Shown: one piece after another, positions 1-64,000 of the stretch | How the letters are laid out: each line of letters begins with the position of its first letter | How positions within the stretch are numbered: the stretch's first letter is position 1 | Assembly: GCA_023382575.1 (NCBI GenBank) | Contig: JAHDWC010000001.1 | Span: forward strand, 5,173 to 69,172 | Origin: Anaerolineales bacterium | Lineage (GTDB): Bacteria; Chloroflexota; Anaerolineae; Anaerolineales; Villigracilaceae | Reading direction: 5' to 3' | Length of the DNA: 64,000 nt | Made by a program: the position numbers and the translations under genes | The notes under the pieces: model-generated | Told to the model about the DNA's origin: nothing | Database searches by the model: none | The model's input: only the letters and a program-made list of their open reading frames with translations

Positions 1-594
1 CAAATCCATAAAGAGATTAAAGAAGCCACTCGTGAAGAACAAAAAGGACCTCAACCAAGTTGGCCGCGCGTGATGGCGTCATTAATAAGAAGAACAACAG
101 CCCATATCACCACTTTTGATATCTTTAGAATAATCGCTTGGCTTTGGATCTGGGTTCTCGCTTATTTATTAGTTATCCCGTCTTTACAATGGTCGCAAAT
201 GACGGAAAAGAACATTCTTCAAACCGTCATTCTCTACGCCATAGGAAGCCTTATCCTTCCCCTGATTATTGGCGCAATGACTCGTGTGGGTCGAAACGAG
301 TTTTGGAAAGACAAAAAATTCTCCCATTCCCTTATCCTTCACCTTTATGCATATCTAGGATCTTATACAGGTTTCCATGTAGGATACTTCATAGCGATTC
401 TGTTTACCTCTGTTCAAAATCTATTGGAAGTAGAGCCTGCCGCCTGGATTGAATTTCTAAAGTTACTGTTCCCAATCGTCATTGGGTACTCTGGCGCTCA
501 ACTTATTCCTTATAATCTTTGGCTGGCATATGGACGTCTCACTCTCCGGGATGGACGTGTCCTTTTCGTTTTTATACTTTTAGGTCCACTTTAG
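1..594 (+). CDS. Partial polytopic membrane protein, unknown family, ends at an in-frame amber codon
   Basis: The reading frame is open from the first base of the window, so the true start lies upstream. The visible part starts with a charged, Lys/Glu-rich stretch and then has about four hydrophobic segments, around coding positions 120-180, 220-290, 330-420 and 470-590, so it is an inner-membrane protein. I recognise no family. The DNA is more AT-rich than the genes that follow. The frame stops at a TAG (592-594), but the same frame stays open for 43 more codons that look like a normal C-terminus, so this TAG may be a nonsense mutation. Coding is likely; function is unknown. Confidence 0.55.
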   Translation, partial: QIHKEIKEATREEQKGPQPSWPRVMASLIRRTTAHITTFDIFRIIAWLWIWVLAYLLVIPSLQWSQMTEKNILQTVILYAIGSLILPLIIGAMTRVGRNEFWKDKKFSHSLILHLYAYLGSYTGFHVGYFIAILFTSVQNLLEVEPAAWIEFLKLLFPIVIGYSGAQLIPYNLWLAYGRLTLRDGRVLFVFILLGPL

Positions 595-726
595 GCATAT
601 TTTTTCCTTGAGTTTTACAAAATTCTCATATCTTCTCTTATAGGTGCCATCATAATCCTTACGGCCATCACTCTTGTTTTGGCATATGAGGCACGCAAAA
701 CGCAGAAAAACAAGTCACTAGATTAA
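595..726 (+). pseudogene. In-frame C-terminal remnant of the preceding membrane protein beyond the TAG
   Basis: Directly after the TAG the same frame runs for 43 codons to a TAA at 724-726. It encodes one clean transmembrane helix rich in Ile/Leu/Thr, followed by a basic tail (Arg-Lys-Thr-Gln-Lys-Asn-Lys). That is the usual end of a polytopic membrane protein with a cytoplasmic C-terminus. I infer that the intact ancestral gene ended at 726 and that one base change created the TAG. Suppression or a sequencing error could also explain it. Confidence 0.5.
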
Positions 727-733
727 AAAACCA

Positions 734-755
734 CACGCCGGAATAAACCGGCGTG
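734..755 (-). terminator. Intrinsic terminator of the HD-GYP cassette
   Basis: The arms CACGCCGG and CCGGCGTG form an 8-bp GC-rich stem with an AATAAA loop. On the minus strand the stem is followed by a T-run (complement of the A-run at 725-730), so it ends transcription from the minus-strand gene that stops at 821. Confidence 0.7.
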
Positions 756-776
756 CGCCCCATAATTGCCCCTACC

Positions 777-808
777 TGCGCCAGTTTTCCCCTCCCGCCA
801 CTGGCGCA
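777..808. terminator. Second hairpin between the gene ends
   Basis: A perfect 9-bp stem (TGCGCCAGT with ACTGGCGCA) encloses a 14-nt pyrimidine-rich loop. It lacks an adjacent T-run and lies just downstream of the HD-GYP stop, so it may stabilise the 3' end or assist the terminator at 734-755. Confidence 0.4.
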
Positions 809-820
809 CCAGATATCAAG

Positions 821-1864
821 TTAAGTTTCTTCCAAGATCATATCGATAAAGACCGGCGCAATAGACGGGTCGAAATGCCGCCCAGCTTGATGCAGAATAT
901 ACGCCAACGCATCAGCCCGTGACCAGGCACGACGATAAGGCCGGTCGGAGGTCAACGCATCGTACACATCGACGAAGGAAAAGAGGCGTGCAAACAAGGG
1001 AATATCCTCGCCTGACAACCCATCCGGGTATCCGCTTCCATCCCACTTTTCGTGATGCGAGCGCGGGATGACCAGCGCCCGTTCGAGCTGCGGCATCATC
1101 ACATTCAAGAGGTTCACAGCAATCAAGGGATGCTTGTGCATCACACCCCATTCCTCTTTGGTGAGCGTTCCCTCCTTAAGGAGGATGCGATCTGGAATGG
1201 CGATCTTGCCAATATCGTGTAATTCGCCTCCGCGGCGGATGTGGATCATGTCATGGTCTGGCACGCCCAGTCGGCGGGCAAGTTGCATGGTCATCGCCAC
1301 CACGCGGCGGGTATGGTCTTCTGTTTCAAAGTCACGCAGATACAAGGCACGTGACCAGCCTTCGATCATCTTTTCAATGGAGAATGGAACGTTGGCTATT
1401 GTGTTCGAAAATGTCCGATATGCACCTACATTCCAAATGAACAGGATCAAATTTCGATCCATGCTCGAGAGCAGACGGAACTCGTACCACGCCGCTCCCT
1501 TTTTGGGAAGCGAAATCATCGTTTCAAAGACAGAGAAGCGGCTTCCCAAAAGTACCTGATTGATGGCATGTTCGTACTTCGGACGCGCGCGCAGCGGAAC
1601 CATCTCGCGGACTTTCAGGCTGGAGGGCTTGAACAGGCTCAACCCTTTGCCATTCCGTGCTTTGAAGGTCAACACCCGCCCCTGCGGATCCATGACGAAC
1701 AGCAGGTCATCTACCTCATCCAACATGTCTGCCAAACTCAGGTTGAAGACTGGAAGACTGGCAGCCGAGGAAAAAGAGACCTGGAACCGCATGTCACCTT
1801 GCACCCCCATGCCTTCCGAGCCACGCGCGTCCATGGGAAAGGAATCCGGAGAGAAAAGTTGCAT
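821..1864 (-). CDS. PAS-like sensor with HD-GYP phosphodiesterase domain
   Basis: This 347-residue protein probably hydrolyses cyclic di-GMP. The N-terminal half (about residues 40-155) has a PAS-like pattern: a short LFVMDPQGRVLTF strand, helices and a WYEFRLL strand. The C-terminal half is a complete HD-GYP domain, with the HD pair in ELHDIGK near residue 216, HHEKWDGSGYP near 270-280 and the VDVYDALTSDRPYR helix near 298-310. It has no transmembrane segment, so it acts in the cytoplasm. The ATG at 1864 is preferred over an in-frame TTG at 1873. The gene is the last of a four-gene cassette, 12 nt after the small protein gene, which suggests that those proteins supply or modulate its signal. 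The family assignment is firm; the signal is unknown. Confidence 0.9.
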   Translation of the reverse strand: MQLFSPDSFPMDARGSEGMGVQGDMRFQVSFSSAASLPVFNLSLADMLDEVDDLLFVMDPQGRVLTFKARNGKGLSLFKPSSLKVREMVPLRARPKYEHAINQVLLGSRFSVFETMISLPKKGAAWYEFRLLSSMDRNLILFIWNVGAYRTFSNTIANVPFSIEKMIEGWSRALYLRDFETEDHTRRVVAMTMQLARRLGVPDHDMIHIRRGGELHDIGKIAIPDRILLKEGTLTKEEWGVMHKHPLIAVNLLNVMMPQLERALVIPRSHHEKWDGSGYPDGLSGEDIPLFARLFSFVDVYDALTSDRPYRRAWSRADALAYILHQAGRHFDPSIAPVFIDMILEET

Positions 1865-1876
1865 TTCGTCCAAAGA

Positions 1877-2146
1877 TCAACCAGCGAGCGACTGGTAGAC
1901 CTGCCTTGCCAAGTCTGAAAGGGATTCGGCACGGATGGAAGCGATCAACTCGCGCTCCTCACGCGTCAGGGAAAAGGTCTCGCCCAAATATCCTTTCTGA
2001 AGCGCCTCATGCGGATTGGTCAACAACATGTCGCAGAACTGGCGGCTGACGACCGCAGCGGCAAAGACGCGGCTCAACCCGTTCGGGGCAGTGACTGGCG
2101 CAACCTTAACCTGTAATTTGGTTTGATAAGTAAAAGAAGAAATCAT
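1877..2146 (-). CDS. Small 89-residue protein of a DUF5317/HD-GYP cassette
   Basis: The start codon overlaps the stop of the DUF5317 gene (ATGA), so the two are translationally coupled. The N-terminus is polar. From residue 35 there is a helical stretch with the pattern FCDMLLTNPHEAL, KGYLGETFSLT, then EERELIASIRA. That layout, a catabolic-looking 'L..P..A...GY.GE.F.LT.EE' block, resembles short Os1348/NHLP-clan proteins (RiPP leader-like), but this is my recollection of the pattern and not a demonstrated match. No signal peptide or membrane segment is visible. It is probably an adaptor or signalling peptide for the adjacent HD-GYP protein; that function is inference. Confidence 0.7.
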   Translation of the reverse strand: MISSFTYQTKLQVKVAPVTAPNGLSRVFAAAVVSRQFCDMLLTNPHEALQKGYLGETFSLTREERELIASIRAESLSDLARQVYQSLAG

Positions 2147-2712
2147 GTCGTTATCCTTTGGGTGGGCTGGTAAGCAAGGAGCCAGAAGACGCCAATGGCT
2201 AGAAAAACGTCACCGAGGCTGAATGCCACCTGATACGGGAACCAAGCTGGGGGCAGGAAGCGATCCGCAAACCATTCAAAGCGGGTACTCTCCGGGGTCA
2301 GAAGAACATCCTTCGTGCCAAAACGTTCGCCAATCGGGATGTCTACGAGAACTTCCTCAGAGACTAGTCGTCCTGCCGTCTGCGGGCTGATGGGCATGAA
2401 ACCGCCATTCGCCGCCATAACCGTGAAGTTGAGCGCTGCACCGATGAACAGGACAAACATCCCGGGAAGTTTTCGATTGAGCCAGGCAAATCCCAACAAG
2501 AGGAGTTGTGAAATTGTCAGGAAAACCGCTGACCATGAGTCAGAAACCTGCTGCCGAATGCCGGGAAGATAAAGGATCGCGAACTGCGGCAGGAAGGCAA
2601 GAAAAACCAGCCAGAGGAACTGCAAGTTGGGCGGCTGATAGGGTTGCCCATTCCACCGCGCCGCACCCATTCCGACGAGAAGCCCAGCCAGAACGGCGAC
2701 CAGCAGAACCAC
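2143..2712 (-). CDS. DUF5317 integral membrane protein
   Basis: The 189-residue protein has about five hydrophobic helices: residues 1-17, 30-50, 62-80, 85-105 and a C-terminal one at 160-180. The central sequence NFTVMAANGGFMPIS is the hallmark I associate with DUF5317 proteins of Chloroflexota and Firmicutes. Between the helices lies a soluble loop (about 108-150) that could sense a ligand outside the membrane. The GTG start at 2712 overlaps the TAG of the upstream 47-codon gene by one base, and the gene's stop overlaps the next start (ATGA). The whole cassette is therefore one transcript. Biochemical function is not known for the family. Confidence 0.8.
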   Translation of the reverse strand: MVLLVAVLAGLLVGMGAARWNGQPYQPPNLQFLWLVFLAFLPQFAILYLPGIRQQVSDSWSAVFLTISQLLLLGFAWLNRKLPGMFVLFIGAALNFTVMAANGGFMPISPQTAGRLVSEEVLVDIPIGERFGTKDVLLTPESTRFEWFADRFLPPAWFPYQVAFSLGDVFLAIGVFWLLAYQPTQRITT

Positions 2713-2855
2713 TAGCGGCTTGTCCCGCCACTATCTTCCGGAGCGCCAACGCCGAGGACCAACATGCTCAGGGAAAGCAGAACGAAGAAAAGCTGGATGT
2801 GCTGGCGATTGATCTTCGAAGCAGACAAAACGAGGAGGTTCAGTTTGTTTTTCAT
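2712..2855 (-). CDS. 47-residue single-span membrane peptide heading the DUF5317 cassette
   Basis: This short gene starts with ATG at 2855, preceded by an AGGAAG ribosome-binding site 6 nt upstream. It encodes a basic N-terminus (Lys-Asn-Lys), a polar stretch, one strong hydrophobic helix (about residues 20-37) and a short tail, Ala-Pro-Glu-Asp-Ser-Gly-Gly-Thr-Ser-Arg. The stop (TAG, 2714-2712) shares a base with the GTG of the DUF5317 gene. Good translation signals and coupling argue that it is real. It could be a secreted or anchored peptide signal read by the DUF5317 protein, but that is inference. Confidence 0.6.
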   Translation of the reverse strand: MKNKLNLLVLSASKINRQHIQLFFVLLSLSMLVLGVGAPEDSGGTSR

Positions 2856-2940
2856 GTCAAATCTTCCTTTTCTATCTGGTTTTGTTGGCAATAGAATATC
2901 AACGCCCAGGCTTCAAAACAGGCTTCAAAAAATAAAAAAA

Positions 2941-2960
2941 ATCAGCCCCAAAAGGCTGAT
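2941..2960 (-). terminator. Intrinsic terminator of the MalT-like regulator gene
   Basis: A 7-bp stem (ATCAGCC with GGCTGAT) closes a CCAAAA loop. On the minus strand it is followed by a long T-rich run (complement of 2927-2940). It lies 28 nt after the stop at 2988. On the plus strand it is also followed by four Ts, so it may act in both directions. Confidence 0.75.
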
Positions 2961-2987
2961 TTTTGCTGTGTAGACGGATGTGTCAGG

Positions 2988-5900
2988 CTATTTTGTCAGC
3001 TGCCGATACAACTCCTCGGTTTCTCTGGATGGAGGCAGATTGAACATCTGCCTCAGCTCATCGCTACATGCTTGATAATAACGGGTGATCGCCGCCCGGT
3101 CTCCCAAGCGATGAGAAACCTGCATCAAAACCCGATAGGCGGCTTCATTCCCAGGGTCGATCTCAAGAATCTTCTGGCAGGCGGCGATTGCCTTCTGGGG
3201 CTGGGCCTGTTTCAAGTACAGCTCCGCAAGGGCTAACAATGCATCCAGGTGAGCTAATCGCAAGCGTTCACGGTCTTGGGTCGTCCAATCGGCATACAAA
3301 TCATTGAGGTAGGGACCGCGCACCAAATTCACAGCTCGTTGGTAATACTCGATCTTCTCTCCGGGTTCCATCGCACTTTTCGCCCGCGAAAGAAAGGACT
3401 CAAACGCCTCGACATCATATTCATAATCCAAGCCACGATTGAACGAGTAATACACATCCTTGAATTGAATCACATCCTGTCCCACAGCGCGGCGCAAGCG
3501 ATAGACCTCATTCTTAAAGCGCAGCTTCAATTTCGATGGCTCATACAACTCTCCCCAAAGCGCCTCTCCAATCTGTTCACGAGTGAGCGGCTTGGTGGAT
3601 GCGAGGAAAAAGAAGAACAATTCCCGCACCGACTGTGTCTGCCATTCCGAAAGACTCAATGTTCTGCCATCGATACTGACCACAGCCTGACCAAACGCCT
3701 GAATGGACAGCCGCGGCATGGGACTTGAAATCACACGCACCTGCCGCCTCAATTGCCGACGGATAGCGGGGATGTTGTTCCCAAAGCGTTCTGCCTGTGA
3801 GAACAGATCGCGGATCGCGCGCCCGATCCCGGAGATGGATTGCAGCCCAGTCAGCCACTCACGCGCCTGATAAACAGCCACCAAGGCCGGATGCATGACC
3901 TTTCCACGCCCCGCAGTAAGTTCACTCAAAACTTGTAACGCCGCTCCAGAATCACCGGACTGAAAATAAACCGCCGCACGCCAGATCCGCGCCACCCAGA
4001 CTTCTGCAACCCGGCCATCTTCGGAAAAATTCTTTTCCGCTTCATCAAAGTACATGGCTGCATCATTTAGATTTCCATCCAACAGGGAAAGCCGACCCTG
4101 CAACAGATCGAGCAAACTTTTCTCGTACTTTGAGTTGCTGGAACGGATCGAGTCTTGCGCTTCTGCAATCGTTTCATTTGCAAGAGTCGAGTTCCTCTGC
4201 AAAAAAGCCAAATGGGCTCGCGCCAAGGCCAGTGAATGGATCAAAAAGCGATTATCCATACCTTGCAGAGCATGCCTGGCCTGCTCGTAATTCTGCTTCG
4301 CCATTTCGAAGTCTTCCAACTCTGCATACAGATCTCCAAACCCAATCGAGATCAACACGTTTAGGCGGGTATCATGAATACGTTGTGCACAAAGCAATCC
4401 TTCCTCATACGCCAGGGCAGATTTTTCATACTCACCCAAAAATTGATAAAACACGCCCAGATTGTTGAGCAGATTTGCCTGCCAATAGAGATTGCCATCC
4501 TGCCGCCAGAATTGTAAGGCTTGTTCATAAGCATTTTGGGCATCTTTGTAATTGCCAGTTGCGCGGTAAACCATCCCCGTATCCAATAATAATAGTGGCA
4601 GATTGGCTTTATCGTACAGGCGACAGAGTTCCAGCGCACGCTCCAATACCGGGACGGCTTGATTGGCTCGCCCAAGGCGATATAAAGCCAGCCCTTTCAG
4701 ACGCAGCGCATCCGCATGCCATAATTGCAGGTCGTCGCTGTCTTTTGTCAGCTTGATGGCTTCCTCCGCATCTCGAAGTGACGCTTCATAGTCCCCGATG
4801 AAGCGCAACGCTGAACCACGCCGAATCAACGTCAGAATCAAACCGGAGGTATCCCCATCCTCTCGGTACATCTTCTCGGCTTGTGCCAGAAATTCCAATC
4901 CTTCCTGCAGATCGCCTTTGGTGTAGGCTATCGTCCCGCGGATGGAAAGCAGCCCGGGCTTGGCACGTAACATGGATGGCGGCAACTCGTTCAGCCAGGA
5001 CTCCATGGTGAGATGCGCGCTTTGCAGCATGGATGTCCCTGCCCGTTCGATCAAACCAGCCAGCGCTTGCGCATCGCTCAACTGCACACAGATCTGATGC
5101 GCCTTGCCCCATTCACCCATCTCTTCATAAGCAAGCTGCAAACGCGAAAGGATCGGCTTGATTTCTCCCGGTCGTTCAATTTGAAAACGCTGGCGGATGA
5201 AATCCAGAAAAAGATGATGGTATCGCAGCCAACGCCCGTCTTCGCCAACAGGCAATGCAAATAAATTGTTCCGCGCGATGAAACGAATCCATTGCGACCA
5301 ATTCTGCTGCTCGGGATAGAACGGAGCCAGCACCGACTCGCACAAGTTCGCATCAAACTCCCCGAGGAGGGAGGTGCGCAAAATAAATTCTCTCAACTCT
5401 GGCGGCTGACGATCCAACACCTGTTGACCCAGATAATCGAACAGACCAGCGCCGTCTTCCAGCACAGAGAAGGAACTCTTGCGCAAAAGCCCAGCCCCGG
5501 AAAATTGCAGCCCTGTGATCCACCCTTCCGACTCTTCGATGAGTCGGCTTGCCTCTTCATCGGAAATATGTTTTCCGCTGTTCTGCAAGACCAATGCTTG
5601 AAGTTCATCCGGGCGGAAGGCAAGGTCTGAAAACCCCAAGCCGCTGACTTGTTCGCGGGCCACCAGCAAGGGCAGGTCATTCAGAATCGCCAACATACGA
5701 GAGGAAATGACCAGGTGACAGTTATCGTCCACAAGTTGGACGAAGCGGTTCACAAAGGCATGGATGGACGAGACCCCTTCAAGCAAATGGAAATCGTCCA
5801 GCACAAAGACAAAATGCTCCTTGACCTGTTCGTACAGTTCGTTCACCAGCGTCACCAGCAGACGTTCCATATCCTGCTCGAACGAAGTCATTCCGTCCAG

Positions 5901-6203
5901 CACAATATTTGACTGACTGCCAAAGCCCGGGAATCGTTCCGCAAGAGCAGCGATGAAATAAGCAGCAAAGCGCTGCGGTTCGCGATCCAACTCATCCAAC
6001 GCCAGCCAGCAACAAGGCAGGTCACTCTGAGCGACCATGTCGATCAACAAGGATGTTTTCCCGTATCCAGCCGGCGCGGAAACAAGCGTTAGTTTTTTGT
6101 CCAACGCTTCAAACAGCATGTCCAACAGCCGCTTACGAGTGACCAACTCGGAGCGACGGCGAGGCGGGATGATTTTGGTCTTGCTTACGGGGATGGGAGA
6201 CAT
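2988..6203 (-). CDS. Large MalT/AfsR-like ATP-dependent transcriptional regulator with BTAD domain
   Basis: The protein is about 1071 residues. An N-terminal STAND-type ATPase has a Walker A motif (APAGYGKTSL, about residues 43-52) and a Walker B motif (FVFVLDDFHLL, near 130). The middle is a long helical region of tetratricopeptide-like repeats (about 400-780). The C-terminus carries a winged-helix OmpR/SARP-type DNA-binding domain (about 810-900) and a bacterial transcriptional activator domain (about 910-1065). Proteins of this design integrate an inducer and ATP binding before activating promoters. An in-frame TTG (6218) adds five residues; ATG at 6203 is preferred. It is transcribed divergently from dnaE and the target genes are unknown. 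Confidence 0.9.
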   Translation of the reverse strand: MSPIPVSKTKIIPPRRRSELVTRKRLLDMLFEALDKKLTLVSAPAGYGKTSLLIDMVAQSDLPCCWLALDELDREPQRFAAYFIAALAERFPGFGSQSNIVLDGMTSFEQDMERLLVTLVNELYEQVKEHFVFVLDDFHLLEGVSSIHAFVNRFVQLVDDNCHLVISSRMLAILNDLPLLVAREQVSGLGFSDLAFRPDELQALVLQNSGKHISDEEASRLIEESEGWITGLQFSGAGLLRKSSFSVLEDGAGLFDYLGQQVLDRQPPELREFILRTSLLGEFDANLCESVLAPFYPEQQNWSQWIRFIARNNLFALPVGEDGRWLRYHHLFLDFIRQRFQIERPGEIKPILSRLQLAYEEMGEWGKAHQICVQLSDAQALAGLIERAGTSMLQSAHLTMESWLNELPPSMLRAKPGLLSIRGTIAYTKGDLQEGLEFLAQAEKMYREDGDTSGLILTLIRRGSALRFIGDYEASLRDAEEAIKLTKDSDDLQLWHADALRLKGLALYRLGRANQAVPVLERALELCRLYDKANLPLLLLDTGMVYRATGNYKDAQNAYEQALQFWRQDGNLYWQANLLNNLGVFYQFLGEYEKSALAYEEGLLCAQRIHDTRLNVLISIGFGDLYAELEDFEMAKQNYEQARHALQGMDNRFLIHSLALARAHLAFLQRNSTLANETIAEAQDSIRSSNSKYEKSLLDLLQGRLSLLDGNLNDAAMYFDEAEKNFSEDGRVAEVWVARIWRAAVYFQSGDSGAALQVLSELTAGRGKVMHPALVAVYQAREWLTGLQSISGIGRAIRDLFSQAERFGNNIPAIRRQLRRQVRVISSPMPRLSIQAFGQAVVSIDGRTLSLSEWQTQSVRELFFFFLASTKPLTREQIGEALWGELYEPSKLKLRFKNEVYRLRRAVGQDVIQFKDVYYSFNRGLDYEYDVEAFESFLSRAKSAMEPGEKIEYYQRAVNLVRGPYLNDLYADWTTQDRERLRLAHLDALLALAELYLKQAQPQKAIAACQKILEIDPGNEAAYRVLMQVSHRLGDRAAITRYYQACSDELRQMFNLPPSRETEELYRQLTK

Positions 6204-6355
6204 CAATTGCCGTGCCAATCTATTACATTAAATACCTTAACGAATTCAACTTGTTTATTTTATCTCGTTAATAACCATTTTGACTGTTGCAGAGAAATGT
6301 TATTCTTCTGAATCTATTTTTTAAGCCGCGCGTAGGGGAATAGTCTGAACATGCG

Positions 6356-6364
6356 TGCTATAAT
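6356..6364 (+). promoter_or_regulatory. Extended -10 promoter of dnaE
   Basis: TGCTATAAT is a perfect extended -10 element (TGN plus TATAAT). No good -35 box is seen, as is usual for extended -10 promoters. It gives a leader of about 70 nt before the dnaE start. No Shine-Dalgarno sequence is visible ahead of that start. Confidence 0.6.
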
Positions 6365-6439
6365 GCCCGAGTGGTTACGTAGTTTTTCGTGATGTAGTCA
6401 CATAGTTTCCTGCTGAACATCCCACTATCTCACTAACTC

Positions 6440-9400
6440 ATGTCCTTCGCCCACCTTCACGTTCACACCGAATACTCCATGCTCGACGGCTTCTCGAACA
6501 TCAAGAAGCTGGTCAAACGCGTCAAAGAAATGAACATGGACTCGGTCGCCATCACGGACCATGGCACGATGTTCGGCGTGATCGATTTCTACAAAGCCGC
6601 CAAAGCGGAAGGGGTCAAGCCCATTATCGGGCTTGAAGCCTACATGGCGGCGCGCGGCATGAAGGACAAGGACTCCAAGCTAGACCGTTCCTCCTTCCAT
6701 CTATTACTGCTCGCGGAAAATGACACTGGTTATCGTAACCTGTTGAAGATTGCCTCTGCCGCGCAGTTGGATGGTTTCTACTACTACCCCCGCATCGATC
6801 ATGACTTTTTAGCGGCTCACTCCGAAGGGCTGATCTGCACCTCCGGCTGTATGTCGGCGGAAATTCCGCGCGCATTGTTACAGGAAAAACCCGAAGAAGC
6901 CGTCCGCAAGTGGAATTGGTACTACGACGTGTTCGGTCCCGACCGCTTCTTCGTTGAGTTGCAGCAGCACAACATCCCTGAAATCCTAGACCTGAATCGA
7001 AAACTACTCGAACTTGGCGCGCGTTATTCGGCGCGATACATCGCCACCAATGACGTGCATTATGTCAACCAGGCAGACGCGAAATTGCAGGATGTGCTGT
7101 TGGCGATCCAGACCAACTCCACGTTGGCAGACCCAGACCGCATGCGCATGACCGATGACTCGTACTTCTTGCGCTCGCCGCTTGAGATGAGCAAACTCTT
7201 CTCCGAAGTGCCAGATGCGATTTCGAATACTTTGCTCATTGCCGAGCGCTGTAACGTGGACTTGGGCTTCAAGGGTTATCACCTGCCCGAGTTCCCCGTG
7301 CCGGAAGGTCACACCGCGGAATCATATCTGCGCTCGCTGTGCGAGGCTGGAGCGGAGATACGATATGGGGACGATTGCGACAGTCAACGGGTCCGCGAGA
7401 GGCTGAACTATGAATTAAGCGTCGTCAACAGCATGGGATTCAACGCCTACTTCCTCATCGTGTGGGATCTGTGTTCCTTCGCTCGCGAGCATGGCATTTG
7501 GTATAACGCGCGCGGTTCGGCGGCAGGCTCGATCATTGCATATACGCTTGGCATCACGATGGTGGACCCGCTCGAGCATGCGCTCATCTTTGAACGCTTC
7601 TTGAATCCGGGCCGTATCTCGATGCCCGATATCGACCTCGACTTCCGCGATGACCGCCGCCATGAGATGCTTGAATATTGCGCCCGCAAATATGGCGACG
7701 ACAAAGTGGCGCAGATCATCACCTTTGGCACCATGGGCACCAAAGCCGCCATCCGTGATGTGGCGCGCGTAATGGAAATCCCGCTGCCCGAAGTGGACAA
7801 GGTTGCCAAACTTGTCCCATTCTCAGCAGGTGGCACGACCGTCGCCGAGGCGAAAGAGGTCAAGGAATTCAAGCAGATCTACGACACCGATCCGAAGATG
7901 CGCGAGGTGATCGACATTGCCGAACGCATGGAAGGCACTGTCCGCAATGCAGGCACACACGCCGCCGGTGTGGTGATTTCCGACAAACCCATCATCGAAT
8001 ACCTGCCGCTTCACCGCCCGACCTCGAACTCGGAAGACACACCCATCAAGTCGGTGACACAGTTCGAAATGGGCATCCTCGACTCGCTTGGCATGTTGAA
8101 GGTGGACTTCCTTGGACTCATCACATTGACCGTGATGGCGCGTGCCTGTGACTTGATCTACAAACGACATGGAATCAAATTTGACCTGACCAACATCCCC
8201 ATTGATGATCCGAAATCCTTCGAGTTGATGGGTGCAGGTCAAACCGCTGGCGTGTTCCAAGTTGAAGGCGGCGGCATGACGCGCTGGCTCGTGCAGATGA
8301 AGCCGCAGAACCTCGATAACATCATCGCGATGGTGGCGTTGTATCGTCCGGGTCCGATGGCGTTCATCCCTGATTACATAGCGCGTATGCACGGCGAAGC
8401 GGAAGTGGAATATCGTCACCCCGCCATGGAGCCGATCTTCAAAGACACCTTCGGCATTCCGGTCTATCAGGAACAACTGATGCGCGCCGCCGTGGAACTT
8501 GCCGGGTATACGCCCTCCGAGTCGGATGAACTACGTAAGGCGATTTCGAAGAAGAAAAAAGAAGACATCGAAAAGCACCGCAACAAGTTCGTCAAAGGCG
8601 CGGTGGAAAAAGGCATGGAGCAATCCACCGCCGAAGCCATCTATGCGGACTGGGAAGAATTCGCACGTTACGGTTTCAACAAATCTCACGCCGCCGATTA
8701 CGGTGTAATCGCCGTACAAACCGCATATCTCAAATCACATTACCCCGCCGAGTACATGACCGCGCTCATGTCCGCTTCGGCAAGCCAGACCGAGAAGGTG
8801 GCTTTCTACGTGGCAGATGCCCGCAGCATGGGCGTGCCCGTCCTGCAACCTGACATCAACTCATCAATGTGGGACTTCGACATTGAAGATGTCGATGGCA
8901 AACCCAATATCCGTTTTGGCATGGGTGCCATCAAGAACGTTGGCGAGAACTCGGTGCAACCCATCATCGACGAACGTGCTGCCAACGGAAAATTCACAGA
9001 CCTCAACGACTTCGCCCGCCGCGTAGACTTGCGCGCTGTTGGCAAACGCTCACTCGAAAGCCTCATCAAAGTTGGCGCAATGGACTCCTTCGGTAACCGC
9101 GCCTCGCTGCTCGCGTCACTTGACCGCATCGTTGCCATCTCCAGCAATCATTTCCGCGCCGCCGATGCGGGACAAATGAGTCTCTTCGGCGCATCCACTG
9201 GCATTGTGGAAGAGATCACTTTGCCCGAAGTCAAAGATGTGGACAAGCGCGAAATGCTCAACTGGGAGCGCGAACTGATCGGGCTTTACATCTCCGACCA
9301 CCCGCTCAACGAATACCAAGCCACGCTCGCCAAGATCGTCAGCTATTTCTCGGGGCAGCTCGGCGAATCGAGCCACGAAGAAAAAGTGCGCATGGCGGGT

Positions 9401-10366
9401 CTTATCACCGGCGTGCGTCCCTACACCACCAAAACCGGCAAGCCCATGGGCTTCGCGCAAATGGAAGACATTCAAGGCACGGTCGAGCTGGTGCTCTTCC
9501 CCAAAACCTGGGAAGCCTCACGCGAAAAACTCACCGTCGGGCAGATTGTCATTGTCGAAGGCAAAGTGGACCACGGCAGCACGCCACCCAAATTGCTGGT
9601 CGATACGGTCAAGACCGAAATTCCGGTGACGACGTCGGCGGATGATCCCTTCATCACAGGCGATGAGACTCCCAAGCCCTTGCTTGCTCGCACGCAGGAA
9701 CAAGCTCCGCGCCGACCCGAAGCGCCTCAGACTCCGCCTAAACCTGCCGCACAACCCAAGCAGAATTCAACGTCGAAAGTGACACAGCAGGGCAGCGAGG
9801 TTGTGAATCAAAAAGTTGTCAAAGAAGAAGCACCCGCTTATAACTTCGATGACGATGTTCCCCCGCCGCCCGATAACTTCCCCGACGGCTGGGACAATGA
9901 ATGGCAGCCCTCCTTCGACGAAGCCGCGATTGCCGCGAAGCCTGCGCCGAAGTTCAAAAAAGATGAACCGGTGACTCCTCCGTTGGTGACTCGCGCGGTG
10001 ACAGCGTTGACTCAAGCCGAAGTCTTGAATCCCGCCGAAGACAAGGATGATGCGGTCATCCCGTCGTTATATGTCCCGCTTGCCAAAGAAAACGCGGACA
10101 AGGATCATCCGCCCAAGCAGATCACCGTCACCCTGCGCTCCACCGGTGACAAGGAACGCGACAAACGCCGCATCAAGACCTTGTACGGGACGTTCATCTC
10201 GTATCACGGACGCGACAAGTTCAGTTTTCAGATCTTCGAGAACGGCAAGGGACACCTGATCGACTTCCCCAACGACACCACGCGCATCTGCCCCGAACTG
10301 CTCGAACGCCTGAAGAAGCTGATGGGCGAAGAGACCTGGCGCGTGGAAGAGATCACGTTTCAATAG
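6440..10366 (+). CDS. dnaE: DNA polymerase III subunit alpha with long C-terminal extension
   Basis: This is the replicative polymerase catalytic subunit, 1308 residues against about 1160 in E. coli. The N-terminal PHP domain (1-210) keeps metal ligands such as HLHVHTEYS at residues 5-11 and ITDHGT, so it may be an active 3'-5' nuclease. The catalytic aspartates sit in MPDIDLDF (about 395-402) and VDFLGL (near 556). The palm also has GSAAGSIIAYTLGIT. A helix-hairpin-helix region and an OB-fold (about 970-1050) follow. After residue 1080 comes a Pro/Lys-rich disordered linker and a terminal folded block of about 80 residues with a TLYGTFISYHGRDKF strand pattern, an extension not found in E. 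coli. The start has no ribosome-binding site. Confidence 0.97.
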   Translation: MSFAHLHVHTEYSMLDGFSNIKKLVKRVKEMNMDSVAITDHGTMFGVIDFYKAAKAEGVKPIIGLEAYMAARGMKDKDSKLDRSSFHLLLLAENDTGYRNLLKIASAAQLDGFYYYPRIDHDFLAAHSEGLICTSGCMSAEIPRALLQEKPEEAVRKWNWYYDVFGPDRFFVELQQHNIPEILDLNRKLLELGARYSARYIATNDVHYVNQADAKLQDVLLAIQTNSTLADPDRMRMTDDSYFLRSPLEMSKLFSEVPDAISNTLLIAERCNVDLGFKGYHLPEFPVPEGHTAESYLRSLCEAGAEIRYGDDCDSQRVRERLNYELSVVNSMGFNAYFLIVWDLCSFAREHGIWYNARGSAAGSIIAYTLGITMVDPLEHALIFERFLNPGRISMPDIDLDFRDDRRHEMLEYCARKYGDDKVAQIITFGTMGTKAAIRDVARVMEIPLPEVDKVAKLVPFSAGGTTVAEAKEVKEFKQIYDTDPKMREVIDIAERMEGTVRNAGTHAAGVVISDKPIIEYLPLHRPTSNSEDTPIKSVTQFEMGILDSLGMLKVDFLGLITLTVMARACDLIYKRHGIKFDLTNIPIDDPKSFELMGAGQTAGVFQVEGGGMTRWLVQMKPQNLDNIIAMVALYRPGPMAFIPDYIARMHGEAEVEYRHPAMEPIFKDTFGIPVYQEQLMRAAVELAGYTPSESDELRKAISKKKKEDIEKHRNKFVKGAVEKGMEQSTAEAIYADWEEFARYGFNKSHAADYGVIAVQTAYLKSHYPAEYMTALMSASASQTEKVAFYVADARSMGVPVLQPDINSSMWDFDIEDVDGKPNIRFGMGAIKNVGENSVQPIIDERAANGKFTDLNDFARRVDLRAVGKRSLESLIKVGAMDSFGNRASLLASLDRIVAISSNHFRAADAGQMSLFGASTGIVEEITLPEVKDVDKREMLNWERELIGLYISDHPLNEYQATLAKIVSYFSGQLGESSHEEKVRMAGLITGVRPYTTKTGKPMGFAQMEDIQGTVELVLFPKTWEASREKLTVGQIVIVEGKVDHGSTPPKLLVDTVKTEIPVTTSADDPFITGDETPKPLLARTQEQAPRRPEAPQTPPKPAAQPKQNSTSKVTQQGSEVVNQKVVKEEAPAYNFDDDVPPPPDNFPDGWDNEWQPSFDEAAIAAKPAPKFKKDEPVTPPLVTRAVTALTQAEVLNPAEDKDDAVIPSLYVPLAKENADKDHPPKQITVTLRSTGDKERDKRRIKTLYGTFISYHGRDKFSFQIFENGKGHLIDFPNDTTRICPELLERLKKLMGEETWRVEEITFQ

Positions 10367-10371
10367 AAATT

Positions 10372-10406
10372 AAAGTGACAGTCACCTGCGAGGTGACTGT
10401 CACTTT
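10372..10406 (+). terminator. Strong bidirectional terminator between dnaE and the HNH gene
   Basis: A perfect 16-bp inverted repeat (AAAGTGACAGTCACCT and its complement) encloses a GCG loop and ends in six Ts on the plus strand. It serves dnaE and, in the other orientation, the convergent HNH gene that stops at 10414. Confidence 0.9.
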
Positions 10407-10413
10407 TTTAAAT

Positions 10414-11322
10414 CTAGGATGCTTTTGTAAATCTACTATATCGCCAATCTAATGCATCTTTGCTCGGATATTTATCCTTTGAAACGGGAAGGATTAGTTT
10501 TGTTCTATGTAATCCTTTTAGTCCATGTTGTAAAACTGGGCCATCCTCTTCTTCCAAAATATCTTCACGGACATGAATAATGTAGTCAGGGGTTACACCG
10601 ATTAGGAAACTGTCATAAGCGGCATGGTGTAATTTACAAAGAGATAAACCATTTTCAATTGTGGATTTACCTTCAGGGAGATTATCAGGAATAATATGAG
10701 CAGCATCAAGTAATTCGCGATGTTTCAAGCGACAAAATGCGCATTGCGACTTGTATGCATCCAAAACTTTTTCTCGAAAACTGCGTTGGCGTAACCTTAT
10801 TTTGACCGTAGAAGTCAGATAGGCGTGCCGAGCATCAGATACTTCTGCAACTTGGCGAGCAAAGTTAGTTTCAGCGGGTTCGTAAACAGGAATAGCATCA
10901 TCAACTGCGACTTTGAAAGTTAAATTACTTGGGTCGTCTCCAATAATGTAAACTGGATAAGTTGCCAGATACTTCCCAGGTTCAATGCCATGAAAATATA
11001 CAAGTGGGCGTTTCAACTCAAAAACTTTTCGTAGCCCACCGTTGTCACGATGATTTGGGTCTGTGCCGCGATAACGATAGATCAGAAAATTATCTTTTCC
11101 AAAATAGTCATCATATGGACCTTTTGGTGCAGTTGTAATGGAAAGGGGTAAATCTAGAATTTGCGGCTTGAAAATCCCTTGTGGAGCTACAAGCGGAATA
11201 CGTTGACCTTGAAAATCAAAGCCACTTTCAAGTAACTTTCTAGGAAGTACATCCCCTTGTGAATTGACCTGTTCTGAAAGCCAGTTGAATGCTGCTATTC
11301 GAACTTGTAAATCAATATCCAT
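10414..11322 (-). CDS. HNH endonuclease, predicted restriction-type (COG3440-like)
   Basis: The 302-residue protein has a C-terminal HNH nuclease with CAFC (194-197), the LLDAAHIIPD strand-loop (His209 as the metal/catalytic histidine), NGLSLCKLHH (about 224-233) and a final helix. The second Cys pair (Cys197 and Cys229 regions) suggests a structural zinc. The N-terminal 150 residues have the pattern YRYRGTDPNHRDNGGL, PLVYFHGIEPGKYLATYPVYI, seen in putative restriction endonucleases; it probably recognises DNA. Base composition is AT-rich compared with dnaE, which hints at horizontal transfer. It lies beside an antitoxin-like gene and a Dam-type methylase. Nuclease function is well supported; target specificity is unknown. 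Confidence 0.85.
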   Translation of the reverse strand: MDIDLQVRIAAFNWLSEQVNSQGDVLPRKLLESGFDFQGQRIPLVAPQGIFKPQILDLPLSITTAPKGPYDDYFGKDNFLIYRYRGTDPNHRDNGGLRKVFELKRPLVYFHGIEPGKYLATYPVYIIGDDPSNLTFKVAVDDAIPVYEPAETNFARQVAEVSDARHAYLTSTVKIRLRQRSFREKVLDAYKSQCAFCRLKHRELLDAAHIIPDNLPEGKSTIENGLSLCKLHHAAYDSFLIGVTPDYIIHVREDILEEEDGPVLQHGLKGLHRTKLILPVSKDKYPSKDALDWRYSRFTKAS

Positions 11323-11379
11323 AATGTGATCCTAAGCTGGCAAAATAGTATGAGCACCATATTGTCAGTTAAAGTATTT

Positions 11380-11586
11380 TTACAATTCTTTTTCCCGCTT
11401 CTTCTCTTCCAAAAACGCTTTTAAGATTCCTTTGCTATTCAAAGACCCACGTAATCTTGTAAGTTGTTCTTCAACTGATGGAATGTTTGCGCGTTTATTC
11501 TCGAATTCCTCAAACCATTCGCGGAATTGAGCCAATTCTTCTGGTGATAGTTCTGAAATCGCCTGCTTGATTTCTTCAACATTCAT
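11380..11586 (-). CDS. 68-residue antitoxin-like helical protein
   Basis: The ATG at 11586 has a good ribosome-binding site (AGGAGAAG). The N-terminus, VEEIKQAISELSPEELAQF then REWFEEFE, is the pattern of short putative addiction-module proteins, in which the first half is an amphipathic helix pair. The C-terminal half ends in a very charged tail (Glu-Glu-Lys-Lys-Arg-Glu-Lys-Glu-Leu). No toxin partner is adjacent: the downstream gene on the same strand is the HNH nuclease, 57 nt away. It may be an orphan antitoxin or a regulator of the HNH gene. The function is a weak inference. Confidence 0.65.
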   Translation of the reverse strand: MNVEEIKQAISELSPEELAQFREWFEEFENKRANIPSVEEQLTRLRGSLNSKGILKAFLEEKKREKEL

Positions 11587-11650
11587 TTTCTTCTCCTCAC
11601 AATAAACGACAAAAACATTTTACCGTCTTTTGCTCAATCTGTTTAATGAT

Positions 11651-11656
11651 TACAAT
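11651..11656 (+). promoter_or_regulatory. -10 box of a putative leaderless micro-ORF
   Basis: TACAAT is followed by exactly 6 nt (CTCCCC) and an ATG at 11663. This is the same geometry as at several other starts in the window. Transcription from it would begin at or next to that ATG. Confidence 0.4.
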
Positions 11657-11662
11657 CTCCCC

Positions 11663-11749
11663 ATGACCACCATCTCCTCCTCCAACTCGCCCGTGAAAAC
11701 GGCAACTCTGGCATCAATTTCCAATGACCCATTACAATGGGGAGAATGA
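11663..11749 (+). CDS. 28-codon leaderless upstream ORF coupled to the Dam-type methylase
   Basis: The short frame begins with ATG, 6 nt after a TACAAT box. It encodes a Ser/Thr-rich 28-residue peptide and ends in a TGA that overlaps the methylase ATG (ATGA at 11746-11749). The overlap suggests that ribosomes finishing this ORF could reinitiate on the methylase. The peptide has no recognisable features, so the ORF may act only as a translation regulator, or it may be chance. Confidence 0.3.
   Translation: MTTISSSNSPVKTATLASISNDPLQWGE
11733..11738 (+). promoter_or_regulatory. -10 box placing transcription start at the Dam-type methylase ATG
   Basis: TACAAT ends 7 nt before the ATG at 11746. 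A standard start 6-7 nt after the -10 box would fall on the start codon and give a leaderless mRNA. No convincing -35 box is visible. Confidence 0.45.
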
Positions 11750-12579
11750 TCAAGAGTCCCTTGCGGTATCCCGGTGGAAAAACACGCGCCATCGAGCGCA
11801 TGAAGCAGCTGATCCCGGCGGAATTTGACGAGTATCGCGAGCCATTCCTCGGCGGCGGCTCGTTCTTCATCCATCTCAAACAGAAGTTTACAGGCGCGAG
11901 ATTCTGGGTCAATGATTTGAACCCGGAACTGTATTATTTTTGGAAGCACGCCCAATCGGATTCGGAAGAACTGGCGAAGGAAATTCGCAAGGTCAAAGGA
12001 ACTCGAAGCGATGGGCAAAGCCTGTTCAATGAATTGGTCACAGCCAACGTCCATGCACTGACAGGCTTGGAGCGTGCAGTCCGCTTTTTTGTGTTGAATC
12101 GCATCACGTTTTCCGGCGTCGTTGAGGCGGGTGGATATTCCCAACAAGCCTTTACCGGCAGGTTCACCGAATCATCCATTGACCGGGTTGCCCAATTGGG
12201 TCCCATTTTAGAGGGAGTGAAGATCACTCATCTGGATTATCGCGAACTGCTGTTGGATGGCGGACGCGAGGTCTTTACCTTTCTCGACCCACCTTACTTC
12301 AAGGCGACCAAATCCAAACTGTATGGAAAAAATGGGATTCTGCATACCGAGTTCGAACATGCCGAGTTTGCAAACGTCATGAAGCGCTGTGCTCACTCCT
12401 GGCTGATCACCTACGATAATTCCCCGGAGATCAAACAAAACTTTGAATTTGCCAATCGCTACGAATGGGAATTGCAATATGGCATGAACAACTACAAACA
12501 AGGCAAAGCCGAAAAGGGAAGTGAATTGTTCATCTCCAATTATCCGCTTCCCTTAAAGGAATTGAGCAGCGTTGCCTAA
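11746..12579 (+). CDS. Dam-type (D12 class) adenine-N6 DNA methyltransferase
   Basis: The 277-residue enzyme should transfer methyl groups from S-adenosylmethionine to adenine in DNA. YPGGK near residue 8 and EPFLGGGSFF near 32-41 form the SAM-binding motifs of the alpha class. DPPYF at 181-185 is the catalytic DPPY motif. The region between (about 60-170) is the target recognition domain. The ATG at 11746 is chosen over 11737 because the protein then starts at the conserved MIKSPLRYPGGK. There is no cognate endonuclease in tandem, although an HNH nuclease gene lies 420 bp away on the other strand. Whether the target is GATC cannot be read from sequence alone. Confidence 0.9.
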   Translation: MIKSPLRYPGGKTRAIERMKQLIPAEFDEYREPFLGGGSFFIHLKQKFTGARFWVNDLNPELYYFWKHAQSDSEELAKEIRKVKGTRSDGQSLFNELVTANVHALTGLERAVRFFVLNRITFSGVVEAGGYSQQAFTGRFTESSIDRVAQLGPILEGVKITHLDYRELLLDGGREVFTFLDPPYFKATKSKLYGKNGILHTEFEHAEFANVMKRCAHSWLITYDNSPEIKQNFEFANRYEWELQYGMNNYKQGKAEKGSELFISNYPLPLKELSSVA

Positions 12580-12591
12580 AACCAGTACAAT
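12562..12591 (+). promoter_or_regulatory. Promoter of the esterase gene, leaderless layout
   Basis: TTGAGC (12562-12567) and TACAAT (12586-12591) are separated by 18 bp. The -10 box ends 6 nt before the ATG at 12598, so transcription would begin at the start codon. Confidence 0.5.
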
Positions 12592-12597
12592 GGGGAT

Positions 12598-13641
12598 ATG
12601 AAATCGACCCTCCTCCAGCTTGCCCGTGCAAATGGGAACCCCGTCATCGAAGGCAATCGCGTCACCTTTGTGTGGAAGGGGAAGTCCGCGCCGCATTTTG
12701 TGGATGATATTCATGAGTGGGAGGATCACCCGCAAAGAATGAAGCGCATCGCTTCTGACCTGTGGGCGTATACGCTGGAATTAGATTCGGATGCCTATCT
12801 CGAATATGGTTTTTACGATCCGCACACAAAGAAGCGCATCAAAGACCCGTTGAACAAAAATGTAGTCTTCAACGGAATCAAGCATTACAACCATTACTTC
12901 TACATGCCCGAGGCGCATCCCACACCCTATGCGCTCAAACGCCGCGGCATCCCCAGCGGACGGGTTACCCGTCACCTCGTGGATACGTGGATGCTTCAAG
13001 ATAAAGGTAAACGTGAATTGCATCTTTATCAGCCGCCGGTCAAAAGACCTGTGCCACTGCTGCTCGTCTACGATGGCACAGATTATCTCAAACGCGCAAA
13101 CCTCAACCTCATCGTAGACAATCTCATCCACGAGAAGCGCATCCAACCGATAGCGATGGCGTTTCTACAGAACGGTGATGACCGCCGCGGCGTGGAATAT
13201 GCCTGCTCCGATGCGACCTTGATGACGCTCGATCATGTCGTTCTGCCGTTTGCGGCAAAGAAATTGAACCTGATCGACATCAAAAAGAATCGTGGCGCGT
13301 ATGGCGTGCTCGGCGCTTCCTTTAGCGGATTGATGTCTGTGTACACGGGCTTGCGTATGCCTGAAATTTTCGGCAAGGTTATCGCGCAATCGTCTGTGTT
13401 CGAAGCGGAAGGACGCGACTTCGTGGCCGTGGACCTCATCCGCGCGAAGATGTCTCGTGAGATCAAGATCTGGATGGACATCGGTCACTTCGACTGGTTA
13501 TTGGAAGATAATCGCCGCATCCAACCGCTGCTGCAAAACAACGGCTACAATGTCACCTATCACGAAGCGCCTGCCGGACACAACTACACCTTTTGGCGGG
13601 ATGAACTTCCGCGGGCGTTGGAAGCGATGTTCCCCGCATAA
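12598..13641 (+). CDS. Enterochelin esterase-like alpha/beta hydrolase
   Basis: The 347-residue protein has an N-terminal beta-sandwich domain like that of enterochelin esterase/Fes proteins (about 15-110, with VTFVWKGKSAPHFVDD and YLEYGFYDP). A catalytic alpha/beta hydrolase domain follows. The nucleophile elbow is GASFSG near residue 240. A late DIGHFDWLLEDNR segment provides the acid and AGHNYTFW the catalytic histidine. No signal peptide is visible, so it is cytoplasmic. It may hydrolyse esters of sugars, peptides or siderophores; the substrate is unknown. It lies 18 nt after the methylase gene but has its own promoter. Confidence 0.8.
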   Translation: MKSTLLQLARANGNPVIEGNRVTFVWKGKSAPHFVDDIHEWEDHPQRMKRIASDLWAYTLELDSDAYLEYGFYDPHTKKRIKDPLNKNVVFNGIKHYNHYFYMPEAHPTPYALKRRGIPSGRVTRHLVDTWMLQDKGKRELHLYQPPVKRPVPLLLVYDGTDYLKRANLNLIVDNLIHEKRIQPIAMAFLQNGDDRRGVEYACSDATLMTLDHVVLPFAAKKLNLIDIKKNRGAYGVLGASFSGLMSVYTGLRMPEIFGKVIAQSSVFEAEGRDFVAVDLIRAKMSREIKIWMDIGHFDWLLEDNRRIQPLLQNNGYNVTYHEAPAGHNYTFWRDELPRALEAMFPA

Positions 13642-13674
13642 TTTTTGGCAAGACCATTCAATTGAGGAGAGAAA

Positions 13675-15669
13675 ATGAAAAAGATATTTATTGGTGCCTT
13701 GTTGTTTATATTCAGCCTTCAGGCTTGTGCACCACGGACAGTCCCACCGACAGCCACATCGGTGGTGCCGCCTACAGCCGTGGTCGAACCCACCGTCAGC
13801 GAAACAGAAGCTCCCGTCGAGGATACAACTGCAATTTTAGAAAGACTCGGTGGAGTCCCCTGCCCCGAGAGTGACTTTACCTGCGTCACCATCACCGTGC
13901 CATTGAATCATTTTGATCCCAATGATTCGCGCACAACTGAAGTTGTCTTTGGCATCCTGCCTGCCACAGGCGAACGCAAAGGCATGTTCGTCACTGCCAC
14001 AGGCGGACCCGGCTCGGCCGGGCTCACCAGCGCGGATTATTACACCTCCACATTCGACCCGTCCATCCCAGAACATTTTGACATCGTGTTCTTCGATCAG
14101 CGTGGCGTGGGGCAATCTGGAAACTTACAATGCGTTCAGGCGGCTGCGAATTATTACCTTACGGATGTGGACGCATCCACGCCCGAAGGTGAGCAAGCCA
14201 CCGTGGATGCGGCGCGTCGCTTCGCAACCGAATGTGTCAGCGAAATGGGAAACCCGGAGATCCTGCCTTTTCTTGGCACCGCCCAAGCCGTGGAAGATCT
14301 GGATGCCTTGCGCGTTTTGTTTGGCGATGAAAAGATCTGGTTATACGGTGAGAGTTATGGCACACAATATGCGCAAACATACGCCGCTGCGCATCCCGAC
14401 CGACTGGGCGGTTTGATCATCGATGGCACGGTGGATCTGACACTGTCAGGTCCGGATTTTCTGTCTGGGCAGGCGCGGGCATTTCACGATGTGCTGATCG
14501 CCACGCTGCAAGCCTGTAACGAAGATGACGTCTGCGCCGAAAGTATGGGCGGCGGAGATGCTGTCGCTGCATTTGCCCAACTGGCAGAGACGCTCAAGCA
14601 GGGTCCGCTCACGTATAACTTTCCACGTCCCAGCGGCGAGTTTGAAGAGCGCACGTTCACCTATTCTGATCTTGAAAGCAGTGCCGCTTCCTATCTGTAT
14701 TCTGAAGACACACGCATGTTATTCTTGCGCGCATTGGCGGCTTACTCCCGCAGTAAAGACCTTGTCCCGATGGCGCGCATTTTATACGACGCCTTCTCGC
14801 TCGACCCCGAAACGCTCGAAGCCACCATCGACCCAAGCTACTCCGACGCCATTTACTACGCCGTCGAATGTCAGGACTATGCTTACTTCAGCGGCACGAC
14901 CGAGGAACGCACAGAGTCCTATCTACGTGCTGGTGATGCAGTGGAAGCCAGCCAGCCTTATTTCTCCTCTGTCTTTTATGGTGACCAGCCTTGTCTGTTC
15001 TGGCAGGATGCCAACACCAGCACCGAACGTCCCGCCGCGCTGACCGAAGAAGGCTTCAGCACCTTGGTCCTCGCCGCCGAAGCCGACCCCGCCACGCCTT
15101 ACTCAAACAGCATCAACGTCTTCAACCGCCTTTCCGACGGCTATCTCATCAGCCAGGAAGGGGGTCCGCACATCATCTTTGGGCGCGGCGTTTCCTGCGT
15201 GGACGACCTCGTGGCAGATTTCCTCGTCAGCGGCGCCCTCCCTCCGCAGCGTGAAACCTACTGCGATGGCGTCGTCATCGAGGCGTTTGTTCCGCTCGCG
15301 CCATTGAGCCTGGATGAAACATCCGACCTGTTGGAAATCTTCTCCTCGTTGGATGACGAGATCAATTACCTGCCTGAATATTTTTATTGGAATGGAGAAG
15401 ACACAAACTCGGTTGGATGCCCCAATGGCGGAACGCTCACCTTCGAAGGAACAGATGCGGGCGCATCCCTCTCCCTCGATAGCTGTTCCTTCGTAGACGG
15501 GTTTATCCTCACTGGTAGCGGCTCGCAGGATTTCGGCGAAGGGACCTTCGCTCTCGAAGTGAACGTCACCGGGCAAAAAGAAGGGATGCTCACCTACACC
15601 CGCAGCGCAAACTGGGAACTTCAAGTCACTGGCGAGTATGGCGGCGAGACGGTTGATCTTTCGCAATAA
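13675..15669 (+). CDS. Exported lipoprotein serine hydrolase with TAP-like C-terminal domain
   Basis: The 664-residue protein starts with a lipoprotein signal (Met-Lys-Lys, a hydrophobic core, then LQAC as the lipobox), so Cys19 should be lipidated. A Thr/Pro linker leads to an alpha/beta hydrolase of the prolyl aminopeptidase/tripeptidyl aminopeptidase type: GGPGSAG oxyanion region, FFDQRGVGQSG, and the nucleophile in GESYGTQYAQ near residue 226. The TAP-like cap and C-terminal histidine region follow (about 440-530). A further 110-residue beta-rich tail has no family I recognise. It probably trims peptides outside the cell. The ribosome-binding site GAGGAGAG precedes ATG 13675; the gene may be co-transcribed with the esterase. 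Confidence 0.85.
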   Translation: MKKIFIGALLFIFSLQACAPRTVPPTATSVVPPTAVVEPTVSETEAPVEDTTAILERLGGVPCPESDFTCVTITVPLNHFDPNDSRTTEVVFGILPATGERKGMFVTATGGPGSAGLTSADYYTSTFDPSIPEHFDIVFFDQRGVGQSGNLQCVQAAANYYLTDVDASTPEGEQATVDAARRFATECVSEMGNPEILPFLGTAQAVEDLDALRVLFGDEKIWLYGESYGTQYAQTYAAAHPDRLGGLIIDGTVDLTLSGPDFLSGQARAFHDVLIATLQACNEDDVCAESMGGGDAVAAFAQLAETLKQGPLTYNFPRPSGEFEERTFTYSDLESSAASYLYSEDTRMLFLRALAAYSRSKDLVPMARILYDAFSLDPETLEATIDPSYSDAIYYAVECQDYAYFSGTTEERTESYLRAGDAVEASQPYFSSVFYGDQPCLFWQDANTSTERPAALTEEGFSTLVLAAEADPATPYSNSINVFNRLSDGYLISQEGGPHIIFGRGVSCVDDLVADFLVSGALPPQRETYCDGVVIEAFVPLAPLSLDETSDLLEIFSSLDDEINYLPEYFYWNGEDTNSVGCPNGGTLTFEGTDAGASLSLDSCSFVDGFILTGSGSQDFGEGTFALEVNVTGQKEGMLTYTRSANWELQVTGEYGGETVDLSQ

Positions 15670-15672
15670 AAC

Positions 15673-15706
15673 AAAAAGAGGTTCGGCTGACGCCGAACCT
15701 CTTTTT
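15673..15706. terminator. Bidirectional terminator
   Basis: A near-perfect stem (AAAAAGAGGTTCGGC and its complement) with a TGAC loop ends in T-runs on both strands. It sits between two convergent genes that stop at 15669 and 15713. Confidence 0.9.
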
Positions 15707-15712
15707 TATCGC

Positions 15713-16444
15713 TCATCCCCAGCGGACCGCTTCGCAGAGTTCGCACTCGGGGCGTCCGCATAAAAATGCATAGGGGTCTTCGTGGATTTTCTTCACCACC
15801 ACTTGCAGAATTTCCTTCAATGGGATCGCTTGAAGATAAACACCGTCCACATCCACGCGGCGGGTGTGTTTCTCTAAAAATGGCGCGATGACCCCAAACC
15901 CTTCTGCATCGCCGGGGCAACTCGGGCATTCGACAATTCCGTTCTCGGTCAACGCCCAGCGGATGAACTGCATTCGCCCGGCGAGTTTTTCTCCGTAGTG
16001 AATGCTGAAGTCCGCGCGATGGTCGACACCCGCCAGCAGAACGAAACCATCTTGATTCGCCAATCCCTCAATCGGAGCGAAGGGCTCATAAGCCGTTTGG
16101 GTTTGCACAATCAAGTCAGCGTGAATGTCAGCAAACGATAAGATCGGGTGTATGGAACGTTTTGCCTTCGGGTGTTTGCGAAGCGCCTCGGGGAATCGAC
16201 CCAGCGCTTCGTCCGCGGGCACATCGAGGTGAAAGGCTTCTGCTTTGGCGGCATCCTTCGGCGAGTTCGTCTCCAACGCAGATTTGTACGTGAAGGTCGG
16301 CGTGATGATTCCACGTGTGGTCTCAAGCAGGGCATTGAGCAGCGTCTCGGCGTCCAGCGCGTCTGAAGCGTGGACCAACACAAGGCTTTTTCTCAAGCCC
16401 AGATCGGTCAGCGCAGTTTTGAGGTCAGAGAAAGAGGCGGGCAT
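15713..16444 (-). CDS. AAC(3)-family acetyltransferase-like protein
   Basis: The 243-residue protein follows the aminoglycoside 3-N-acetyltransferase (antibiotic_NAT) pattern. It begins with LVLVHASDAL, continues with TTRGIITPTFTYKS, then RRSIHPILSFA-like and DGFVLLAGVDHRADFSIHYGEKLAG. The histidine in SIHP matches the region that holds the catalytic residues in the family. The C-terminus adds CGRPECELC, a possible metal-binding Cys cluster. Chromosomal family members often act on sugars or unknown amines rather than drugs, so resistance should not be assumed. The gene starts 9 nt after the crotonase stop and is probably in the same transcript. Confidence 0.75.
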   Translation of the reverse strand: MPASFSDLKTALTDLGLRKSLVLVHASDALDAETLLNALLETTRGIITPTFTYKSALETNSPKDAAKAEAFHLDVPADEALGRFPEALRKHPKAKRSIHPILSFADIHADLIVQTQTAYEPFAPIEGLANQDGFVLLAGVDHRADFSIHYGEKLAGRMQFIRWALTENGIVECPSCPGDAEGFGVIAPFLEKHTRRVDVDGVYLQAIPLKEILQVVVKKIHEDPYAFLCGRPECELCEAVRWG

Positions 16445-16453
16445 TTCGTCGGC

Positions 16454-17227
16454 TTACTTTCCTTTCCAATTCGGTTTGCGTTTTTCAATGAAGGCTTGCA
16501 TGCCTTCCTTTTGGTCTTCGGTGGCAAAGAGTGGATAAAAATTCCGCTTCTCGACCGCGAGACCTTCGGTGAGCGTGGTTTCGAACGCGGCATTGACGGC
16601 ATCCTTCGCCATGCGGACGGCAATGGGCGCGCGCGAGGCGATCTCTTCCGCGAAGGCAACAGCCGCATCGAGATAGCCTTCAACAGGTACGATGCGATTG
16701 ACCAAACCAAAGTGCTGTGCTTCCTGTGCGGTGAGTGTGCGATTGTTGATGACCATTTCCATCGCAAGGTGTTTCCCCACCAGACGTGTCAGTCGTTGTG
16801 TGCCGCCTGCGCCGGGAATAATGCCGATGGTGATCTCCGGCTGACCAAACTTGGCGGACTCGCTCGCCACGACCATGTCACATGACAACACAAACTCACA
16901 GCCACCACCCAACGCCCAACCCGAAACCGCAGCAATGACCGGCTTGCGGATGCCGCGAATACGATCCCAAACCTTGACGCGTTCCTCGACCATCATCTGC
17001 ACATAGGATGCATCCGCCATCTCTTTGATGTCGGCGCCGGCGGCAAAGGCTTTTTCATTACCGGTGACAATGATCGCACCAATGGATTCGTCTTTGTCGA
17101 AGGCTTCCAGCGCATCGAAGACTTCCCCAAGCATGGTCAGATTGAAGGCATTCATCGCCCGCGGACGGTTCAATTGCACAATACCCACAGGTCCGCGCGT
17201 TTCGGTCAGGATGGTGGTGTAGGTCAT
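16454..17227 (-). CDS. Enoyl-CoA hydratase/crotonase family protein
   Basis: The 257-residue protein is a complete crotonase. The oxyanion-hole segments are AFAAGADIKEMA (about 60-72) and SGWALGGGCEFVLSCD (about 100-115). The catalytic glutamate of GQPEITIGIIPGAGGTQRL (about 130-150) is present, so it should hydrate short-chain enoyl-CoA esters in beta-oxidation. ATG 17227 is chosen because TTGGAGG lies 6 nt upstream; the longer TTG-initiated frame would include that site. It heads a two-gene transcript with the acetyltransferase-like gene. Confidence 0.9.
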   Translation of the reverse strand: MTYTTILTETRGPVGIVQLNRPRAMNAFNLTMLGEVFDALEAFDKDESIGAIIVTGNEKAFAAGADIKEMADASYVQMMVEERVKVWDRIRGIRKPVIAAVSGWALGGGCEFVLSCDMVVASESAKFGQPEITIGIIPGAGGTQRLTRLVGKHLAMEMVINNRTLTAQEAQHFGLVNRIVPVEGYLDAAVAFAEEIASRAPIAVRMAKDAVNAAFETTLTEGLAVEKRNFYPLFATEDQKEGMQAFIEKRKPNWKGK

Positions 17228-17277
17228 GAGTTCCTCCAAGGTATGATGCGAACAGCGTGATTATAAACTCACTGCTG

Positions 17278-17283
17278 TATAAT
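17278..17283 (+). promoter_or_regulatory. -10 box of the steroid-reductase-like gene
   Basis: A perfect TATAAT lies 16 nt before the ATG at 17300. No clear -35 box is visible 17 bp upstream. Confidence 0.45.
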
Positions 17284-17299
17284 CGCGGACAAGGACCTT

Positions 17300-18043
17300 A
17301 TGATCTTCCCCGAATGGACGACCGCCAATATCACGCTTTATATCGTTCTGTTCATCGCCGCACTCGGCGCAGGACCTGTGATCTACTTTGGTCAGGCGAT
17401 GCTCGGAGAGGACAAACTGCGCTCAAAAGGCAAAATCCCGGCGCGAGTAGGCATGACGTTTCTGTATTCAGTACCCATCCTTGCCTTGTACATTTCCGCT
17501 AGAGATTATGTTCCCAACGCTAGTCCCATTCAGTGGACGGTGCTTGCCGTTGTTGCACTGCACTTCGTCAAACGGGTCTCTGAATCGCTTTTCGTGCATC
17601 GCTATTCCAAACCGTCTGGCTTACTGCCCACATTTCTGGTCGCTTCACTCTACTCCACAGCGGCGTTTGTCATTGGCTGGTTGAATCGCGCTCCCATCCC
17701 CGCCGTGGACGTTGGCTTCATCCTCGGCATTCTATTCTTCGTCATTGGAATCGCTGGGAATTTCTATCATCACAAATTGCTGGCTGACTTGCGTAAGAAC
17801 TCTTTTGACTACTTCATCCCAAAAGGCGGATGGTTCGAGTACGTGGTGTGTCCGCATTACCTGTTCGAGATTATCACCTGGCTGGGTTTCGCCATGCTCT
17901 CGCGTCATCTCGCCGTGTGGCTGATCCTGCTCTTCGTCATCGGCTACCTGACGGCACGCGGACTCCGCACGCTCGAATGGTACCGTCAAAATTTTTCAAG
18001 CTTTCCAAAGGATCGAAAAGCGATCCTGCCATTCATCCTATAA
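17300..18043 (+). CDS. Steroid 5-alpha-reductase/isoprenylcysteine methyltransferase-like membrane protein
   Basis: The 247-residue protein has about six transmembrane helices. Its C-terminal third matches the 3-oxo-5-alpha-steroid 4-dehydrogenase domain: GNFYHHKLLADLRK, then YFIPKGGWFEYVVCPHYL, then EIITWLGFA. In that family the domain binds NADPH and reduces a lipid double bond; the wider superfamily also includes phospholipid and isoprenylcysteine methyltransferases. The arrangement is closer to eukaryotic SRD5A/TECR-like proteins than to ordinary bacterial reductases. The substrate is unknown. It is followed 21 nt later by another membrane protein gene. Confidence 0.75.
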   Translation: MIFPEWTTANITLYIVLFIAALGAGPVIYFGQAMLGEDKLRSKGKIPARVGMTFLYSVPILALYISARDYVPNASPIQWTVLAVVALHFVKRVSESLFVHRYSKPSGLLPTFLVASLYSTAAFVIGWLNRAPIPAVDVGFILGILFFVIGIAGNFYHHKLLADLRKNSFDYFIPKGGWFEYVVCPHYLFEIITWLGFAMLSRHLAVWLILLFVIGYLTARGLRTLEWYRQNFSSFPKDRKAILPFIL

Positions 18044-18064
18044 ACCATAGATTGGAGATTTAAT

Positions 18065-18460
18065 ATGTACGCTTTGCTTCCCCTTCATTCCTACCTGCGC
18101 TGGTTGATCGTGATCGTCGCCGTCACTGCCATCGTCAAATTTGCCATTGGCTGGCTGCGTGGTGGCGCCTTCAAAGGCATGGATCGCGGCCTTGCCTCAG
18201 GCTTTGCCGGATTGATGGATCTTCAAGTGCTGCTTGGGCTTATCATTCTTATCGGGTTGGGTGGCAGTGAAGGCTACCCAATGGTGCGCATCGAACATGG
18301 CGTCACCATGATCCTTGCCGCGGTTGTCGGTCACCTGCCTGCCCGCTGGAAGAACGCTGCCGATGACATTCGCTTCCGCAATACACTCTTCTGCATTCTC
18401 GGCGCTCTGCTGTTGGTCTTCGTCGGCGTGATGCGCCTGCCCGGCGGGTGGAACCGCTAA
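18065..18460 (+). CDS. Small four-helix membrane protein
   Basis: The 131-residue protein has four hydrophobic helices at about residues 10-30, 45-68, 78-95 and 108-127. The N-terminal sequence HSYLRWLIVIVAVTAIVKF resembles small membrane proteins sometimes annotated as 'cytochrome b' in Bacteroidetes. Histidines at positions 8 and 79 could ligate heme, but this is unproven. The ribosome-binding site GGAGATTTAAT precedes the start. It lies downstream of the steroid-reductase-like gene in the same orientation. Confidence 0.7.
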   Translation: MYALLPLHSYLRWLIVIVAVTAIVKFAIGWLRGGAFKGMDRGLASGFAGLMDLQVLLGLIILIGLGGSEGYPMVRIEHGVTMILAAVVGHLPARWKNAADDIRFRNTLFCILGALLLVFVGVMRLPGGWNR

Positions 18461-18479
18461 CGGGTCCGGTTTGAAGCGC

Positions 18480-18505
18480 AACAGCCTCGCATATGCGAGG
18501 CTGTT
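18480..18505 (+). terminator. Perfect palindromic hairpin
   Basis: A 26-nt palindrome centred at 18492/18493 (arms AACAGCCTCGCAT and its complement) lies between two membrane protein genes. There is no long T-run, so it may be a weak terminator or an mRNA stabiliser. Confidence 0.5.
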
Positions 18506-18514
18506 ATTCATCAC

Positions 18515-19105
18515 ATGAAACGAATCATTTTGCTCGGTCCCGTTTTATTCGCTGTCGTGCTCGCCACACTCACGTTCATCGAGTATGACTTTTTGTTGAG
18601 CCTTGGCTGGCATCCCATCAACGACCCAACCTTCGACTGGCCGAGTGGGCTGGCGCTTGGCAGATATGGATGGATCATGACCGCGACCTTCATCGTCAGC
18701 GGACTCATCATGATCCTTTTCGCCATCTGCCTCTTTCTGGATCTCAAACGGAGTCGCGCCTCTCAAATCGGTTCCACATTGATGGCGTTTGCCGGTTTAT
18801 TTCTCGCCGCCCTAGCCTTCACCACCGACCCAACCATCCGCAACTACCCATCCACCTGGCATGGACGGTTGCACGATCTTTCGTTCGTATTTCTCGGGCT
18901 GACGTTGTTCCCCGCCATGATCGTGCTTGGCTTTGCGTTTTGGAACGATGCGCGTTGGAAAAACCTCGCCATTTACACATGGGCGACTCTCGCACTGGCA
19001 GGTCCCGCCTTCTTTCTCAAAGGCGCGGCGTTCTATGTTTTTCTTTTTGCGATTTTGTTGTGGAATGAAATTGCAGCCATCCGCTTGAACAAACTCAACA
19101 CCTAA
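18515..19105 (+). CDS. DUF998-like membrane protein
   Basis: The 196-residue protein has about six hydrophobic helices. The pattern GWHPINDPTFDWPSGLALG after helix 1, then FTTDP and TWHGRLHDLSF in the middle, matches DUF998 family membrane proteins, in which the conserved His of HGxxH faces the lipid or an enzymatic site. Function of the family is not established. The ATG lies only 10 nt after the palindromic hairpin and no strong ribosome-binding site is visible, so its expression signals are unclear. Confidence 0.7.
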   Translation: MKRIILLGPVLFAVVLATLTFIEYDFLLSLGWHPINDPTFDWPSGLALGRYGWIMTATFIVSGLIMILFAICLFLDLKRSRASQIGSTLMAFAGLFLAALAFTTDPTIRNYPSTWHGRLHDLSFVFLGLTLFPAMIVLGFAFWNDARWKNLAIYTWATLALAGPAFFLKGAAFYVFLFAILLWNEIAAIRLNKLNT

Positions 19106-19107
19106 AA

Positions 19108-20331
19108 TTACTTTTCCCTGATCAAGCCCTGATATTCCAAATACGTCGTCAAGCCGTTGACCCAATGCTGCACCCCATCCACGCGGATAGAGGGGTCATC
19201 GCAGGTGTTAAAGAGGCCGCCTTCGTAACGCATCTTTATTTCCCTTGTGATCTCAAAATTGCAATCGTTATCCGGCAGTTGACGCGCCTGCACGAACGTG
19301 ATGAATGTGCGGATCTCCCGATCAAGCCAGGCATGGTCTGCATCAGCAAGCGTCAACGCCTGCACCAACGCAGACAATGCTTCAAGTTTAGTCGCAGTAG
19401 AAACGCTCGAGTTGTCCGGATTCAATGAACGGACTTGCCCCACAATAATAAGCTCGGCAATTTGTTTGGCGTACGCCTGGTCAGCTTTGGTCAACGCATC
19501 GAGGCGGGCAAACATTGCCAGAGCATAGCTATGACCGTAATCTTCCGTCACAGGTTGGGTGAGCAAATACTCGTTGACTTCACGCGCCTGCTCCAGCCAG
19601 AACTCGTTATCGGTCATCTCATACAGCTGCAACAGAGCATATAAACTCTCGCCGTTGAAAGTAGGCGAAACGTAATCCGGGTCAACGGCGCCGGCAAAAT
19701 GCGGGTCAAAGGAATGGTAAAAGCCACCATCAGGTCGCTGCATCGAGACGATGAAATAGCCCAGGTCCACGGCGGAGGCGAGCAGATCCTGTTCATCGAG
19801 CATGACATTGCCTGTCGCCTGCCAGCGTTTGTAGATCGCATCAATCGTCGTGGACGCCCCGCCCAACGGACAAGCGCCATTCGTATACAGACACGTTCCC
19901 TTAAAGCGCGTTGAGTCGCTCAACAAGTTTTGGAGATAATGCTTCAACGCAAGGTCGCCCGCATCGCAATAGGACGAGTCACCGGAGATGCGGCAAACGG
20001 TATACAACGCACCCGTTCCACCCATCAGGCGGATATTCGAAGGCGTGGACGAACGATCATCATTCAAAAAATTGACTTGATACGGAAGTTCCCCGCTCAC
20101 TAATTGCTGGCGAACCAAATAATCCCCCGCTGAAAGGATGGACTGCTTCAAACGACGGTCATCATCGATGGGAAGCAGTTCGGGCGCACGCGCTGAAATG
20201 GCCGTCGGCACAACTGTAGGCACATCGGTCGCAATCACGGCTGGCTTGGGCGGTGTCCGATTCATCCAAAAATAAGTCGTACCTGCCAGGGCAAGCACGC
20301 TCACAATGACAAGTACGACTCGTTTTCGCAC
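19108..20331 (-). CDS. Membrane-anchored predicted alpha/alpha-toroid protein
   Basis: The 407-residue protein (GTG start) begins with a signal-anchor helix (residues 4-22) and a Thr/Pro linker, so the rest is outside the membrane. The remainder is helical with repeated patterns of about 50 residues (DYLVRQQLVSGELPYQ, DLGYFIVSMQRPDGGFYHSF, SLYALLQLYEMTDNEFWLEQA, KLEALSALVQAL). This is what is seen in six-hairpin glycosidases and related toroids. Cys pairs suggest disulfides. Glycan processing is possible but not shown. It starts 6 nt after the HAD hydrolase stop, as the last gene of a four-gene run. Confidence 0.65.
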   Translation of the reverse strand: MRKRVVLVIVSVLALAGTTYFWMNRTPPKPAVIATDVPTVVPTAISARAPELLPIDDDRRLKQSILSAGDYLVRQQLVSGELPYQVNFLNDDRSSTPSNIRLMGGTGALYTVCRISGDSSYCDAGDLALKHYLQNLLSDSTRFKGTCLYTNGACPLGGASTTIDAIYKRWQATGNVMLDEQDLLASAVDLGYFIVSMQRPDGGFYHSFDPHFAGAVDPDYVSPTFNGESLYALLQLYEMTDNEFWLEQAREVNEYLLTQPVTEDYGHSYALAMFARLDALTKADQAYAKQIAELIIVGQVRSLNPDNSSVSTATKLEALSALVQALTLADADHAWLDREIRTFITFVQARQLPDNDCNFEITREIKMRYEGGLFNTCDDPSIRVDGVQHWVNGLTTYLEYQGLIREK

Positions 20332-20337
20332 GGATGT

Positions 20338-21012
20338 TTATCCCACGCGTAGGTTCAGACGGTCTGTTAGATCACGCAAGGTCAGGGCAGCGATCGACGA
20401 GACTTTCATATCGCCAGTGGCTTCCATTCTCGCCGTCAATGGATTGGGAACCCACACGACGAAAATACCAGCGCGCTTTGCCGCCAACACACCATTGGGA
20501 GAATCCTCGAAGACCACCGCCTCATTATTGCGGACTTGAAGTTTTTCCAACGCCTTCAAGAAAATATCCGGGTGAGGCTTTGTCCTGCCGGGCTGTACAT
20601 CATCCTGACAGATAATATGATCGAACAAATGATAAATTCCAAGCCGCTGGACATGTGTATCCACCCATGAGTGCGGTGAACTGGAACCAATAGCAACTTT
20701 CATTCCCTGCATCTTCGCTTCACGGATGATCTCTTTGACTCCCGGAAGCACCGGGCTGGCGTGGATGATCGCATCCGCTTCCTGACGATAGCGAAGCCGT
20801 GAAGAAACTGCATCCAGCCGTCCCTGAGTCAGATGCGCAAGATGTTCAGCTGCATCAAAGTTCGAGACGCCATATCCGCCAATGGTCTTTTCCCATTCAT
20901 GCAAGGGGAGTTCAAACCCGTGGTCGCGATAGATGGATTGCCAAACCAAAACTTCGGGCGTCTCCGTATCGAGGATCAGCCCGTCAAAATCGAATATCAA
21001 CGCTTTTAACAT
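20338..21012 (-). CDS. HAD-superfamily hydrolase, beta-phosphoglucomutase-like
   Basis: The 224-residue protein is a complete subfamily IA HAD phosphatase. Motif I is DFDGLILDTE (residues 7-16), with Asp7 as the nucleophile and Asp9 as the acid/base. Motif II is the Ser in AIGSSSPH, motif III is the Lys in GRTKPHPD, and motif IV is VFEDSPNGV. A helical cap lies between motifs I and II. Such enzymes act on sugar phosphates or mutate them; the exact substrate cannot be read. ATG 21012 is chosen since it begins directly at the core strand and lies 1 nt after the upstream stop. Confidence 0.88.
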   Translation of the reverse strand: MLKALIFDFDGLILDTETPEVLVWQSIYRDHGFELPLHEWEKTIGGYGVSNFDAAEHLAHLTQGRLDAVSSRLRYRQEADAIIHASPVLPGVKEIIREAKMQGMKVAIGSSSPHSWVDTHVQRLGIYHLFDHIICQDDVQPGRTKPHPDIFLKALEKLQVRNNEAVVFEDSPNGVLAAKRAGIFVVWVPNPLTARMEATGDMKVSSIAALTLRDLTDRLNLRVG

Positions 21013-21013
21013 T

Positions 21014-21334
21014 TTATGGAAACCGCCTGACAAAATCTGAAATTGCTTCCCAAATTTTCAAATCGCTTACGCCTTCGCGGTTGATCAGGTCCATCATTTC
21101 ATTGACAGCTTTTCTCATCGTCCGGTATTCGCGCTGCGCTTCGGAATCTGAATTAAAGAAACGAGTGTGGTCGAGCCAGCCGTAAATATTCAGCGAAACG
21201 GAAATATATCCGCTGCCGCGTTTGAGCGTGATCCGTGCGCCGCCTTCATGCTCCTCATCGTAGAGGATCCTGCCTCCCTCGGGGCTCACTGTGCCAATGC
21301 TTCGTCCTTGATTAAAAGAGGACCAGCTACTCAT
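21014..21334 (-). CDS. Small 106-residue protein of unknown function
   Basis: The gene overlaps the acetyltransferase-like gene by 8 nt and sits 1 nt before the HAD gene, so it is in the same transcript. The first half is beta-rich (GTVSPEGGRILYDEEHEGGARITL, then YISVSLNIYGWLDHT). The second half is helical and charged (REYRTMRKAVNEMMDLI). There is no signal peptide or membrane segment. I do not recognise a family. An in-frame ATG two codons upstream (21340) is possible. Confidence 0.6.
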   Translation of the reverse strand: MSSWSSFNQGRSIGTVSPEGGRILYDEEHEGGARITLKRGSGYISVSLNIYGWLDHTRFFNSDSEAQREYRTMRKAVNEMMDLINREGVSDLKIWEAISDFVRRFP

Positions 21335-22244
21335 CCACATCGATTCTACTCATCTGTGTGGGCTGAACGCCCGCATTTGCGGGGACAACGCGCGCCGGCT
21401 GCCCATCCTTCACCAAACGCGCCAAATGCTTCACCATCACAGCCTGCCTTGCCGAAGCCTTGGCACCAAGGTCTTCCAAAACCGGCTCAAGCCAGGCCTG
21501 ATACGAACGAACATTAATGTACGCTGGACGATTGTTGCGATCCGAAAGACCCGTCACCAGCGAGACAATTTTATCGCTTACATCGCTTTCATCCGGCAGG
21601 ATCAGCGGTGTGAGCACGATCCCATACACACCATGCGAAACATTCGCAAAACAACGCGCCTCGGTATGAATGAATCCATCCGGGCGTTTCGGCGCAGGCT
21701 CGATGGGATGCAACAACTGCGGCACGATCTGATAATGAAGATTCTGCACCGCGGGCAAATTCAGCGAAGTCATGCGCTTCCAACCAGCGCCGGAACCTGA
21801 TTCTGTTTTCTCAAGCAGACTCACATCCCAAACCCTTTGCCATGCATAGACAGAAAAACCCGCCATGCGCAGTGCAGGGAAAACGTCACTGCTCTCGTCC
21901 ACTTCTGCAATAACGTGTGCGGCCTGCCACTCACCAGCCTGTGCTGAAAGATGCTCGATCAACGATGGCAGATGCGGATTACCTAAATTCGACGATGGTG
22001 CGAGATACAGCAACTTGGCATACGTCTCGCCGCGCGTGTGAATGACTCCGCCAAGTATGGGACTCCCATCCGTATTGCGGATTGCGGCATACAAATGCCG
22101 AGCCGGGTTGATGTACGCCAGCAGCCCCATCGCCCCCAGTGGATGTCCACGCGTCAACGCCCGCGCGCTGTCGAGAGTCAATACATCATTGCGATAGCGG
22201 GCGATGGTCGGGAGATCGAGAAGGTCGAGAGGGCGAATGGACAT
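21327..22244 (-). CDS. GNAT-like N-acetyltransferase (tandem fold)
   Basis: The 305-residue protein starts with SIRPLDLLDLPTIARYRND, the usual GNAT opening. It continues with GGVIHTRGETYAKLLYLAPS, a strand and loop like the acetyl-CoA-binding core, and VIAEVDESSDVFPALRMAGFSVYAWQRVW, the family's C-terminal strand and helix. Residues 150-290 have a second, more divergent repeat of this layout. The canonical Q/RxxGxG/A loop is not obvious in either half, so catalytic activity is uncertain. It heads the four-gene minus-strand run that includes a HAD hydrolase and an exported toroid protein. Confidence 0.65.
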   Translation of the reverse strand: MSIRPLDLLDLPTIARYRNDVLTLDSARALTRGHPLGAMGLLAYINPARHLYAAIRNTDGSPILGGVIHTRGETYAKLLYLAPSSNLGNPHLPSLIEHLSAQAGEWQAAHVIAEVDESSDVFPALRMAGFSVYAWQRVWDVSLLEKTESGSGAGWKRMTSLNLPAVQNLHYQIVPQLLHPIEPAPKRPDGFIHTEARCFANVSHGVYGIVLTPLILPDESDVSDKIVSLVTGLSDRNNRPAYINVRSYQAWLEPVLEDLGAKASARQAVMVKHLARLVKDGQPARVVPANAGVQPTQMSRIDVDE

Positions 22245-22252
22245 ATTAATTT

Positions 22253-22280
22253 ATAGGGGCACGACATGTCGTGCCCCTAT
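22253..22280. repeat. 28-nt perfect palindrome, REP-like
   Basis: ATAGGGGCACGAC and its exact complement are joined by an AT centre. It lies between pdxT (ends 22293) and the divergent-looking start at 22244. GGGGCACG..CGTGCCCC palindromes of this kind are widespread interspersed repeats in some Chloroflexota and cyanobacteria. It may also end pdxT transcription. Confidence 0.6.
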
Positions 22281-22292
22281 TATCTTACTACC

Positions 22293-22871
22293 TTACGACG
22301 CCAACGAAATAAAATATTCATGGAAGCGCGCATCGCCTGTCAATTCCGGGTGGAATGAGGTTGCCAACAGGTGTCCCTGCTGCGCCGCGACAATGCGCCC
22401 ATCTTCCAATGCACTCAAAACTTTGGCACTTCCGCTCACCGCTTCGATGATGGGCGCGCGGATGAATACCGCATGATATGGATGTTCCGTGCCGGTCGCC
22501 TTGAATAACTCATCAATCTCAAGGTCGGTCTCAAAGGAATCAACCTGCCGTCCAAATGCATTACGCTGAACTTTGATATCCATCAAACCGAGCAAGGGTT
22601 GATCGCGTCCAATATCTTTCGAAAGAAAGATCGCGCCCGCACACGTTCCCCAAATCGCATGAGACTTTCCAAACTCGCGCAACGGCTCGATCAAATTATA
22701 CGCGGTTGCCAGCTTGCCAATCGTTGTCGATTCGCCGCCGGGGATGATGAGACCATCCAAACCGTTGAGATGCTCGGGTAAACGTACTTCCGCTGTCTCC
22801 ACGCCAATCTTTTTCAACATGGAGATGTGTTCTGCAAAATCGCCTTGTAAGGCTAAAACGCCGATTTTCAT
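22293..22871 (-). CDS. pdxT: Pyridoxal 5'-phosphate synthase glutaminase subunit
   Basis: The 192-residue enzyme releases ammonia from glutamine and passes it to PdxS. The class I glutaminase triad is visible: Cys77 in WGTCAGAIF, His and Glu in FHPELTGD near 173-175. The family's LALQGDFAEH start and PGGESTT loop are intact. It is transcribed from the same strand as pdxS, 73 nt downstream, and a large hairpin lies in that gap. The typical family length is about 190 residues. Confidence 0.97.
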   Translation of the reverse strand: MKIGVLALQGDFAEHISMLKKIGVETAEVRLPEHLNGLDGLIIPGGESTTIGKLATAYNLIEPLREFGKSHAIWGTCAGAIFLSKDIGRDQPLLGLMDIKVQRNAFGRQVDSFETDLEIDELFKATGTEHPYHAVFIRAPIIEAVSGSAKVLSALEDGRIVAAQQGHLLATSFHPELTGDARFHEYFISLAS

Positions 22872-22884
22872 AAGTTCAAATAAT

Positions 22885-22937
22885 AGCTACCAGCGGTCAG
22901 CCATCATTTTTTTACTGAAAGCTAACTGCTGGTAGCT
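22885..22937 (-). repeat. Long hairpin between pdxS and pdxT
   Basis: The arms AGCTACCAGCGGT and ACTGCTGGTAGCT pair over 13 bp, with a further 3 bp after one mismatch and an A/T-rich loop. On the minus strand it lies directly after pdxS, so it may trim or attenuate transcription into pdxT and set the subunit ratio. Similar TCAGC/GCTGA palindromes occur as dispersed repeats. Confidence 0.55.
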
Positions 22938-22944
22938 GCTCTTT

Positions 22945-23832
22945 TTACCAACCACGTCCGGCGATCTTCTCGCCCTCGGGCATCTGCGACACATTGCGGC
23001 CCACCATGGCTTCGCCGAGGTTCTTGCTCACTTCGGCAAGGATGGAGGCATCCTGATCATGCGTCACAGCCTTAACAATGGCTTGCGCGCGTCTGGCAGG
23101 GTCACCGGATTTGAAAATACCGGAACCGACGAAGACGCCATCCACACCAAGCTGCATCATCAGCGCCGCATCTGCAGGAGTTGCCACACCACCTGCTGCA
23201 AAATTGACTACGGGCAAGCGACCCAATTCCTTCACTTCTTTCACCAATTCATAGGGTGCACCATTGTTCTTGGCAAAGGTCATCAACTCTTCGTCGCCCA
23301 TCACGGTCAACTGCTTGATCGCGCCGATCACCGTGCGAGCATGACGGACCGCTTCCACCACGTCACCAGTTCCTGCCTCGCCTTTGGTGCGGATCATCGC
23401 CGCCCCTTCACCAATGCGGCGCAACGCCTCACCGATGTTGCGGCAACCGCACACGAACGGGACTTTGAAGTCGTGCTTCAAGATATGATGTTCCTCATCT
23501 GCCGGAGTCAGAACTTCGGATTCGTCAATGTAGTCAATGCCAATGGCTTCGAGAATCTGCGCTTCCACGAAATGACCGATGCGGCACTTCGCCATCACCG
23601 GGATGGATACTGCATCCATGATCTTCAAAATCATATCCGGGTCAGACATGCGTGCTACGCCGCCATCCGCACGGATATCGGCAGGCACACGTTCCAACGC
23701 CATCACGGCACATGCGCCAGCATCTTCCGCGATCTTCGCTTGTTCGGCATTCACCACATCCATGATGACGCCACCTTTGAGCATCTGCGCTAAACCTTTT
23801 TTCTCAGTCCAAGTACCAGTCTTTGCTTCCAT
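22945..23832 (-). CDS. pdxS: Pyridoxal 5'-phosphate synthase, synthase subunit
   Basis: The 295-residue protein makes pyridoxal 5'-phosphate from ribose 5-phosphate, glyceraldehyde 3-phosphate and ammonia. The (beta/alpha)8 barrel carries the Schiff-base Lys82 in VMAKCRIGH, the aspartate in VIMDVVN near residue 25, and the second lysine and phosphate loops ([36 protein letters not shown]). Length matches the family. It is divergent from a MocR-type regulator, which by analogy with Corynebacterium and Listeria PdxR should activate it. A ribosome-binding site (GGAGTG) precedes the start. Confidence 0.98.
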
Positions 23833-23863
23833 ATTACACTCCTAGTAAGTCATTTTGATTTTA

Positions 23864-23903
23864 CCATGTGGGCTTTCCTCACAATTTGACAAGCCCATCA
23901 TGG
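23864..23903. promoter_or_regulatory. Inverted repeat in the pdxS-pdxR intergenic region, candidate PdxR operator
   Basis: The arms CCATGTGGGCTT (23864-23875) and AAGCCCATCATGG (23891-23903) are inverted repeats with a one-base bulge and a 15-bp centre that holds a TTGACA (23886-23891). It lies between pdxS and the MocR gene, the place where such regulators bind. That it is the PdxR site is inference. Confidence 0.45.
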
Positions 23904-24076
23904 AAGTTTACGAAATTCCAATGCAATTGTAGAAGAAAATTGGCTTATGTTAAGAGCCAATAAATATGCAATCGCACCCATCCAATTTTGGGATTCCGGT
24001 GAGATAATAGAGAACCGTCCCAACCGTCGCGCAGAATTATCTAAATCCTGTTATGCCAATTCCATCCGGAGAAAAG

Positions 24077-25555
24077 ATGCGCATCCCACTTGACCGACAG
24101 AGTGATATTCCCCTCTATCAACAGATCGAAGCCCATCTTCGAAAGAGTATCCTTTCTGGCGCGCTGCCTCCAGAAACACGTCTACCTGCCAGCCGCCAGC
24201 TCGCCCATGACCTGGGCGTGAACCGCAACACAGTGGAGAATGCATATTCCGCTTTGGAAGCCGATGGGTTGGTGTTCTCACGCATGGGAAGCGGCACATA
24301 TGTCCTCACGGTCTATCCATTGCCTGCCATGCAAAAGAACAATGTCAACCTGCCTTGGCCGCTCTGGCAAACGAGTCTTTCCAAAAACATAATCTCAAAT
24401 GCGGATAGGGCAGATGAGATGCTCAAAGCGGGCGGACATCCACATCCCATTAGCTTTGCCAGCGGGTTGAGCGACGCGCGTCAATTTCCGGTGGAAGAGT
24501 TTCGCAAAGTAATTCAGTCGGTTATGCGGCGCGACCAGATCGATGCCCTCGAATATGGCGAACGCAAAGGGTATGCGCCCTTACGCGAAGGGATTGCGCG
24601 CATCCTGGCCAGTCAGGGGTTGCAAACACATCCGGAAAATATTCTCATCACTGCCGGCTCACAACAAGCGATCTTTCTCGCTTCACAAGTCTTGTTGAAA
24701 CCTAATGACATTATCATCGTGGAAGATCCCACATATCCCGCCGCCGTTGACCTGTTCCGTGCGCTTGGCTTTCAAATTGTCGGTGTTCCAGTGGATAGCC
24801 AGGGAATGCAAGTTGAAAAACTGGAAAAGCTTCTTCAGCAATATCATCCGAAATTGATTTATACGGTTCCCAATTTTCACAACCCAACTGGCACTTGCCT
24901 CAACAGCGCGCGGCGGCGACAATTGATCATGCTCGCAGATAAATACAACCTCCCAATTCTCGAGGACGACTTCGTCGGCGATCTACGCTATGAAGGTCAC
25001 GCGCAGCCATCGCTTAAATCATTGGACATGGGCGGACAGGTCATTTATGTCAGCACATTCTCAAAGATGTTGATGCCCGGGCTTCGCATCGGTTTCATCG
25101 TCGCAGATGGTCCCGTGAACGAAAGCCTGCTCAACTTCAAGCGCCTCAGCGACCTGGCAACATCAACGCTGATCCAACGTGCGCTGGATGCCTACATGAC
25201 CGTAGGACGTTATCAAACCTATCTCCATCGTTCCAGTCAGGTATTCCGTGCCCGTCGAGATGCGATGGTAAGCGCCATCAAAAAATATTTACCCAAAAAT
25301 ATTTCCTTTGAAGTCCCAAAAGGTGGATTATTCATCTGGCTTCAATTACCTCAATCCATCTCAACTAATGAGTTGCAGCCAATCGCATGCAAGGAGGGCA
25401 TGGCATTTGCTCCTGGAAATTCCTTTTTCATAGATGGGGTCAGCGGGGAGGATTGGCTTCGTCTCAATTTCGCCTCACAACCCGTAGACGATATCGAAGA
25501 AGGGATCAAGAGATTGGGAAGAGCGCTTCAACGGCTGAGAAATAGAAAGAAATAG
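24077..25555 (+). CDS. pdxR: MocR-family regulator, PdxR-like (GntR HTH plus aminotransferase fold)
   Basis: The 492-residue protein begins with a winged helix-turn-helix (DRQSDIPLYQQIEAHLR, ASRQLAHDLGVNRNTVENAY, SRMGSGTYV). It continues as a fold-type I aminotransferase domain (from about 110) with the PLP lysine in STFSKMLMPGLRIG and the NFHNPTG and DDFVGDLRY motifs. This is the MocR layout; members next to pdxS sense pyridoxal phosphate and switch on its synthesis. ATG 24077 is used since GGAG lies 8 nt upstream; a 24053 ATG would add eight residues without a ribosome-binding site. Name by context and family. Confidence 0.88.
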   Translation: MRIPLDRQSDIPLYQQIEAHLRKSILSGALPPETRLPASRQLAHDLGVNRNTVENAYSALEADGLVFSRMGSGTYVLTVYPLPAMQKNNVNLPWPLWQTSLSKNIISNADRADEMLKAGGHPHPISFASGLSDARQFPVEEFRKVIQSVMRRDQIDALEYGERKGYAPLREGIARILASQGLQTHPENILITAGSQQAIFLASQVLLKPNDIIIVEDPTYPAAVDLFRALGFQIVGVPVDSQGMQVEKLEKLLQQYHPKLIYTVPNFHNPTGTCLNSARRRQLIMLADKYNLPILEDDFVGDLRYEGHAQPSLKSLDMGGQVIYVSTFSKMLMPGLRIGFIVADGPVNESLLNFKRLSDLATSTLIQRALDAYMTVGRYQTYLHRSSQVFRARRDAMVSAIKKYLPKNISFEVPKGGLFIWLQLPQSISTNELQPIACKEGMAFAPGNSFFIDGVSGEDWLRLNFASQPVDDIEEGIKRLGRALQRLRNRKK

Positions 25556-25576
25556 CAGACAACATCATGTAAGTCT

Positions 25577-25611
25577 ACGGGCATTGGGCAACGAATCCAA
25601 TGCCCGTTTTT
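25577..25611 (+). terminator. Terminator of the pdxR-like gene
   Basis: An 11-bp stem (ACGGGCATTGG with CCAATGCCCGT) and a 9-nt loop are followed by TTTTATATTT. It lies 21 nt after the stop at 25555. Confidence 0.85.
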
Positions 25612-25625
25612 ATATTTAAAAAGGC

Positions 25626-25653
25626 TTGACTTAAAGATGTTAAGTGCTACAAT
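25626..25653 (+). promoter_or_regulatory. Promoter of the GntR-slipin operon
   Basis: TTGACT (25626-25631) and TACAAT (25648-25653) are 16 bp apart, a good sigma-70-type promoter. The start codon is at 25692. Confidence 0.6.
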
Positions 25654-25679
25654 ACATACAATGATACAATTAGTACAAT
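25648..25679 (+). promoter_or_regulatory. Four tandem TACAAT boxes, candidate operator of the YtrA-type regulator
   Basis: TACAAT occurs at 25648, 25657, 25665 and 25674, with steps of 9, 8 and 9 nt. The first is the -10 box. The array covers the expected transcription start and lies directly before the GntR-family gene, so it is a candidate autoregulatory site. Confidence 0.4.
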
Positions 25680-25691
25680 ATACAGAAACCT

Positions 25692-26114
25692 ATGGCTGAA
25701 AAGAACCTCACCCTGCAACTCGACTTTCACTCCGGTTTTCCCATTTACACCCAGATCGTTAATCAAATCCAAAGTCAATTGGCAAATGGGATATTGAAAC
25801 CGGGGGATCAATTACCAACAGTCCGGGCACTCGCCTCGGAACTCAGGGTCAACTTCAACACAGTGGCACGCGCGTATCGCATCCTCGATGAAGCACGCAT
25901 CATCTCCACGCAGCAAGGACGTGGGACATACATCATCGAAATTCCTCCGCCCGAGGTAACTGAAAAATTGAGGCAGGACTCTCTTTCTGAACTCACCAAG
26001 CGCTATGTCGGAGAAGCCTTTCGGTTGGGATTTTCGGAGCGTGAGGTCAGCCAGATGGTGAAAGATACACTCAAGTCGTGGAAAGATGCGAAGCAAGTCA
26101 AGGATGAAGAATAA
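25692..26114 (+). CDS. GntR-family transcriptional regulator, YtrA subfamily
   Basis: The 140-residue protein is a typical YtrA-like repressor: a winged helix-turn-helix with FHSGFPIYTQIVNQIQSQLANG, then GDQLPTVRALASELRVNFNTVARAYRILD and TQQGRGTYI, and a short helical dimerisation tail. The subfamily has no effector domain and usually controls transporters or envelope-stress operons located downstream. It heads an operon with a slipin, an SdpI-type protein, a DUF4177 protein and a CPBP protease. Probable autoregulation through the tandem boxes upstream is inference. Confidence 0.88.
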   Translation: MAEKNLTLQLDFHSGFPIYTQIVNQIQSQLANGILKPGDQLPTVRALASELRVNFNTVARAYRILDEARIISTQQGRGTYIIEIPPPEVTEKLRQDSLSELTKRYVGEAFRLGFSEREVSQMVKDTLKSWKDAKQVKDEE

Positions 26115-26138
26115 GTTTGTTGTTTAGGAGAATACAAA

Positions 26139-27071
26139 ATGAGTACAAGATTTCTTAAGTCATTCGTTCAAAATAAAAAGGAAGACCAGCATATTCCTGC
26201 CATCGCAGGATCGTTGTTCAGTATTTTTCTTGTCATCGCCATCATCGGTGCGGTTATCGGCGATGGAAAATATCCTGATGCTGCGATTGGCGCCTGGGTC
26301 GTAGGTTGGACAGCCATTGGCACCTATTTCTTGTTTGCGATCAAAGTCGCTTCACAATGGGAAAAGGTTGTGGTCTTGCGCCTCGGAAAATTCCGCGGGC
26401 TGAAAGGACCTGGGCTTTTTTGGATCATTCCCATCGTGGATACGACACCGTCGTGGATCGACCATCGTGTGATGGTCACGCCGTTTGCGGCACAGAAAAC
26501 GCTGACGAAGGATACCGTCCCTGTCGATGTGGATGCTGTGCTTTTCTGGGTCGTGTGGGATGCGGAGAAAGCCGCGCTTGAGGTTGAAGATTACCGCGCC
26601 GCCGTGGATTGGGCTGCGCAGACCGCTTTGCGTGACATCATCGGCAAGAAGATGCTGGCTGACATTCTCGTCGGGCGCAGCGCCATCGACAAGGAGCTGC
26701 AGGCTGTGATCGACGAACGTACCACTCCCTGGGGCGTCACCGTACAGTCAGTAGAGATCCGCGACATTGTCATCCCGCAGGACCTGGAAGATGCGATGTC
26801 CCGCCAGGCACAGGCTGAACGCGAGCGTCAGGCGCGTGTGATCCTCGGTGAATCCGAGAAGCAGATCGCAGATTCCTTCGCTGAAGCATCCAGAGCCTAT
26901 ATCGATAATCCAACCGCGCTGCATCTGCGCGCAATGAACATGCTGTTCGAAGGGCTGAAGGAAAAAGGCGCGCTGGTCATCGTCCCTTCCTCCGCCGTGG
27001 ACACCATGAACCTTGGCGGGATCAGCGGCGTCGTTTCGATGGCGCAGAACAACCTACCCAAGGAAAAATAA
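26139..27071 (+). CDS. Slipin/stomatin-like SPFH (Band 7) membrane protein
   Basis: The 310-residue protein has an N-terminal membrane hairpin (residues 24-66) and an SPFH domain with the KVVVLRLGKFRGLKGPGLFWIIP start, TVPVDVDAVLFWVVWDAEKAALEVEDYRAAV and LRDIIGKKMLADIL. A helical coiled-coil follows (AMSRQAQAERERQARVILGESEKQ). Slipins form rings in the membrane and organise microdomains or proteases. The ribosome-binding site GGAGAATAC precedes the start. It lies between a YtrA-type regulator and an SdpI-like immunity protein, which suggests a role in envelope stress. Confidence 0.92.
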   Translation: MSTRFLKSFVQNKKEDQHIPAIAGSLFSIFLVIAIIGAVIGDGKYPDAAIGAWVVGWTAIGTYFLFAIKVASQWEKVVVLRLGKFRGLKGPGLFWIIPIVDTTPSWIDHRVMVTPFAAQKTLTKDTVPVDVDAVLFWVVWDAEKAALEVEDYRAAVDWAAQTALRDIIGKKMLADILVGRSAIDKELQAVIDERTTPWGVTVQSVEIRDIVIPQDLEDAMSRQAQAERERQARVILGESEKQIADSFAEASRAYIDNPTALHLRAMNMLFEGLKEKGALVIVPSSAVDTMNLGGISGVVSMAQNNLPKEK

Positions 27072-27072
27072 C

Positions 27073-27088
27073 CGTTTCACGTGAAACA
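27073..27088. other. parS-like site 1
   Basis: CGTTTCACGTGAAACA matches 15 of 16 positions of the ParB-binding site TGTTTCACGTGAAACA. It lies in the 36-bp gap between the slipin and SdpI-like genes. A palindrome this specific is unlikely to occur twice by chance within 720 bp. Confidence 0.75.
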
Positions 27089-27107
27089 CGTTTAGAAAGG
27101 AGACTTT

Positions 27108-27758
27108 ATGTCAACTCGAAATACCTCTATCATCGTCCTATCCCTCATCGCGATCTCCATTGTTGCTGGCGTTTTGTTATGGAACCAACTCCCTGACCAA
27201 ATGGCATCTCACTGGAATGCCAACGATCAGGTGGACGGGTATATGCCAAAATTCTGGGGTGTGTTTATGATGCCGCTCATGGTGCTGGGAATGTATATCT
27301 TATTCCTGGTTATCCCCGGCATTGACCCGCTCAAAGCCAACATCGCCCAATTCCGCGGCGCATTCAACCTGTTCATCGTGCTGATCTCTGTGTTCATGCT
27401 CTACATCCACGGGCTGACACTGGCATGGAGCCTTGGGTATCAGGATTTCAAGATGAGCGCAGCCATGCTACCCTTTATGGGCGTGCTATTCATATTCATC
27501 GGCTACATGTTAAGACAGGCAAAGCGCAACTTCTTCATCGGAATTCGGACGCCCTGGACGCTCTCCAGTGATACCGTTTGGGAGAAAACGCATCAACTGG
27601 GCTCGGTCCTGTTCATGGTTTCAGGAGCCTTAGCCTTCATTGGAAGTTTTCTCGGCGGCGAGTTGGCTTTCTGGTTGTTCTTCGTCCCGTTGATGGGGTC
27701 TGCTCTCTTTTTGGTAATCTACTCGTATATCCTGTATAGGAGCGAGACACATAGCTAA
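27108..27758 (+). CDS. SdpI/DUF1648-family membrane protein
   Basis: The 216-residue protein has about six hydrophobic helices. The N-terminal DUF1648 pattern is seen in LPDQMASHWNANDQVDGYMPK, and the later part GIRTPWTLSSDTVWEKTHQLG is typical of the SdpI immunity family. In Bacillus, SdpI protects against the SdpC toxin and sequesters the repressor SdpR; homologues next to small repressors may sense membrane damage. Here the regulator upstream is of the YtrA type, not SdpR. The ribosome-binding site AAGGAGAC precedes the start. Confidence 0.88.
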   Translation: MSTRNTSIIVLSLIAISIVAGVLLWNQLPDQMASHWNANDQVDGYMPKFWGVFMMPLMVLGMYILFLVIPGIDPLKANIAQFRGAFNLFIVLISVFMLYIHGLTLAWSLGYQDFKMSAAMLPFMGVLFIFIGYMLRQAKRNFFIGIRTPWTLSSDTVWEKTHQLGSVLFMVSGALAFIGSFLGGELAFWLFFVPLMGSALFLVIYSYILYRSETHS

Positions 27759-27759
27759 C

Positions 27760-27794
27760 ACAAAAGTGCGTGTCTCACCGGCACGCACTTTTGT
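27760..27794 (+). terminator. Hairpin terminator-like structure overlapping the second parS-like site
   Basis: A 13-bp stem (ACAAAAGTGCGTG with CACGCACTTTTGT) and a 9-nt loop lie directly after the SdpI-like gene. The run of Ts is short, and the parS-like site starts within its right arm. It may partly end transcription before the DUF4177 gene. Confidence 0.6.
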
Positions 27795-27807
27795 TTCACG
27801 TGAAACA
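27792..27807. other. parS-like site 2 (perfect)
   Basis: TGTTTCACGTGAAACA is an exact match to the classic bacterial parS consensus. It sits just upstream of the ribosome-binding site of the DUF4177 gene. ParB should nucleate here if the chromosome uses the ParABS system. Confidence 0.85.
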
Positions 27808-27819
27808 AAGGAGACAACC

Positions 27820-28056
27820 ATGAACAATAACGAGCTGCCCAAATGGGAATACCGCGTACAAACGGTCGGCGGATTCTGGTCTGGTGTCAAGGCAGAAGAA
27901 CTGGAGCAACTGCTCAATGACTGGGGTGTGGAAGGCTGGGAAGTCGTCTCCACACATGTGCTTGAGAACCAGAACAAGATTAACGTCATTGCCAAACGCC
28001 CGCTAACCCGTGAGACGATCCGTCAACGCTCAATGCCGCAATATAAGTATTCGTGA
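27820..28056 (+). CDS. DUF4177-family small protein
   Basis: The 78-residue protein contains LPKWEYRVQTVGGFWSG, then ELEQLLNDWGVEGWEVVSTHV and NKINVIAKRP. This is the DUF4177 pattern with its conserved WEY and GWE motifs. ATG 27820 is chosen since AAAGGAGA lies 8 nt upstream; a longer frame would run through the parS-like site. The fold is small and beta-alpha-rich, and its function is unknown. It is part of the slipin-SdpI operon and stands 6 nt before the CPBP protease gene. Confidence 0.88.
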   Translation: MNNNELPKWEYRVQTVGGFWSGVKAEELEQLLNDWGVEGWEVVSTHVLENQNKINVIAKRPLTRETIRQRSMPQYKYS

Positions 28057-28062
28057 GGAAAA

Positions 28063-28980
28063 ATGATCGAAAGAAAAAATATCACCTGGTTTTTAGTTAT
28101 CGCGTTTCTATTTTCGTGGAGCCTGTTCCTTGCGCCACTCGCGCTTGGTGACATGGACGCAACAACCAAGCAATTGGTATATCAAGGGCTCTGGGCTCTT
28201 GGCATGTGGGGACCCGGATTAGCAGCCATCTTCGTCACGCTATTCGTGGTGAGAAAGCCATTCAGCAGTCTGCGGTTAAATACACTGGGACCCAAGCGCT
28301 ACTATGTGTGGGCTTGGCTTCTTCCGCCTGTGCTCACAATCATCGGCGGCTTATTTACCCTAGCATTCGGAATCGCCAAACTCGATTTGAATTTCACAAT
28401 GATCCGCACAGCGATGGAAACCGCAGCTGGCGGAGGCGAAGTCCCCGTCATGGCAATTGTTCTATCCCAAGTTCTGCTCGGGTTAACCTTGGGTCCTGTG
28501 TTCAATATGTTGTTCACCATGGGAGAAGAACTTGGCTGGCGCGGATATTTACTTCCACAACTACTGCCACTAGGTCAATGGAAAGCCGTCTTGCTGAGCG
28601 GGATCATCTGGGGCGTTTGGCATGCACCTGTCATCGTACAGGGACATAACTATCCGGGATATCCCATCCTTGGTGTATTTATGATGATCGTGTTCTGTGT
28701 GTTACTGGGTACGATCATCTCATGGATGTATATCAATACGAAGAGTCCCTGGGTAGCTGCATTGGCTCACGGGTCGATCAACGCGATTGCTGGATTGCCT
28801 ATCCTTTTCTTAGAGCCCGGATTTGATATGGCCTTGGGCGGATCTCTCGCCGCACCGACCGCGTGGATCGGGATGGCATTATTCATCGCATGGCTGGTCT
28901 GGACAAAGCGCTTCCCAGTGAACGGTCAGGCAGAAAACACAAAGATCTCTATGGGTGCGTCTGAAGCGAAAGCTATATAG
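28063..28980 (+). CDS. CPBP-family intramembrane metalloprotease
   Basis: The 305-residue protein has about eight transmembrane helices and the CPBP (Abi) motifs. Motif 1 is EELGWRGYLLP (about 152-162) with the two catalytic Glu residues and Arg, motif 2 is IIWGVWHAPV with the His, and motif 3 is ALAHGSINA. The bacterial members resemble eukaryotic Rce1 and act in bacteriocin self-immunity or in processing of membrane proteins. Its place after an SdpI-type gene fits that view. It ends the operon that started at 25692. Confidence 0.9.
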   Translation: MIERKNITWFLVIAFLFSWSLFLAPLALGDMDATTKQLVYQGLWALGMWGPGLAAIFVTLFVVRKPFSSLRLNTLGPKRYYVWAWLLPPVLTIIGGLFTLAFGIAKLDLNFTMIRTAMETAAGGGEVPVMAIVLSQVLLGLTLGPVFNMLFTMGEELGWRGYLLPQLLPLGQWKAVLLSGIIWGVWHAPVIVQGHNYPGYPILGVFMMIVFCVLLGTIISWMYINTKSPWVAALAHGSINAIAGLPILFLEPGFDMALGGSLAAPTAWIGMALFIAWLVWTKRFPVNGQAENTKISMGASEAKAI

Positions 28981-29005
28981 AACATTTGTTCTGTATCAAT
29001 TTATT

Positions 29006-29036
29006 AAAAATGGGCGACTCAACATCGCCCATTTTT
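29006..29036. terminator. Bidirectional terminator
   Basis: AAAAATGGGCGA and its complement form a 12-bp stem with a CTCAACA loop, followed by eight Ts. It separates the convergent CPBP and PEP/pyruvate-binding genes. Confidence 0.9.
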
Positions 29037-29037
29037 T

Positions 29038-31413
29038 TTATTCCAAACCAGATGGAGCCGCACCAAGCAGTGGAGTCTCATTTTCAGGTTCAGGTGCTTC
29101 CTTAACCAGGAAAGCGACCGCCCGCCCTTTGTTTGCATCCATCAATAAATCCATGTGTGTGTTGGGACGATAATCACTCACAGCGATCAACTTCAACGCC
29201 GCGACCACACGCGGGTTTTCAATGGAGATAAATTTCATAAGTTGATTCTGAGTCTTGTAAAAGAAATCGCGTTTGAAGGTGGCATTCGCATCATCAAGAA
29301 AAACCGCCAGCGGATAAATGTTTGCTTCCATCAAGTCTTGAAAGAAATGAGTTCCAAACGATGGTTCGGGCGAACCACCCACTTTCTCTCCGGCAAGTTC
29401 GATCAATGCGCGCGAATTGTAAATATCACTGTACGCGACGTGCACCCCAAGATCCGGCGTGGATGTACCCCAGCGACCAGGTCCAACTGCTATGAAGGTT
29501 TCGCCTTTGAGCGCAGAATTGAGTTGACCGATGGCGCGTTCCAGTTGTGTACGCTCCTCCTGCGTCTCAAGCCTGAAATATCCTTCTGGCGGGACATAGA
29601 GAACATAACGGATAGTTTCCACCGCGCCATGCGGAACCATGGTCTGCGAGGAAAAGATGATGTCTTCGTCATCCAAGTCATTGGGAATTTGAATGTCTGC
29701 TGCGCCTTGAATATGACTCTGCGGACGGCATTGTAAAAGTGTAATGCGCACTTCAGGTTGATCATCGGGATGGACGATCTGCACAGTGAACTCGGTATCT
29801 ACAGGGGAGCCGTAATTCGCTTCAAGCAGAGACAACGCCGCACGCATGGAAGCCGCAAAAGGTGTACGGGCGAGTAAACCGTCAAAGGTGATGACCATCT
29901 TTTCGGTCGGGGCGAGGCGGGAACGAATCGGAACCAGACTCCCTTCATCCTCCACCTGCGCGATGTACCGCAACGGCTCATAATCTGGATCTAAAACTTC
30001 GTGAGCAGGAACAGTCGTAAAGGTATTCGCTTCGAGATCAATCGCATCGATGTTTTGCTGAGAATAACGCTTGATGGTACGCACATCGGATGATGAATGC
30101 AAACGCGGATGACTCAACGCCACGAGGCGCGGATAATCATCGGCAAGCATATCGACAGCGCGTGTCCCCAATCCCCAAACAAGACGCAGAAACCCTTCAT
30201 CTTGTTTGATCTGCGGTGACCAACGGTACAGATTACGGCTGAATGCAACTCCAGCTGCATGCGGGAAGTAATAACGTCCAGCCCTCTCGCCTTCTACGAT
30301 TTGAATGAGGATGCCAATGCGTTCATCATAATCTGCCAGTTCTTTGTGATGACGATACATCAGCGCATCAGGATTCAAGACGCTGGCATAGATATTCGCA
30401 ATGGCTTTGATCAACGCAGACAGCCGCGTGTCGTGGTCACCTTGATTAGGCAGGAAGATACTTTCATATTTTCCGGCAAAGGAAGTTCCAAAGTTATCTT
30501 CCAGCAAACTGGAAGAGCGGACGATCAACGGGCGGGCTTCCGCTTCGGTGAGAATGCGGTCGAGGTTGTCGATGATCTCAGCCGGGAATTGTCCCTTGGA
30601 AAAATCCGCGCACAACATGGGATAGTCCGCACGCATTTGGTCTTCGGTTTTATATTTCTGGTCGTTCCAATGAATAAGATCATTGAAGGTCAGGAAGTTG
30701 TAAAAAACATCAGAACCAAGATAATACGAAACGGGAAGCCTGAAGCGCTCACGAAGTTCAGGCGGAGCCGTCTCTTTGAGCACGCGCATCGCGAGCAGCA
30801 TTCCCGCCGCCTTGCCGCCAATCTTCCCGCCGCCGATCTTGCGCATGCGAATATCCCGCAAGTCTTCCACTTTGAACCATTGACGTGCGATCTTGATGTA
30901 CTTCAACTGGTCGCTAATCATTGTGCGGATGAGGACGGCTTTCAATTCCTGCAAACGCGCTTCATAGCGTTGACGTTCCTTCGCCGGCATGGCTTCGATC
31001 ATCTCCGCCTGCTCAAAAAGCATATCCTGCGGCGCAAGCTCCGGGTTGAACCAGATGAACTCCACATCGGTATTGCCGCGTTCCGCCAGCATCTTGCGGA
31101 CGATGTATTCAAATTCCTCATACGGCAGGTTGTAAGCAAAATAAAAATCGGTCAACGAATCGCGGACGCGCAGCAGGCGCTCCTCCCATACATCTGACCG
31201 CTCTTCTTCATAAGGATTATGCAATCCTTCACGCGCCTGTGACTCGATTGCCTTCTGTCGCGCCTCCGCATCAAACGCAGACCGGGTGATGATTCCACGT
31301 GCAAAGAGTGCCTTACGCATATAGTGACGGATGCGCCGGCTCAAAATGGGATATTGACTCAAAGCAAGCAAAATCTTGATGACATTATCGGCGGAAATGC
31401 TGGGAAAGGTCAT
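29038..31413 (-). CDS. PEP synthase-like protein with only the ATP/pyruvate-binding domain
   Basis: The 791-residue protein contains a PPDK/PEP-synthase N-terminal domain. GGGKIGGKAAGMLLA (about 190-205) is the ATP-binding entrance, RPLIVRSSSLLEDNFGTSFAGKYESIF (about 295-320) is the hallmark, and ITLLQCRPQ closes the domain near 565. The swivelling phosphohistidine domain and the C-terminal PEP-utilising barrel are absent. Instead there is a 190-residue N-terminal helical region and a C-terminal domain with GPGRWGTSTPDLGVHV near 670. Such stand-alone proteins probably phosphorylate or sense rather than make PEP. It stands on the same strand as dnaN, about 85 nt downstream of it. Confidence 0.85.
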   Translation of the reverse strand: MTFPSISADNVIKILLALSQYPILSRRIRHYMRKALFARGIITRSAFDAEARQKAIESQAREGLHNPYEEERSDVWEERLLRVRDSLTDFYFAYNLPYEEFEYIVRKMLAERGNTDVEFIWFNPELAPQDMLFEQAEMIEAMPAKERQRYEARLQELKAVLIRTMISDQLKYIKIARQWFKVEDLRDIRMRKIGGGKIGGKAAGMLLAMRVLKETAPPELRERFRLPVSYYLGSDVFYNFLTFNDLIHWNDQKYKTEDQMRADYPMLCADFSKGQFPAEIIDNLDRILTEAEARPLIVRSSSLLEDNFGTSFAGKYESIFLPNQGDHDTRLSALIKAIANIYASVLNPDALMYRHHKELADYDERIGILIQIVEGERAGRYYFPHAAGVAFSRNLYRWSPQIKQDEGFLRLVWGLGTRAVDMLADDYPRLVALSHPRLHSSSDVRTIKRYSQQNIDAIDLEANTFTTVPAHEVLDPDYEPLRYIAQVEDEGSLVPIRSRLAPTEKMVITFDGLLARTPFAASMRAALSLLEANYGSPVDTEFTVQIVHPDDQPEVRITLLQCRPQSHIQGAADIQIPNDLDDEDIIFSSQTMVPHGAVETIRYVLYVPPEGYFRLETQEERTQLERAIGQLNSALKGETFIAVGPGRWGTSTPDLGVHVAYSDIYNSRALIELAGEKVGGSPEPSFGTHFFQDLMEANIYPLAVFLDDANATFKRDFFYKTQNQLMKFISIENPRVVAALKLIAVSDYRPNTHMDLLMDANKGRAVAFLVKEAPEPENETPLLGAAPSGLE

Positions 31414-31455
31414 GGGCTTCTCGCTTGTACTGGAAGATGGCTATATGATAACAAA

Positions 31456-31484
31456 AATCCGCCAGAGACAATCTCTGGCGGATT
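31456..31484 (-). terminator. Terminator of dnaN
   Basis: A perfect 13-bp stem (AATCCGCCAGAGA and its complement) with a CAA loop lies 15 nt after dnaN and is followed on the minus strand by TTTTTGT. The PEP-like gene start at 31413 lies downstream. Confidence 0.85.
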
Positions 31485-31498
31485 CGTTTCATCGGAAT

Positions 31499-32632
31499 TT
31501 ATCCCAAATGCATCGGCATGATGACATGCAGGAAGTTATCGTCGCCCACCGGCTTGACCACACCGGGCGCATTGGGAGCAGTCGTCTCCAGCGCCACATT
31601 TGGCGTACGAATGACTTCCAACGCCTCACGCAGGAACTTGACGTTGAACGCGATCAACACGCCGCTGCCGTCCACTGTCGCTTCGACGATGGTTTCGTTC
31701 TTGCCGGTCTCTTCCGAGGTCGCGGAAATTTCCACCTCACTTGGCTGCATCTCGCCATTGGATTGTTTAATGTCCAAACGCGCCACGTTCGAGCCTTCGC
31801 GTGCAAATATCTCTGCCTGTTTACAGGCCTTGAGCAGTGCCGCCGTCGAAACCAACGTGCGTGACTTGTAATTGCGCGGAATGATCTGGTGATAATCGGG
31901 GAAGGTCCCTTCGATCAACTGTGAGACGACTTCCACATCCTTCACGCGGAAGAGGACTTGTCCGCGCTGCTTGGGCACAACCATGTAGATGGGTTCTTCC
32001 GGATCATGTGCGACGCGTGCCAGCTCATTCAACGCGCGCGCCGGGATGATGATGTTAATCGGCTGGGGCACTGCCTGCGATAACTGTGCTTTCCGCACAG
32101 AGAGACGGAAGCCATCCGCCGCCGCCATCGTGACCTTATCCTTCTCAACATTCATCAACACGCCCATCAACACTGGGCGGGCTTCATCGGTCGAAGCGGC
32201 GAACGCTACTTGCTGGATCATCTCTTTGAAGTCAGCCACATTCAACTGGACAGCACCCTGCATCTCCGGAGTCGGAAGCGGGGGAAATTCCTGAGCGTCG
32301 ATGCACTTAATGTCATTATTCGATGAACCACTTTGCAGATGCAAACTTTGCGTCTTCGTATCGAGCATGAGTTGAACTTGATCGCCCGGCAGGGTATTCA
32401 CCAAATCTGAAAACGTCCGCGAAGGGACAGTTGTTGACCCGTTCTCATCGATGCGCGCAGGAATCCAACAGGTGATTCCCAACTCAAGATTCGTGGCGGA
32501 AAGACGCAGGCGTCCTTCGTCGGTTGCGATCAGAATATTCGATAAAACAGGCAAAGTACTGCGCGGCGATACAGCGCGCGAAACAATACTCAAACCGCGG
32601 GCAAGGTTCTCTTGAAGGACTGTTACTTTCAT
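31499..32632 (-). CDS. dnaN: DNA polymerase III subunit beta (sliding clamp)
   Basis: The 377-residue protein is a complete clamp of three similar domains (about 1-120, 125-250 and 255-377). It begins MKVTVLQENLARGLSIVSRAV, continues with ADGFRLSVRKAQL in domain 2 and ends with FLHVIMPMHLG, the canonical clamp terminus. The clamp ties DnaE to DNA and should work with the DnaE encoded 25 kb away. It is not next to dnaA or recF, unlike the textbook order. A ribosome-binding site (GAGGCGATG) precedes the start. It lies about 20 kb from the candidate origin and is transcribed away from it. Confidence 0.98.
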   Translation of the reverse strand: MKVTVLQENLARGLSIVSRAVSPRSTLPVLSNILIATDEGRLRLSATNLELGITCWIPARIDENGSTTVPSRTFSDLVNTLPGDQVQLMLDTKTQSLHLQSGSSNNDIKCIDAQEFPPLPTPEMQGAVQLNVADFKEMIQQVAFAASTDEARPVLMGVLMNVEKDKVTMAAADGFRLSVRKAQLSQAVPQPINIIIPARALNELARVAHDPEEPIYMVVPKQRGQVLFRVKDVEVVSQLIEGTFPDYHQIIPRNYKSRTLVSTAALLKACKQAEIFAREGSNVARLDIKQSNGEMQPSEVEISATSEETGKNETIVEATVDGSGVLIAFNVKFLREALEVIRTPNVALETTAPNAPGVVKPVGDDNFLHVIMPMHLG

Positions 32633-32684
32633 GGTTCATCGCCTCGAATCAAAGTTTTCAAAAGTATATCATTAAGACGAAAGT

Positions 32685-32707
32685 AGGTCACGCTTCACAC
32701 GTGACCT
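32685..32707 (-). terminator. Hairpin after the DUF5671 gene, before dnaN
   Basis: AGGTCACG and CGTGACCT pair over 8 bp with a 7-nt loop. On the minus strand it follows the DUF5671 gene stop (32714) and is followed by the T-rich TACTTTCGTCTTAAT. It may separate that gene from dnaN. Confidence 0.6.
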
Positions 32708-32713
32708 CCTCGC

Positions 32714-34627
32714 TTAGAACCCGGTTACCATCGAAATTCCGAACAACATCAGCATCAATAACACTTGCAGGGCGAACAAGGCCGCGAACACATAGGCCAC
32801 ATACATCCAAACTGGCGTCGAGCGTTTGGCAGACCGCGGGCGGACGTCCTGCCCCTCTGCCATTGCCTTGGCGGAATCCGCTGTCTGCTCGAAATCGCTC
32901 ATCCAAAAAACGCCCGCCGCCTCATCACTGACGATGAGTTTGTTGCCACGAAACGAGCGCAGCCACGCCTCGAGCTTTTCCGGCGTATTTACCGCCAGTG
33001 AACCGGGCAAGATCACAGCTTCTGCTGTGAGGTCGGCAGGAACCCCCTCGCTGATGTTGACCACTGTCACGGGTACATCTGATGCGCGTTTGGCAAACAC
33101 CGCTCTAACAGATTCACCAAACTTTCCATCTTGATCAAATATCAAAACTTTGAATTGCGACTGCTTCTCCGCCAAAACATCGGCACGAGCAGCACCATCC
33201 TTTCGCAAAGCGAAGAGGTGATACAACAACAGCACGACGAACACCGCCAACTGTAGAAATTCATTGAGCACATCTTTCAACACCCCGGATAAAGAACTGC
33301 CCAATGCGGTATTGATCAGATTGAAGACCAACGTCCCGGCTGCGATCATGCCACCAATGACAGCGACGAACAACACAAAATATAAATAGGATTTGCGAAT
33401 GACTGAACGACGGGCATGATCTCCAGCATCGCTGGTTTCCAATGCCTGCGCCTGGACGGTTCGCCACGTCATCAGCCAGAGGGGCAGACCAACTGCCAGC
33501 GTAGCCAGCGCGCCCGAAAGCGGCTCCTGGAATCCGCTCTCGCTAAGATAACTCCCTCCCAGCATCAGGTCGATCATGACCGAGAAAAGAGAAATCATCC
33601 CGAAAACCGTCGCGCCCAACCCCAGCAGAGACAGGATGTACGAAAACAGTCTCTGCTTTCCGGCGCGACGCGGCGCATTCTCGTCAAAGGAAAATTGCTG
33701 ACTCAGCCATTTTCCATAATACGCCCAGATCGCCCCAAACGGCACACCGACAGAAATGGGTCCGCCGATTTCCTGAAAGAACTCCGCCCAGTCCTTGCCT
33801 GCGCCAAGAATTTGCATCAAGATCATGTAGATCAAATTGCCGCCCGCAACCAGCGAGACGATCACACCACCCAATGCAAGCAGATAGAGAATGCCGAGGC
33901 GTAGATACGATTCCTTTTCAGCAGAATCAGCCAACGCATCTTGAACGATGCGCCATGAAAAGACCCAAATGGGAGTTCCGATCACCAGCAATGCAGTCGC
34001 ATTAATGGCGACTTCCCTACCAATTTGTCCAAGGACATTTGAGGGCAATGTGAAGGCGTAAGTCAACGCTTGCTGTGCGCCATAGGCGGTGATGAACAGA
34101 CCGTAGACAACCCAGACGAAACGATACAGGCGGCGGATCTCTGCGAAATTTTCGGTTTCAGTCAGCGACTTCCAATTGGATTTGAGCACATTCCAAAAAT
34201 AGGCGGCGATGAGCAGGTTGATGAGAATGGCAATGAGGTTATCCAGCCAGGATTGCGTCCCACCGACAACGGCACGATAGGTGTAAAGATTGGCTGTCGA
34301 AAGGAAGGCGCGGTTGATCAGCGCCAGTAAATTCTGCACAACAGGAATCAACGTGCCAAGCAGAATCCCATATAAAAAGATGGCTCGAATGCTGGCGGAA
34401 TTTTCCTCGGCATCGTTGGCAGAGGCGCGCTGTGACCAGCCCCAATGAATCAAAAAGATGGGCACTCCTACTAGAATCAGCGCCAAGGCTTGCGCCAGGT
34501 TGGATGCGTTGTCTGAAACATCCTGCGGGTTGAGGATGGAGCGCAGCAAACCGATCATGCCCCACAGCACCACTTCGATGCTGATAAAGGCAACGACGTA
34601 AAAATAGAGTCGACGAATTGTTTTCAT
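32714..34627 (-). CDS. Multi-repeat DUF5671 integral membrane protein
   Basis: The 637-residue protein is built from three or four repeats of about 150 residues (starting near 1, 165, 320 and 405), each with three or four transmembrane helices and the pattern RRLYFYVVAFISIEVVLWGM at its start. This is the DUF5671 pattern. After residue 480 a soluble Rossmann-like domain follows (KVLIFDQDGKFGESV, VTVVNISEGV, AVILPGSL), and a last helix pair ends the protein. The soluble part could bind a ligand and report to the membrane part. Function is unknown. No strong ribosome-binding site is seen. Confidence 0.7.
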   Translation of the reverse strand: MKTIRRLYFYVVAFISIEVVLWGMIGLLRSILNPQDVSDNASNLAQALALILVGVPIFLIHWGWSQRASANDAEENSASIRAIFLYGILLGTLIPVVQNLLALINRAFLSTANLYTYRAVVGGTQSWLDNLIAILINLLIAAYFWNVLKSNWKSLTETENFAEIRRLYRFVWVVYGLFITAYGAQQALTYAFTLPSNVLGQIGREVAINATALLVIGTPIWVFSWRIVQDALADSAEKESYLRLGILYLLALGGVIVSLVAGGNLIYMILMQILGAGKDWAEFFQEIGGPISVGVPFGAIWAYYGKWLSQQFSFDENAPRRAGKQRLFSYILSLLGLGATVFGMISLFSVMIDLMLGGSYLSESGFQEPLSGALATLAVGLPLWLMTWRTVQAQALETSDAGDHARRSVIRKSYLYFVLFVAVIGGMIAAGTLVFNLINTALGSSLSGVLKDVLNEFLQLAVFVVLLLYHLFALRKDGAARADVLAEKQSQFKVLIFDQDGKFGESVRAVFAKRASDVPVTVVNISEGVPADLTAEAVILPGSLAVNTPEKLEAWLRSFRGNKLIVSDEAAGVFWMSDFEQTADSAKAMAEGQDVRPRSAKRSTPVWMYVAYVFAALFALQVLLMLMLFGISMVTGF

Positions 34628-34649
34628 ATTTTTATCGCTTCACAACCAA

Positions 34650-35123
34650 TTATGGTTTGTACGGTTCCTGATACCAATTCCAATCCCAAAAGTTATACGG
34701 CATGGAACTGACCTTCCACTCACCAGCCTGTTCCACCAACAAAGCGCGGTCTGAGTTGCCGGTGCGGGTGGAGAATGGATCGTTGAACGAATAGTACAAC
34801 GTCAGGCTGACCGTCGCTTCATCGCCGATGATTTGGGACTCCCCAATATCCACGCCGACGTTACCCGGACTGACCATGCCATTGAAAAAGGATTGACGGA
34901 ATTCCTCGTACGTGGGCTTGTTCTCCAGATCCGCGAGATAGCCATATGCCTTCTCGTAATCCTTGTTCAGCACGGCCAATACATAATTATTGGCGACCCC
35001 TTCGGGCACATCGTCGGCGATGTAATCGCGTTTGTCCTGACGGGTGAAGAACAATCCCAACGCCAGAAGGATGAGCAGACCAATCCCGATCAAAATGCCC
35101 GTGAGAAAACGATCTTGTTTCAT
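34650..35123 (-). CDS. 157-residue membrane-anchored protein with NTF2-like domain
   Basis: ATG 35123 is chosen because a TTGGAGG site lies 7 nt upstream. Residues 7-25 are a hydrophobic signal anchor, so the rest lies outside. The soluble part starts DDVPEGVANNYVLAVLNKDYEKAYGYLAD and continues with YEEFRQSFFNGM and ATVSLTLYYSFND. This is the layout of NTF2/DUF4878-like lumazine-binding folds that occur in many exported lipoproteins. Function is unknown. It stands 22 nt upstream of the DUF5671 gene on the same strand, so the two may form one transcript. Confidence 0.75.
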   Translation of the reverse strand: MKQDRFLTGILIGIGLLILLALGLFFTRQDKRDYIADDVPEGVANNYVLAVLNKDYEKAYGYLADLENKPTYEEFRQSFFNGMVSPGNVGVDIGESQIIGDEATVSLTLYYSFNDPFSTRTGNSDRALLVEQAGEWKVSSMPYNFWDWNWYQEPYKP

Positions 35124-35262
35124 AGAATTACCTCCAAGTTTCAACTTTAACTTTACTCCATAATTGACCGAAAAATAAGAGGAAAAGTTCCATCTCCAGC
35201 AGGGTTTTCCGGCATCCAATCACGGTATACTTAATCCATCTTTTCATCAAGGAGATGAACCC

Positions 35263-37065
35263 ATGACCGTTTCCGCACCCCGCTGGGACATGACCAACGT
35301 CTACCCGGCACTTGATTCCAAACAATTTAAGAACGCCGTCAAAAAGTACAAGACCCTGCTCGATGAACTGGAAACCTTCTTCAAGAAAGCCGCCAAAGCG
35401 GATAACAAAACCGAACCGAAAAAACTTGGCAAGATCCTCGGGGAAGTCACCAACCGCCTCAATGAACTCTTCGAGTTGGGCGGCACCATCGGACCGTACA
35501 TCTACGCCTTCATCACCACCAACTCGCGCGATAAAGACGCCATGCGCGCGCTGTCTGAATTCGAACAAATGAACGTGCAGGCAAACGTCCTGCAAACCAG
35601 GTTCGTCGCCTGGGCAGGCAAACTCGGCAAGCCTGCCATCAAAAAAGCCGCAAAGACCAACCCGACCGCGAAAGCCCATGAATTCATCCTGCTTGAAGCG
35701 GCGGAGCAATCCAAATACTTGATGAGCGAGACGGAAGAAACCCTCGCCGCAGAACTGACTTTGAGCGGGGGCAACGCCTTCGGCAAACTGCAAGGGACAG
35801 TGACCTCGCAAATGACCGTGGACTTTGAACTCGACGGTAAGGTTCAGAAGATGCCCATGCCAGCACTCATCAACCTGCGCTCGCATCCTGATGAATCCGT
35901 CCGCCGCCGCGCCTACGAAGCGGAGAATCAAGCCTGGGAAGGCGTGAAGGAAACGCTTGCCGCGTGTCTCAACGGCGTCAAAGGCGAGACGCTCACCCTA
36001 GATAAGAAGCGCGGGCGCGAAGACGCGATCCACGCTTCCATTGATGCGGCACGCATGGATCGTGACACCCTCAACGCCATGCTTGGCGCGATGAAGGATT
36101 CTTTCCCGATGTTCGAGCGTTATTTCCTGCACAAAGCCAAGTTGATCGGCAAGGAAAAACTCGCCTGGTGGGATCTCTTCGCGCCGATGGGCAAAACCGA
36201 CAAAGTCTATTCGTGGGATGAGGCGCGTGACTTCATCGTGGAAAACTTCAATAAGTTTTCGCCTCAACTCGGTGACTTTGCCAAGAGCGCCTTTGAAAAG
36301 AATTGGATCGACGGCGAACAGCGCGAGGGCAAACGCGGCGGCGCATTCTGCATGGGTGTTGCCGCGGTGAAGGAAAGCCGCATCCTCGCCAACTTCGACG
36401 GTTCGTTCGACCAGGTCAGCACACTGGCACATGAATTGGGTCACGCCTTCCACAACGAATGCGCCTACGAAGCGGACAAGACCCAGCTTCAGCAGAACAC
36501 TCCAATGACCCTCGCAGAAACCGCTTCCATCATGTGCGAGACCATCGTCACCGAAGCCGCGCTGGAGCAAACCACGGACCCGGAGGAAGTGCTTGCCATC
36601 CTCGAAGCGCAATTGAACAACGCCTCGCAAGTCGTCGTGGATATCTACTCGCGTTACCTGTTCGAGAAGGAAGTCTTCGAACGCCGCGCCAAATCTGAGC
36701 TCTCCACTGACGAGATCAACGACATCATGGAACGCGCGCAAAAAGCCACCTACGGCAAGGGGCTGGATGAGAAATACCTCCAAAAGTTCATGTGGACATG
36801 GAAGCCGCATTACTACACCAGCGGCTTCTCGTTCTACAACTATCCATACGCCTTCGGCTTGCTCTTCGCCACTGGTTTGTATGCCATCTATCAGAAGCGC
36901 GGCGCAGACTTCGTGCCTGATTACAAGAACCTGCTCGCGTCTACGGGTGAAGCGCCCGCCGCAGAACTGGCCGAAAAGTTCGGCATCAACATTCGTAGCA
37001 AGAAGTTCTGGGCCGACAGCCTCGCCATCATCGGCAAGCGCGTGGAACGCTACTGCCAGTTGTAA
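35263..37065 (+). CDS. pepF: Oligoendopeptidase F (M3 family metallopeptidase)
   Basis: The 600-residue enzyme should cleave short peptides of about 7-17 residues in the cytoplasm. The zinc site HELGHAFHNE is near residue 389-398, with the third ligand glutamate in AETASIMCETI about 25 residues later. An N-terminal helical M3 domain (about 1-180) precedes it. No signal peptide is present. A TATACT box lies at 35224 and an AGGAGATG ribosome-binding site 7-14 nt before the start. It precedes the rhodanese and cupin genes on the same strand but is separated from them by a terminator. Confidence 0.95.
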   Translation: MTVSAPRWDMTNVYPALDSKQFKNAVKKYKTLLDELETFFKKAAKADNKTEPKKLGKILGEVTNRLNELFELGGTIGPYIYAFITTNSRDKDAMRALSEFEQMNVQANVLQTRFVAWAGKLGKPAIKKAAKTNPTAKAHEFILLEAAEQSKYLMSETEETLAAELTLSGGNAFGKLQGTVTSQMTVDFELDGKVQKMPMPALINLRSHPDESVRRRAYEAENQAWEGVKETLAACLNGVKGETLTLDKKRGREDAIHASIDAARMDRDTLNAMLGAMKDSFPMFERYFLHKAKLIGKEKLAWWDLFAPMGKTDKVYSWDEARDFIVENFNKFSPQLGDFAKSAFEKNWIDGEQREGKRGGAFCMGVAAVKESRILANFDGSFDQVSTLAHELGHAFHNECAYEADKTQLQQNTPMTLAETASIMCETIVTEAALEQTTDPEEVLAILEAQLNNASQVVVDIYSRYLFEKEVFERRAKSELSTDEINDIMERAQKATYGKGLDEKYLQKFMWTWKPHYYTSGFSFYNYPYAFGLLFATGLYAIYQKRGADFVPDYKNLLASTGEAPAAELAEKFGINIRSKKFWADSLAIIGKRVERYCQL

Positions 37066-37077
37066 GATAAGAATTCA

Positions 37078-37116
37078 AAAAGACATCGGAGGTCTTGATG
37101 ACTTCCGATGTCTTTT
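37078..37116 (+). terminator. Terminator of pepF
   Basis: AAAAGACATCGGA-type arms pair over 13 bp around a 13-nt loop (37091-37103) and end in TTTT. It lies between pepF and the rhodanese gene, 12 nt after the stop. Confidence 0.75.
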
Positions 37117-37132
37117 AATATCAAGGAGAGAG

Positions 37133-37588
37133 ATGAAACGAACCTTCCCATTTGCTATTGCAGTTTTGTTGTTCGCCGTCCTGACGGCCTGCAGTAGCCC
37201 CATCCCGCAAGCGGAACCAACCTCCGCACCGAGGAACGAGACCGCGCCTCAAACCGAGGCGCAAGTTCCGCGCATCACTGTCAGCGACGCCAAAGCCGCA
37301 CTGGATTCAGGTGCAGCCATTCTCGTCGATGTGCGAAGCGCGGAATCATTTGCCATTGCGCACGCCGAAGGCGCAATGTCCATTCCGCTTGTCAATTTCG
37401 AGGACGATATCGAAAACCTGTCACTTGAAAAAAGTCAGTGGATCATCACATACTGCACCTGACCGGACGAACATACGAGCGCCCGTGCGGCGTTCCTGCT
37501 CTTGAACAACGGTTATGAAAAGGTGGATGCTTTGCTCGGCGGATTCGCCGCCTGGATCGATGCTGGTTATCCTGTATCGCAAAAATGA
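37133..37588 (+). CDS. Rhodanese-domain lipoprotein with in-frame UGA, predicted selenoprotein
   Basis: The frame begins at ATG 37133 after AGGAGAG and runs to a TGA at 37460, and the same frame continues for 41 codons to a second TGA (37586). Translated through, the product is 151 residues. It starts with a lipoprotein signal whose lipobox is LTAC, so it is tethered outside. The rhodanese fold follows (DAKAALDSGAAILVDVRSAE, FAIAHAEGAMSIP), with the active-site loop YCT-UGA-PDEHTSARAA and the final GGFAAW strand-helix. Related rhodaneses have CxCP at that point, so residue 110 is probably selenocysteine replacing the second Cys. A SECIS-like stem lies 14 nt after the UGA. The alternative is a nonsense mutation. 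Confidence 0.75.
37477..37495 (+). promoter_or_regulatory. Candidate bacterial SECIS hairpin
   Basis: The 7-bp stem GAGCGCC/GGCGUUC (one G-U pair) closes a CGUGC loop at 37484-37488. The loop begins 22 nt after the UGA and has a G in its second position. The reported consensus for bacterial SECIS asks for a loop 16-37 nt after the UGA and a G among the first two loop bases, so this fits. It is a fold I drew by hand, not a computed minimum. Confidence 0.6.
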
Positions 37589-37899
37589 CGAACGCGCCTC
37601 TTGTCACCCCGTGGGCTGATTCTGTGCCTCCGACTCGCACCACCCTTTGGCAATTGATGGTCGCTGAAGGGCTTGAACCCTACGCGTGGTCAAATGGACC
37701 GTTCGACATTTACTCCGCCCATTCGCATGGATACGATAAGGTCATTTATGTGGTTCAGGGAAGCATCACCTTTGGCTTGCCCGACCTTGGAAAGTCACTC
37801 ACGCTGAAAGCGGGTGACAGGCTCGATCTGCCGGCTGGCGTCGTGCATGATGCGCATGTGGGTAGTGAGGGTGTGGTCTGTTTGGAAGGACATAAATGA
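37585..37899 (+). CDS. Cupin-domain protein
   Basis: The 104-residue protein has a single small cupin: YSAHSHGYDKVIYVVQGSITF (motif 1 with His residues and Glu/Asp replaced by Asp), then GDRLDLPAGVVHDAHVGSEG (motif 2 with PAGVVH). The two histidines of motif 1 and the motif 2 histidine could bind a metal ion. The start overlaps the rhodanese TGA (ATGA), so the two are translationally coupled, which argues that the complete rhodanese frame is translated. Function is unknown; it may be a metal- or sulfur-related enzyme or sensor. Confidence 0.85.
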   Translation: MTNAPLVTPWADSVPPTRTTLWQLMVAEGLEPYAWSNGPFDIYSAHSHGYDKVIYVVQGSITFGLPDLGKSLTLKAGDRLDLPAGVVHDAHVGSEGVVCLEGHK

Positions 37900-37900
37900 T

Positions 37901-37934
37901 AAAAAAACGACTTGCTCACACAAGTCGTTTTTTT
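37901..37934. terminator. Bidirectional terminator
   Basis: AAAAAAACGACTTG and its complement form a 14-bp stem with a CTCACA loop and T7 ends. It serves the convergent cupin gene and acyl-CoA dehydrogenase gene. Confidence 0.9.
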
Positions 37935-37946
37935 ATGGTTATTCGT

Positions 37947-39122
37947 CTACGAAAACGCTTGAATTCCCGTTTGCGCTCTGCCCAAAATCAAGGCATGGAT
38001 GTCATGTGTACCTTCGTAGGTGTTGACCGATTCCAGGTTCATCACATGGCGGATGACATGGTATTCGTCTGAGATGCCATTGCCACCGTGCATGTCTCGG
38101 GCGTGACGGGCAATCTCCAGCGCTTTGCCGCAGGAATTGCGCTTGACCAGCGAGATCATTTCGGGCGTGGACTTCTCTTCATCGATCAAACGTCCCACGC
38201 GCAGGACAGACTGTAGCCCAATAGTGATCTCCGTCATCATGTTGGCGAGTTTCAACTGAATGAGTTGATTTGCCGCCAGCGGACGTCCAAACTGCGGGCG
38301 GTCGAGTGTGTATTGTCGCGCCGCATGCCAGCAAAATTCCGCTGCGCCGAGCGCGCCCCAGGCAATGCCATAGCGCGCCTTATTCAAACACCCGAACGGA
38401 CCTTTCAAACCAGAAACATTTGGAAGCAAATTCTCAGCAGGGACAAAGACCTCGTCCATGACGATCTCACCGGTGGAACTGGCGCGCAGGCTGAACTTGC
38501 CCTCAATTTTTGGCGCGGACAAACCTTTCATGCCTTTTTCCAAAATAAAGCCGCGGATCTCGCCATCAAGCTTTGCCCACATCACGAACACGTCTGCGAT
38601 GGGTGAGTTGGTAATCCACATCTTATTGCCGTGGACGATATAACCACCGTCCACTTTTTTGGCGCGGGTTTCCATGCTGGCAGGGTCGCTGCCATGATTC
38701 GGCTCGGTCAGACCAAAGCAGCCAATGAGTTCTCCACTGGCGAGTTTGGGCAGATATTTCTTGCGTTGTTCTTCCGTGCCATATGTGTAAATGGGATACA
38801 TGACCAGTGAGCTTTGCACGCTCATCGCGGAACGATAGCCGCTATCCACGCGCTCAACTTCACGGGCGATCAAACCGTAGGCAACATGGTTCAAACCTGC
38901 GCCGCCATATTCTTCCGGGATGGTGGAACCGAGCAGTCCCATCGCGCCCATTTCGGTCATGATCTCGCGATGGAAGACTTCCTGTCGATTCGCTTCGAGG
39001 ATGCGCGGCATGAGTTTATCCTGACAGTAACGCCGCGCCGTGTCACGGATCATGCGTTCTTCGTCAGTCAGTTGATCGTTGAAAAGAAGGGGATCATCCC
39101 ATTTGAAGGTTGGTTTGGACAT
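37947..39122 (-). CDS. gcdH: Glutaryl-CoA dehydrogenase-like acyl-CoA dehydrogenase
   Basis: The 391-residue flavoprotein has the three acyl-CoA dehydrogenase domains. [14 protein letters not shown] (about 138-151) and [17 protein letters not shown] (about 168-185) hold FAD, and the catalytic Glu is in [19 protein letters not shown] near 370. This last segment and the [10 protein letters not shown] motif are typical of glutaryl-CoA dehydrogenase rather than short-chain enzymes. It should oxidise and decarboxylate glutaryl-CoA to crotonyl-CoA, a step of lysine/tryptophan and aromatic degradation. A GAGG ribosome-binding site lies 5 nt before the start. It is not in an operon. Confidence 0.88.
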
Positions 39123-39238
39123 ATGGCCTCAGGTAATCATGAATGGGGAATAGGATATTGATGATTGTATCAAATGTCAGAGTGGAAACATGCCAGAGAA
39201 AACAGAATCAGGTTCGAGCGCAGAAAGAAGCGTGAAAC

Positions 39239-39276
39239 AAAAAGAGGATGCACCCATGCAGGCACATCCTCTTTTT
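39239..39276. terminator. Terminator of the glutamate dehydrogenase gene
   Basis: AAAAAGAGGATG and CATCCTCTTTTT pair over 12 bp around a 14-nt loop. It lies 24 nt after the stop at 39300 and has T-runs on both strands. Confidence 0.8.
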
Positions 39277-39299
39277 AATTACCAATTACAAATCACCAG

Positions 39300-40598
39300 C
39301 TACGCAGCACCCGTCAACCAGCCACGCAGTTCCATGGCTTTGACCACGCGGTCGATGGCGACCATGTATGCGGCATCACGCATGTAGACCTTTTCCTTCT
39401 CGCTGCGTTCGAGCACGCCGTGGAAGGCGGAGGTCATCTTCTGGTCGAGGCGCTGGAGAACCTCATCTTTGCTCCAGTAGAAGTTCATGTCGTTCTGAAC
39501 CTGTTCGAAGTAGGAGGTCGTCACGCCGCCTGCGTTGCAGAGGAAGTCGGGAATGTTGAAGATGTTGTTCTTCTTGAAGTATTCGTCAGCTTCAGGGGTG
39601 GTGGGACCGTTCGCGCCTTCAGCGACGATGCGGACGTTCTTGGAAATCTTCTTGACCGTATCAGCGTTGATCTGACCTTCGAGCGCGGCTGGGATCAACA
39701 CGTCGGCTTCAAACTCGATCCATTTGTCGCCATCGCTGACTTCGTAGCCGGAGTCCATTGCCTTTTTCTTGTCGATGGTTCCGTATTCGTCCACGATGGA
39801 GAGCAGGAAGCGCGGGTCGATGCCGCCCTTCTTGCTGTAGGTGTAGGCTTTCTTGTCGTGACGGTCATAGCAGGACACGCACGCCACAGTGCCGCCAAGC
39901 ATTTCAACAAAACCGATTGCAGCGTACTGCGAGACGTTGCCAAAGCCCTGAAGCGCCGCAACGGATTTCTTCGAATCCATGCCGAGATGCTTCATCGCTT
40001 CACGCACAGTGTAGATCACGCCGTAACCGGTAGCTTCGGTGCGACCGAGAGAGCCACCGCCGCCGAGGGGTTTACCGGTAAACACACCCGGCGTGTACTG
40101 ACCGACGAGGCGGGAATATTCATCCATCATCCAGCCCATCATCTGCGGGGTGGTGCCGACATCGGGAGCGGGCACGTCATTGCGCGGACCGATGTTCTTC
40201 CACATGGCTCGTACCCAACCGCGGCACAATTCTTCCTTTTCACGGACAGACAGTGTGGACGGATCGACCACGATACCGCCCTTACCGCCACCCAGTGGAA
40301 TGTCCGCCACGGCGCATTTCCAGGTCATCCACGTCGCCAGCGCGCGGACGGTGTCCACGGTCTCAGCTGGGTGGAAGCGAATGCCGCCCTTGTTGGGTCC
40401 GCGAGCATCATTATGCTGAACGCGGAAGCCCTGAAAGACCTTCAACGAACCATCATCCATCCGCACAGGGATGCGGAAGGAATATTCGCGCATAGGCCAG
40501 CGCAGCACTTCCGAGACGCCAGAATCGAGTTTGAGCTGCTTTGCAACACCATCAAACTGTTTCTGCGCCATTTCAAAAGCATTGATTTGTCCTGACAT
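39300..40598 (-). CDS. gdhA: Glutamate dehydrogenase (Glu/Leu/Phe/Val family)
   Basis: The 432-residue enzyme converts glutamate and 2-oxoglutarate reversibly. The catalytic lysine lies in DIPLGGGKGGIVVDP (about 99-113), and KGGIRFHPAE and DVPAPDVGTTPQMMGWMMDEY precede and follow it. The Rossmann cofactor loop is AALQGFGNVSQYAA near 212-225, and NCGG-type CNAGGVTTSYFEQVQN is near the end. Length matches the family. The start has a GGAGAG ribosome-binding site. A terminator-like hairpin with a T7 run lies only about 28 nt upstream of the start. Cofactor preference (NAD or NADP) cannot be told. Confidence 0.96.
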   Translation of the reverse strand: MSGQINAFEMAQKQFDGVAKQLKLDSGVSEVLRWPMREYSFRIPVRMDDGSLKVFQGFRVQHNDARGPNKGGIRFHPAETVDTVRALATWMTWKCAVADIPLGGGKGGIVVDPSTLSVREKEELCRGWVRAMWKNIGPRNDVPAPDVGTTPQMMGWMMDEYSRLVGQYTPGVFTGKPLGGGGSLGRTEATGYGVIYTVREAMKHLGMDSKKSVAALQGFGNVSQYAAIGFVEMLGGTVACVSCYDRHDKKAYTYSKKGGIDPRFLLSIVDEYGTIDKKKAMDSGYEVSDGDKWIEFEADVLIPAALEGQINADTVKKISKNVRIVAEGANGPTTPEADEYFKKNNIFNIPDFLCNAGGVTTSYFEQVQNDMNFYWSKDEVLQRLDQKMTSAFHGVLERSEKEKVYMRDAAYMVAIDRVVKAMELRGWLTGAA

Positions 40599-40634
40599 AT
40601 TTTTACTCTCCTTGGTAAGAGTTTAGAAAAAAAT

Positions 40635-40663
40635 AAGCGGGCACCCCGGACGGGGTCCCGCTT
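40635..40663 (-). terminator. Terminator-like hairpin in the leader of the glutamate dehydrogenase gene
   Basis: AAGCGGG-C-ACCCC and GGGGTCCCGCTT pair with one bulged C and a 4-nt loop. On the minus strand it is followed by TTTTTTT. It lies about 170 nt after the crotonase stop and 28 nt before the gdhA start, so it is either the crotonase terminator or an attenuator for gdhA. Confidence 0.7.
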
Positions 40664-40832
40664 TATACACGGCTTATGTACAATCGCTGGGTCATATGTT
40701 TATCCAATAAACCACAACTGCCCTGAAACTTTACACGAGAATCAAACTACCGTCAATATGACAAAAATCCGATTATTTTTAGTAAAAAATGATGATTTTG
40801 AATAAGAACCCTGACACAAACGAAAAGGGGTA

Positions 40833-41594
40833 TCAGGACTTTCCACGACGACTGAAAAACGCATCCACACGCCGACGATGCTCTTCGACCTTGCTCGCTT
40901 CCTCTTGCAGGATGCCTTCATACATCAGGATTTCTTCCAAATTGGGAAGATAAGCCTTATTGAACGCCTTCTTGCCCAACGCAAACGCCTCACGCGGACC
41001 TCGAGCCAACTCCTCTGCCATTTGAGTCACCAAACGCTGATAGTTGAATCCGCCTACGCGATTGACGATGCCCCAGTCAAACGCCAGTTGCGCAGGGATC
41101 GGCTTGTTGGTATAGAAATATTCCTGCGCACGTCCCAAGCCAATATACTTTGAAAGGAATAACGAGACACCCGAATCCGGTGCGAGCGCGATACCACTGA
41201 ATCCCACCACAAAATATGAGGTGGATTTTGCAATGCGCAGATCGCAGGCCAGCGCAATGCCAAACGCTGCGCCCGCACACGCCCCATTGATGGCGGCAAT
41301 GACAGGCTTGCCCATGTTGCGAATTTGCAGGATCAACGGGTTATAGGTCTTGTTCAAATGCTCATTGTAGGAAATTTCCTCACCCTGCTTCATTTCGGTC
41401 AGGTCTTGCCCGGCGCTGAAGGTTTTCCCTGACCCCGTGATGATGACACAACCAACTTGTGGGTTGTTTTCGGCATCCACGAGGGCTTGCTGCAATGCCT
41501 GGGTCATCTCGAAGTTGAAGGCGTTGGCGCGTTCGGGGCGATTCAGCGTCAGAATAACGGAACCATGTTGCGTTGAAGAAAGAAGCGTGGACAT
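40833..41594 (-). CDS. Enoyl-CoA hydratase/isomerase family protein
   Basis: The 253-residue crotonase has the oxyanion-hole segments SGKTFSAGQDLTEM (about 57-70) and AAINGACAGAAFGIALACD (about 104-122). The second region is followed by GFSGIALAPDSGVSLFLSKYIG, in which Asp replaces the usual catalytic glutamate, a feature of 1,2-epoxyphenylacetyl-CoA isomerase (PaaG)-like proteins. It may act as an isomerase in aromatic or unsaturated acyl-CoA degradation. ATG 41594 is preferred; the longer frame crosses a gap with no ribosome-binding site. It lies upstream of gdhA on the same strand. Confidence 0.85.
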   Translation of the reverse strand: MSTLLSSTQHGSVILTLNRPERANAFNFEMTQALQQALVDAENNPQVGCVIITGSGKTFSAGQDLTEMKQGEEISYNEHLNKTYNPLILQIRNMGKPVIAAINGACAGAAFGIALACDLRIAKSTSYFVVGFSGIALAPDSGVSLFLSKYIGLGRAQEYFYTNKPIPAQLAFDWGIVNRVGGFNYQRLVTQMAEELARGPREAFALGKKAFNKAYLPNLEEILMYEGILQEEASKVEEHRRRVDAFFSRRGKS

Positions 41595-41659
41595 GATGGG
41601 TGAGTCTCTTTCTAGTGGGATGATTTCCGTGCTATTGTAATCAATCCTTAAACAAAAAA

Positions 41660-41681
41660 ACAGCCACCTACAGGTGGCTGT
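41660..41681 (-). terminator. Terminator overlapping the end of the 123-residue protein gene
   Basis: The stem ACAGCCACC/GGTGGCTGT overlaps the last codons and stop of the minus-strand gene and is followed on that strand by seven Ts. Confidence 0.8.
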
Positions 41682-42039
41682 CGTTTTCGTCGTCGATCTG
41701 GTCGTCGTCGCCGGGGTCGGCTTCGTATTCGACGGCTTCGCTATCAAGATAGACCCACAGGAGGAGGACTTGCCCGTCCTGGGTCTCGACATTGCGGGCG
41801 GCGAGAATGGGGGCGGTCTGTTCGAGCCCCAGCTCGTTACGGTAATGGAGATGGATGGAATTCTTGTTATGCCAGGCGTTGTAGCAGCGCTGCACGAGGG
41901 CAGGTCCGTTGAAAGTGCGCAGGCGTGTGAGAGCTGGCACAGAGAGTGAGGGACTCTCGTTCAAGCCCATGGCCCAACCATCGTTAACCTGCTCAAATAT
42001 GGGGGGCGGTCCTTCAATGATCGTGATTTTTTCGTCCAT
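41668..42039 (-). CDS. 123-residue protein of unknown function
   Basis: ATG 42039 is preceded by a weak purine-rich stretch. The protein has a Pro-rich, Glu-containing start (KITIIEGPPPIFE), a middle that could form a beta-alpha core (GWAMGLNESPSLSVPALTRLRTFNG, LVQRCYNAWHNKNSIHLHYRN) and a very acidic tail (many Asp/Glu). No signal peptide or membrane segment is visible. I do not recognise the family. The long frame that overlaps it to 42651 on the same strand is not used because it overlaps the plus-strand gene at 42160. Confidence 0.7.
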   Translation of the reverse strand: MDEKITIIEGPPPIFEQVNDGWAMGLNESPSLSVPALTRLRTFNGPALVQRCYNAWHNKNSIHLHYRNELGLEQTAPILAARNVETQDGQVLLLWVYLDSEAVEYEADPGDDDQIDDENDSHL

Positions 42040-42147
42040 AAGTTTACCTTTACGGTGGGAATATACCACAAGTAGATTGCTGAAACATTTCAGAATATTG
42101 TTAGAATTTTCAGGCGTTTGCAAGGTCGTCAATGTTGTCCATACGAA

Positions 42148-42153
42148 TATAAT
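42148..42153 (+). promoter_or_regulatory. -10 box of the kinase-like gene, leaderless layout
   Basis: TATAAT is followed by 6 nt and ATG 42160. This matches the other leaderless starts. Confidence 0.5.
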
Positions 42154-42159
42154 TAGCCC

Positions 42160-42789
42160 ATGCCCAAACTTACCCCTAAAATCATCCTTGAAGGCACCCG
42201 CCTGACGTTCAAAACCGACATCGCTTTTGCGCTCAACGAACACCCACGCATTGTGGGTCCGCGCAAGTATCGCTACCACTCGCCGCTCGTCTCGGGGGAA
42301 TGGTGCGCGTTCACCAATTTTCCCTGGGGGCGCGGACTGATCAACTTCGAGCCGCAGGAAGAGGCGCTGGCGATGGAAACCTACGCCACCTGGGTCAAGC
42401 TCTTTGAACTCCAGCGTTATTACTCCTGGATCGTAGATCGCTTTCACCTGTCCACGCGCATGTATCAGTTGATGAAATACAACAAGGATTATGACTTCCG
42501 CTGGCTGGAGGAGAGACTCATCCCGTTGAATTTCCGCCTCGTGATGATGACCCGTTCGCCCGAGTCGTTCGCAGCGGCGCGCGCTGAGCGACTCAAGGTT
42601 TCGGGAAATCCATCGCAATATGATGACTTGAATCTGTTCGTGGAGGAACAAAAGCTCATCCGCCGCCTCTTTGACGAGTCGAGCCTGCCCAAGATCGAAA
42701 TCGACATTTCGGACAATAACATCACCGGCGCGGTGGATCGCATCGCCGATTGGATGGAGTCGACGGGCGGGTTGTACATGGAATCCTGA
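42160..42789 (+). CDS. P-loop nucleotide kinase-like protein with degenerate Walker A
   Basis: The 209-residue protein resembles thymidylate/deoxynucleoside kinases: an N-terminal strand-loop KIILEGTRLTFKT in the P-loop position, then WIVDRFHLSTRMYQ, a DRxHLS motif typical of thymidylate kinase, and LNFRLVMMTRSPESFAAARAERLKVSG, like the lid region. The P-loop lacks the glycines of GxxGxGKT, so ATP binding is doubtful, although the final Lys-Thr is kept. It may be a catalytically inactive relative or have an unusual P-loop. It starts with a leaderless promoter and precedes the PknB-like gene. Confidence 0.65.
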   Translation: MPKLTPKIILEGTRLTFKTDIAFALNEHPRIVGPRKYRYHSPLVSGEWCAFTNFPWGRGLINFEPQEEALAMETYATWVKLFELQRYYSWIVDRFHLSTRMYQLMKYNKDYDFRWLEERLIPLNFRLVMMTRSPESFAAARAERLKVSGNPSQYDDLNLFVEEQKLIRRLFDESSLPKIEIDISDNNITGAVDRIADWMESTGGLYMES

Positions 42790-42831
42790 TCACAAGGGGT
42801 TTCCACCCTACGATTCTGTAACGCAATTTTC

Positions 42832-42860
42832 TTGCAGGCGTTCTTTTGAATCGGTATACT
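42832..42860 (+). promoter_or_regulatory. Promoter of the serine/threonine kinase gene, leaderless layout
   Basis: TTGCAG (42832-42837) and TATACT (42855-42860) are exactly 17 bp apart. The -10 box ends 7 nt before ATG 42868, so transcription should begin at the start codon. Confidence 0.6.
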
Positions 42861-42867
42861 TGGCGAC

Positions 42868-44925
42868 ATGTTTCCTGAAAAGATCGGGCGTTACGAGATC
42901 AAATCTGAGTTGGGACGCGGCGGGTTCGCCACCGTGTATCGCGCCTACGACCCACGCTTCGAGCGTGAAGTTGCCATCAAGTTTTTGCCGCCGGAGTTGA
43001 TCCACGCGGACCCGCAGTTCCGTCTGCGCTTCGAGCGCGAGGCGAAGATCATCGCCCAGCTGGAACATCCTTCGATCGTGCCTGTGTATGATGTCGGCGA
43101 GGAGAACAACCAGCCCTATTTCGTGATGCGCTACATGAGCGGCGGCTCACTCTCTGAACGCATCCGCGAACGGACCTTTTCCATCGAAGAAGCCGTCAAG
43201 GTGCTTGAGCACATCGCCCCCGGCATGGATGAGGCGCACTCGAAAGGCATCGTCCACCGCGACCTCAAGCCGGCAAACATCCTGTTCACCAACAAGCACA
43301 CGCCGCTCATCTCCGATTTTGGAATTGCAAAATTCAGTCAAGGTGAAGCCAGCAATGTAACTGGCAGTGCCATCATCGGCACCCCGGCATACATGGCACC
43401 TGAGCAGGCGTCCGGCGAAGCCATCGACGGGCGCGCCGACATTTACGCGTTGGGCGTCATCCTCTACGAAATGCTGATCGGCAAACAACCCTACCGGGCG
43501 GATACTCCGCTCGGGCTGGCGTTGAAACACATCACCGAGCCAGTGCCGCGCATTTTGGAAGCCAACCCCAACCTGCCAAGCTGGATGGAAAAAGTTATTT
43601 CCACCGCAATGGCAAAAGACCCCGATGACCGCTTCTCGACGGCCGTGGAGATGGTCGAAACCATCAAGGCGTTTCTACGCGGAGAGAATCCCGTCATTCA
43701 CAGGTCTGGTGATACGCTCAAAGAATCACCCTATAACCGCACAACCATCGCAAGGCATTCAAAGAAAAAACGCAGTCCCATCCCAGCCATTCTTGCGGGT
43801 GTGGTGTTGATTGGATTAATCGGCGGCGGGGCATATTTCTTCCTCAACGCGAATCAGCCTCCGCTCACGCAAGAAGCGCCGACTTCCACAGCCGCCAGCG
43901 AGCCTGTGATTGAGACTCCGCTCTCCGCCACAGAAGAACCCGCAACGGAGTCATCGCCTACAGAAACAGTCATTCCAACCGAAACCGTCGTGGCAGGACC
44001 CAGCCTGCCCGTCATCGGCGGCGCGGATAAGATCGCTTTCCTGCGCAATAACGACATTTACATCATGAACGTGGACGGCTCGGATCTGCAACAAGTGACA
44101 ACCGATGGCGTGGCAAAGTTCAACCTGCAATGGCTGCCTGATGGCAACACCATTTTGTATCTCACCGGCAAGACCGCCAAGATCGTGGACATTGAAACTT
44201 TGCGCGAAGACATCATTGCCAATTTCCTTTCGGCGGAATATTTCGAAGCGTTCAACGTCTCACCAGATGGAACGCAAGTGGCGCTGGTGTTGAATCGTGA
44301 ATTGTTCGTTGTGCCATACAATGTGGAAACGCTAAAGACGGTCAACCGCAAAAGTGCCTTGCTCGATATGAAAGGTTGTCTCTTCTTCGACGAGCTGGCC
44401 GTCAAAGATGTGCTCTGGGCAGACGATGGCACACGGCTTGCGATCAAATATCTTGCCAACGCAAATGGAAAATTTGCCGACACCATCCGCATCATGGACA
44501 TTTCCAAATGCGGGGATGCCGAACCCGTACGAATCGACGATTTCCCCGGTCCGTGGTTTCAGTTTAACAACGAGATCATCAACTACGATTATGACGGCGA
44601 CATGGTCTTCTTCATCAACAGCGGCGTGCGCAATGCCGGTTTTGGCGACCTGATCTTTTACAACGCCTTCACTCACAAGTTTGAAAAAGCCGCGCCCTAT
44701 GAAGGCAATTGCTGTTATCGCGATGCCGCCTTCAGCCCTGATGGAACGCATGTTGTCTTCGCGTTTCAAGATATCCGTCTTGGAACCGAAAGCCCCATCA
44801 ACTTGTACTACATCCCATCGGATTCGATTTCAACGCAGCGTGTGCTTGCCCCCCTGCCATTGCCCGAAGGCTTCTTCACCAAACGCAACGATGCCCCCAT
44901 GCCCGTTTTGCGTCCGGCAAAATAG
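42868..44925 (+). CDS. PknB-like serine/threonine kinase with extracytoplasmic beta-propeller
   Basis: The 685-residue protein starts with a kinase domain (8-268): the Gly-rich loop GRGGFATVY, Lys38 in VAIKF, the catalytic HRDLKPANI (Asp132) and DFGIAK (150-155). A juxtamembrane basic stretch precedes one transmembrane helix (about 303-325). Outside, a Thr/Pro/Glu-rich linker leads to a TolB/WD40-like propeller (from about 390) made of repeats such as DKIAFLRNNDIYIMNVDGSDLQQVT and FNVSPDGTQVALVL. There are no PASTA repeats. It therefore probably senses an extracellular ligand and phosphorylates cytoplasmic targets. The stop touches the pyrD stop (zero gap). Confidence 0.93.
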   Translation: MFPEKIGRYEIKSELGRGGFATVYRAYDPRFEREVAIKFLPPELIHADPQFRLRFEREAKIIAQLEHPSIVPVYDVGEENNQPYFVMRYMSGGSLSERIRERTFSIEEAVKVLEHIAPGMDEAHSKGIVHRDLKPANILFTNKHTPLISDFGIAKFSQGEASNVTGSAIIGTPAYMAPEQASGEAIDGRADIYALGVILYEMLIGKQPYRADTPLGLALKHITEPVPRILEANPNLPSWMEKVISTAMAKDPDDRFSTAVEMVETIKAFLRGENPVIHRSGDTLKESPYNRTTIARHSKKKRSPIPAILAGVVLIGLIGGGAYFFLNANQPPLTQEAPTSTAASEPVIETPLSATEEPATESSPTETVIPTETVVAGPSLPVIGGADKIAFLRNNDIYIMNVDGSDLQQVTTDGVAKFNLQWLPDGNTILYLTGKTAKIVDIETLREDIIANFLSAEYFEAFNVSPDGTQVALVLNRELFVVPYNVETLKTVNRKSALLDMKGCLFFDELAVKDVLWADDGTRLAIKYLANANGKFADTIRIMDISKCGDAEPVRIDDFPGPWFQFNNEIINYDYDGDMVFFINSGVRNAGFGDLIFYNAFTHKFEKAAPYEGNCCYRDAAFSPDGTHVVFAFQDIRLGTESPINLYYIPSDSISTQRVLAPLPLPEGFFTKRNDAPMPVLRPAK

Positions 44926-46005
44926 CTACAACGATTTCACGATCTGCTGCACCAGTGCAGGTCCGCGATAGATCAACCCGGTATATACCTGTACCAGCGC
45001 CGCCCCGTCATCGAGGCGGCGTTTTACATCATCTGGATTCATCACCCCGCCCGCGCTCACCACAGGGACTTGTCCATTTACGCGCTTCACCGTCTGACGA
45101 AGAACCGCTTCACTGCGAACCCGCAGCGGACTGCCGCTTAATCCACCTGTTTCTCCCCTTGAGTCTGAGCGCAATCCCTCACGCGCAAGGGTTGTGTTGG
45201 TGACAATGACGCCATCCATCTTCGAGTTGACGATTACCTCGATGGCGTCGTCCAACTCCGCATCCGAAAGATCCGGCGCGAGCTTCACAAGGATTGGCAG
45301 GCGCTTCTGCAAGTCCGCTTCTTCCAATTTGCGCTGTTCATGGATCTGAACCAACAAGCCTTCCAACGCCTGCTTGCCTTGCAGTTGACGCAGTCCCACC
45401 GTGTTGGGCGAGCTGATGTTGATCGTTAGATAATCGGCATACGGCGAGAAGTTCTGCGCCAGCGCCAAATAATCCAACACAGCTTCTTCATTAGGCGTGG
45501 ACTTGTTCTTCCCAAGATTGACGCCAAGGATCATGTTGCTGCGTTTCTTCGGTTTTGAAATGCGGGAGAACCAATCTCCGGCAAGGGACGAGCCCGTCTC
45601 CCAGAGGCGGTACGAACGCAATTGTTTTTCGACGTACGCCGCGCCCAAACCGGGAAAGCCCATGCGATTGATAACCGCCTCATCCTCGACCAAACGAAAA
45701 ACTCGCGGCTTGGGGTTGCCCTCCTGTGCCAATGGTGTGACCGTGCCCACTTCCACGTGACCAAAGCCAAGTGATGAGAGTCCGCGCACAGCGACACCGT
45801 CCTTGTCATATCCCGCCGCAAGCCCAATCGGATTTTTGAACGTCAGCCCGAAAACTTGGACAGGCTTCGGCTTGGTATAAAACAGAAGATTGAGTATCCA
45901 ACGCGCAGGCGGGACATAACCCGCAAGACGCAATGCCTGTACCGTCAGTGCATGTGCTTGTTCCGGCTCAAGGCGAAAGAGAAGTGGACGAAGAAGGTTA
46001 TACAC
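44926..46005 (-). CDS. pyrD: Dihydroorotate dehydrogenase, class 2 (quinone-dependent)
   Basis: The 359-residue enzyme oxidises dihydroorotate to orotate at the membrane and passes electrons to quinone. The N-terminal helix pair (VYNLLRPLLFRLEPEQAHALTV) is the quinone-entry region of class 2. FMN contacts include GLAAGYDKDG, EVGTVTP and NRMGFPGLG; the catalytic serine is in TINISSPNT. VSAGGVMNPDD and VYTGLIYRGP close the barrel. The GTG at 46005 fits the conserved start, lies 2 nt after the lipoprotein stop and removes an unlikely extension. It is the last gene of a pyrF-pyrE-GNAT-lipoprotein-pyrD transcript. Confidence 0.95.
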   Translation of the reverse strand: MYNLLRPLLFRLEPEQAHALTVQALRLAGYVPPARWILNLLFYTKPKPVQVFGLTFKNPIGLAAGYDKDGVAVRGLSSLGFGHVEVGTVTPLAQEGNPKPRVFRLVEDEAVINRMGFPGLGAAYVEKQLRSYRLWETGSSLAGDWFSRISKPKKRSNMILGVNLGKNKSTPNEEAVLDYLALAQNFSPYADYLTINISSPNTVGLRQLQGKQALEGLLVQIHEQRKLEEADLQKRLPILVKLAPDLSDAELDDAIEVIVNSKMDGVIVTNTTLAREGLRSDSRGETGGLSGSPLRVRSEAVLRQTVKRVNGQVPVVSAGGVMNPDDVKRRLDDGAALVQVYTGLIYRGPALVQQIVKSL

Positions 46006-46007
46006 GT

Positions 46008-46490
46008 TTAGGGAATATCCGGAGTTTCGCTGGTTTGAAATGTATAGGTTCCGTTTGCTGTGACGCCATTGCCGAAACCGCATTCAAAGTCTGTGCCGGT
46101 TTGAGTCACGTTCACGCTCGTTTCGCCAAATTCAAATCGCAGTTCGCAATTCCCAAATTGATCTGTTTGAAACAAACCAACATTAGGTTCCAGCACTTCG
46201 AACGTCCCTGAGAGAATCCCCATGTTATACGATGGGGCGCCACGATTACAGTTGAAATGGAATGTCAGTTCCGGCTCCCCCTTGATCTGCAAGACACAAA
46301 CCGCGCCATTATCATAAGTTTGGGTGGCATACGTTCCCGTGACGATGAAATCCGTCACTGCCGGGAGAGTCGGCGATGGGATGACAACGATGGTCTCAGT
46401 GGGCACAGGCTCAGTCGTTACGTTCAGAGAACCACATGCGGTTATGAAAAAAAACAAAAGCAGAAGACTGAAATATTTGATTCGAGACAT
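46008..46490 (-). CDS. Lipoprotein of unknown function in the pyr operon
   Basis: The 160-residue protein has a lipoprotein signal (KYFSLLLLFFFITAC) whose Cys18 should be lipidated. A Thr/Pro linker leads to a beta-rich domain (TGTYATQTYDNGAVCVLQIKG, LTFHFNCNRGAPSYNMGI, LFQTDQFGNCELRFEFG). Four cysteines (in VCVLQI, FNCNR, GNCEL and FECGF) could form two disulfides. ATG 46490 is preferred over the longer frame because the signal peptide begins there. It sits between a GNAT gene and pyrD with 10-nt and 2-nt gaps. A function in pyrimidine metabolism is not implied. Confidence 0.8.
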   Translation of the reverse strand: MSRIKYFSLLLLFFFITACGSLNVTTEPVPTETIVVIPSPTLPAVTDFIVTGTYATQTYDNGAVCVLQIKGEPELTFHFNCNRGAPSYNMGILSGTFEVLEPNVGLFQTDQFGNCELRFEFGETSVNVTQTGTDFECGFGNGVTANGTYTFQTSETPDIP

Positions 46491-46500
46491 GGAACAATGA

Positions 46501-47382
46501 TTATCCTTGAAGGGTCTTCCTAAATCCAATTGTGACTCGTTCGCAGACGAAGCCGAACTTTTTGTAAAGGCTTTGCGCAGAGTCGTTCTCCGCATTCACT
46601 GTCAGGTTGATGCGAGTTGTCGTGGGAGCAGCAAACATCCAGTCCAGACCTGAGGCGAGCAGACTGACACCGACTCCACGCCCACGAGCGGATGAGTCCA
46701 CGCCGATGAAATCCACGTATCCTGATTCCGATTCCGTTTTGCAAAAGTGATAGCCAAGCAGTTTGTCGCCATCTGTCGCAAGAAACAGGCGGTGATGATC
46801 ATCCAGCTTTTCGACCATCTGCCGCGCGGTGTAATATGTGTTGGGAAAAAGTTCGTTATGCAGGCGTTCAAAGGAATTGAAATACGACTCTTGAAAGTTC
46901 TGGATATGTGCAGGGATCGGATGCCGATTGTACGCATCTCTTTCAAGGGAGAAGATCGCTGTCTCGCCGCGCGATGGAAATTGGTGCCGCTCTGCGAACT
47001 GGCGCACGTTGACATTTTTTGCATCACAAAATAATTCATGCTCGCGGATGCCCGCTGGGATGACCGGCAAAATGGTATTGAAAAGTTCATCCGCGATCTG
47101 CTGCCAGGCATCATGCTCAATGATGGGACCCAACAGCCAGGCGCGACCGATCTCAGGGTCAGCGTCCACGCCAAAGATGCCGACAAGTTTTTCGTTTTCA
47201 TAGGCAAGATAAAACCCGTCCGCAGGTGGGATGACGGCTTCTGCCAACGTGGAACGCACATCCGCTTCGCCAACTCCGAAGTAAGCGACGTGCTGAGCGG
47301 GATCATCGTTCATGCGAGCAATGAACGCGACAAGTTCATCCATACGGTCTGGTCCACAGGGGATGATATTGACTTTATCCAT
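46501..47382 (-). CDS. GNAT N-acetyltransferase, tandem domains
   Basis: The 293-residue protein contains two GNAT-like halves. The second is complete: LFLATDGDKLLGYHFCKTESESGYVDFIGVD and RGRGVGVSLLASGLDWM, the acetyl-CoA loop (R/QxxGxG), then LTVNAENDSAQSLYKKFGFVCERVTIGF. The first half (1-135) is divergent (LVGIFGVDADPEIGRAWLLGPI). Tandem GNATs are often mycothiol synthase-like or unknown. The start lies inside the last codons of pyrE (8-nt overlap). The substrate is unknown. Confidence 0.85.
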   Translation of the reverse strand: MDKVNIIPCGPDRMDELVAFIARMNDDPAQHVAYFGVGEADVRSTLAEAVIPPADGFYLAYENEKLVGIFGVDADPEIGRAWLLGPIIEHDAWQQIADELFNTILPVIPAGIREHELFCDAKNVNVRQFAERHQFPSRGETAIFSLERDAYNRHPIPAHIQNFQESYFNSFERLHNELFPNTYYTARQMVEKLDDHHRLFLATDGDKLLGYHFCKTESESGYVDFIGVDSSARGRGVGVSLLASGLDWMFAAPTTTRINLTVNAENDSAQSLYKKFGFVCERVTIGFRKTLQG

Positions 47383-47986
47383 TTTGTTTTAGAAACTCCC
47401 TCGTCGCTTCGATCTTGGACTTTTCAACTTTTCCCGTAGCCTCCCAGTGATTGAGCAACTGCGAGATGGTCAACACGGCGTGGAGATTGTAGCCCGCCTG
47501 CTCCAGCGACTCTTTCGCGCCAGATTGACGGTCTATCAAAACAACTACATCCTTCACAACCAGTCCGACGCCGGTCAATTTTTCGATGGCTTCGAATTTG
47601 CTCCCACCGGTAGTGGCAAGGTCATCAATCACCACAACTGTCTCGCCAGCATGAAACTCGCCTTCGATCTCAGCTTTCGTGCCGTAGGTCTTCACTTCCT
47701 TGCGCGGATAGATCATGGGGTAATTACCAGCCAGCGAAATGGCCGTCGCAATGGGGATCGCAGCATAAGGCAAGCCTGCAATACGAGAAAATTGGAACGT
47801 GGAAAGTAGCGGCAAATACGCCGCGCCGATTTGCTCCAACAGTTTTGGAAATGAAATGATGTAGCGCAGGTCAATATAAATTGGCGATTTAAGTCCCGAC
47901 TTGAGCGTGAACTCGCCAAATTTGATACAACCCGCTTCGAGCAGACCATCCGCAAGGGAGGCAAGGTGTGCGTCTAGTTTTGTCAT
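47375..47986 (-). CDS. pyrE: Orotate phosphoribosyltransferase
   Basis: The 203-residue enzyme joins orotate to PRPP to make OMP. The PRPP-binding loop VVVIDDLATTGGSK (about 116-129) and the flexible loop region YPRKEVKTYGTKAEIEG (about 92-108) with the catalytic lysine are intact. FTLKSGLKSPIYIDLR at 27-42 is the N-terminal signature. GGAA at the ribosome-binding site precedes the start by 8 nt. It lies 23 nt after pyrF. Confidence 0.97.
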   Translation of the reverse strand: MTKLDAHLASLADGLLEAGCIKFGEFTLKSGLKSPIYIDLRYIISFPKLLEQIGAAYLPLLSTFQFSRIAGLPYAAIPIATAISLAGNYPMIYPRKEVKTYGTKAEIEGEFHAGETVVVIDDLATTGGSKFEAIEKLTGVGLVVKDVVVLIDRQSGAKESLEQAGYNLHAVLTISQLLNHWEATGKVEKSKIEATREFLKQNG

Positions 47987-48009
47987 GAAAGATTCCTTTT
48001 CTATGAATA

Positions 48010-48831
48010 TCAGCGGCTTTTCAACTCACGTGTGATATGCAATATCTCATCGCGAATATCCGCCGCAGCTTTGCCAGGATTCTCAGCACGTGAGATCGCG
48101 CGCGACATAGGCAACAACACGCCTTTGCCGTCTGCACGCAGCCCCGCCTTCAGAGCAGCTTTCAACTCGCCACCCTGTGCGCCAACTCCCGGCGCGAGGA
48201 ACCACAAACTCGGCGCCGCCGTGCGGACATTTTCCATCACTTGTGGATGCGTCGCACCGACCACCAGCCCGATGTTGTTCCTCGTGTTCCATGTCTGCGC
48301 CAGTTTGGCGACATGAATATGCAGCGCCTCACCCGTTTCCAGTTTCACATCCTGCAAATCGCCAGAGCCGGGGTTGGACGTTTTACACAACAGGAACACA
48401 CCCCGTTCGTCATAGCCGAGGAACGGTGCGATGGAGTCTTTTCCCAAATATGGATTCAACGTGATGCAATCCACGCCGAGCGACTCAAATGCGGATTGGG
48501 CATACGCCTCGGCTGTAGATGAAATATCGCCGCGCTTCGCATCCAGGATGATGGGGATGCGTGAACCCATTCGGTCTGATTCTTCCCTGATGGCTTCGAT
48601 GACCTGCTTGAGCGCTGTCCAACCTTCCGCGCCGAAGACCTCGAAGAACGCGGCATTGGGTTTGAAGGCTGCGGCGTAGCGCGCAGTCTGCTTGACGAGA
48701 TTCAGGCTAAACGTCAGGGCAGATGCGGCAGTGGGGCTTGGGAGGTCGGAGACATGCGGATCGAGTCCCACGCACAGGAGGGAGGAGCTGTCATCCACCC
48801 GTTTTTCCAAAAAAGAGAAGAAGGTTTCCAT
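48010..48831 (-). CDS. pyrF: Orotidine 5'-phosphate decarboxylase, type 2
   Basis: The 273-residue enzyme decarboxylates OMP to UMP. The catalytic signature ILDAKRGDISSTAEAYA (about 95-111) has the Asp-Lys-xx-Asp tetrad. LLCVGLDPHVSDLP is the N-terminal strand and ALKAGLRADGKGVLLPMSRAI is near the C-terminus, as in the type 2 family of 270-280 residues. It heads the five-gene pyr operon. Together with pyrE and pyrD it covers the last steps of UMP synthesis; pyrC lies on the same strand 3.5 kb upstream beyond the origin. Confidence 0.96.
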   Translation of the reverse strand: METFFSFLEKRVDDSSSLLCVGLDPHVSDLPSPTAASALTFSLNLVKQTARYAAAFKPNAAFFEVFGAEGWTALKQVIEAIREESDRMGSRIPIILDAKRGDISSTAEAYAQSAFESLGVDCITLNPYLGKDSIAPFLGYDERGVFLLCKTSNPGSGDLQDVKLETGEALHIHVAKLAQTWNTRNNIGLVVGATHPQVMENVRTAAPSLWFLAPGVGAQGGELKAALKAGLRADGKGVLLPMSRAISRAENPGKAAADIRDEILHITRELKSR

Positions 48832-48853
48832 GAATGTTCCTTATTGAAAATAA

Positions 48854-48882
48854 AGACCCTAAAGGTTTTTCCTTTAGGGTCT
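48854..48882 (-). terminator. Terminator of the lamin-tail protein gene
   Basis: AGACCCTAAAGG and CCTTTAGGGTCT form a 12-bp stem with a T5 loop. It lies just after the minus-strand stop at 48886 and upstream of pyrF. Confidence 0.85.
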
Positions 48883-48885
48883 ATT

Positions 48886-51429
48886 TTACTCAACAAACGA
48901 TTTCCACTTGCCAGTGATGGACGGAAGGAAGTGTTTATCCATCCAGCCGGTTGCATCCCAGAACAGCGGATTCCAAATCCCGGCGCCGTAGCCGCGACAT
49001 TCGGCGAAGAAGAAGTCGGCGGGGATGGTGTCGGGCAGATCGCAGACAGGGGATTCAGCATTGCCGCCTGGCGCAGATGGCACACTGCCTTCACGCGAGT
49101 TGGTCAGGTTGGGCGTGGGGATGCAATCTTCGAACCACGAATTGCCGGGGTTGCCATCGGGCAGGCGGCAAATGGATTGGTCTTCGACGCGCGCGATGGC
49201 GTAGGTATAGGCGTCGTAGATCTTTCCGCTCGGGTTGATGAGGCGCACGGTATCGCCGCCATCGCTAAGCAGGATGTTCGTCTCCAAGGCATAGAAAATG
49301 GCTCGTTCACCGGGCTTCAAGACGAGGTCTGGCAGGGTATAGGGGTCTGACCCGAGGTTGGCTTCGTCGTCCAAGCGCCAGCCTTTCAGGTTGATGTTTA
49401 TGGCGGTGAGATTTTTGATCTCGATGAATTCATCGAAGACATCCACTCTGCCATCTCCGTTCCAGTCGTAGCCGGGGCGCGGCAGGATCTCGTTGATGAT
49501 GGGGCGCGGGTCGATGACCACTGTGGGCGGAGGCAGCGTCCGTGTGGCTGTGGGGGTACGGGACGGCGTCGGGGTGGGTCCAGTCGTGTTCTTGTTTTTT
49601 GGCGTGCCCATGATATCGCCGCCATTGGCGTTCTTCCCGTTTCTTGGTGAACCGCCATTGGTCACCCAGGCGCTGTCACTGTCGGTGGTATTTGCAATTC
49701 GTTCCATCGTGCCATAGGTGGATGAACTTCCGCGCGGCCAGCCGCCACCGTTGCCATTGGCCGTGTCGATGACTTTGTTGGACGTATCCACCAGAGACAA
49801 TATCTCTCCGCTGTTCGAAAGAGCCCCTGTATAAATTTGATTGGCAGCAATATCGGATACAACAGTATCATCATCGCGTTCAAGCAGGAAATATCCGCCC
49901 GCGGGGATGATCCCATCCAAAATGATGGTGGGAGTGCCATCGGAGGCTCGCAACTCCCAATCGGTGAGGTCGATGGGGATACCACTGGGATTGTACAGTT
50001 CGATCCATTCATCATCGGCAAGACCTGATGCTGTACCAGCCCAGGCGATTTCGTTAATGATGACCGAGCGGATGCCCGATGATGTCGGTGTGATGGTAGG
50101 GGTAAAAGTTCTCGTCTGTGTGAGTGTTGGGGTGATCGTGGCAATGAAATTAAAGTTGGGACTGCCCGGCGTGCCATGGATCAGATTGTTTGCAGCATCA
50201 TGGGCAAACCATGTTGTCGGTTGGTTATTGGACACCCAACCAGCGGATGTATCCGGTGCAACCACAGAGCCATTCATCAAGCGTTCCATACTATAAAAGG
50301 TCGTGGAGCCAGTCCCTGCGGGCCAGCTTCCGCCGTCACCATTGGCGGTGTCGACAATGGTTCCGTCAGGTTTGCTCAGGCGGAGGGCATCGCCTGTATC
50401 GGGAAGGGTACCAAAATATATCTGATGGGAAGGCACATCACTAACCGTCAGTTCGCGCGCTCGTTCAAGGAGGAAAAAGCCATTGCCGGGAATAATCCCA
50501 TTGAGGACAATATCCACAGCACCGCTATCACTGACCAAACGCCAACCGCTGATATCAATTGGCGTGGAGCGAGTGTTATACAGCTCGATCCATTCGTCGT
50601 TGGTGGTGGCTAAGGTTCCAGACCACGCCACTTCGCTGATGACAACTTCACCGGGCGCAGGGGTAAGTGTGGGAGTAGGCGAGAAGGGAGGGGTATCTGT
50701 TGGAGGTAATGTATTGGTTGGAGTAAAGGTATTGGTGGCTGTATTTGTAGAAGTAGGTGTAGCTGTTGGAATACCACAAAACACAAATGGGCTACTTAAG
50801 TTTTGTGGATTACTAGGTGTAACAAGGAAAAAATCTGCTAAATTATTATCGTCATCCTGACAATTTCCATTTACATTACCAATCCGTCTCTCATAGCCCC
50901 GATCTACATTTGTCGTAAGAGGAATTTGAGGTGTACCCTCTTTATAGAGAGAACCAACACTTAGTCCCACCTGATCAATAATTGTAGTTCCACCTGAAAG
51001 AGTTAGCGCAATGCCACCATCATTCGTGATTCCTGTAACATAAGTTAAGTCAGGAGTAACAGGACCTGTGTATCCTGCATTGTGAGCTATTAGATAATAT
51101 TGTCCTGGTTGCAAGACCGTAGCCGCTGGAATAGTAGCACGTGGCGTACCAGTGCCCCCACCAGCATTATTTGAACCGCGCAATTCCCACCCACTAATGT
51201 CAATAGCAACAGTAGTTGGATTATATAACTCAATAAACTCGTCTTCAGCAGGATTACCAACAGTATCTCCGCGAAAACGAAACTCACTAATTACTACAGA
51301 TGTAGCCGGATAAACCATTGCAGGCTTCGCACCTACCTGCTCCACACGCGGCGCAAACAGACCTGCACACAAAACCAGCAGCAGGGAGATCACCAAAGCA
51401 GCGCGCGGGAAGGATTTCCAGGTTCGCAT
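48886..51429 (-). CDS. Exported lamin-tail repeat protein with Thr/Pro linkers
   Basis: The 847-residue protein begins with a signal peptide (to about residue 30). Four lamin-tail domains follow (about 45-160, 260-375, 455-570 and 640-755), each opening with a VVISEVAWSG/VIINEIAWAG strand and containing DEWIELYN and IDISGWxL. Linkers are low-complexity Thr/Pro (for example TPTSTNTATNTFTPTNT). The C-terminus ends in a Trp/Pro/His-containing tail and no membrane anchor is evident. The first domain and its linker (about 50720-51310) are clearly more AT-rich than the rest. The role is probably in the cell envelope or surface adhesion. ATG 51429 is preferred to a TTG at 51441. Confidence 0.88.
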   Translation of the reverse strand: MRTWKSFPRAALVISLLLVLCAGLFAPRVEQVGAKPAMVYPATSVVISEFRFRGDTVGNPAEDEFIELYNPTTVAIDISGWELRGSNNAGGGTGTPRATIPAATVLQPGQYYLIAHNAGYTGPVTPDLTYVTGITNDGGIALTLSGGTTIIDQVGLSVGSLYKEGTPQIPLTTNVDRGYERRIGNVNGNCQDDDNNLADFFLVTPSNPQNLSSPFVFCGIPTATPTSTNTATNTFTPTNTLPPTDTPPFSPTPTLTPAPGEVVISEVAWSGTLATTNDEWIELYNTRSTPIDISGWRLVSDSGAVDIVLNGIIPGNGFFLLERARELTVSDVPSHQIYFGTLPDTGDALRLSKPDGTIVDTANGDGGSWPAGTGSTTFYSMERLMNGSVVAPDTSAGWVSNNQPTTWFAHDAANNLIHGTPGSPNFNFIATITPTLTQTRTFTPTITPTSSGIRSVIINEIAWAGTASGLADDEWIELYNPSGIPIDLTDWELRASDGTPTIILDGIIPAGGYFLLERDDDTVVSDIAANQIYTGALSNSGEILSLVDTSNKVIDTANGNGGGWPRGSSSTYGTMERIANTTDSDSAWVTNGGSPRNGKNANGGDIMGTPKNKNTTGPTPTPSRTPTATRTLPPPTVVIDPRPIINEILPRPGYDWNGDGRVDVFDEFIEIKNLTAININLKGWRLDDEANLGSDPYTLPDLVLKPGERAIFYALETNILLSDGGDTVRLINPSGKIYDAYTYAIARVEDQSICRLPDGNPGNSWFEDCIPTPNLTNSREGSVPSAPGGNAESPVCDLPDTIPADFFFAECRGYGAGIWNPLFWDATGWMDKHFLPSITGKWKSFVE

Positions 51430-51513
51430 GGAAAAAGCCAAGGCGAAAGTCCGCTATGGGCGCGGGAACAACTCCCGGCGCAGAGCGAAGCAGACCTTCA
51501 TCCACATGTGAAG

Positions 51514-51519
51514 ATTATA
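51514..51519 (-). promoter_or_regulatory. -10 box of the lamin-tail protein gene
   Basis: On the minus strand TATAAT reads from 51519 to 51514, about 85 nt before ATG 51429. No convincing -35 box is seen. Confidence 0.35.
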
Positions 51520-51584
51520 CCCTTGGCAGGCACACGTACGCCACCCTGGCTTCACGTGTCGATTAAATTTTTGTCCAGCGGGAA

Positions 51585-51860
51585 TTACGGGGCAGGAGGA
51601 TTCCGCGGTTCGACCACCAACTTGATGGCAGTGCGAACCTTATCCTCGATCTCTACATCCACAAACTCTGGGACACAGACCACATCGATCCCATCGTTCT
51701 TGAGATAACTGGATGCAAGCACCAGCGCCTTCACAGCTTGATTCACTGCTCCGGCTCCAATCGCTTGCACCTCTGCCCGTTTGTGTTCACGGATGACCCC
51801 CGCGATCGCCCCGGCGACTGCAGAGGTACGGGAGTTGGCTGAAACTTTGATCATATCCAT
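51585..51860 (-). CDS. spoVS: Stage V sporulation protein S homologue
   Basis: The 91-residue protein reads MIKVSANSRTSAVAGAIAG, then VQAIGAGAVNQAVKALVLASSYL, then VVCVPEFVDVEIEDKVRTAIKLVVEP. This is the full SpoVS sequence pattern (86 residues in Bacillus) with a short Pro-rich tail. SpoVS is an Alba-like, probably nucleic-acid-binding protein that affects sporulation and division in Bacillus, and it is kept in non-sporulating phyla. ATG 51860 has a GGGAGG ribosome-binding site 6 nt upstream. Its gene abuts the candidate origin, and its promoter lies within it. Confidence 0.95.
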   Translation of the reverse strand: MDMIKVSANSRTSAVAGAIAGVIREHKRAEVQAIGAGAVNQAVKALVLASSYLKNDGIDVVCVPEFVDVEIEDKVRTAIKLVVEPRNPPAP

Positions 51861-51906
51861 GGCAACCTCCCAAGGTTGGCAAAGTGGGGACAAACTCTCT
51901 TTGTGG

Positions 51907-51935
51907 ATTGTACAGGATTTAAAGATTGGATTCAA
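51907..51935 (-). promoter_or_regulatory. Promoter of spoVS
   Basis: On the minus strand TTGAAT (51935-51930) and TACAAT (51912-51907) are 17 bp apart. The start codon lies 46 nt downstream of the -10 box. Confidence 0.55.
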
Positions 51936-52008
51936 GCAGTATATAAGTATGATTATGGATTCGTAATAATAGTAGGGGCTGTGGATAATGTGGATAACCT
52001 CAATCACC

Positions 52009-52348
52009 CCCCACATATGGGGCGATGTTCGCGCTTCGCACCAAACCTTAGGTTGAGTGCTGATTCCAAGATTCAGCCTCACTGTGGGTTGTGACTGGAT
52101 AACTTATCCACACCAAAATGTAGATGCAAAAAGTACTTTTTATGATTCTTCCATATCTCGGTAGACCGAAAAACTACCCCCCAGATATGGGGGGAGGGTG
52201 TTATTAATTTGTCTGACATGTTTTCTCAGAAAACTGCCCGTTGTCCACAGGGTAGAGGAGTTTTCCACAGTTTAGGGGCACTTATCCACAGATTTGGGTA
52301 TTGTGGAGAGATATGTTGTCTGAACAAATACCCCAAAATATGGGGTAT
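52009..52348. repeat. Three CCCC-N-ATAT-GGGG palindromes in the origin region
   Basis: CCCCACATATGGGG lies at 52009-52022, CCCCCCAGATATGGGGGG at 52177-52194, and ATACCCCAAAATATGGGGTAT at 52328-52348. They share a CCCC(N)2-3-ATAT-GGGG core and are spaced about 165 and 155 bp apart. This is the range of the entry for the set, not one continuous repeat. The last may also serve as the pyrC terminator. Confidence 0.7.
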
Positions 52349-52380
52349 TGATGCGAGATTTCGGATAGCAATACAGTGAA

Positions 52381-53445
52381 TTACCCACGCACGTTCCTGC
52401 CATAGCCTTTTTCGACGAGAATCTTCCCATCTTCAAAGGCGGTCTTCCCGCGCAGAACAACCTTGCGAACTTTTCCTCTGCCCTTCCAACCTTCAAAGGG
52501 AGTCCAGCCGCAGCGTGTAAATTGCTCACTGGCTTTGATCTCATACATCGCGGATTCGTCCACTTCCACCCAGGTGTCTGGCTGTTCGGGCAAATTGAAG
52601 ATGCGTTTGGGGTTGGTGTGAAGCCTTTGCACTACATCGTCGAGGGTCAATCGTCCATCGTCTACTGCTTTTAACAGTAATGGCAGCATTGTTTCCAAAC
52701 CGGGGAAGCCGGGCGGTGGATTGTCGCTGTCTTTTTCTTCCAAGGTGTGTGGGGCGTGGTCGGTGGCGAAACAATCAACCACCTCCAGATTTGTCCACAG
52801 GCTATCCACATCTGCTTGTGTGGCGAGTCGGGGTCTCACTTCGCCTCTGCCGGGATGTCCGTGTGAAATGGCGGGGATGTCATCTTTACTCAAAAATAGA
52901 TGATGCGGGCAAACTTCACAGGTCACTTTGATGCCCTTTTCCTTGGCGGCTTTGATGAGCAGGATCTCTTCTTTCAACGAAACATGCGCAATGTGAACGG
53001 GATGATCGTACACGGCGGAGAATAAAATCGCCGCCGCCATCGTGCGGCTTTCAGAATGCATCACCATCGGCGCAGATTTGGGAAACGCTTGGAAGTGCGG
53101 AGTCCACAGCGTCATGTCATCGAGGCGCAGTTCTCCAAAGGTGGAGTCAAGGTACATTTTGAGTCCGGCCGCTTGCGGGGCGAGCGAAGCGACGATGTCG
53201 GCATTGTCGGGTCCCGCACCGACGAATTGGGCATAGTCACAGCGCGCTTTGGTTTTTGCCGCATCCAACGCGAGGGTGAGTGTGGCTTCATCGAAGATGG
53301 GCGGTTTGGTGTTGGGCATCGCGAGGAGGGTCGTCACGCCGCCAGCGAGAGCCGCCTGAGTGACAGTATCCCAATCCTCTTTATGGGTGGCGCCGGGTTC
53401 GCGCACATGGACATGTGGGTCGATCAAGCCGGGAAGTTTGAGCAT
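52381..53445 (-). CDS. pyrC: Dihydroorotase
   Basis: The 354-residue metal enzyme makes dihydroorotate from carbamoyl aspartate. The first metal motif is LIDPHVHVREPG (residues 6-17), with AGGVTTLLAMPNTKPP next. Metal ligand histidines occur in YDHPVHIAHVS and CEVCPHHLF, and the catalytic Asp is in CFATDHAPHTLEEKD. PPPGFPGLETMLPLLL matches the CAD-like class rather than E. coli PyrC. ATG 53445 is chosen since a TATACT box ends 6 nt before it and the conserved domain starts at once. It stands on the left bank of the pyr-gene set, and the candidate origin lies just downstream of it. Confidence 0.95.
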   Translation of the reverse strand: MLKLPGLIDPHVHVREPGATHKEDWDTVTQAALAGGVTTLLAMPNTKPPIFDEATLTLALDAAKTKARCDYAQFVGAGPDNADIVASLAPQAAGLKMYLDSTFGELRLDDMTLWTPHFQAFPKSAPMVMHSESRTMAAAILFSAVYDHPVHIAHVSLKEEILLIKAAKEKGIKVTCEVCPHHLFLSKDDIPAISHGHPGRGEVRPRLATQADVDSLWTNLEVVDCFATDHAPHTLEEKDSDNPPPGFPGLETMLPLLLKAVDDGRLTLDDVVQRLHTNPKRIFNLPEQPDTWVEVDESAMYEIKASEQFTRCGWTPFEGWKGRGKVRKVVLRGKTAFEDGKILVEKGYGRNVRG

Positions 53446-53451
53446 GGGGCG

Positions 53452-53480
53452 AGTATACCCGCACGGGCAGGTTAAGTGAA
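53452..53480 (-). promoter_or_regulatory. Promoter of pyrC, leaderless layout
   Basis: On the minus strand TTCACT (53480-53475) and TATACT (53457-53452) are 17 bp apart. The -10 box ends 6 nt before ATG 53445. Confidence 0.5.
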
Positions 53481-53602
53481 ACCTAAGAGGCGGTGAACTC
53501 ATTTACAGAGTGCAGTAAGATGTTTGTGAATTCCTCGGCAGACATCGTAACCGCATGCCGAGTTGATTGTTTAAGTACATAATCATTCCCGGAGGAAGAG
53601 AC

Positions 53603-54610
53603 ATGAACACTGGACAAATCAAATGGCAATCCATTGTTGCCAAATATGCCTATCCTGAAACCTGGCGCAGTTTGTGGCAGGTGGCAAATTCGGTCATCCC
53701 ATTTTTTGTGCTGTGGTATCTCGCATATCGCAGTTTGGAGGTCGGCTACTGGCTGACCCTGTTGTTGACAATTCCCGCTGCGGGCTTCATGGTGCGCATG
53801 TTCATCATCTTCCATGATTGCTGTCATGGTTCGTTCTTTCGGACCAAACTCGCCAATGACCGTCTCGGTCTGTTGTTGGGCGTGGCAGTCTTCACCCCGT
53901 ATTACAACTGGAAACATTCGCATGCCATCCATCATGCCACAGCGGGTGACTTGGATCGTCGCGGCATTGGCGATGTGTACACGATGACAGTGGAGGAATA
54001 TCTGGCTGCGCCGTGGTACAAAAAGATCGGATATCGCATCATGCGCAACCCGTTGATTCTCTTCACCATTGGGGCAACGCTCGTCTTTACGATTACGCAT
54101 CGCTTCTGGGATCATGGTGCGGGCGTCCGCGAAAAGAACAGCGTCATCTGGACGAACATTGCGCTGGTCGGGTTCATCGGTTGGACGATCTATCACATCG
54201 GCTGGCAGGCTTATCTGCTGGTGGAGCTTCCCATTTTGCTGATGGCGTGCGGCGCGGGCGTGTGGTTGTTCTACGTCCAGCACAACTTCGACCCGACGTA
54301 TTGGGAGCGCCATCAGGAGTGGAGCTTCTTCAATGCCGGCATGGACGGCAGTTCCTACTACAAGCTGCCCAAGGTTTTGCAGTGGTTCACGGGCAATATC
54401 GGGTTCCACCACATCCATCACCTCAGCCCGAAGATTCCCAATTACAAGCTGGAGCAATGTCATCAAGAGAATCCCATGTTCCAGATCGAGCCGTTGACCA
54501 TCCGTGATAGTTTGAGGTCGTTGTATTTCAGGCTGTGGGATGAGAAGGAAAAGATGCTCGTGGGTTGGAATGCATTGAAGAAATACAAGATGCAGTCGCA
54601 GAAAAATTAA
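53603..54610 (+). CDS. Membrane fatty acid desaturase
   Basis: The 335-residue protein has four to six hydrophobic helices and the three histidine boxes of the acyl-lipid desaturase family. HDCCHGSFF (about 71-79) and HSHAIHHATAG (about 104-115) come before the second helix pair, and FHHIHHLSP (about 265-273) comes after it. The boxes bind a di-iron site and introduce double bonds into acyl chains in the membrane. ATG 53603 is preferred because CGGAGGAAG lies 7 nt upstream. Position of the double bond cannot be told. It is followed by a strong terminator. Confidence 0.93.
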   Translation: MNTGQIKWQSIVAKYAYPETWRSLWQVANSVIPFFVLWYLAYRSLEVGYWLTLLLTIPAAGFMVRMFIIFHDCCHGSFFRTKLANDRLGLLLGVAVFTPYYNWKHSHAIHHATAGDLDRRGIGDVYTMTVEEYLAAPWYKKIGYRIMRNPLILFTIGATLVFTITHRFWDHGAGVREKNSVIWTNIALVGFIGWTIYHIGWQAYLLVELPILLMACGAGVWLFYVQHNFDPTYWERHQEWSFFNAGMDGSSYYKLPKVLQWFTGNIGFHHIHHLSPKIPNYKLEQCHQENPMFQIEPLTIRDSLRSLYFRLWDEKEKMLVGWNALKKYKMQSQKN

Positions 54611-54614
54611 CAGA

Positions 54615-54647
54615 CAAGACTCCCCCGGCCCGGTCGGGGGAGTCTTG
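54615..54647 (+). terminator. Terminator of the desaturase gene
   Basis: CAAGACTCCCCCG and its complement form a 13-bp stem around GGCCCGG. There are only short Ts after it. It lies 4 nt after the stop. Confidence 0.75.
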
Positions 54648-54729
54648 CTTTCTGGTGAGAGTCCGCTATCGCCGGGGTGTGATGCGGGTTTTAAGAGTAT
54701 CTTCACTTTTTTCACCCGAGTCGCGGGTG

Positions 54730-54735
54730 TATAAT
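54730..54735 (+). promoter_or_regulatory. -10 box of icd
   Basis: A perfect TATAAT lies 42 nt before the icd ATG, which is preceded by an AAAGAGG ribosome-binding site. Confidence 0.5.
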
Positions 54736-54777
54736 CCAGCAGTTATTTTCAAAAACAATAGTCAAAAGAGGTAGACA

Positions 54778-56181
54778 ATGTCATATGTGAACGTTAAAGT
54801 CCCCGAGGGTGGGGCAAAGATCAGTATTCAGGATGGCAAGTTGCAGGTTCCTGATAATCCAATTATCCCGTTCGTGGAAGGTGACGGGACCGGGCGCGAT
54901 ATTTGGCGCGCGTCGGTGCGTGTGTTCGATGCGGCGGTGGAGAAGGCGTACGGCGGCAAGCGCAAAATTAACTGGATGGAAGTGTACGCAGGCGAGAAGT
55001 CGTTCAAGTTGTTCCAGAGTTGGCTGCCTGATGAAACTACTGAAGCCTTCAAGGAATTTTTGGTCGGCATCAAGGGTCCGCTGACCACACCGATCGGTGG
55101 CGGCATCCGCTCGTTGAATGTGCAATTGCGCAAAGTGCTGGACTTGTACGTTTGTCTGCGCCCGGTGCGCTGGTATAAGGGCGTGCCTTCGCCGGTGAAT
55201 CACCCCGAATTTGTGGATATGGTCATCTTCCGCGAGAACACCGAGGATATTTACGCAGGCATCGAATTTGCGAACGGCACCGAAGATAACAAACGCTTCA
55301 AGGAAATGTTCAAGGAAGCCTTCCCCAAGGAATATGCCAAGATGCGCTTCCCTGAGACTTCGGGCATCGGCTTCAAGCCGGTTTCTGAAGAAGGCACCGA
55401 ACGCCTCGCCCGCGCTGCCATCAAGTGGGCGTTGGAGAACAAGCGCAAGAGCGTGAACTTCGTCCACAAGGGCAACATCATGAAGTTCACTGAAGGCGCC
55501 TTCAAGGACTGGGGCTATGCCGTCGGCAAGCGCGAGTTCCGCAACGATGTGGTGACCGAGCGCGAAAGCTGGATTCTCGGCAATAAAGAGAAGAACCCGA
55601 ACCTGTCTGTTGAAGACAATGCCAAGATGATCGACCCCGGCTTTGACATGATGAGCCCTGCCCAGCAGGCAGAGATCAAGGGTGAAGTGGAAGCAGCGCT
55701 CAAGTTGTGGGATACCCACGGCGACGGCAAATGGAAGAGCAAGCTGATGCTGAAGGACTCCATCGCCGATGTGACGCTTCAGTTCGTGCTGATCCGTCCG
55801 CGCGATTACGATGTGATCGCCACCATGAACCTGAACGGTGACTACCTCTCCGATGCGCTCGCGGCGCAGGTGGGCGGTATCGGTATCGCTCCGGGTGCGA
55901 ACATCAACTATGTGACAGGTCACGCCATCTTTGAGGCGACTCACGGCACCGCGCCGAAATATGCCGACTTGGATAAGGTCAACCCCGGCTCGGTCATTCT
56001 CTCGGGTGAGATGATGCTGCGCTACATGGGTTGGGGCGAAGCTGCGGACTTGATCGTGAAGGGCATGGAAGGCGCCATCGCAGCGAAAACGGTCACGTAT
56101 GACTTTGCCCGCCTGATGGATAACCCCACCGAAGTGAAATGCTCTGAATTTGGTAGTGCGATTATCAAGCACATGGGATAA
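54778..56181 (+). CDS. icd: Isocitrate dehydrogenase, NADP-dependent type
   Basis: The 467-residue enzyme oxidatively decarboxylates isocitrate in the TCA cycle. [14 protein letters not shown] (about 29-42), [30 protein letters not shown] (about 99-128, with the substrate-binding Ser-Leu-Asn and Arg residues) and [14 protein letters not shown] (about 150-163) are the family signatures. The metal aspartates are in [38 protein letters not shown] preference is suggested by GTAPKYA and the C-terminal loop but not certain. It is longer than the 416-residue E. coli protein, with an insertion near 175-200 and 285-320. Confidence 0.96.
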
Positions 56182-56196
56182 GTGAAACTGCTGTAA

Positions 56197-56231
56197 AAAA
56201 AGGTCGAGACTAGTTCAGTCTCGACCTTTTT
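56197..56231. terminator. Bidirectional terminator
   Basis: AAAAAGGTCGAGACT and its complement form a 15-bp stem with an AGTTC-type loop and T5 end. It serves icd and the convergent FKBP gene. Confidence 0.9.
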
Positions 56232-56239
56232 GTTAATTG

Positions 56240-56575
56240 TTACTTCACATCCACCAACTCGACATCAAAGACAAGCGTTGCATTGGGGGGAATGACTCCG
56301 CCCGCGCCACGTTCGCCGTAGGCAAGGTTTGAGGGAATGATGAGCTGGGCTTTTCCGCCAACTTTCATCAGCGCGATGCCTTCGTCCCAGCCTTTGATGA
56401 CCTGTCCCACACCAAGCTTGAACGTGATCGGCTCGCCGCGTGAGACGGAACTGTCGAAGACGCGCCCATCTTGAAATTTACCCGTGTAATGCACACTGAC
56501 GGTTTTACCGGCTTCAGCTTGTGTGCCGGTGCCCGCTTCCAATTCGATGTATTCGAGTCCACTGTCTGTTTTCAT
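56240..56575 (-). CDS. FKBP-type peptidyl-prolyl isomerase
   Basis: The 111-residue protein is one FKBP domain: [80 protein letters not shown]. The Tyr, Asp, Trp, Ile and Phe that line the proline pocket are all kept. No signal peptide is visible, so it acts in the cytoplasm as a folding helper. It is transcribed alone with a weak ribosome-binding site (GGAGAAC). Confidence 0.95.
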
Positions 56576-56635
56576 TTGTTCTCCAATCTATTAATTTGAT
56601 GGATCAATTGTACCTGTTTTAAAAACTGAAAAATA

Positions 56636-56662
56636 AAAGCCGGGATGTCTCATCCCGGCTTT
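56636..56662 (-). terminator. Terminator of the Rieske-cytochrome b operon
   Basis: AAAGCCGGGATG and CATCCCGGCTTT form a 12-bp stem with a TCT loop. On the minus strand T-rich DNA follows. It lies 20 nt after the stop at 56682. Confidence 0.85.
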
Positions 56663-56681
56663 ATGAATTACGATTTATCCG

Positions 56682-58049
56682 TTAAGGTGAAGGCGTTGTG
56701 GACAATGTGGCAGCATCTGCGGCGGTTTGCGGCATACCATTCATGATCCAGCGCAGGAAGACATCCACCACATCGGGCTTGAGCGCCTTGGTGGGCGGCA
56801 TCACACCGATGATCTCTTCCCCGTTCTCGTCGAGGATGATTTTTTCCTGAATGGTTTGCAACAGATAGCTGTTCTCGTCTCCGGCGATGATATTAAATTC
56901 GGCATGGTCACCTGTGGTGAGAATTTCTTCGTAGGTGGTCATCAGATAATTGTTATTATCCTTGCCGGGACGGTGACAGGAGATGCAATAGCGTTTGACG
57001 ATGGGCTGAATGTGAACATCATAGGAAGGCACTTCACCGTCTGCGAGCGGCGGGAAGAGCGGCTTGATCACGGGCGCTTCAAAACGGTCATCCCAGAGGT
57101 AACGCATAAACGCCACAATATAGTCGATCTCACTCTTCGAGAGCTCGCCGCCATACGTCTTCCCAAATGGAGGCATGCCCGCATTCGGCCGTCCATACGC
57201 AATAAGTTCGATCATCGACGCATCGGTGATGGTGTAGAGCACATCGCGGCTGTTGATGGGCGTGATCTTCTCGCCTTCCAGCCCTTCCACGCCTTCGATG
57301 ATCGCAATCGAGCCATCGTCGCCGTGACATTCCGTGCAGTGGATGGAGTACAAATCTTGCCCGGCAGTGATCTGATCTGTCAGCGTGGTGGCGACGACGG
57401 TCTCTTCCGCCTCTTTCTCGGGTGCGAGAGCGAGAACTGTCCCTGAGAGGATGATCATCGCTGTAGCCGCCAGTCCCGTCGTCCAGAGCATGAGGCGCGT
57501 GTTATTCTTGAAAACGAAGAACAGAATGTAGGCCACCACCGGAATGACGATTCCCGAAATCGTTTGAAGAGTCCCCAATAAAGTGGAGCCATCTTCTGCG
57601 ACAGTGGGAACTTCCGAGGTCATGGTCAGCAAGATGATGCCGACCACCATAACCGTCATGATGGAAATCGGCAGGACGCGTTTGCTGTAATGGCGGTGTG
57701 GACTGCGCTCGATGAAAGGCAGAAGGGTTAACAAGCCAAGGGCAAGTGTTGGGATAAGGACCGTGGCGAGCCATTCGATCTTGCCGATGAGCGGCAGTTG
57801 CCCATACAACGCAAGGAATTTGAAGAGGAAAAGGAAATACCATTCCGGACGCGGGATGTAGGAGGTGTCGCTTGGGTCGGCTTTGGGCTCAGCGGGGATG
57901 CCAATGAAAGTAGCCAACAGAATCAGCAAGACGAAGATTCCCACCGACATGATGAGGTCGCGGAAGATGGTATCGGGCCAGAAGCGTTCCCCTTTGTTAA
58001 GCTGCTTTTCGTAACGTTCATTGATCTGTTTTTTGGTTTCGTCGTTCAT
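56682..58049 (-). CDS. Cytochrome b C-terminal (subunit IV) domain fused to diheme cytochrome c
   Basis: The 455-residue protein joins a subunit IV-like membrane part (four transmembrane helices, about 30-50, 95-112, 128-145 and 168-208, with the PEWYF quinol-site motif at 68-72) to two cytochrome c domains. CTECH (238-242) is the first heme-binding site, with a Met ligand in AGMPPFG near 292. CISCH (355-359) is the second, in a region like a planctomycete-type c domain. It should thus pass electrons from quinol through heme b and Rieske to the c hemes. ATG 58049 is chosen because it starts 2 nt after the cytochrome b stop. Confidence 0.9.
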   Translation of the reverse strand: MNDETKKQINERYEKQLNKGERFWPDTIFRDLIMSVGIFVLLILLATFIGIPAEPKADPSDTSYIPRPEWYFLFLFKFLALYGQLPLIGKIEWLATVLIPTLALGLLTLLPFIERSPHRHYSKRVLPISIMTVMVVGIILLTMTSEVPTVAEDGSTLLGTLQTISGIVIPVVAYILFFVFKNNTRLMLWTTGLAATAMIILSGTVLALAPEKEAEETVVATTLTDQITAGQDLYSIHCTECHGDDGSIAIIEGVEGLEGEKITPINSRDVLYTITDASMIELIAYGRPNAGMPPFGKTYGGELSKSEIDYIVAFMRYLWDDRFEAPVIKPLFPPLADGEVPSYDVHIQPIVKRYCISCHRPGKDNNNYLMTTYEEILTTGDHAEFNIIAGDENSYLLQTIQEKIILDENGEEIIGVMPPTKALKPDVVDVFLRWIMNGMPQTAADAATLSTTPSP

Positions 58050-58051
58050 CG

Positions 58052-58711
58052 CTAATCTTCCTTGGTTGGGGAATGCGATTCGCCATGCTTGATGATGAGG
58101 TAGAGATGAATACCGATCAATGCGGCAAGGACGGCGGGGATGATCCAGATGTGGGCGGCGAAGAAACGCTGGAGGGTGAGGGCGCTGAGTTCCGGTCCGC
58201 CGCGTAGGGCTTTGAGGATGAACTCGCCGACGAAGGGCACTGTCCCGGCGATCTGTGTGCCGACAGTGGTGGCCCAGTAGGCTTTTTGATTCCACGGGAG
58301 CAGGTAGCCAGTGAAGCCCATGCCGAGCGTGGTGAGGAACAAGCCAATGCCGATCAGCCAGGTCAGCTCGCGCGGATACTTAAATGATGCAGTGTAAAAC
58401 ACGCGCAGCATGTGGATGAAGACTACCAATACCATCAGAGTGGCGCCCCAATGGTGAATGCCGCGGATGAGCCAGCCAAAAGCAACGCCTTCCATAATGT
58501 AGGTGATGGAGTCGTAGGCGTGGTCGGGTGAGGGGGTGTAATAGACGGTGAGGAAGATGCCGGTCAGTCCCTGCAAGATAAAAAGGAACAGGCTGGCAGA
58601 GCCAAGTGTGTTCCACCAGTTGGTCTTGGGTTCGGGACGGTCGAGCAGGTTTTTGTACAGGTCATTGAAGCCGATGCGTTCATCGAGCCAGAGGTAAATA
58701 TTTTTCCACAT
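58052..58711 (-). CDS. Cytochrome b6-type subunit of a quinol-oxidising complex
   Basis: The 219-residue protein has four transmembrane helices. The first contains the heme histidine (IHHWGATLMVLVVFIHMLRVFY; His near 86 and 100) and the later helices add AHIWIIPAVLAALIGIHLYLI, a second histidine pair. The CD loop pattern (GYLLPWNQKAYWATTVGTQI) is typical of cytochrome b6. The subunit IV part of cytochrome b lies in the next gene, as in b6f-like and Gram-positive bc complexes. It is the middle gene of a Rieske-b-c operon with 2-nt gaps. Confidence 0.95.
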   Translation of the reverse strand: MWKNIYLWLDERIGFNDLYKNLLDRPEPKTNWWNTLGSASLFLFILQGLTGIFLTVYYTPSPDHAYDSITYIMEGVAFGWLIRGIHHWGATLMVLVVFIHMLRVFYTASFKYPRELTWLIGIGLFLTTLGMGFTGYLLPWNQKAYWATTVGTQIAGTVPFVGEFILKALRGGPELSALTLQRFFAAHIWIIPAVLAALIGIHLYLIIKHGESHSPTKED

Positions 58712-58713
58712 GG

Positions 58714-59211
58714 TTAGGCTTCCTTGAAGAAGATTTCGATGATGCCGTCTTCGGTGAGGCGGTGTTCTGCGTACACATCCAACGCGCGTGGGGGAGGCCC
58801 GTCCAGCACTTCGCCTTCAATGTCGAAGGCGGCGTCGTGGCAGGGGCAGAGGAAAGCTTCCGCTTCAGCCGACCAGTTGACGGTACAGGCAAGATGCGTG
58901 CAGCGGCTGTTGAGGATGAGCAGGTCTTCGGGCGAGTCCGATTTGCGGATGGCATATCCACCAAAGCTGCTGGCGGTGCGTTCCCAGCCGTTGACCTGTA
59001 CCCGCGTGAACGAGAACGGGTAGGGGGTGCCAACCTGCATATCTTCGAATTTGCCGATGGGGATCCACGCTTCTTTGCCGCCCTCGCGTAGTGCGGGATC
59101 GATCAAATAGTAGACCGAAGGTAAACCGATGATGGCACCGATCAGACCTCCAACAATTCCCGTCGTCACCTTGATGAAATCCCGGCGGGATAATTCGTGC
59201 GAATCAGACAT
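58714..59211 (-). CDS. Rieske iron-sulfur protein
   Basis: The 165-residue protein has an N-terminal membrane anchor (residues 14-36) with SRRDFIK, a Tat-type signal, ahead of it. The [2Fe-2S] ligands are Cys104 and His106 in CTHLAC and Cys122 and His125 in CPCHDAAFD, and the two extra Cys make the disulfide. It passes electrons from quinol to the c hemes. The ribosome-binding site GAGG precedes the start. It heads the three-gene operon that runs through cytochrome b to the b/c fusion. Confidence 0.96.
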   Translation of the reverse strand: MSDSHELSRRDFIKVTTGIVGGLIGAIIGLPSVYYLIDPALREGGKEAWIPIGKFEDMQVGTPYPFSFTRVQVNGWERTASSFGGYAIRKSDSPEDLLILNSRCTHLACTVNWSAEAEAFLCPCHDAAFDIEGEVLDGPPPRALDVYAEHRLTEDGIIEIFFKEA

Positions 59212-59299
59212 GTGCGCCTCCTGTGGGATAGTGTTGCGCTTGCCAATCGACTATGAATAAAGGGAAGATGCTTCGGCGATAGTGGTATGGAATTGGATT

Positions 59300-59322
59300 A
59301 TAAGGGTCTTTGTACCCCTTAT
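59300..59322. promoter_or_regulatory. Inverted repeat between the Rieske and succinate dehydrogenase operons
   Basis: ATAAGGG (59300-59306) and CCCTTAT (59316-59322) are separated by 9 nt. The left arm overlaps a minus-strand TATAAT (59302-59297), the likely -10 box of the Rieske operon. It could be an operator that links the two divergent respiratory operons. Confidence 0.35.
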
Positions 59323-59450
59323 TGTAGGACAGCAGGAATGAAATTGACAGGATTTTTGTCACTTTCCCATTCCTCTTTATTCTCACTTTGGTTTTTTGAC
59401 ATTCAAGAGTAAAATTGGCGCTTGTAACAAATTTCACCACGGAGGCAATC

Positions 59451-59825
59451 ATGGGCTTGAAACGGGATGTCAGCCTTTCCACCGGTCTGCGTTATCGAGG
59501 TCCGGCGGGATATCTGACCTTTATCCTGCACCGTATTGGCGGGTTGGGCATGGGGATTTTCATCACTTTGCACATCCTGGCTTCGTTCGTCGGTGGCAGA
59601 TTCGGAGGGGCAATCAACGGCATTTATGAGAATTGGGCTTTCCAGATCTTCATTTTCTTCTGTGTGATGTTCCACGCCATCAACGGTTTGCGCATCACCA
59701 TTCTGGACCTGTTCCCCAAATTGCTCGACTATCAAACGGAAGCCATCTGGATCGAGTGGGCGGTCTTCATTCCATTGTATGGCATTTCGGTCTTCGTGAT
59801 CCTGCAAACGGCTCTGGGAGGGTAA
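59451..59825 (+). CDS. sdhC: Succinate dehydrogenase cytochrome b subunit
   Basis: The 124-residue membrane subunit has three transmembrane helices. HRIGGLGMGIFITLHILASF (about 30-50) holds the His that ligates heme b in SdhC proteins, and FHAINGLRITILDLF follows in the next helix. The start ATG 59451 follows CGGAGG. It anchors the flavoprotein and iron-sulfur subunits and leads electrons to quinone. The gap to the next gene is 1 nt. Confidence 0.88.
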   Translation: MGLKRDVSLSTGLRYRGPAGYLTFILHRIGGLGMGIFITLHILASFVGGRFGGAINGIYENWAFQIFIFFCVMFHAINGLRITILDLFPKLLDYQTEAIWIEWAVFIPLYGISVFVILQTALGG

Positions 59826-59826
59826 G

Positions 59827-60261
59827 ATGACGAAGAAATCGAGAACTCTTTCCATCAAAGGACGCGGATTGACAAATTTCGAGTCCATCATGTGGTTGTT
59901 CACGCGTCTTTCCGCGCTGGCAATGTATGCCTTGATCCTCTTTGGGCTGATCGGCGCCCTGGTAATGGGTGCGCGCAACAACATGAACTTTGCCGACGTG
60001 ATGCGTTGGGCGTTCATGCCGAACGTGACTCACGTGCAAAGCACCGACCTCGAAAGCACTGACGCCTGGGTCACTCCGTTCTGGAAGTTGATCGCCAGCG
60101 CGTTGTTGTTGGTCGCCACGGCACATGGCGTGCATGGGTTGGTCGTCATTGCAGATGATTACATCGCAAGTGAGGGCGGACGCAAGTTCGTGCGTCTGCT
60201 GAGCATCATCATGATGGCTTCGATGAGCTTCATGGGCTTGTGGATCATCTGGACTTCGTAA
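59827..60261 (+). CDS. sdhD: Succinate dehydrogenase hydrophobic anchor subunit
   Basis: The 144-residue protein has three transmembrane helices at about residues 30-50, 85-105 and 120-140. The second contains ATAHGVHGLVVIADDYI, with two His residues that could ligate the second heme and the Asp-Tyr quinone-site pair common in SdhD. It is co-transcribed with sdhC, sdhA and sdhB. Sequence conservation of this subunit is low, so naming relies on operon position. Confidence 0.85.
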   Translation: MTKKSRTLSIKGRGLTNFESIMWLFTRLSALAMYALILFGLIGALVMGARNNMNFADVMRWAFMPNVTHVQSTDLESTDAWVTPFWKLIASALLLVATAHGVHGLVVIADDYIASEGGRKFVRLLSIIMMASMSFMGLWIIWTS

Positions 60262-60308
60262 GTAGATCGTCGATACACGTCAAAGCAGGAAACATTCAGG
60301 AGTAATTC

Positions 60309-62102
60309 ATGGCGAACGTTCATCAATTTGATGTGGTGGTGGTTGGGGCGGGCGGGGCTGGTCTTATGGCTGGCTTGTACGCTTCGCGCACAGCAAAGAC
60401 CGCCGTCATCAGCAAGTTATATCCCACACGCTCCCATACGGGCGCGGCACAGGGCGGCATCTCTGCGGCGCTGGGCAACTACGAAGAAGACAAACCCGAA
60501 TGGCACATGTACGATACCGTCAAAGGGTCCGATTACCTTGGCGATCAGGACGCCATCGAGTTCATGACCAACGAAGCGATCAATGCTGTGTTGGAATTGG
60601 AACACATGGGTCTGCCCTTCGACCGCACACCCGATGGGCGCATCTCTCAGCGACCATTTGGTGGTCACACCAACAATGAAACGGGCAAACCCGTCAGAAG
60701 AGCGGCGCACGCCGCAGACCGCACCGGTCACATGATTTTGCAAACCTTGTACCAGCAATGCTTGAAGAACAAGGTCAATTTCTTCGATGAATATCAAGTG
60801 CTGGACTTTATCATGGTCAATGGCAAAGCCGCGGGCGTGGTAGCCGTGGAACTTGCTACCGGCGAATTGCATACCATCCATGCCAAGGCAGTCATCTTCG
60901 CCACGGGCGGACATGGCCGCATCTTCGAAGTGACATCTAATGCCTACGCCTACACCGGTGATGGCGCAGCGATCTTGCTTCGTCATGGCATTCCGCTCGA
61001 AGACATGGAATTCTTCCAATTCCACCCGACGGGAATCTACAAGCTTGGCATTCTCATCACTGAAGGTGTGCGTGGCGAAGGCGGCATTCTCATCAACGGC
61101 AATGGGGAACGCTTTATGCCGAAGTATGCGCCGACGGTGAAAGACCTGGCCTCACGTGATGTGGTCTCGCGCGCAATCTACACCGAGATCAAGGAAGGCC
61201 GCGGTATCAACGGCTCGAACTATGTCTATCTCGATATTCGCCCGGAAAGCGTCAATAAGTATGCGGCGATGGATGGACGTACCAATCCCGATGGCACACC
61301 TTACACCATTACAGCCGATACCGTTCTTAAAAAGATTCCTGACATCATCGATTTCTGCCGCGTTTACCTTGGCGTGGATCCGGTGACTCAGGTGATGCCC
61401 ATTCAGCCGACAGCGCATTACACGATGGGTGGCATCCCCACTAATAAATATGGCGAAGTGGTCGTGGACGATAAAGGCACCACGCTCCCTGGTTTGTTTG
61501 CGGCAGGTGAATGTGCGTGTGTGTCTGTTCACGGTGCGAATCGTTTGGGAACCAACTCCCTGCTCGATTTGGTGGTGTTCGGCAAGTATGCCGGACTCAA
61601 AGCTGCGGAATACGCCAAACAAGCTGACTTTGAGAAATTGCCTACAGAAGCAGAATCAGTTGCAAAGTCTGCATTTGATGCGCTTCGCAATGGGTCAGGC
61701 AAGGAAAACGCGTTCGATATTTCCAATGAATTAAAGAAGGTCATGTTCGATGATGTTGGCATCTATCGCAACGAAAAAGATATGACGGCCGCGCTTGAAA
61801 AAGTGCGCGAACTTCAGAAACGTTACAAGGATGTGGGCGTGACCGACACGGGCAAGATCTTCAACACTGAATTGTTGAATGCCTGGGAACTTGGCAACAT
61901 GCTCGAGATCGCGGAAGTGGTGGCGGCGAGTGCGTTGAATCGCAAGGAATCGCGCGGCGGACATTCGCGTGAGGATTATCCAGAACGCGACGACCAGAAC
62001 TGGTTGAAGCACACCTTGATCGCGAAGAAGAATGGCAAGTTGGAGATCGGCTACAAGCCGGTTGTCATCACGAAACACCAGCCCAAGGCAAGAGTCTATT
62101 AG
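60309..62102 (+). CDS. sdhA: Succinate dehydrogenase flavoprotein subunit
   Basis: The 597-residue protein oxidises succinate with covalently bound [16 protein letters not shown] (13-25) is the dinucleotide fold, His43 in [10 protein letters not shown] is the FAD attachment site, and [22 protein letters not shown] (about 237-258) and the [10 protein letters not shown] segment (about 364-373) contain the catalytic Arg/His residues. The C-terminal ends with [20 protein letters not shown], a family signature. The ribosome-binding site AGGAG precedes the start by 6 nt. It functions with SdhB as the soluble part. Confidence 0.98.
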
Positions 62103-62110
62103 AGGTCAAC

Positions 62111-62818
62111 ATGGAAGTTACTGTTAAGATTTTCCGTTACAACCCCGAGAAGGACAAGCGCGGCAACTACGTGACCTACAAAGTGGATGCCGATGAAAAT
62201 GACCGCGTGCTGGATGTGCTTGAGTACATCAAAGGCAAAATGGATGGCGCGTTGTCGTTCCGTCGTTCGTGTGCACACGGCGTCTGCGGTTCAGATGCGA
62301 TGCGCATCAATGGACGCAACATGCTGGCATGCAAGGTTCTCGTCCGCGATGTGGGCACGAACATCACCGTCGAGCCAATCCTCGGTCTGCCGATCAAGAA
62401 AGACCTGATCGTGGATATGGAGCCGTTCTTCGACAACTATAAAAAGGTATTGCCATATTTCATCAACGATAGTGCGCTTCCGGAGAATGGACGTGAGCGT
62501 TTACAAAGCCCCGAGGAACGCGCCCGTTTCGACGAAACGACCAAGTGCATTCTGTGTGCGGCCTGTACGACATCCTGCCCATCGTTCTGGGCGAATGGCG
62601 AATATTACGGCCCGGCTGCCATTGTCAACGCGCATCGCTTCATTTTTGACAGCCGTGACGAAGCCGCCGACCAACGCTTGCAGATCCTCGCTGAGACGGA
62701 TGGTATTGCGCGCTGTCACACCGCGTACAACTGCACTGTGGCTTGTCCGCGTGAGATCAAGGTGACCAAAGCCATCGGTGAGGTGAAGATGGCGATGATG
62801 ACGGGTAAGTTGGATTGA
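62111..62818 (+). CDS. sdhB: Succinate dehydrogenase iron-sulfur subunit
   Basis: The 235-residue protein has the [2Fe-2S] ligands in CAHGVCGSDAMRINGRNMLAC (about 56-76), the [4Fe-4S] ligands in CILCAACTTSCP (about 148-159) and the [3Fe-4S] site in CHTAYNCTVACP (about 197-208). It passes electrons from FAD to the membrane subunits. The last ferredoxin-type CTVACPREIKVTKAIGE is complete. It lies 8 nt after sdhA and ends the operon with a strong terminator downstream. Confidence 0.98.
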   Translation: MEVTVKIFRYNPEKDKRGNYVTYKVDADENDRVLDVLEYIKGKMDGALSFRRSCAHGVCGSDAMRINGRNMLACKVLVRDVGTNITVEPILGLPIKKDLIVDMEPFFDNYKKVLPYFINDSALPENGRERLQSPEERARFDETTKCILCAACTTSCPSFWANGEYYGPAAIVNAHRFIFDSRDEAADQRLQILAETDGIARCHTAYNCTVACPREIKVTKAIGEVKMAMMTGKLD

Positions 62819-62838
62819 TATAGTAGATAGTGAATAGG

Positions 62839-62870
62839 CAGACCGCGCTCATCGCGCGGTCTGTTTTTTA
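62839..62870 (+). terminator. Terminator of the sdhCDAB operon
   Basis: CAGACCGCGC and GCGCGGTCTG pair over 10 bp with a TCATC loop and are followed by TTTTTTA. It lies 21 nt after the sdhB stop. Confidence 0.9.
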
Positions 62871-63001
62871 AAAAGTTCTTTAGAACATGGAGTTTTACGG
62901 AAAGACCTTATGAGCCAGTTCTTTTCCGTGAAATCCGTGTACAAGAATCAATTAAGAAACAAACTCTTAAGCGTACAATTGAATACAAAGGAAATAATCT
63001 A

Positions 63002-63541
63002 ATGCGCATACTTGTAGACATGGACGGTGTTCTCAGCGATTTTGACGGCGAGTTCCTGAAACGCTGGCGGGAGCGCCACCCCGAAAAAATTTATATCCCT
63101 CTCGAAGAGCGGACATCTTTCTACGTGAAAGATTCATACCCCGAAGACTTGAAACCTCTCGTGACAGATATCTTATTGGAGCCCAGTTTCTTCCGCGAGA
63201 TGATGCCAATGACGGGAGCCATTCAGGCGATGAAAGAAATGAAAGATATGGGGTTTGAGATATTCATTTGTACAAGCCCATTAACGGCATACAAAAATTG
63301 TGTGCTTGAAAAATATGAATGGGTGGAAAAGCATCTTGGCGCCGATTGGGTCAGTCAGATCATTCTCACGAAAGATAAGACCCTAGTCAAAGGTGATTAT
63401 CTGATAGACGACAAGCCCGCCATCTCCGGCGTGGAAACCAACCCCACTTGGGAGCATATCGTGTATGACCGTCCATACAACCGCGATGTGAGCAAGAAGA
63501 GGCTGGATTGGTCGAATTGGAAAGATGTTATAGATTTATAA
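63002..63541 (+). CDS. 5'(3')-deoxyribonucleotidase-like HAD protein
   Basis: The 179-residue protein begins with ILVDMDGVLSDFDGEFLKRW, HAD motif I with two catalytic aspartates, followed by the cap. ICTSPLT is motif II, KDKTLVKGDYLIDDKP is motifs III and IV, and ends with NPTWEHIVYDRPYN. The pattern matches the NT5C (PF06941) family found in eukaryotes and phages, which dephosphorylate deoxynucleoside monophosphates. It may keep dNTP pools in balance. The gene stands alone; no clear ribosome-binding site other than AAGGAAAT is seen upstream. Confidence 0.85.
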   Translation: MRILVDMDGVLSDFDGEFLKRWRERHPEKIYIPLEERTSFYVKDSYPEDLKPLVTDILLEPSFFREMMPMTGAIQAMKEMKDMGFEIFICTSPLTAYKNCVLEKYEWVEKHLGADWVSQIILTKDKTLVKGDYLIDDKPAISGVETNPTWEHIVYDRPYNRDVSKKRLDWSNWKDVIDL

Positions 63542-63614
63542 ACAGGGTAAATCAAGAGAGATGAGACTTGTCTGATAAGTGCAATTTATTTTGAAAAAAC
63601 TTTGGAGGTATTCC

Positions 63615-64000
63615 ATGACGAACGTATTAAGACTTGCTGCTTTTACCCAGAACGGACAAGGCGGCAACCCGGCAGGCGTCGCTTTTTATGATGAGATGCC
63701 ATCTGCAGAAGAGATGATGGCGATTGCAAAAGAAGTCGGTTATTCCGAGACGGCATTTTTAGTGAAGCAGGCCGATGGCTGGCGAGTCCGCTATTTTGCG
63801 CCGGAGATGGAAGTTCCATTTTGCGGTCACGCCACCATCGCACTTGGGGCGGCGCTGGGCGAACGCTTCGGCGAAGGGATATACAAACTCTACTTGAATA
63901 ACAGCGAGATCACCGTCCGCGCTTCGAAAACGGGATTGGGGATGTCTGCCACATTGCAATCCCCTGAAACGTGGTCGGAAGGTGCGCCGCCAGAATACGT
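63615..64000 (+). CDS. PhzF-family protein (truncated by the window end)
   Basis: The first 128 residues are visible. ATG 63615 follows TTGGAGG. The N-terminal pattern LRLAAFTQNGQGGNPAGVAFYDE, the conserved glutamate in VGYSETAFLV and the CGHATIALGAAL block are the signature of PhzF isomerases (diaminopimelate epimerase fold). The catalytic Glu and the Cys/Gly/His motif are intact. Members catalyse double-bond isomerisation or proton transfers, with varied substrates. The C-terminal half is outside the window. Confidence 0.9.
   Translation, partial: MTNVLRLAAFTQNGQGGNPAGVAFYDEMPSAEEMMAIAKEVGYSETAFLVKQADGWRVRYFAPEMEVPFCGHATIALGAALGERFGEGIYKLYLNNSEITVRASKTGLGMSATLQSPETWSEGAPPEY

Follow-up and report, generated by a model that had tools for sequence, protein, structure and literature searches.

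A conserved membrane peptide, DUF5317 and a STAND-TPR-BTAD regulator may form a peptide-signaling circuit in Chloroflexota

A small conserved membrane peptide, a DUF5317 membrane protein and a large sensor-type activator may together form one circuit, representing an undescribed kind of bacterial peptide signaling. The locus lies in a 64,000-nucleotide stretch of an Anaerolineales genome (contig JAHDWC010000001.1), here called the window, and thus in the Chloroflexota, bacteria often encountered in sludge, sediments and hot springs. We give an even chance to reading the locus as a peptide-signal cassette under its own control, with DUF5317 recognizing, and probably cutting, the peptide at a G-A-P motif. 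If so, cell–cell communication in these bacteria would become open to study. DUF5317 would gain a first testable role, with a 20-bp operator, two aspartates, the G-A-P motif and defined tails as handles. By title and abstract opening, none of the literature matches listed described a peptide signaling system in Chloroflexota, and a full-text literature search returned no paper on DUF5317.

The proposed circuit would run as follows. The regulator would bind two direct repeats before the peptide gene and activate the peptide–DUF5317–NHLP-like–HD-GYP operon, as operator geometry and linkage suggest. The peptide is predicted to be membrane-embedded, its short tail following a small-x-G-A-P motif that DUF5317 would recognize. 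Cleavage would most likely occur at this motif, with DUF5317 acting as an intramembrane aspartyl protease through D150 and D168, much as signal peptidase II does. The freed tail or the remnant might then be the signal that the TPR/STAND regulator detects in an autoinducing loop, the weakest step of the scheme. Output would be c-di-GMP breakdown through the HD-GYP protein in the window and two-component signaling in other clades, with the NHLP-like protein as a constant partner and possibly an adaptor.

Results

Layout of the unit and its regulator

Four minus-strand ORFs that a sequence-only reading had proposed as a cassette were recovered at the same positions, and their tight coupling was borne out by a TAGTG overlap, an ATGA overlap and a 12-nt gap between neighboring genes. 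That reading had the genes right but not the extent of the unit, as it missed a STAND-BTAD regulator (6218–2988) and an operator (2907–2926) upstream. The full order is regulator, operator, peptide, DUF5317, NHLP-like protein and output gene, the last encoding an HD-GYP protein in the window. No gene of the unit could be placed in 712–820, a stretch containing a terminator-like hairpin after the HD-GYP gene (732–757, minus strand; ten pairs, eight of them G-C, then GTTTTTT) that likely marks the operon end. A second terminator-like hairpin (2937–2964, minus strand; 12 pairs, then a T-run) separates the regulator from the peptide operon; similar hairpins were seen by eye in relatives. The flanking ORFs (70–594 and 6440–10366) lie on the opposite strand to the five-gene unit.

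The 1,076-aa regulator (2988–6218, minus strand) was classified by Pfam matches and conserved linkage as STAND-ATPase-like, with MalT-like TPRs and a C-terminal BTAD of the SARP type. BTAD scored 61.5 bits at residues 935–1074 (cut-off 22.1) and TPR_MalT 74.4 bits (cut-off 45). Residues 13–571 matched the MalT model at 234.8 bits (E = 1.7e-69), under its cut-off of 537; Pfam AAA matches stayed below cut-off, and a P-loop, APAGYGKTS, is readable in the translation. Of 97 distinct DUF5317 loci, 69 have a same-strand relative upstream, and the regulator, as the fifth gene of the unit, probably controls it. The second BTAD regulator of the window genome has no such peptide nearby.

In the RRNPPA systems of Bacillota, a short peptide gene lies beside a TPR-containing regulator, in some cases with tandem propeptides (PMC11343458). 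The window cassette shares the short peptide gene, the TPR regulator and presumed autoinduction but differs in its STAND-ATPase-like regulator with C-terminal BTAD, in the additional DUF5317 and NHLP-like proteins and in its Chloroflexota host. RRNPPA receptors combine an HTH with TPRs, and their peptides are secreted, matured and taken up again; no RRNPPA-type HTH was present among the 25 of 31 Pfam matches listed for the window regulator.

A repeat operator upstream of the peptide gene

The operator (2907–2926, minus strand) was recognized by pattern matches and conserved geometry. It consists of two direct GAAGCCTG repeats in 12-bp units (TTTTGAAGCCTG twice), followed 8 nt after the second repeat by a −10-like hexamer, TATTCT (2893–2898, minus strand). 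It is unique in the window at up to three mismatches, where no matches are expected, and its pattern has one match in its own genome at up to two mismatches. Of 66 distinct upstream regions, 19 had the GAAGCC form and 43 some 11- or 12-bp direct repeat (46 of 69 including copies, some of these 46 being low-complexity or far from the start). In 50 single-base shuffles, 11/12-bp repeats turned up in 1.46 of the 69 regions on average and in 4 at most. The distance from the GAAGCC core to the −10-like hexamer was exactly 10 nt in 21 of 22 GAAGCC-type regions (the 22 include three copies of other loci). The reversed operator pattern, used as a control, matched once across eight genomes (G233). Exact operator copies in another genome (G611) pointed to two candidate target genes, neither with a Pfam match. 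Together, regulator and operator suggest an autoregulated circuit.

In its form, the operator resembles those of SARP-LAL regulators as far as these are covered in the extracts of PMC5930380 and PMC10972967, and binding in the window is predicted. The operator of Streptomyces PimR comprises direct heptamer repeats near the promoter (PMC5930380, in part). Like PimR, the window regulator combines BTAD with a large STAND-type ATPase, an assignment based for the ATPase part on sub-cut-off matches and the P-loop. However, PimR has an N-terminal SARP and a C-terminal LAL part, whereas the ATPase is N-terminal and BTAD C-terminal here. Heptamers with 4-nt spacers give an 11-bp unit, found in some other clades, while the window clade has 12 bp, and the target is a peptide operon instead of antibiotic genes.

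DUF5317 as a candidate protease or sensor

The 189-aa DUF5317 protein (2143–2712, minus strand) starts with a GTG inside the TAGTG overlap, and its proposed identity was confirmed by a PF17248 match of 116.3 bits against a gathering cut-off of 25. Conserved residues among 134 sequences are N95, M106, P107, D150 and D168; both D150 and D168 are Asp in 133 of these, the remaining one having a gap, and an S-x-G-D block is nearly invariant over distant members. These features recall LspA (PF01252), likewise small and polytopic with two conserved aspartates and an [N/S]-x-[A/G]-D-x5-G block, and we infer that D150 and D168 are equivalent to its catalytic pair. DUF5317 differs in lacking a PF01252 match, its partner peptide has no lipobox cysteine before the tail and the fold similarity is not significant. 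An AlphaFold2 model (mean pLDDT 95.6) aligned with LspA 5dir at Z 5.2 (94 aligned residues, 3.1 Å, 18% identity; row 3) and with 6ryp at Z 4.6 (91 residues, 3.4 Å, 20% identity; row 11), both tied with unrelated rows. Profile comparison with LspA gave a probability of 43 (E = 2.5e-4) for a five-sequence set and of 2.2 (E = 0.022) for a 35-sequence set, with reversed controls at 0.1 and 0.12. For the larger set, the real score was 15.4 versus a shuffle mean of 12.0 and was reached by 18 of 150 column shuffles. As neither profile nor fold comparison is significant, we treat the likeness to LspA as a lead only. A broader proposition is offered tentatively, with the balance against it: DUF5317 proteins would be intramembrane aspartyl proteases of a new, LspA-like class, dedicated to maturing peptide pheromones at small-x-G-A-(P) in at least two Chloroflexota circuits, namely autoinduction under the STAND-SARP regulator and a c-di-GMP module of MKW peptide and MASE9-HD-GYP. 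In that case the phylum would possess peptide communication of its own, with no relation to RRNPPA or Agr.

The most serious competitor, still on the unlikely side, is that DUF5317 is not a protease but a membrane receptor or sensor that binds the peptide inside the membrane and relays the signal to partners such as HD-GYP or EAL. Fusions join DUF5317 to EAL in Euzebya (L316) and, in other classes, to MFS transporters (L296, L297, L299, L302 and L304), and DUF5317 also adjoins MASE9-HD-GYP with a tiny MKW peptide; because of the EAL and MFS fusions, a sensor or transport role suits it as well. No search returned a significant protease match: PF17248 was the only Pfam hit at E ≤ 1, with no protease family, the DUF5317 profile had no match among PDB chain sequences at E ≤ 10, Foldseek against the PDB found nothing significant (best E 0.87) and the LspA profile added none. 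Yet a sensor need not require the two near-invariant aspartates and the S-x-G-D block over distant members. Also against a sensor, the peptide family has a short conserved motif where the membrane ends and a variable tail. Among 21 stretches (20 Chloroflexota genomes and one Euzebya plasmid), a candidate short peptide stood beside DUF5317 in four, all from the ten stand-alone copies; the 11 fused or longer copies had no such neighbor. This count speaks against the protease reading and slightly lowered our estimate for the broader proposition. Plasmid searches for relatives recovered Euzebya only.

The peptide and its tie to DUF5317

The 47-aa single-span peptide (2712–2855, minus strand; ending GAPEDSGGTSR) is a true gene under purifying selection, with dN/dS values of 0.03–0.27 against nine of ten relatives compared and saturation for the tenth. 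To our knowledge, a Pro straight after G-A does not make an ordinary signal-peptidase I site. Non-conservation of the peptide with DUF5317, on which the sequence-only reading would have abandoned its proposal, was not what we found: of 69 distinct regulator-type loci, 66 yielded the peptide to a pattern search (strict G-A-P in 64), and 68 of 70 peptide genomes of the class contain DUF5317. L100, L106 and L128 yielded none, but profile searching retrieved two peptides in L106, making this the 67th peptide-bearing locus. Exceptions to G-A-P were GAL in L039, AAP in L133, SAP in L236 and GTP plus GAL in L349.

Among 249 genomes of the class, 68 had both peptide and DUF5317, two the peptide only, seven DUF5317 only and 172 neither; for 120 genomes within the family, a sample partly overlapping the first, these numbers were 44, one, two and 73. 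The correlation carries some ascertainment because the A3 peptide profile was built from DUF5317-adjacent peptides. Both peptide-only class cases look explained, as one match is a 200-aa unrelated-looking frame (G147) and the other lies at a contig edge (G245). Further exceptions are G556, at a contig edge, and G608, where the DUF5317 match stops after about 98 aa. The same-locus peptide has QGP or KAP in five genomes that lack DUF5317 and belong to a single genus, in which G603 has both DUF5317 and GAP; with one genus involved and only some of its DUF5317-less genomes read, these cases may be one event. None of 13 DUF5317-less peptide loci read in 12 genomes (L251–L255, L258, L260–L262, L269, with an uncertain frame, and L343–L345) contained G-A-P, and three kept A-P (KAP, NAP and PAP). 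This count omits L259 and L270 (no peptide found), L256 and L263 (regulator absent from the stretch) and L257, L266 and L267 (DUF5317 in the genome). Of these, L257 is an extra regulator–NHLP locus in DUF5317-containing G118, with a candidate peptide lacking G-A-P. Overall, co-occurrence supports a functional tie between peptide and DUF5317.

Such a tie would also be expected if the peptide were an intact small membrane regulatory subunit that stabilizes or tunes DUF5317 without any signal leaving the cell, an explanation we consider improbable. The short single span, the stop codon overlapping the DUF5317 start and the strong co-occurrence would suit a subunit. Unusual for one, however, are tandem near-identical copies (in seven of 97 distinct loci, with five copies in G564), variable tails and, in a DUF5317-less relative (L261), a peptide ORF bearing its tail three times. 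Equally unusual are loci that keep regulator, G-A-P peptide and NHLP-like gene side by side although DUF5317 is elsewhere in the genome (L231, L232, L233, L235, L237 and L356).

The favored peptide-signal reading has parallels elsewhere. In Agr, a short AgrD peptide gene lies beside AgrB, a membrane protein thought to process AgrD, much as the cassette peptide gene adjoins DUF5317. Unlike in Agr, DUF5317 matches only PF17248 in Pfam and the cassette peptide family has no conserved cysteine. The proposed peptide route also resembles that of Staphylococcus aureus lipoprotein-leader peptides, where a leader gives rise to an extracellular peptide via Eep and EcsAB (PMC7157817).

NHLP-like protein and output genes

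The 89-aa helical protein (1877–2146, minus strand) had been suggested to resemble NHLP-type sequences. It is NHLP-clan-like (Os1348-like), aligning to positions 10–61 of the 63-position model NF038399 with E = 1.7e-6, but its 28 bits fall below the curated 40-bit cut-off and it has no core peptide. A same-strand relative was present in 68 of 69 regulator-type loci, with none on the opposite strand. A fold search with its model (mean pLDDT 74) gave nothing significant; several nitrile hydratase alpha chains appeared at E 7–9 with 34% identity over 38 columns. The clan resemblance and one locus with four tandem NHLP-like paralogues differing in their tails (L264) would fit a small RiPP- or bacteriocin-like cluster with the NHLP-like protein as leader-type element and the peptide as precursor. 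This is very improbable, given that the window copy lacks a core, the five-gene unit contains no modification enzyme, its neighbors on both sides lie on the other strand and many downstream genes scanned in relatives are signaling genes. The peptide is short and hydrophobic and occurs in several copies in some genomes, as a membrane toxin might in a toxin–antitoxin-like pair with a control gene, but its stable class-wide conservation with regulator and output genes, the purifying selection on it and the weakness of the PADLOC matches leave almost no room for this reading. An anti-phage defense role was rejected, PADLOC giving just weak TPR, GajB and Cas3 HD matches of partner proteins.

The fourth gene (821–1864, minus strand; ATG at 1864, alternative TTG at 1873) encodes a PAS-HD-GYP c-di-GMP phosphodiesterase-like protein (PF13487, PF01966 and PF08448). 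Its predicted identity is supported by HD_5 (PF13487) at 127.9 bits (cut-off 27.2) and a readable HHEKWDGSGYP, the hallmark of HD-GYP phosphodiesterases being HHExxDGxGYP; PAS_4 scored 24.1 bits (cut-off 23.1). The peptide-to-membrane-to-c-di-GMP route envisaged from the sequence has its HD-GYP protein in the window but is not general in this locus type, where 27 of 69 loci have an HD-GYP relative next in line; response regulators or kinases were common downstream in the others scanned. A second DUF5317 locus type, comprising a tiny MKW peptide, MASE9-HD-GYP and DUF5317, fits this c-di-GMP idea better than the regulator type does.

Gene order and conservation of the locus

On the minus strand of this Chloroflexota genome (G000), the unit opens with a 1076-aa STAND-like/TPR/BTAD regulator (6218-2988). 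Between it and a 47-aa peptide gene (2855-2712) stands a terminator-like hairpin; the peptide gene is followed by DUF5317 (2712-2143), an 89-aa NHLP-like protein (2146-1877), a PAS-HD-GYP protein (start at 1864 or 1873, end at 821) and a second terminator-like hairpin, all on the same strand. No gene of the unit was placed at 712-820. The sequence-only reading had described the last four genes as a tightly coupled cassette. These genes are real, and their overlaps and gap are correct on the minus-strand ORF reading, but the unit was incomplete, as the conserved unit also takes in the upstream STAND-BTAD regulator. The finding is real and of more interest than first described. On the plus strand (70-723), a membrane-protein ORF (70-594) runs into an in-frame TAG, while the frame stays open and hydrophobic to ~723, giving the look of a gene broken by a stop codon.

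Conservation was assessed in 100 loci: the window, 19 named loci and 80 stretches from further genomes of the class. By DUF5317 sequence, 97 of the 100 are distinct. A same-strand STAND-BTAD regulator lies upstream in 69 of the 97. Among these regulator-type loci, the peptide, recognized by its sequence pattern, is present in 66, which agrees with its proposed conservation ahead of DUF5317 in relatives; 64 carry a strict G-A-P motif, with GAL in L039 and AAP in L133. The NHLP-like protein is present in 68 of the 69 and a downstream HD-GYP relative in 27. Domain scanning of 43 of the 71 first downstream genes (the other 28, mostly known HD-GYP, were left out) gave response-regulator domains in 15, histidine-kinase domains in 12 and an HD-GYP-type HD domain in 4; the output, therefore, varies around a constant core. 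The c-di-GMP output envisaged earlier is accordingly not general in this locus type, and the c-di-GMP step itself stays putative.

A second locus type, with an HD-GYP gene directly 5' of DUF5317, accounts for 16 of the 97 loci; neither STAND regulator nor NHLP-like gene was detected in these 16. In 13, a peptide of 26-39 aa with an MKW start precedes the HD-GYP gene; 11 of these peptides have KW near the C-terminus, with one or two residues after it. The remaining three loci have 2, 12 or 194 nt between the start of the HD-GYP frame and the end of the contig. Seven of eight HD-GYP proteins scanned match the MASE9 membrane sensor domain (E ≤ 0.01), three of them above the MASE9 cut-off. Of the 97 loci, this leaves 12, which either are truncated by a contig end or contain DUF5317 with neither neighbor type.

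The peptide and its upstream region

Judged on sequence, the peptide is a true gene. Its relatives sit shortly 5' of DUF5317, mostly behind a plausible ribosome-binding site, and pairwise dN/dS against the window peptide was 0.03 to 0.27 for nine of ten relatives, the tenth being saturated. The layout does not vary: an N-terminal stretch leads into a single hydrophobic span, then come small residues and G-A-P, and the tail is short, variable and often rich in glycine. Across 68 peptide sequences, A38 is invariant and G37 and P39 are each conserved in at least 90%. Tandem copies occur in 7 of the 97 distinct loci, and one genome (G564) contains five copies.

Upstream of the peptide lie two copies of TTTTGAAGCCTG, followed after 8 nt by a −10-like hexamer, TATTCT. 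This repeat element is the sole match in the window (0 expected by chance) and, at up to two mismatches, in G000. Seven other genomes contain it, five with one match each, G089 with two and G611 with five; the reversed pattern, used as a control, matched once across the eight genomes. The GAAGCC form occurs in 19 of 66 distinct upstream regions; with three copies counted as well, 21 of 22 GAAGCC regions share exactly the same spacing to the −10-like hexamer. Direct repeats of 11 or 12 bp (≥8/9 matches), of one sequence or another, are present in 43 of the 66 (shuffles, mean of 1.46 in 69). The repeat sequence differs between clades at similar spacing, as expected if a co-evolving regulator contacts the DNA. 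In excerpts from PMC5930380 and PMC10972967, SARP-LAL operators are direct heptamers with 11-bp units. Given the element, its spacing and this operator form, the most likely control is that the neighboring regulator activates the peptide operon directly. Two more exact copies in G611 (L366 and L360) precede genes without a Pfam match, possible regulon members; with two mismatches, the element also occurs ahead of an HU-like gene in G611 (L368) and of a LuxR-type gene in G089 (L365).

Co-occurrence of peptide and DUF5317

Among 249 class genomes, 68 contain both peptide (E ≤ 1e-5) and DUF5317, 2 only the peptide, 7 only DUF5317 and 172 neither, counts somewhat biased by a peptide profile derived from DUF5317-linked peptides; two of the 68 (G074 and G139) owe their match to the MKW type. 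Of the two peptide-only genomes, one is a false match and the other reflects a contig edge. Within the family (n = 120, partly overlapping the class sample), the corresponding numbers are 44, 1, 2 and 73.

For genomes in which DUF5317 is of the second type or solitary, we inspected the locus that holds the peptide. L231, L232, L233, L235 and L237 each group a regulator, a G-A-P peptide and an NHLP-like gene away from DUF5317, although in L237 the regulator and the peptide are ~2 kb apart. In L238, a peptide and an NHLP-like gene lie where the contig begins. L236 has two SAP peptides and an NHLP-like gene with no same-strand regulator on the stretch, and L239-L241 have regulator and peptide but no NHLP-like gene within the stretch.

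Among the genus g3 genomes without a DUF5317 match, five were read (G130, G223, G454, G616 and G621). In four of them, the same locus still holds the regulator, peptide, NHLP-like and HD-GYP genes; the G616 contig begins at the peptide, leaving the regulator out of view. In all five, QGP or KAP replaces GAP, perhaps through a single event. Of their congeners, G603 has DUF5317 and a GAP peptide, and in G608 the DUF5317 match stops after ~98 aa and no peptide was detected. In DUF5317-less members of other families, the slot flanked by regulator and NHLP-like gene is filled by other short peptides, and G-A-P is absent from all slot peptides read. One slot ORF (L261, gap 4770-5193) carries three tail units of LLANPPVGGGSSAT type; another (L269, gap 4699-5114), in a less certain reading frame, carries five of RTPSAPSGWGG type. 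These patterns are suggestive of a tie between DUF5317 and the G-A-P form. Counting against it, G118 has DUF5317, yet the candidate peptide of its extra regulator-NHLP locus (L257) lacks G-A-P.

DUF5317 was found in 84 of 301 phylum genomes; outside the class, 20 stretches taken from these genomes were examined, together with one Euzebya plasmid. A candidate short peptide adjoins four of ten stand-alone copies (L306, L307, L308 and L315) and none of 11 fused or longer copies. The peptide-DUF5317 link is, therefore, firm within the class of the window and only partial outside. The four peptides have a single span and small residues before a Trp-containing tail (for example, GAPNDWPGP).

Possible roles of DUF5317 and the NHLP-like protein

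In 134 DUF5317 sequences, fused and distant members included, G91, N95, M106 and P107 are invariant, as are D150, G167 and D168 in all 133 covering those columns. The block S-x-G-D-x5-G, with an Asp ahead of it, resembles N-x-A-D-x5-G of signal peptidase II (LspA). A confident AlphaFold2 model (mean pLDDT 95.6) gave no significant Foldseek match. In a second structural comparison (245 aligned chains), LspA structures 5dir and 6ryp ranked in rows 3 and 11 (18% and 20% identity) with Z tied with unrelated rows, and a DUF5317-LspA profile comparison scored no better than shuffles. Given the Asp block and these comparisons, intramembrane cleavage of the peptide is favored but unproven. DUF5317 may have a sensor or export role: fusions to MFS transporters (DUF5317 N-terminal) in other Chloroflexota classes (typically L296; also L297, L299, L302 and L304) and a DUF5317-EAL fusion adjoining a GGDEF-EAL gene on a Euzebya pacifica plasmid (L316, 3710-6325) leave room for it. 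G000 itself has two tandem LspA genes (L136/L139, contig C245) and a third on contig C104.

The reading that suits the cassette best is a peptide-signal circuit with a new architecture. Gene linkage, conservation, repeat element and co-occurrence are direct observations. Beyond them, the regulator would bind the repeat element, the peptide would be cleaved, released and sensed, and the circuit would end in c-di-GMP output. A full-text search of limited coverage returned no paper mentioning DUF5317. Among the matches listed, likewise of limited coverage and seen in part, none described peptide quorum sensing in Chloroflexi/Chloroflexota or an RRNPP system for the phylum; the term Chloroflex- did not occur in the main text of the RRNPP papers searched for it.

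The 89-aa protein, earlier thought to resemble NHLP-type sequences, does match the Os1348 model, but below its cut-off. Its predicted structure is helical, and an adaptor role is a guess. In G184, four tandem NHLP-like paralogues (L264, 858-2231) have divergent C-terminal tails, like RiPP precursors, whereas the window copy has no tail.

Follow-up and report, generated by a model that had tools for sequence, protein, structure and literature searches.

A candidate chromosomal replication origin beside spoVS in an Anaerolineales bacterium, its conservation and relocation within the family, and a palindrome common to origin and dnaA upstream region

Probable origin of replication between spoVS and a pyrC-like gene

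The 520-base intergenic gap at positions 51861-52380 of the window is very probably the chromosomal origin of replication (oriC) of this uncultured Anaerolineales bacterium; we put the probability at about 95%. The window is the whole analysed stretch of 64 kb (C1:5173-69172) from a genome of 4.37 Mb in 346 contigs. An earlier note, made from the sequence alone, had proposed the gap as a candidate oriC, and this reading is supported by a complete unwinding module, by conservation throughout the family, by relocation of the cluster as a unit, by the skew of relatives and by the nearby parS-like sites and dnaN. Sequence, conservation and position of the region are reported below as observed.

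The gap is free of genes, as had been claimed, and is bounded by the start of spoVS (51860, minus strand) and the stop of a dihydroorotase-like gene (52381, minus strand). The DnaA boxes counted in the earlier note were all recovered, namely four perfect copies of TTATCCACA at 51980 (-), 51989 (-), 52104 (+) and 52282 (+), and two near-perfect ones with one mismatch each, TTGTCCACA at 52241 (+) and TTTTCCACA at 52261 (+). The pair at 51980/51989 is indeed directly adjacent (0 bp gap). These six boxes (at most one mismatch) lie inside 320 bp, against a maximum of two in the rest of the 64-kb window, and none of 60 simulated 64-kb sequences (first-order Markov) had more than two. The cluster is denser than expected by chance. 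Coordinates of all features are collected in Table 1.

Table 1. Features of the candidate oriC and associated loci (window positions unless a locus is named).
Feature	Position	Strand	Basis
parS-like site, one mismatch	27073..27088	.	match to TGTTTCACGTGAAACA
parS-like site, perfect	27792..27807	.	match to TGTTTCACGTGAAACA
dnaN	31499..32632	-	TIGR00663 E 1e-90
spoVS, flanks candidate oriC	51585..51860	-	Pfam SpoVS E 2e-35
sigma-70-type spoVS promoter: -35 TTGAAT (51930-51935), 17 bp, -10 TACAAT (51907-51912)	51907..51935	-	sequence
AT-rich DNA unwinding element (DUE) adjoining DnaA-trios	51930..51963	.	AT content
Four DnaA-trios CTA CTA TTA TTA (complement 3'-GAT GAT AAT AAT-5')	51964..51975	-	motif definition PMC8287927
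GC-rich spacer GCCC, separating DnaA boxes from trios	51976..51979	-	sequence
Tandem pair of perfect DnaA boxes, oriented toward trios	51980..51997 (51980-51988, 51989-51997)	-	sequence
Palindrome copy 1, CCCCACATATGGGG	52009..52022	.	motif search
Central perfect DnaA box	52104..52112	+	sequence
Palindrome copy 2, CCCCAGATATGGGG, at conserved, helically phased distance to three-box array	52179..52192	.	
Three-box array TTGTCCACA-11-TTTTCCACA-12-TTATCCACA	52241..52290	+	sequence
Conserved inverted repeat TTGTCTGAACAA (TTGTTTAGACAA-like), pyrC side of candidate oriC	52316..52327	.	alignment of origins
Palindrome copy 3, CCCCAAAATATGGGG	52331..52345	.	alignment and motif search
Dihydroorotase-like (pyrC) gene, flanks candidate oriC	52381..53502	-	TIGR00857 E 9e-76 (under curated cut-off); Pfam Amidohydro_1
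dnaA of the window organism	L005:7884-9233		

Unwinding module

On the spoVS side the minus strand reads TTATCCACA-TTATCCACA-GCCC-CTACTATTATTA-CGAATCC and continues into AT-rich DNA. As defined in the literature (PMC8287927), a basal unwinding system (BUS) has tandem boxes separated by no more than 3 bp, a spacer of up to 16 bp and at least three DnaA-trios; at 51964-51997 the box gap measures 0 bp, the spacer 4 bp, and four trios are present. The AT-rich stretch formerly noticed beside the boxes is real, with 74% AT at 51930-51975 compared to 57% for the entire gap. A strict search covering 2.06 Mb (the window and three relatives, sampled as 100 stretches of 20 kb) returned two loci, the window site and its counterpart in the relative G063, in a test that misses many relatives with more degenerate trios or boxes. 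A relaxed test was passed by 40 of 99 arrays, and a tight pattern demanding CCTACTA after the boxes, too strict for a census, occurred in 18 of 120 genomes.

The identity of this module with the BUS of Bacillus subtilis suggests how the region may work. DnaA would bind the three-box array (52241-52290), the central box and the tandem pair (51980-51997), and an ATP-DnaA filament would grow from the tandem pair, pass the spacer and reach the four DnaA-trios (51964-51975). The AT-rich DNA between the trios and the spoVS promoter would melt, and helicases would be loaded there. We propose a second layer, in which a regulator would occupy the palindrome CCCCATATATGGGG, whose copies in oriC are in helical register with the DnaA boxes, as well as a site upstream of dnaA; such a shared regulator would couple origin activity to initiator supply.

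Conservation and relocation across relatives

Of 120 family genomes, 101 contain the three-box array, essentially always in a single copy; a reversed-pattern control gave zero matches. Many, not all, of the 19 genomes from which the exact array is absent are incomplete. The array is rarer in the rest of the class (26 of 199 genomes, family members counted in).

The surroundings of the pyrC-like gene were compared in 80 named Anaerolineales loci. In 33 of them spoVS adjoins, and the gap between both genes holds 5-10 DnaA boxes in every case (33/33); none of the 47 pyrC loci without a spoVS neighbour has a dense box cluster, the maximum being three boxes per 600 bp. A cluster travelling with the pyrC-like gene was rejected on these grounds. 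That the origin should be flanked by spoVS and pyrC instead of dnaA-dnaN is right for the lineage of the window. Family-wide, the commonest neighbour of the cluster is spoVS, and the pyrC-like neighbour belongs to the window's genus and its close relatives.

Genus g5 has this cluster at a distance of 2.7 kb from dnaN. Three of the four g5 clusters pass the relaxed test for the unwinding module, and spoVS is found elsewhere with at most two boxes nearby. The cluster also sits away from spoVS in G016, G060 and G068. Its relocation as a unit in genus g5 argues for an autonomous unit and against a promoter element of spoVS. We therefore regard it as very improbable that the boxes merely belong to a DnaA-regulated spoVS promoter region. 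Such a region would account for the sigma-70-type promoter TTGAAT-17-TACAAT, which abuts the DUE and is conserved in an alignment of 34 origins, and for the position of the cluster upstream of spoVS in most relatives. It would not account for the clusters away from spoVS in the lineages above, whose examined spoVS loci have no more than two boxes, nor for trios and AT-rich DNA, which a promoter does not need, nor for the skew of relatives, which switches at or near the locus.

Several loci of other Anaerolineae families have a similar array beside dnaA, mostly just past the dnaA 3' end, which suggests that linkage of dnaA and origin is probably ancestral. The best explanation is that in the window's family dnaA has left the origin, and that oriC remains near dnaN and usually adjoins spoVS. 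One dnaA-linked cluster from another Anaerolineae family (G274, contig C81; L306, L330) comprises 19 DnaA boxes within 600 bp.

Skew, parS and the position of dnaA

The GC skew of the window is mostly negative before and positive after a switch near 48-52 kb, with a cumulative minimum at about 47-49 kb. Because the window genome is a 346-contig assembly, skew was further measured on three single-contig relatives, from sampled 20-kb stretches that amount to about 10-20% of each genome. Codon-3 GC skew was corrected for gene strand, and both origin and terminus were left free in the fit. Compared to the best-fit origin, the spoVS cluster is worse by 0.9 (G063), 2.6 (G008) and 0.7 (G058) log-likelihood units, dnaA by 8.6 (G008) and 9.8 (G058), and a second DnaA-box cluster, described below, by 11.1 (G063) and 19.9 (G008). 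The skew is weak in absolute size, and the optimum in G008 is broad, with the best-fitting origin at 0.9-1.3 Mb. The relatives' skew places the origin at or near the spoVS cluster and disfavours both dnaA and the second cluster.

Only two parS-like sites (at most two mismatches to TGTTTCACGTGAAACA) occur in the whole genome. Both are in the window, 24-25 kb from the cluster, in agreement with the 25 kb given in the earlier note, and dnaN, formerly placed about 20 kb away, lies 19 kb from the candidate oriC. The strand bias of flanking genes, likewise invoked as support, turned out weak and was given no weight.

An oriC adjoining dnaA is common in bacteria and not required. The candidate oriC and dnaA are located at 505 and 3068 kb in G008, at 556 and 1486 kb in G063, and at 3905 and 552 kb in G058, respectively; the candidate is not next to dnaA, which is at least 0.6 Mb away in the relatives. 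The dnaA contig of the window organism has no DnaA-box cluster, and with the skew of relatives this led us to reject dnaA as the origin locus.

A second DnaA-box cluster

A better box cluster elsewhere, which would speak against the proposal, exists as far as box number is concerned. Five perfect boxes together with TTTTCCACA and TTATCAACA are arranged in one direction within 256 bp at C2:77685-77940 (L004:7685-7940), in and after an RmlD-like sugar-nucleotide gene and hence partly in coding sequence. With six to seven boxes this C2 cluster surpasses the spoVS cluster in density, but it lacks an unwinding module and is disfavoured by skew, and was rejected as origin for these two reasons. An alignment of six genomes of the genus shows most of its boxes unchanged and the spacers diverged. 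In two relatives a C2-type cluster lies 237-355 kb from oriC.

Density and conservation of the C2 boxes in the six genomes would be expected if 51861-52380 served to titrate DnaA and replication in fact started elsewhere, either at C2 or beside dnaA. We give this alternative hardly any credence: the C2-type clusters of single-contig relatives are without unwinding module, C2 overlaps and follows a sugar-nucleotide gene, its pattern turned up in no more than six genomes, all from a single genus, the skew disfavours C2 by 11 and 20 and dnaA by 9-10 log units, and the dnaA contig of the window organism is devoid of a box cluster. The oriC reading of the spoVS cluster is retained.

A palindrome at oriC and upstream of dnaA

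Sites similar to the palindrome CCCCATATATGGGG are present in three copies in the candidate oriC (52009, 52179, 52331). A palindrome between the three-box array and the tandem pair is found in 69 of 78 distinct relatives' origins, and its distance to the array is nearly always 60-62, 50-51 or 40 bp (78 distinct origins). These distances are whole helical turns apart, and each value is represented in at least two genera, an argument for a bound protein that has to face the DnaA complex.

The window genome has a single palindrome upstream of dnaA, ACCCATATATGGGGG (L005:9585-9598; C113:9585), followed by TATAAT. With at most two mismatches allowed, 26 of the 34 dnaA loci have the palindrome in the upstream region, mostly about 770-840 bp ahead of the Walker A codon, its core nearly invariant and its flanks diverged; by our estimate about 0.001 per locus would be expected by chance. 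In G058 and G041 the sole perfect palindrome is the one upstream of dnaA, and the oriC copies have one mismatch. A second conserved element, TGGCTGAAAC-N4-GTTCTA, follows about 40 bp past the palindrome in the dnaA upstream region (L005 ~9530-9560; L236-L265) and forms a GAAAC/GTTC inverted repeat that is somewhat SOS-box-like.

Further palindrome sites exist, several of them within repeated intergenic elements. Other sites seen in G008 (L052, L340, L342) are located between convergent genes or inside a gene, which does not suggest a larger regulon. Repeated intergenic elements at L216, L217 and L218 (C44, C107, C162) contain two palindromes at a distance of 112-145 bp, with repeats of the CAACAGATGTC type in the intervening DNA, and similar pairs occur in the relatives G063 and G112. 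Possibly they are small mobile elements that could titrate the palindrome binder. A variant palindrome, CCCCACATGTGGGG, is found just after a MalT-like LuxR-type regulator gene (L221 ~2957, L339 ~3302), at the same place in two genera, and may be this regulator's own site.

We interpret the palindrome CCCCATATATGGGG as the likely site through which an undescribed regulator would act on both oriC and dnaA. For this element alone, the copies at oriC and dnaA could also be relics of a former adjacency of both loci, in keeping with the arrays beside dnaA in other Anaerolineae families and a probably ancestral linkage. We consider a relic origin unlikely. It is at odds with a palindrome core that stayed nearly invariant while the flanks diverged and with distances to the boxes that shift by whole helical turns; moreover, near the arrays beside dnaA in other families no palindrome (at most two mismatches) is present except for one weak match (L319).

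Sites of a living regulator are our preferred reading of the palindrome, and its context hints at the kind of protein. A GAF-GAF-HisKA_3 sensor kinase gene is situated directly upstream of dnaA (L005:9721-11406) and is kept in 28 of 30 dnaA loci of the family. The usual partners of HisKA_3 kinases are regulators of the NarL family, and the NarL-type 7-2-7 operator consists of inverted heptamers TACYYMT, 2 bp apart. Read in one orientation, the palindrome copy at dnaA is CCCCCAT-AT-ATGGGTA, of which one half fits this heptamer and the other only partly. The regulator of oriC and dnaA might hypothetically be a NarL-type response regulator. SpoVS was considered as the palindrome binder as well, and no supporting evidence was found. 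Our full proposal, which we advance tentatively and at somewhat less than even odds, is that a dedicated undescribed regulator, possibly of NarL/FixJ type and paired with the dnaA-linked GAF-GAF-HisKA_3 kinase, recognises CCCCATATATGGGG both upstream of dnaA and at oriC, where it would sit on one fixed face of the helix with respect to the DnaA boxes, such that one signal would control initiator supply and origin firing family-wide.

Comparison with known systems

Our literature search found no description of an Anaerolineae replication origin and no publication containing CCCATATATGGG; searches on the palindrome and on spoVS in connection with origins yielded nothing relevant. Location and family-wide history of the origin are new to the searched literature, the kind of thing is already known, and novelty is greatest for the shared palindrome. 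The results provide a base-level map of an Anaerolineae origin conserved across its family, and trace natural moves of the origin (beside dnaA, dnaN, spoVS) that left much of its internal layout intact. They also offer the landmark required for reading replication rates of these uncultured bacteria from metagenomes and, in the palindrome found both at oriC, in helical-turn spacing to the DnaA boxes, and ahead of dnaA, a specific clue to a hitherto unknown control of initiation.

The candidate oriC shares with the Bacillus subtilis BUS (PMC8287927, PMC6669920) the tandem DnaA boxes, the short GC-rich spacer, the DnaA-trios beginning with GAT and the AT-rich DNA. It differs in not lying beside dnaA, in adjoining the spoVS promoter and in its interspersed palindromes. 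A gene context other than dnaA-dnaN is known from the oriC of E. coli and other dnaA-unlinked origins (PMC4285127); unlike E. coli oriC, the candidate has spoVS and a pyrC-like gene as neighbours, and the similar array beside dnaA in related families allows the origin move to be placed on the tree.

Binding sites inside oriC, as proposed here for the putative regulator of the palindrome, are known for CtrA, MtrA, HP1021 and Spo0A (PMC4285127), and MtrA sites are reported at the dnaA promoter too (PMC2945938). Among the motifs compared from PMC4285127, none resembles CCCCATATATGGGG. The C2 cluster, finally, looks like a putative titration locus of the datA type. It is comparable to datA/DARS of E. 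coli (PMC12371093) in being a dense set of DnaA boxes that is conserved within a genus at some distance from oriC, and differs from them in that its boxes all point in the same direction and partly lie inside a coding region.
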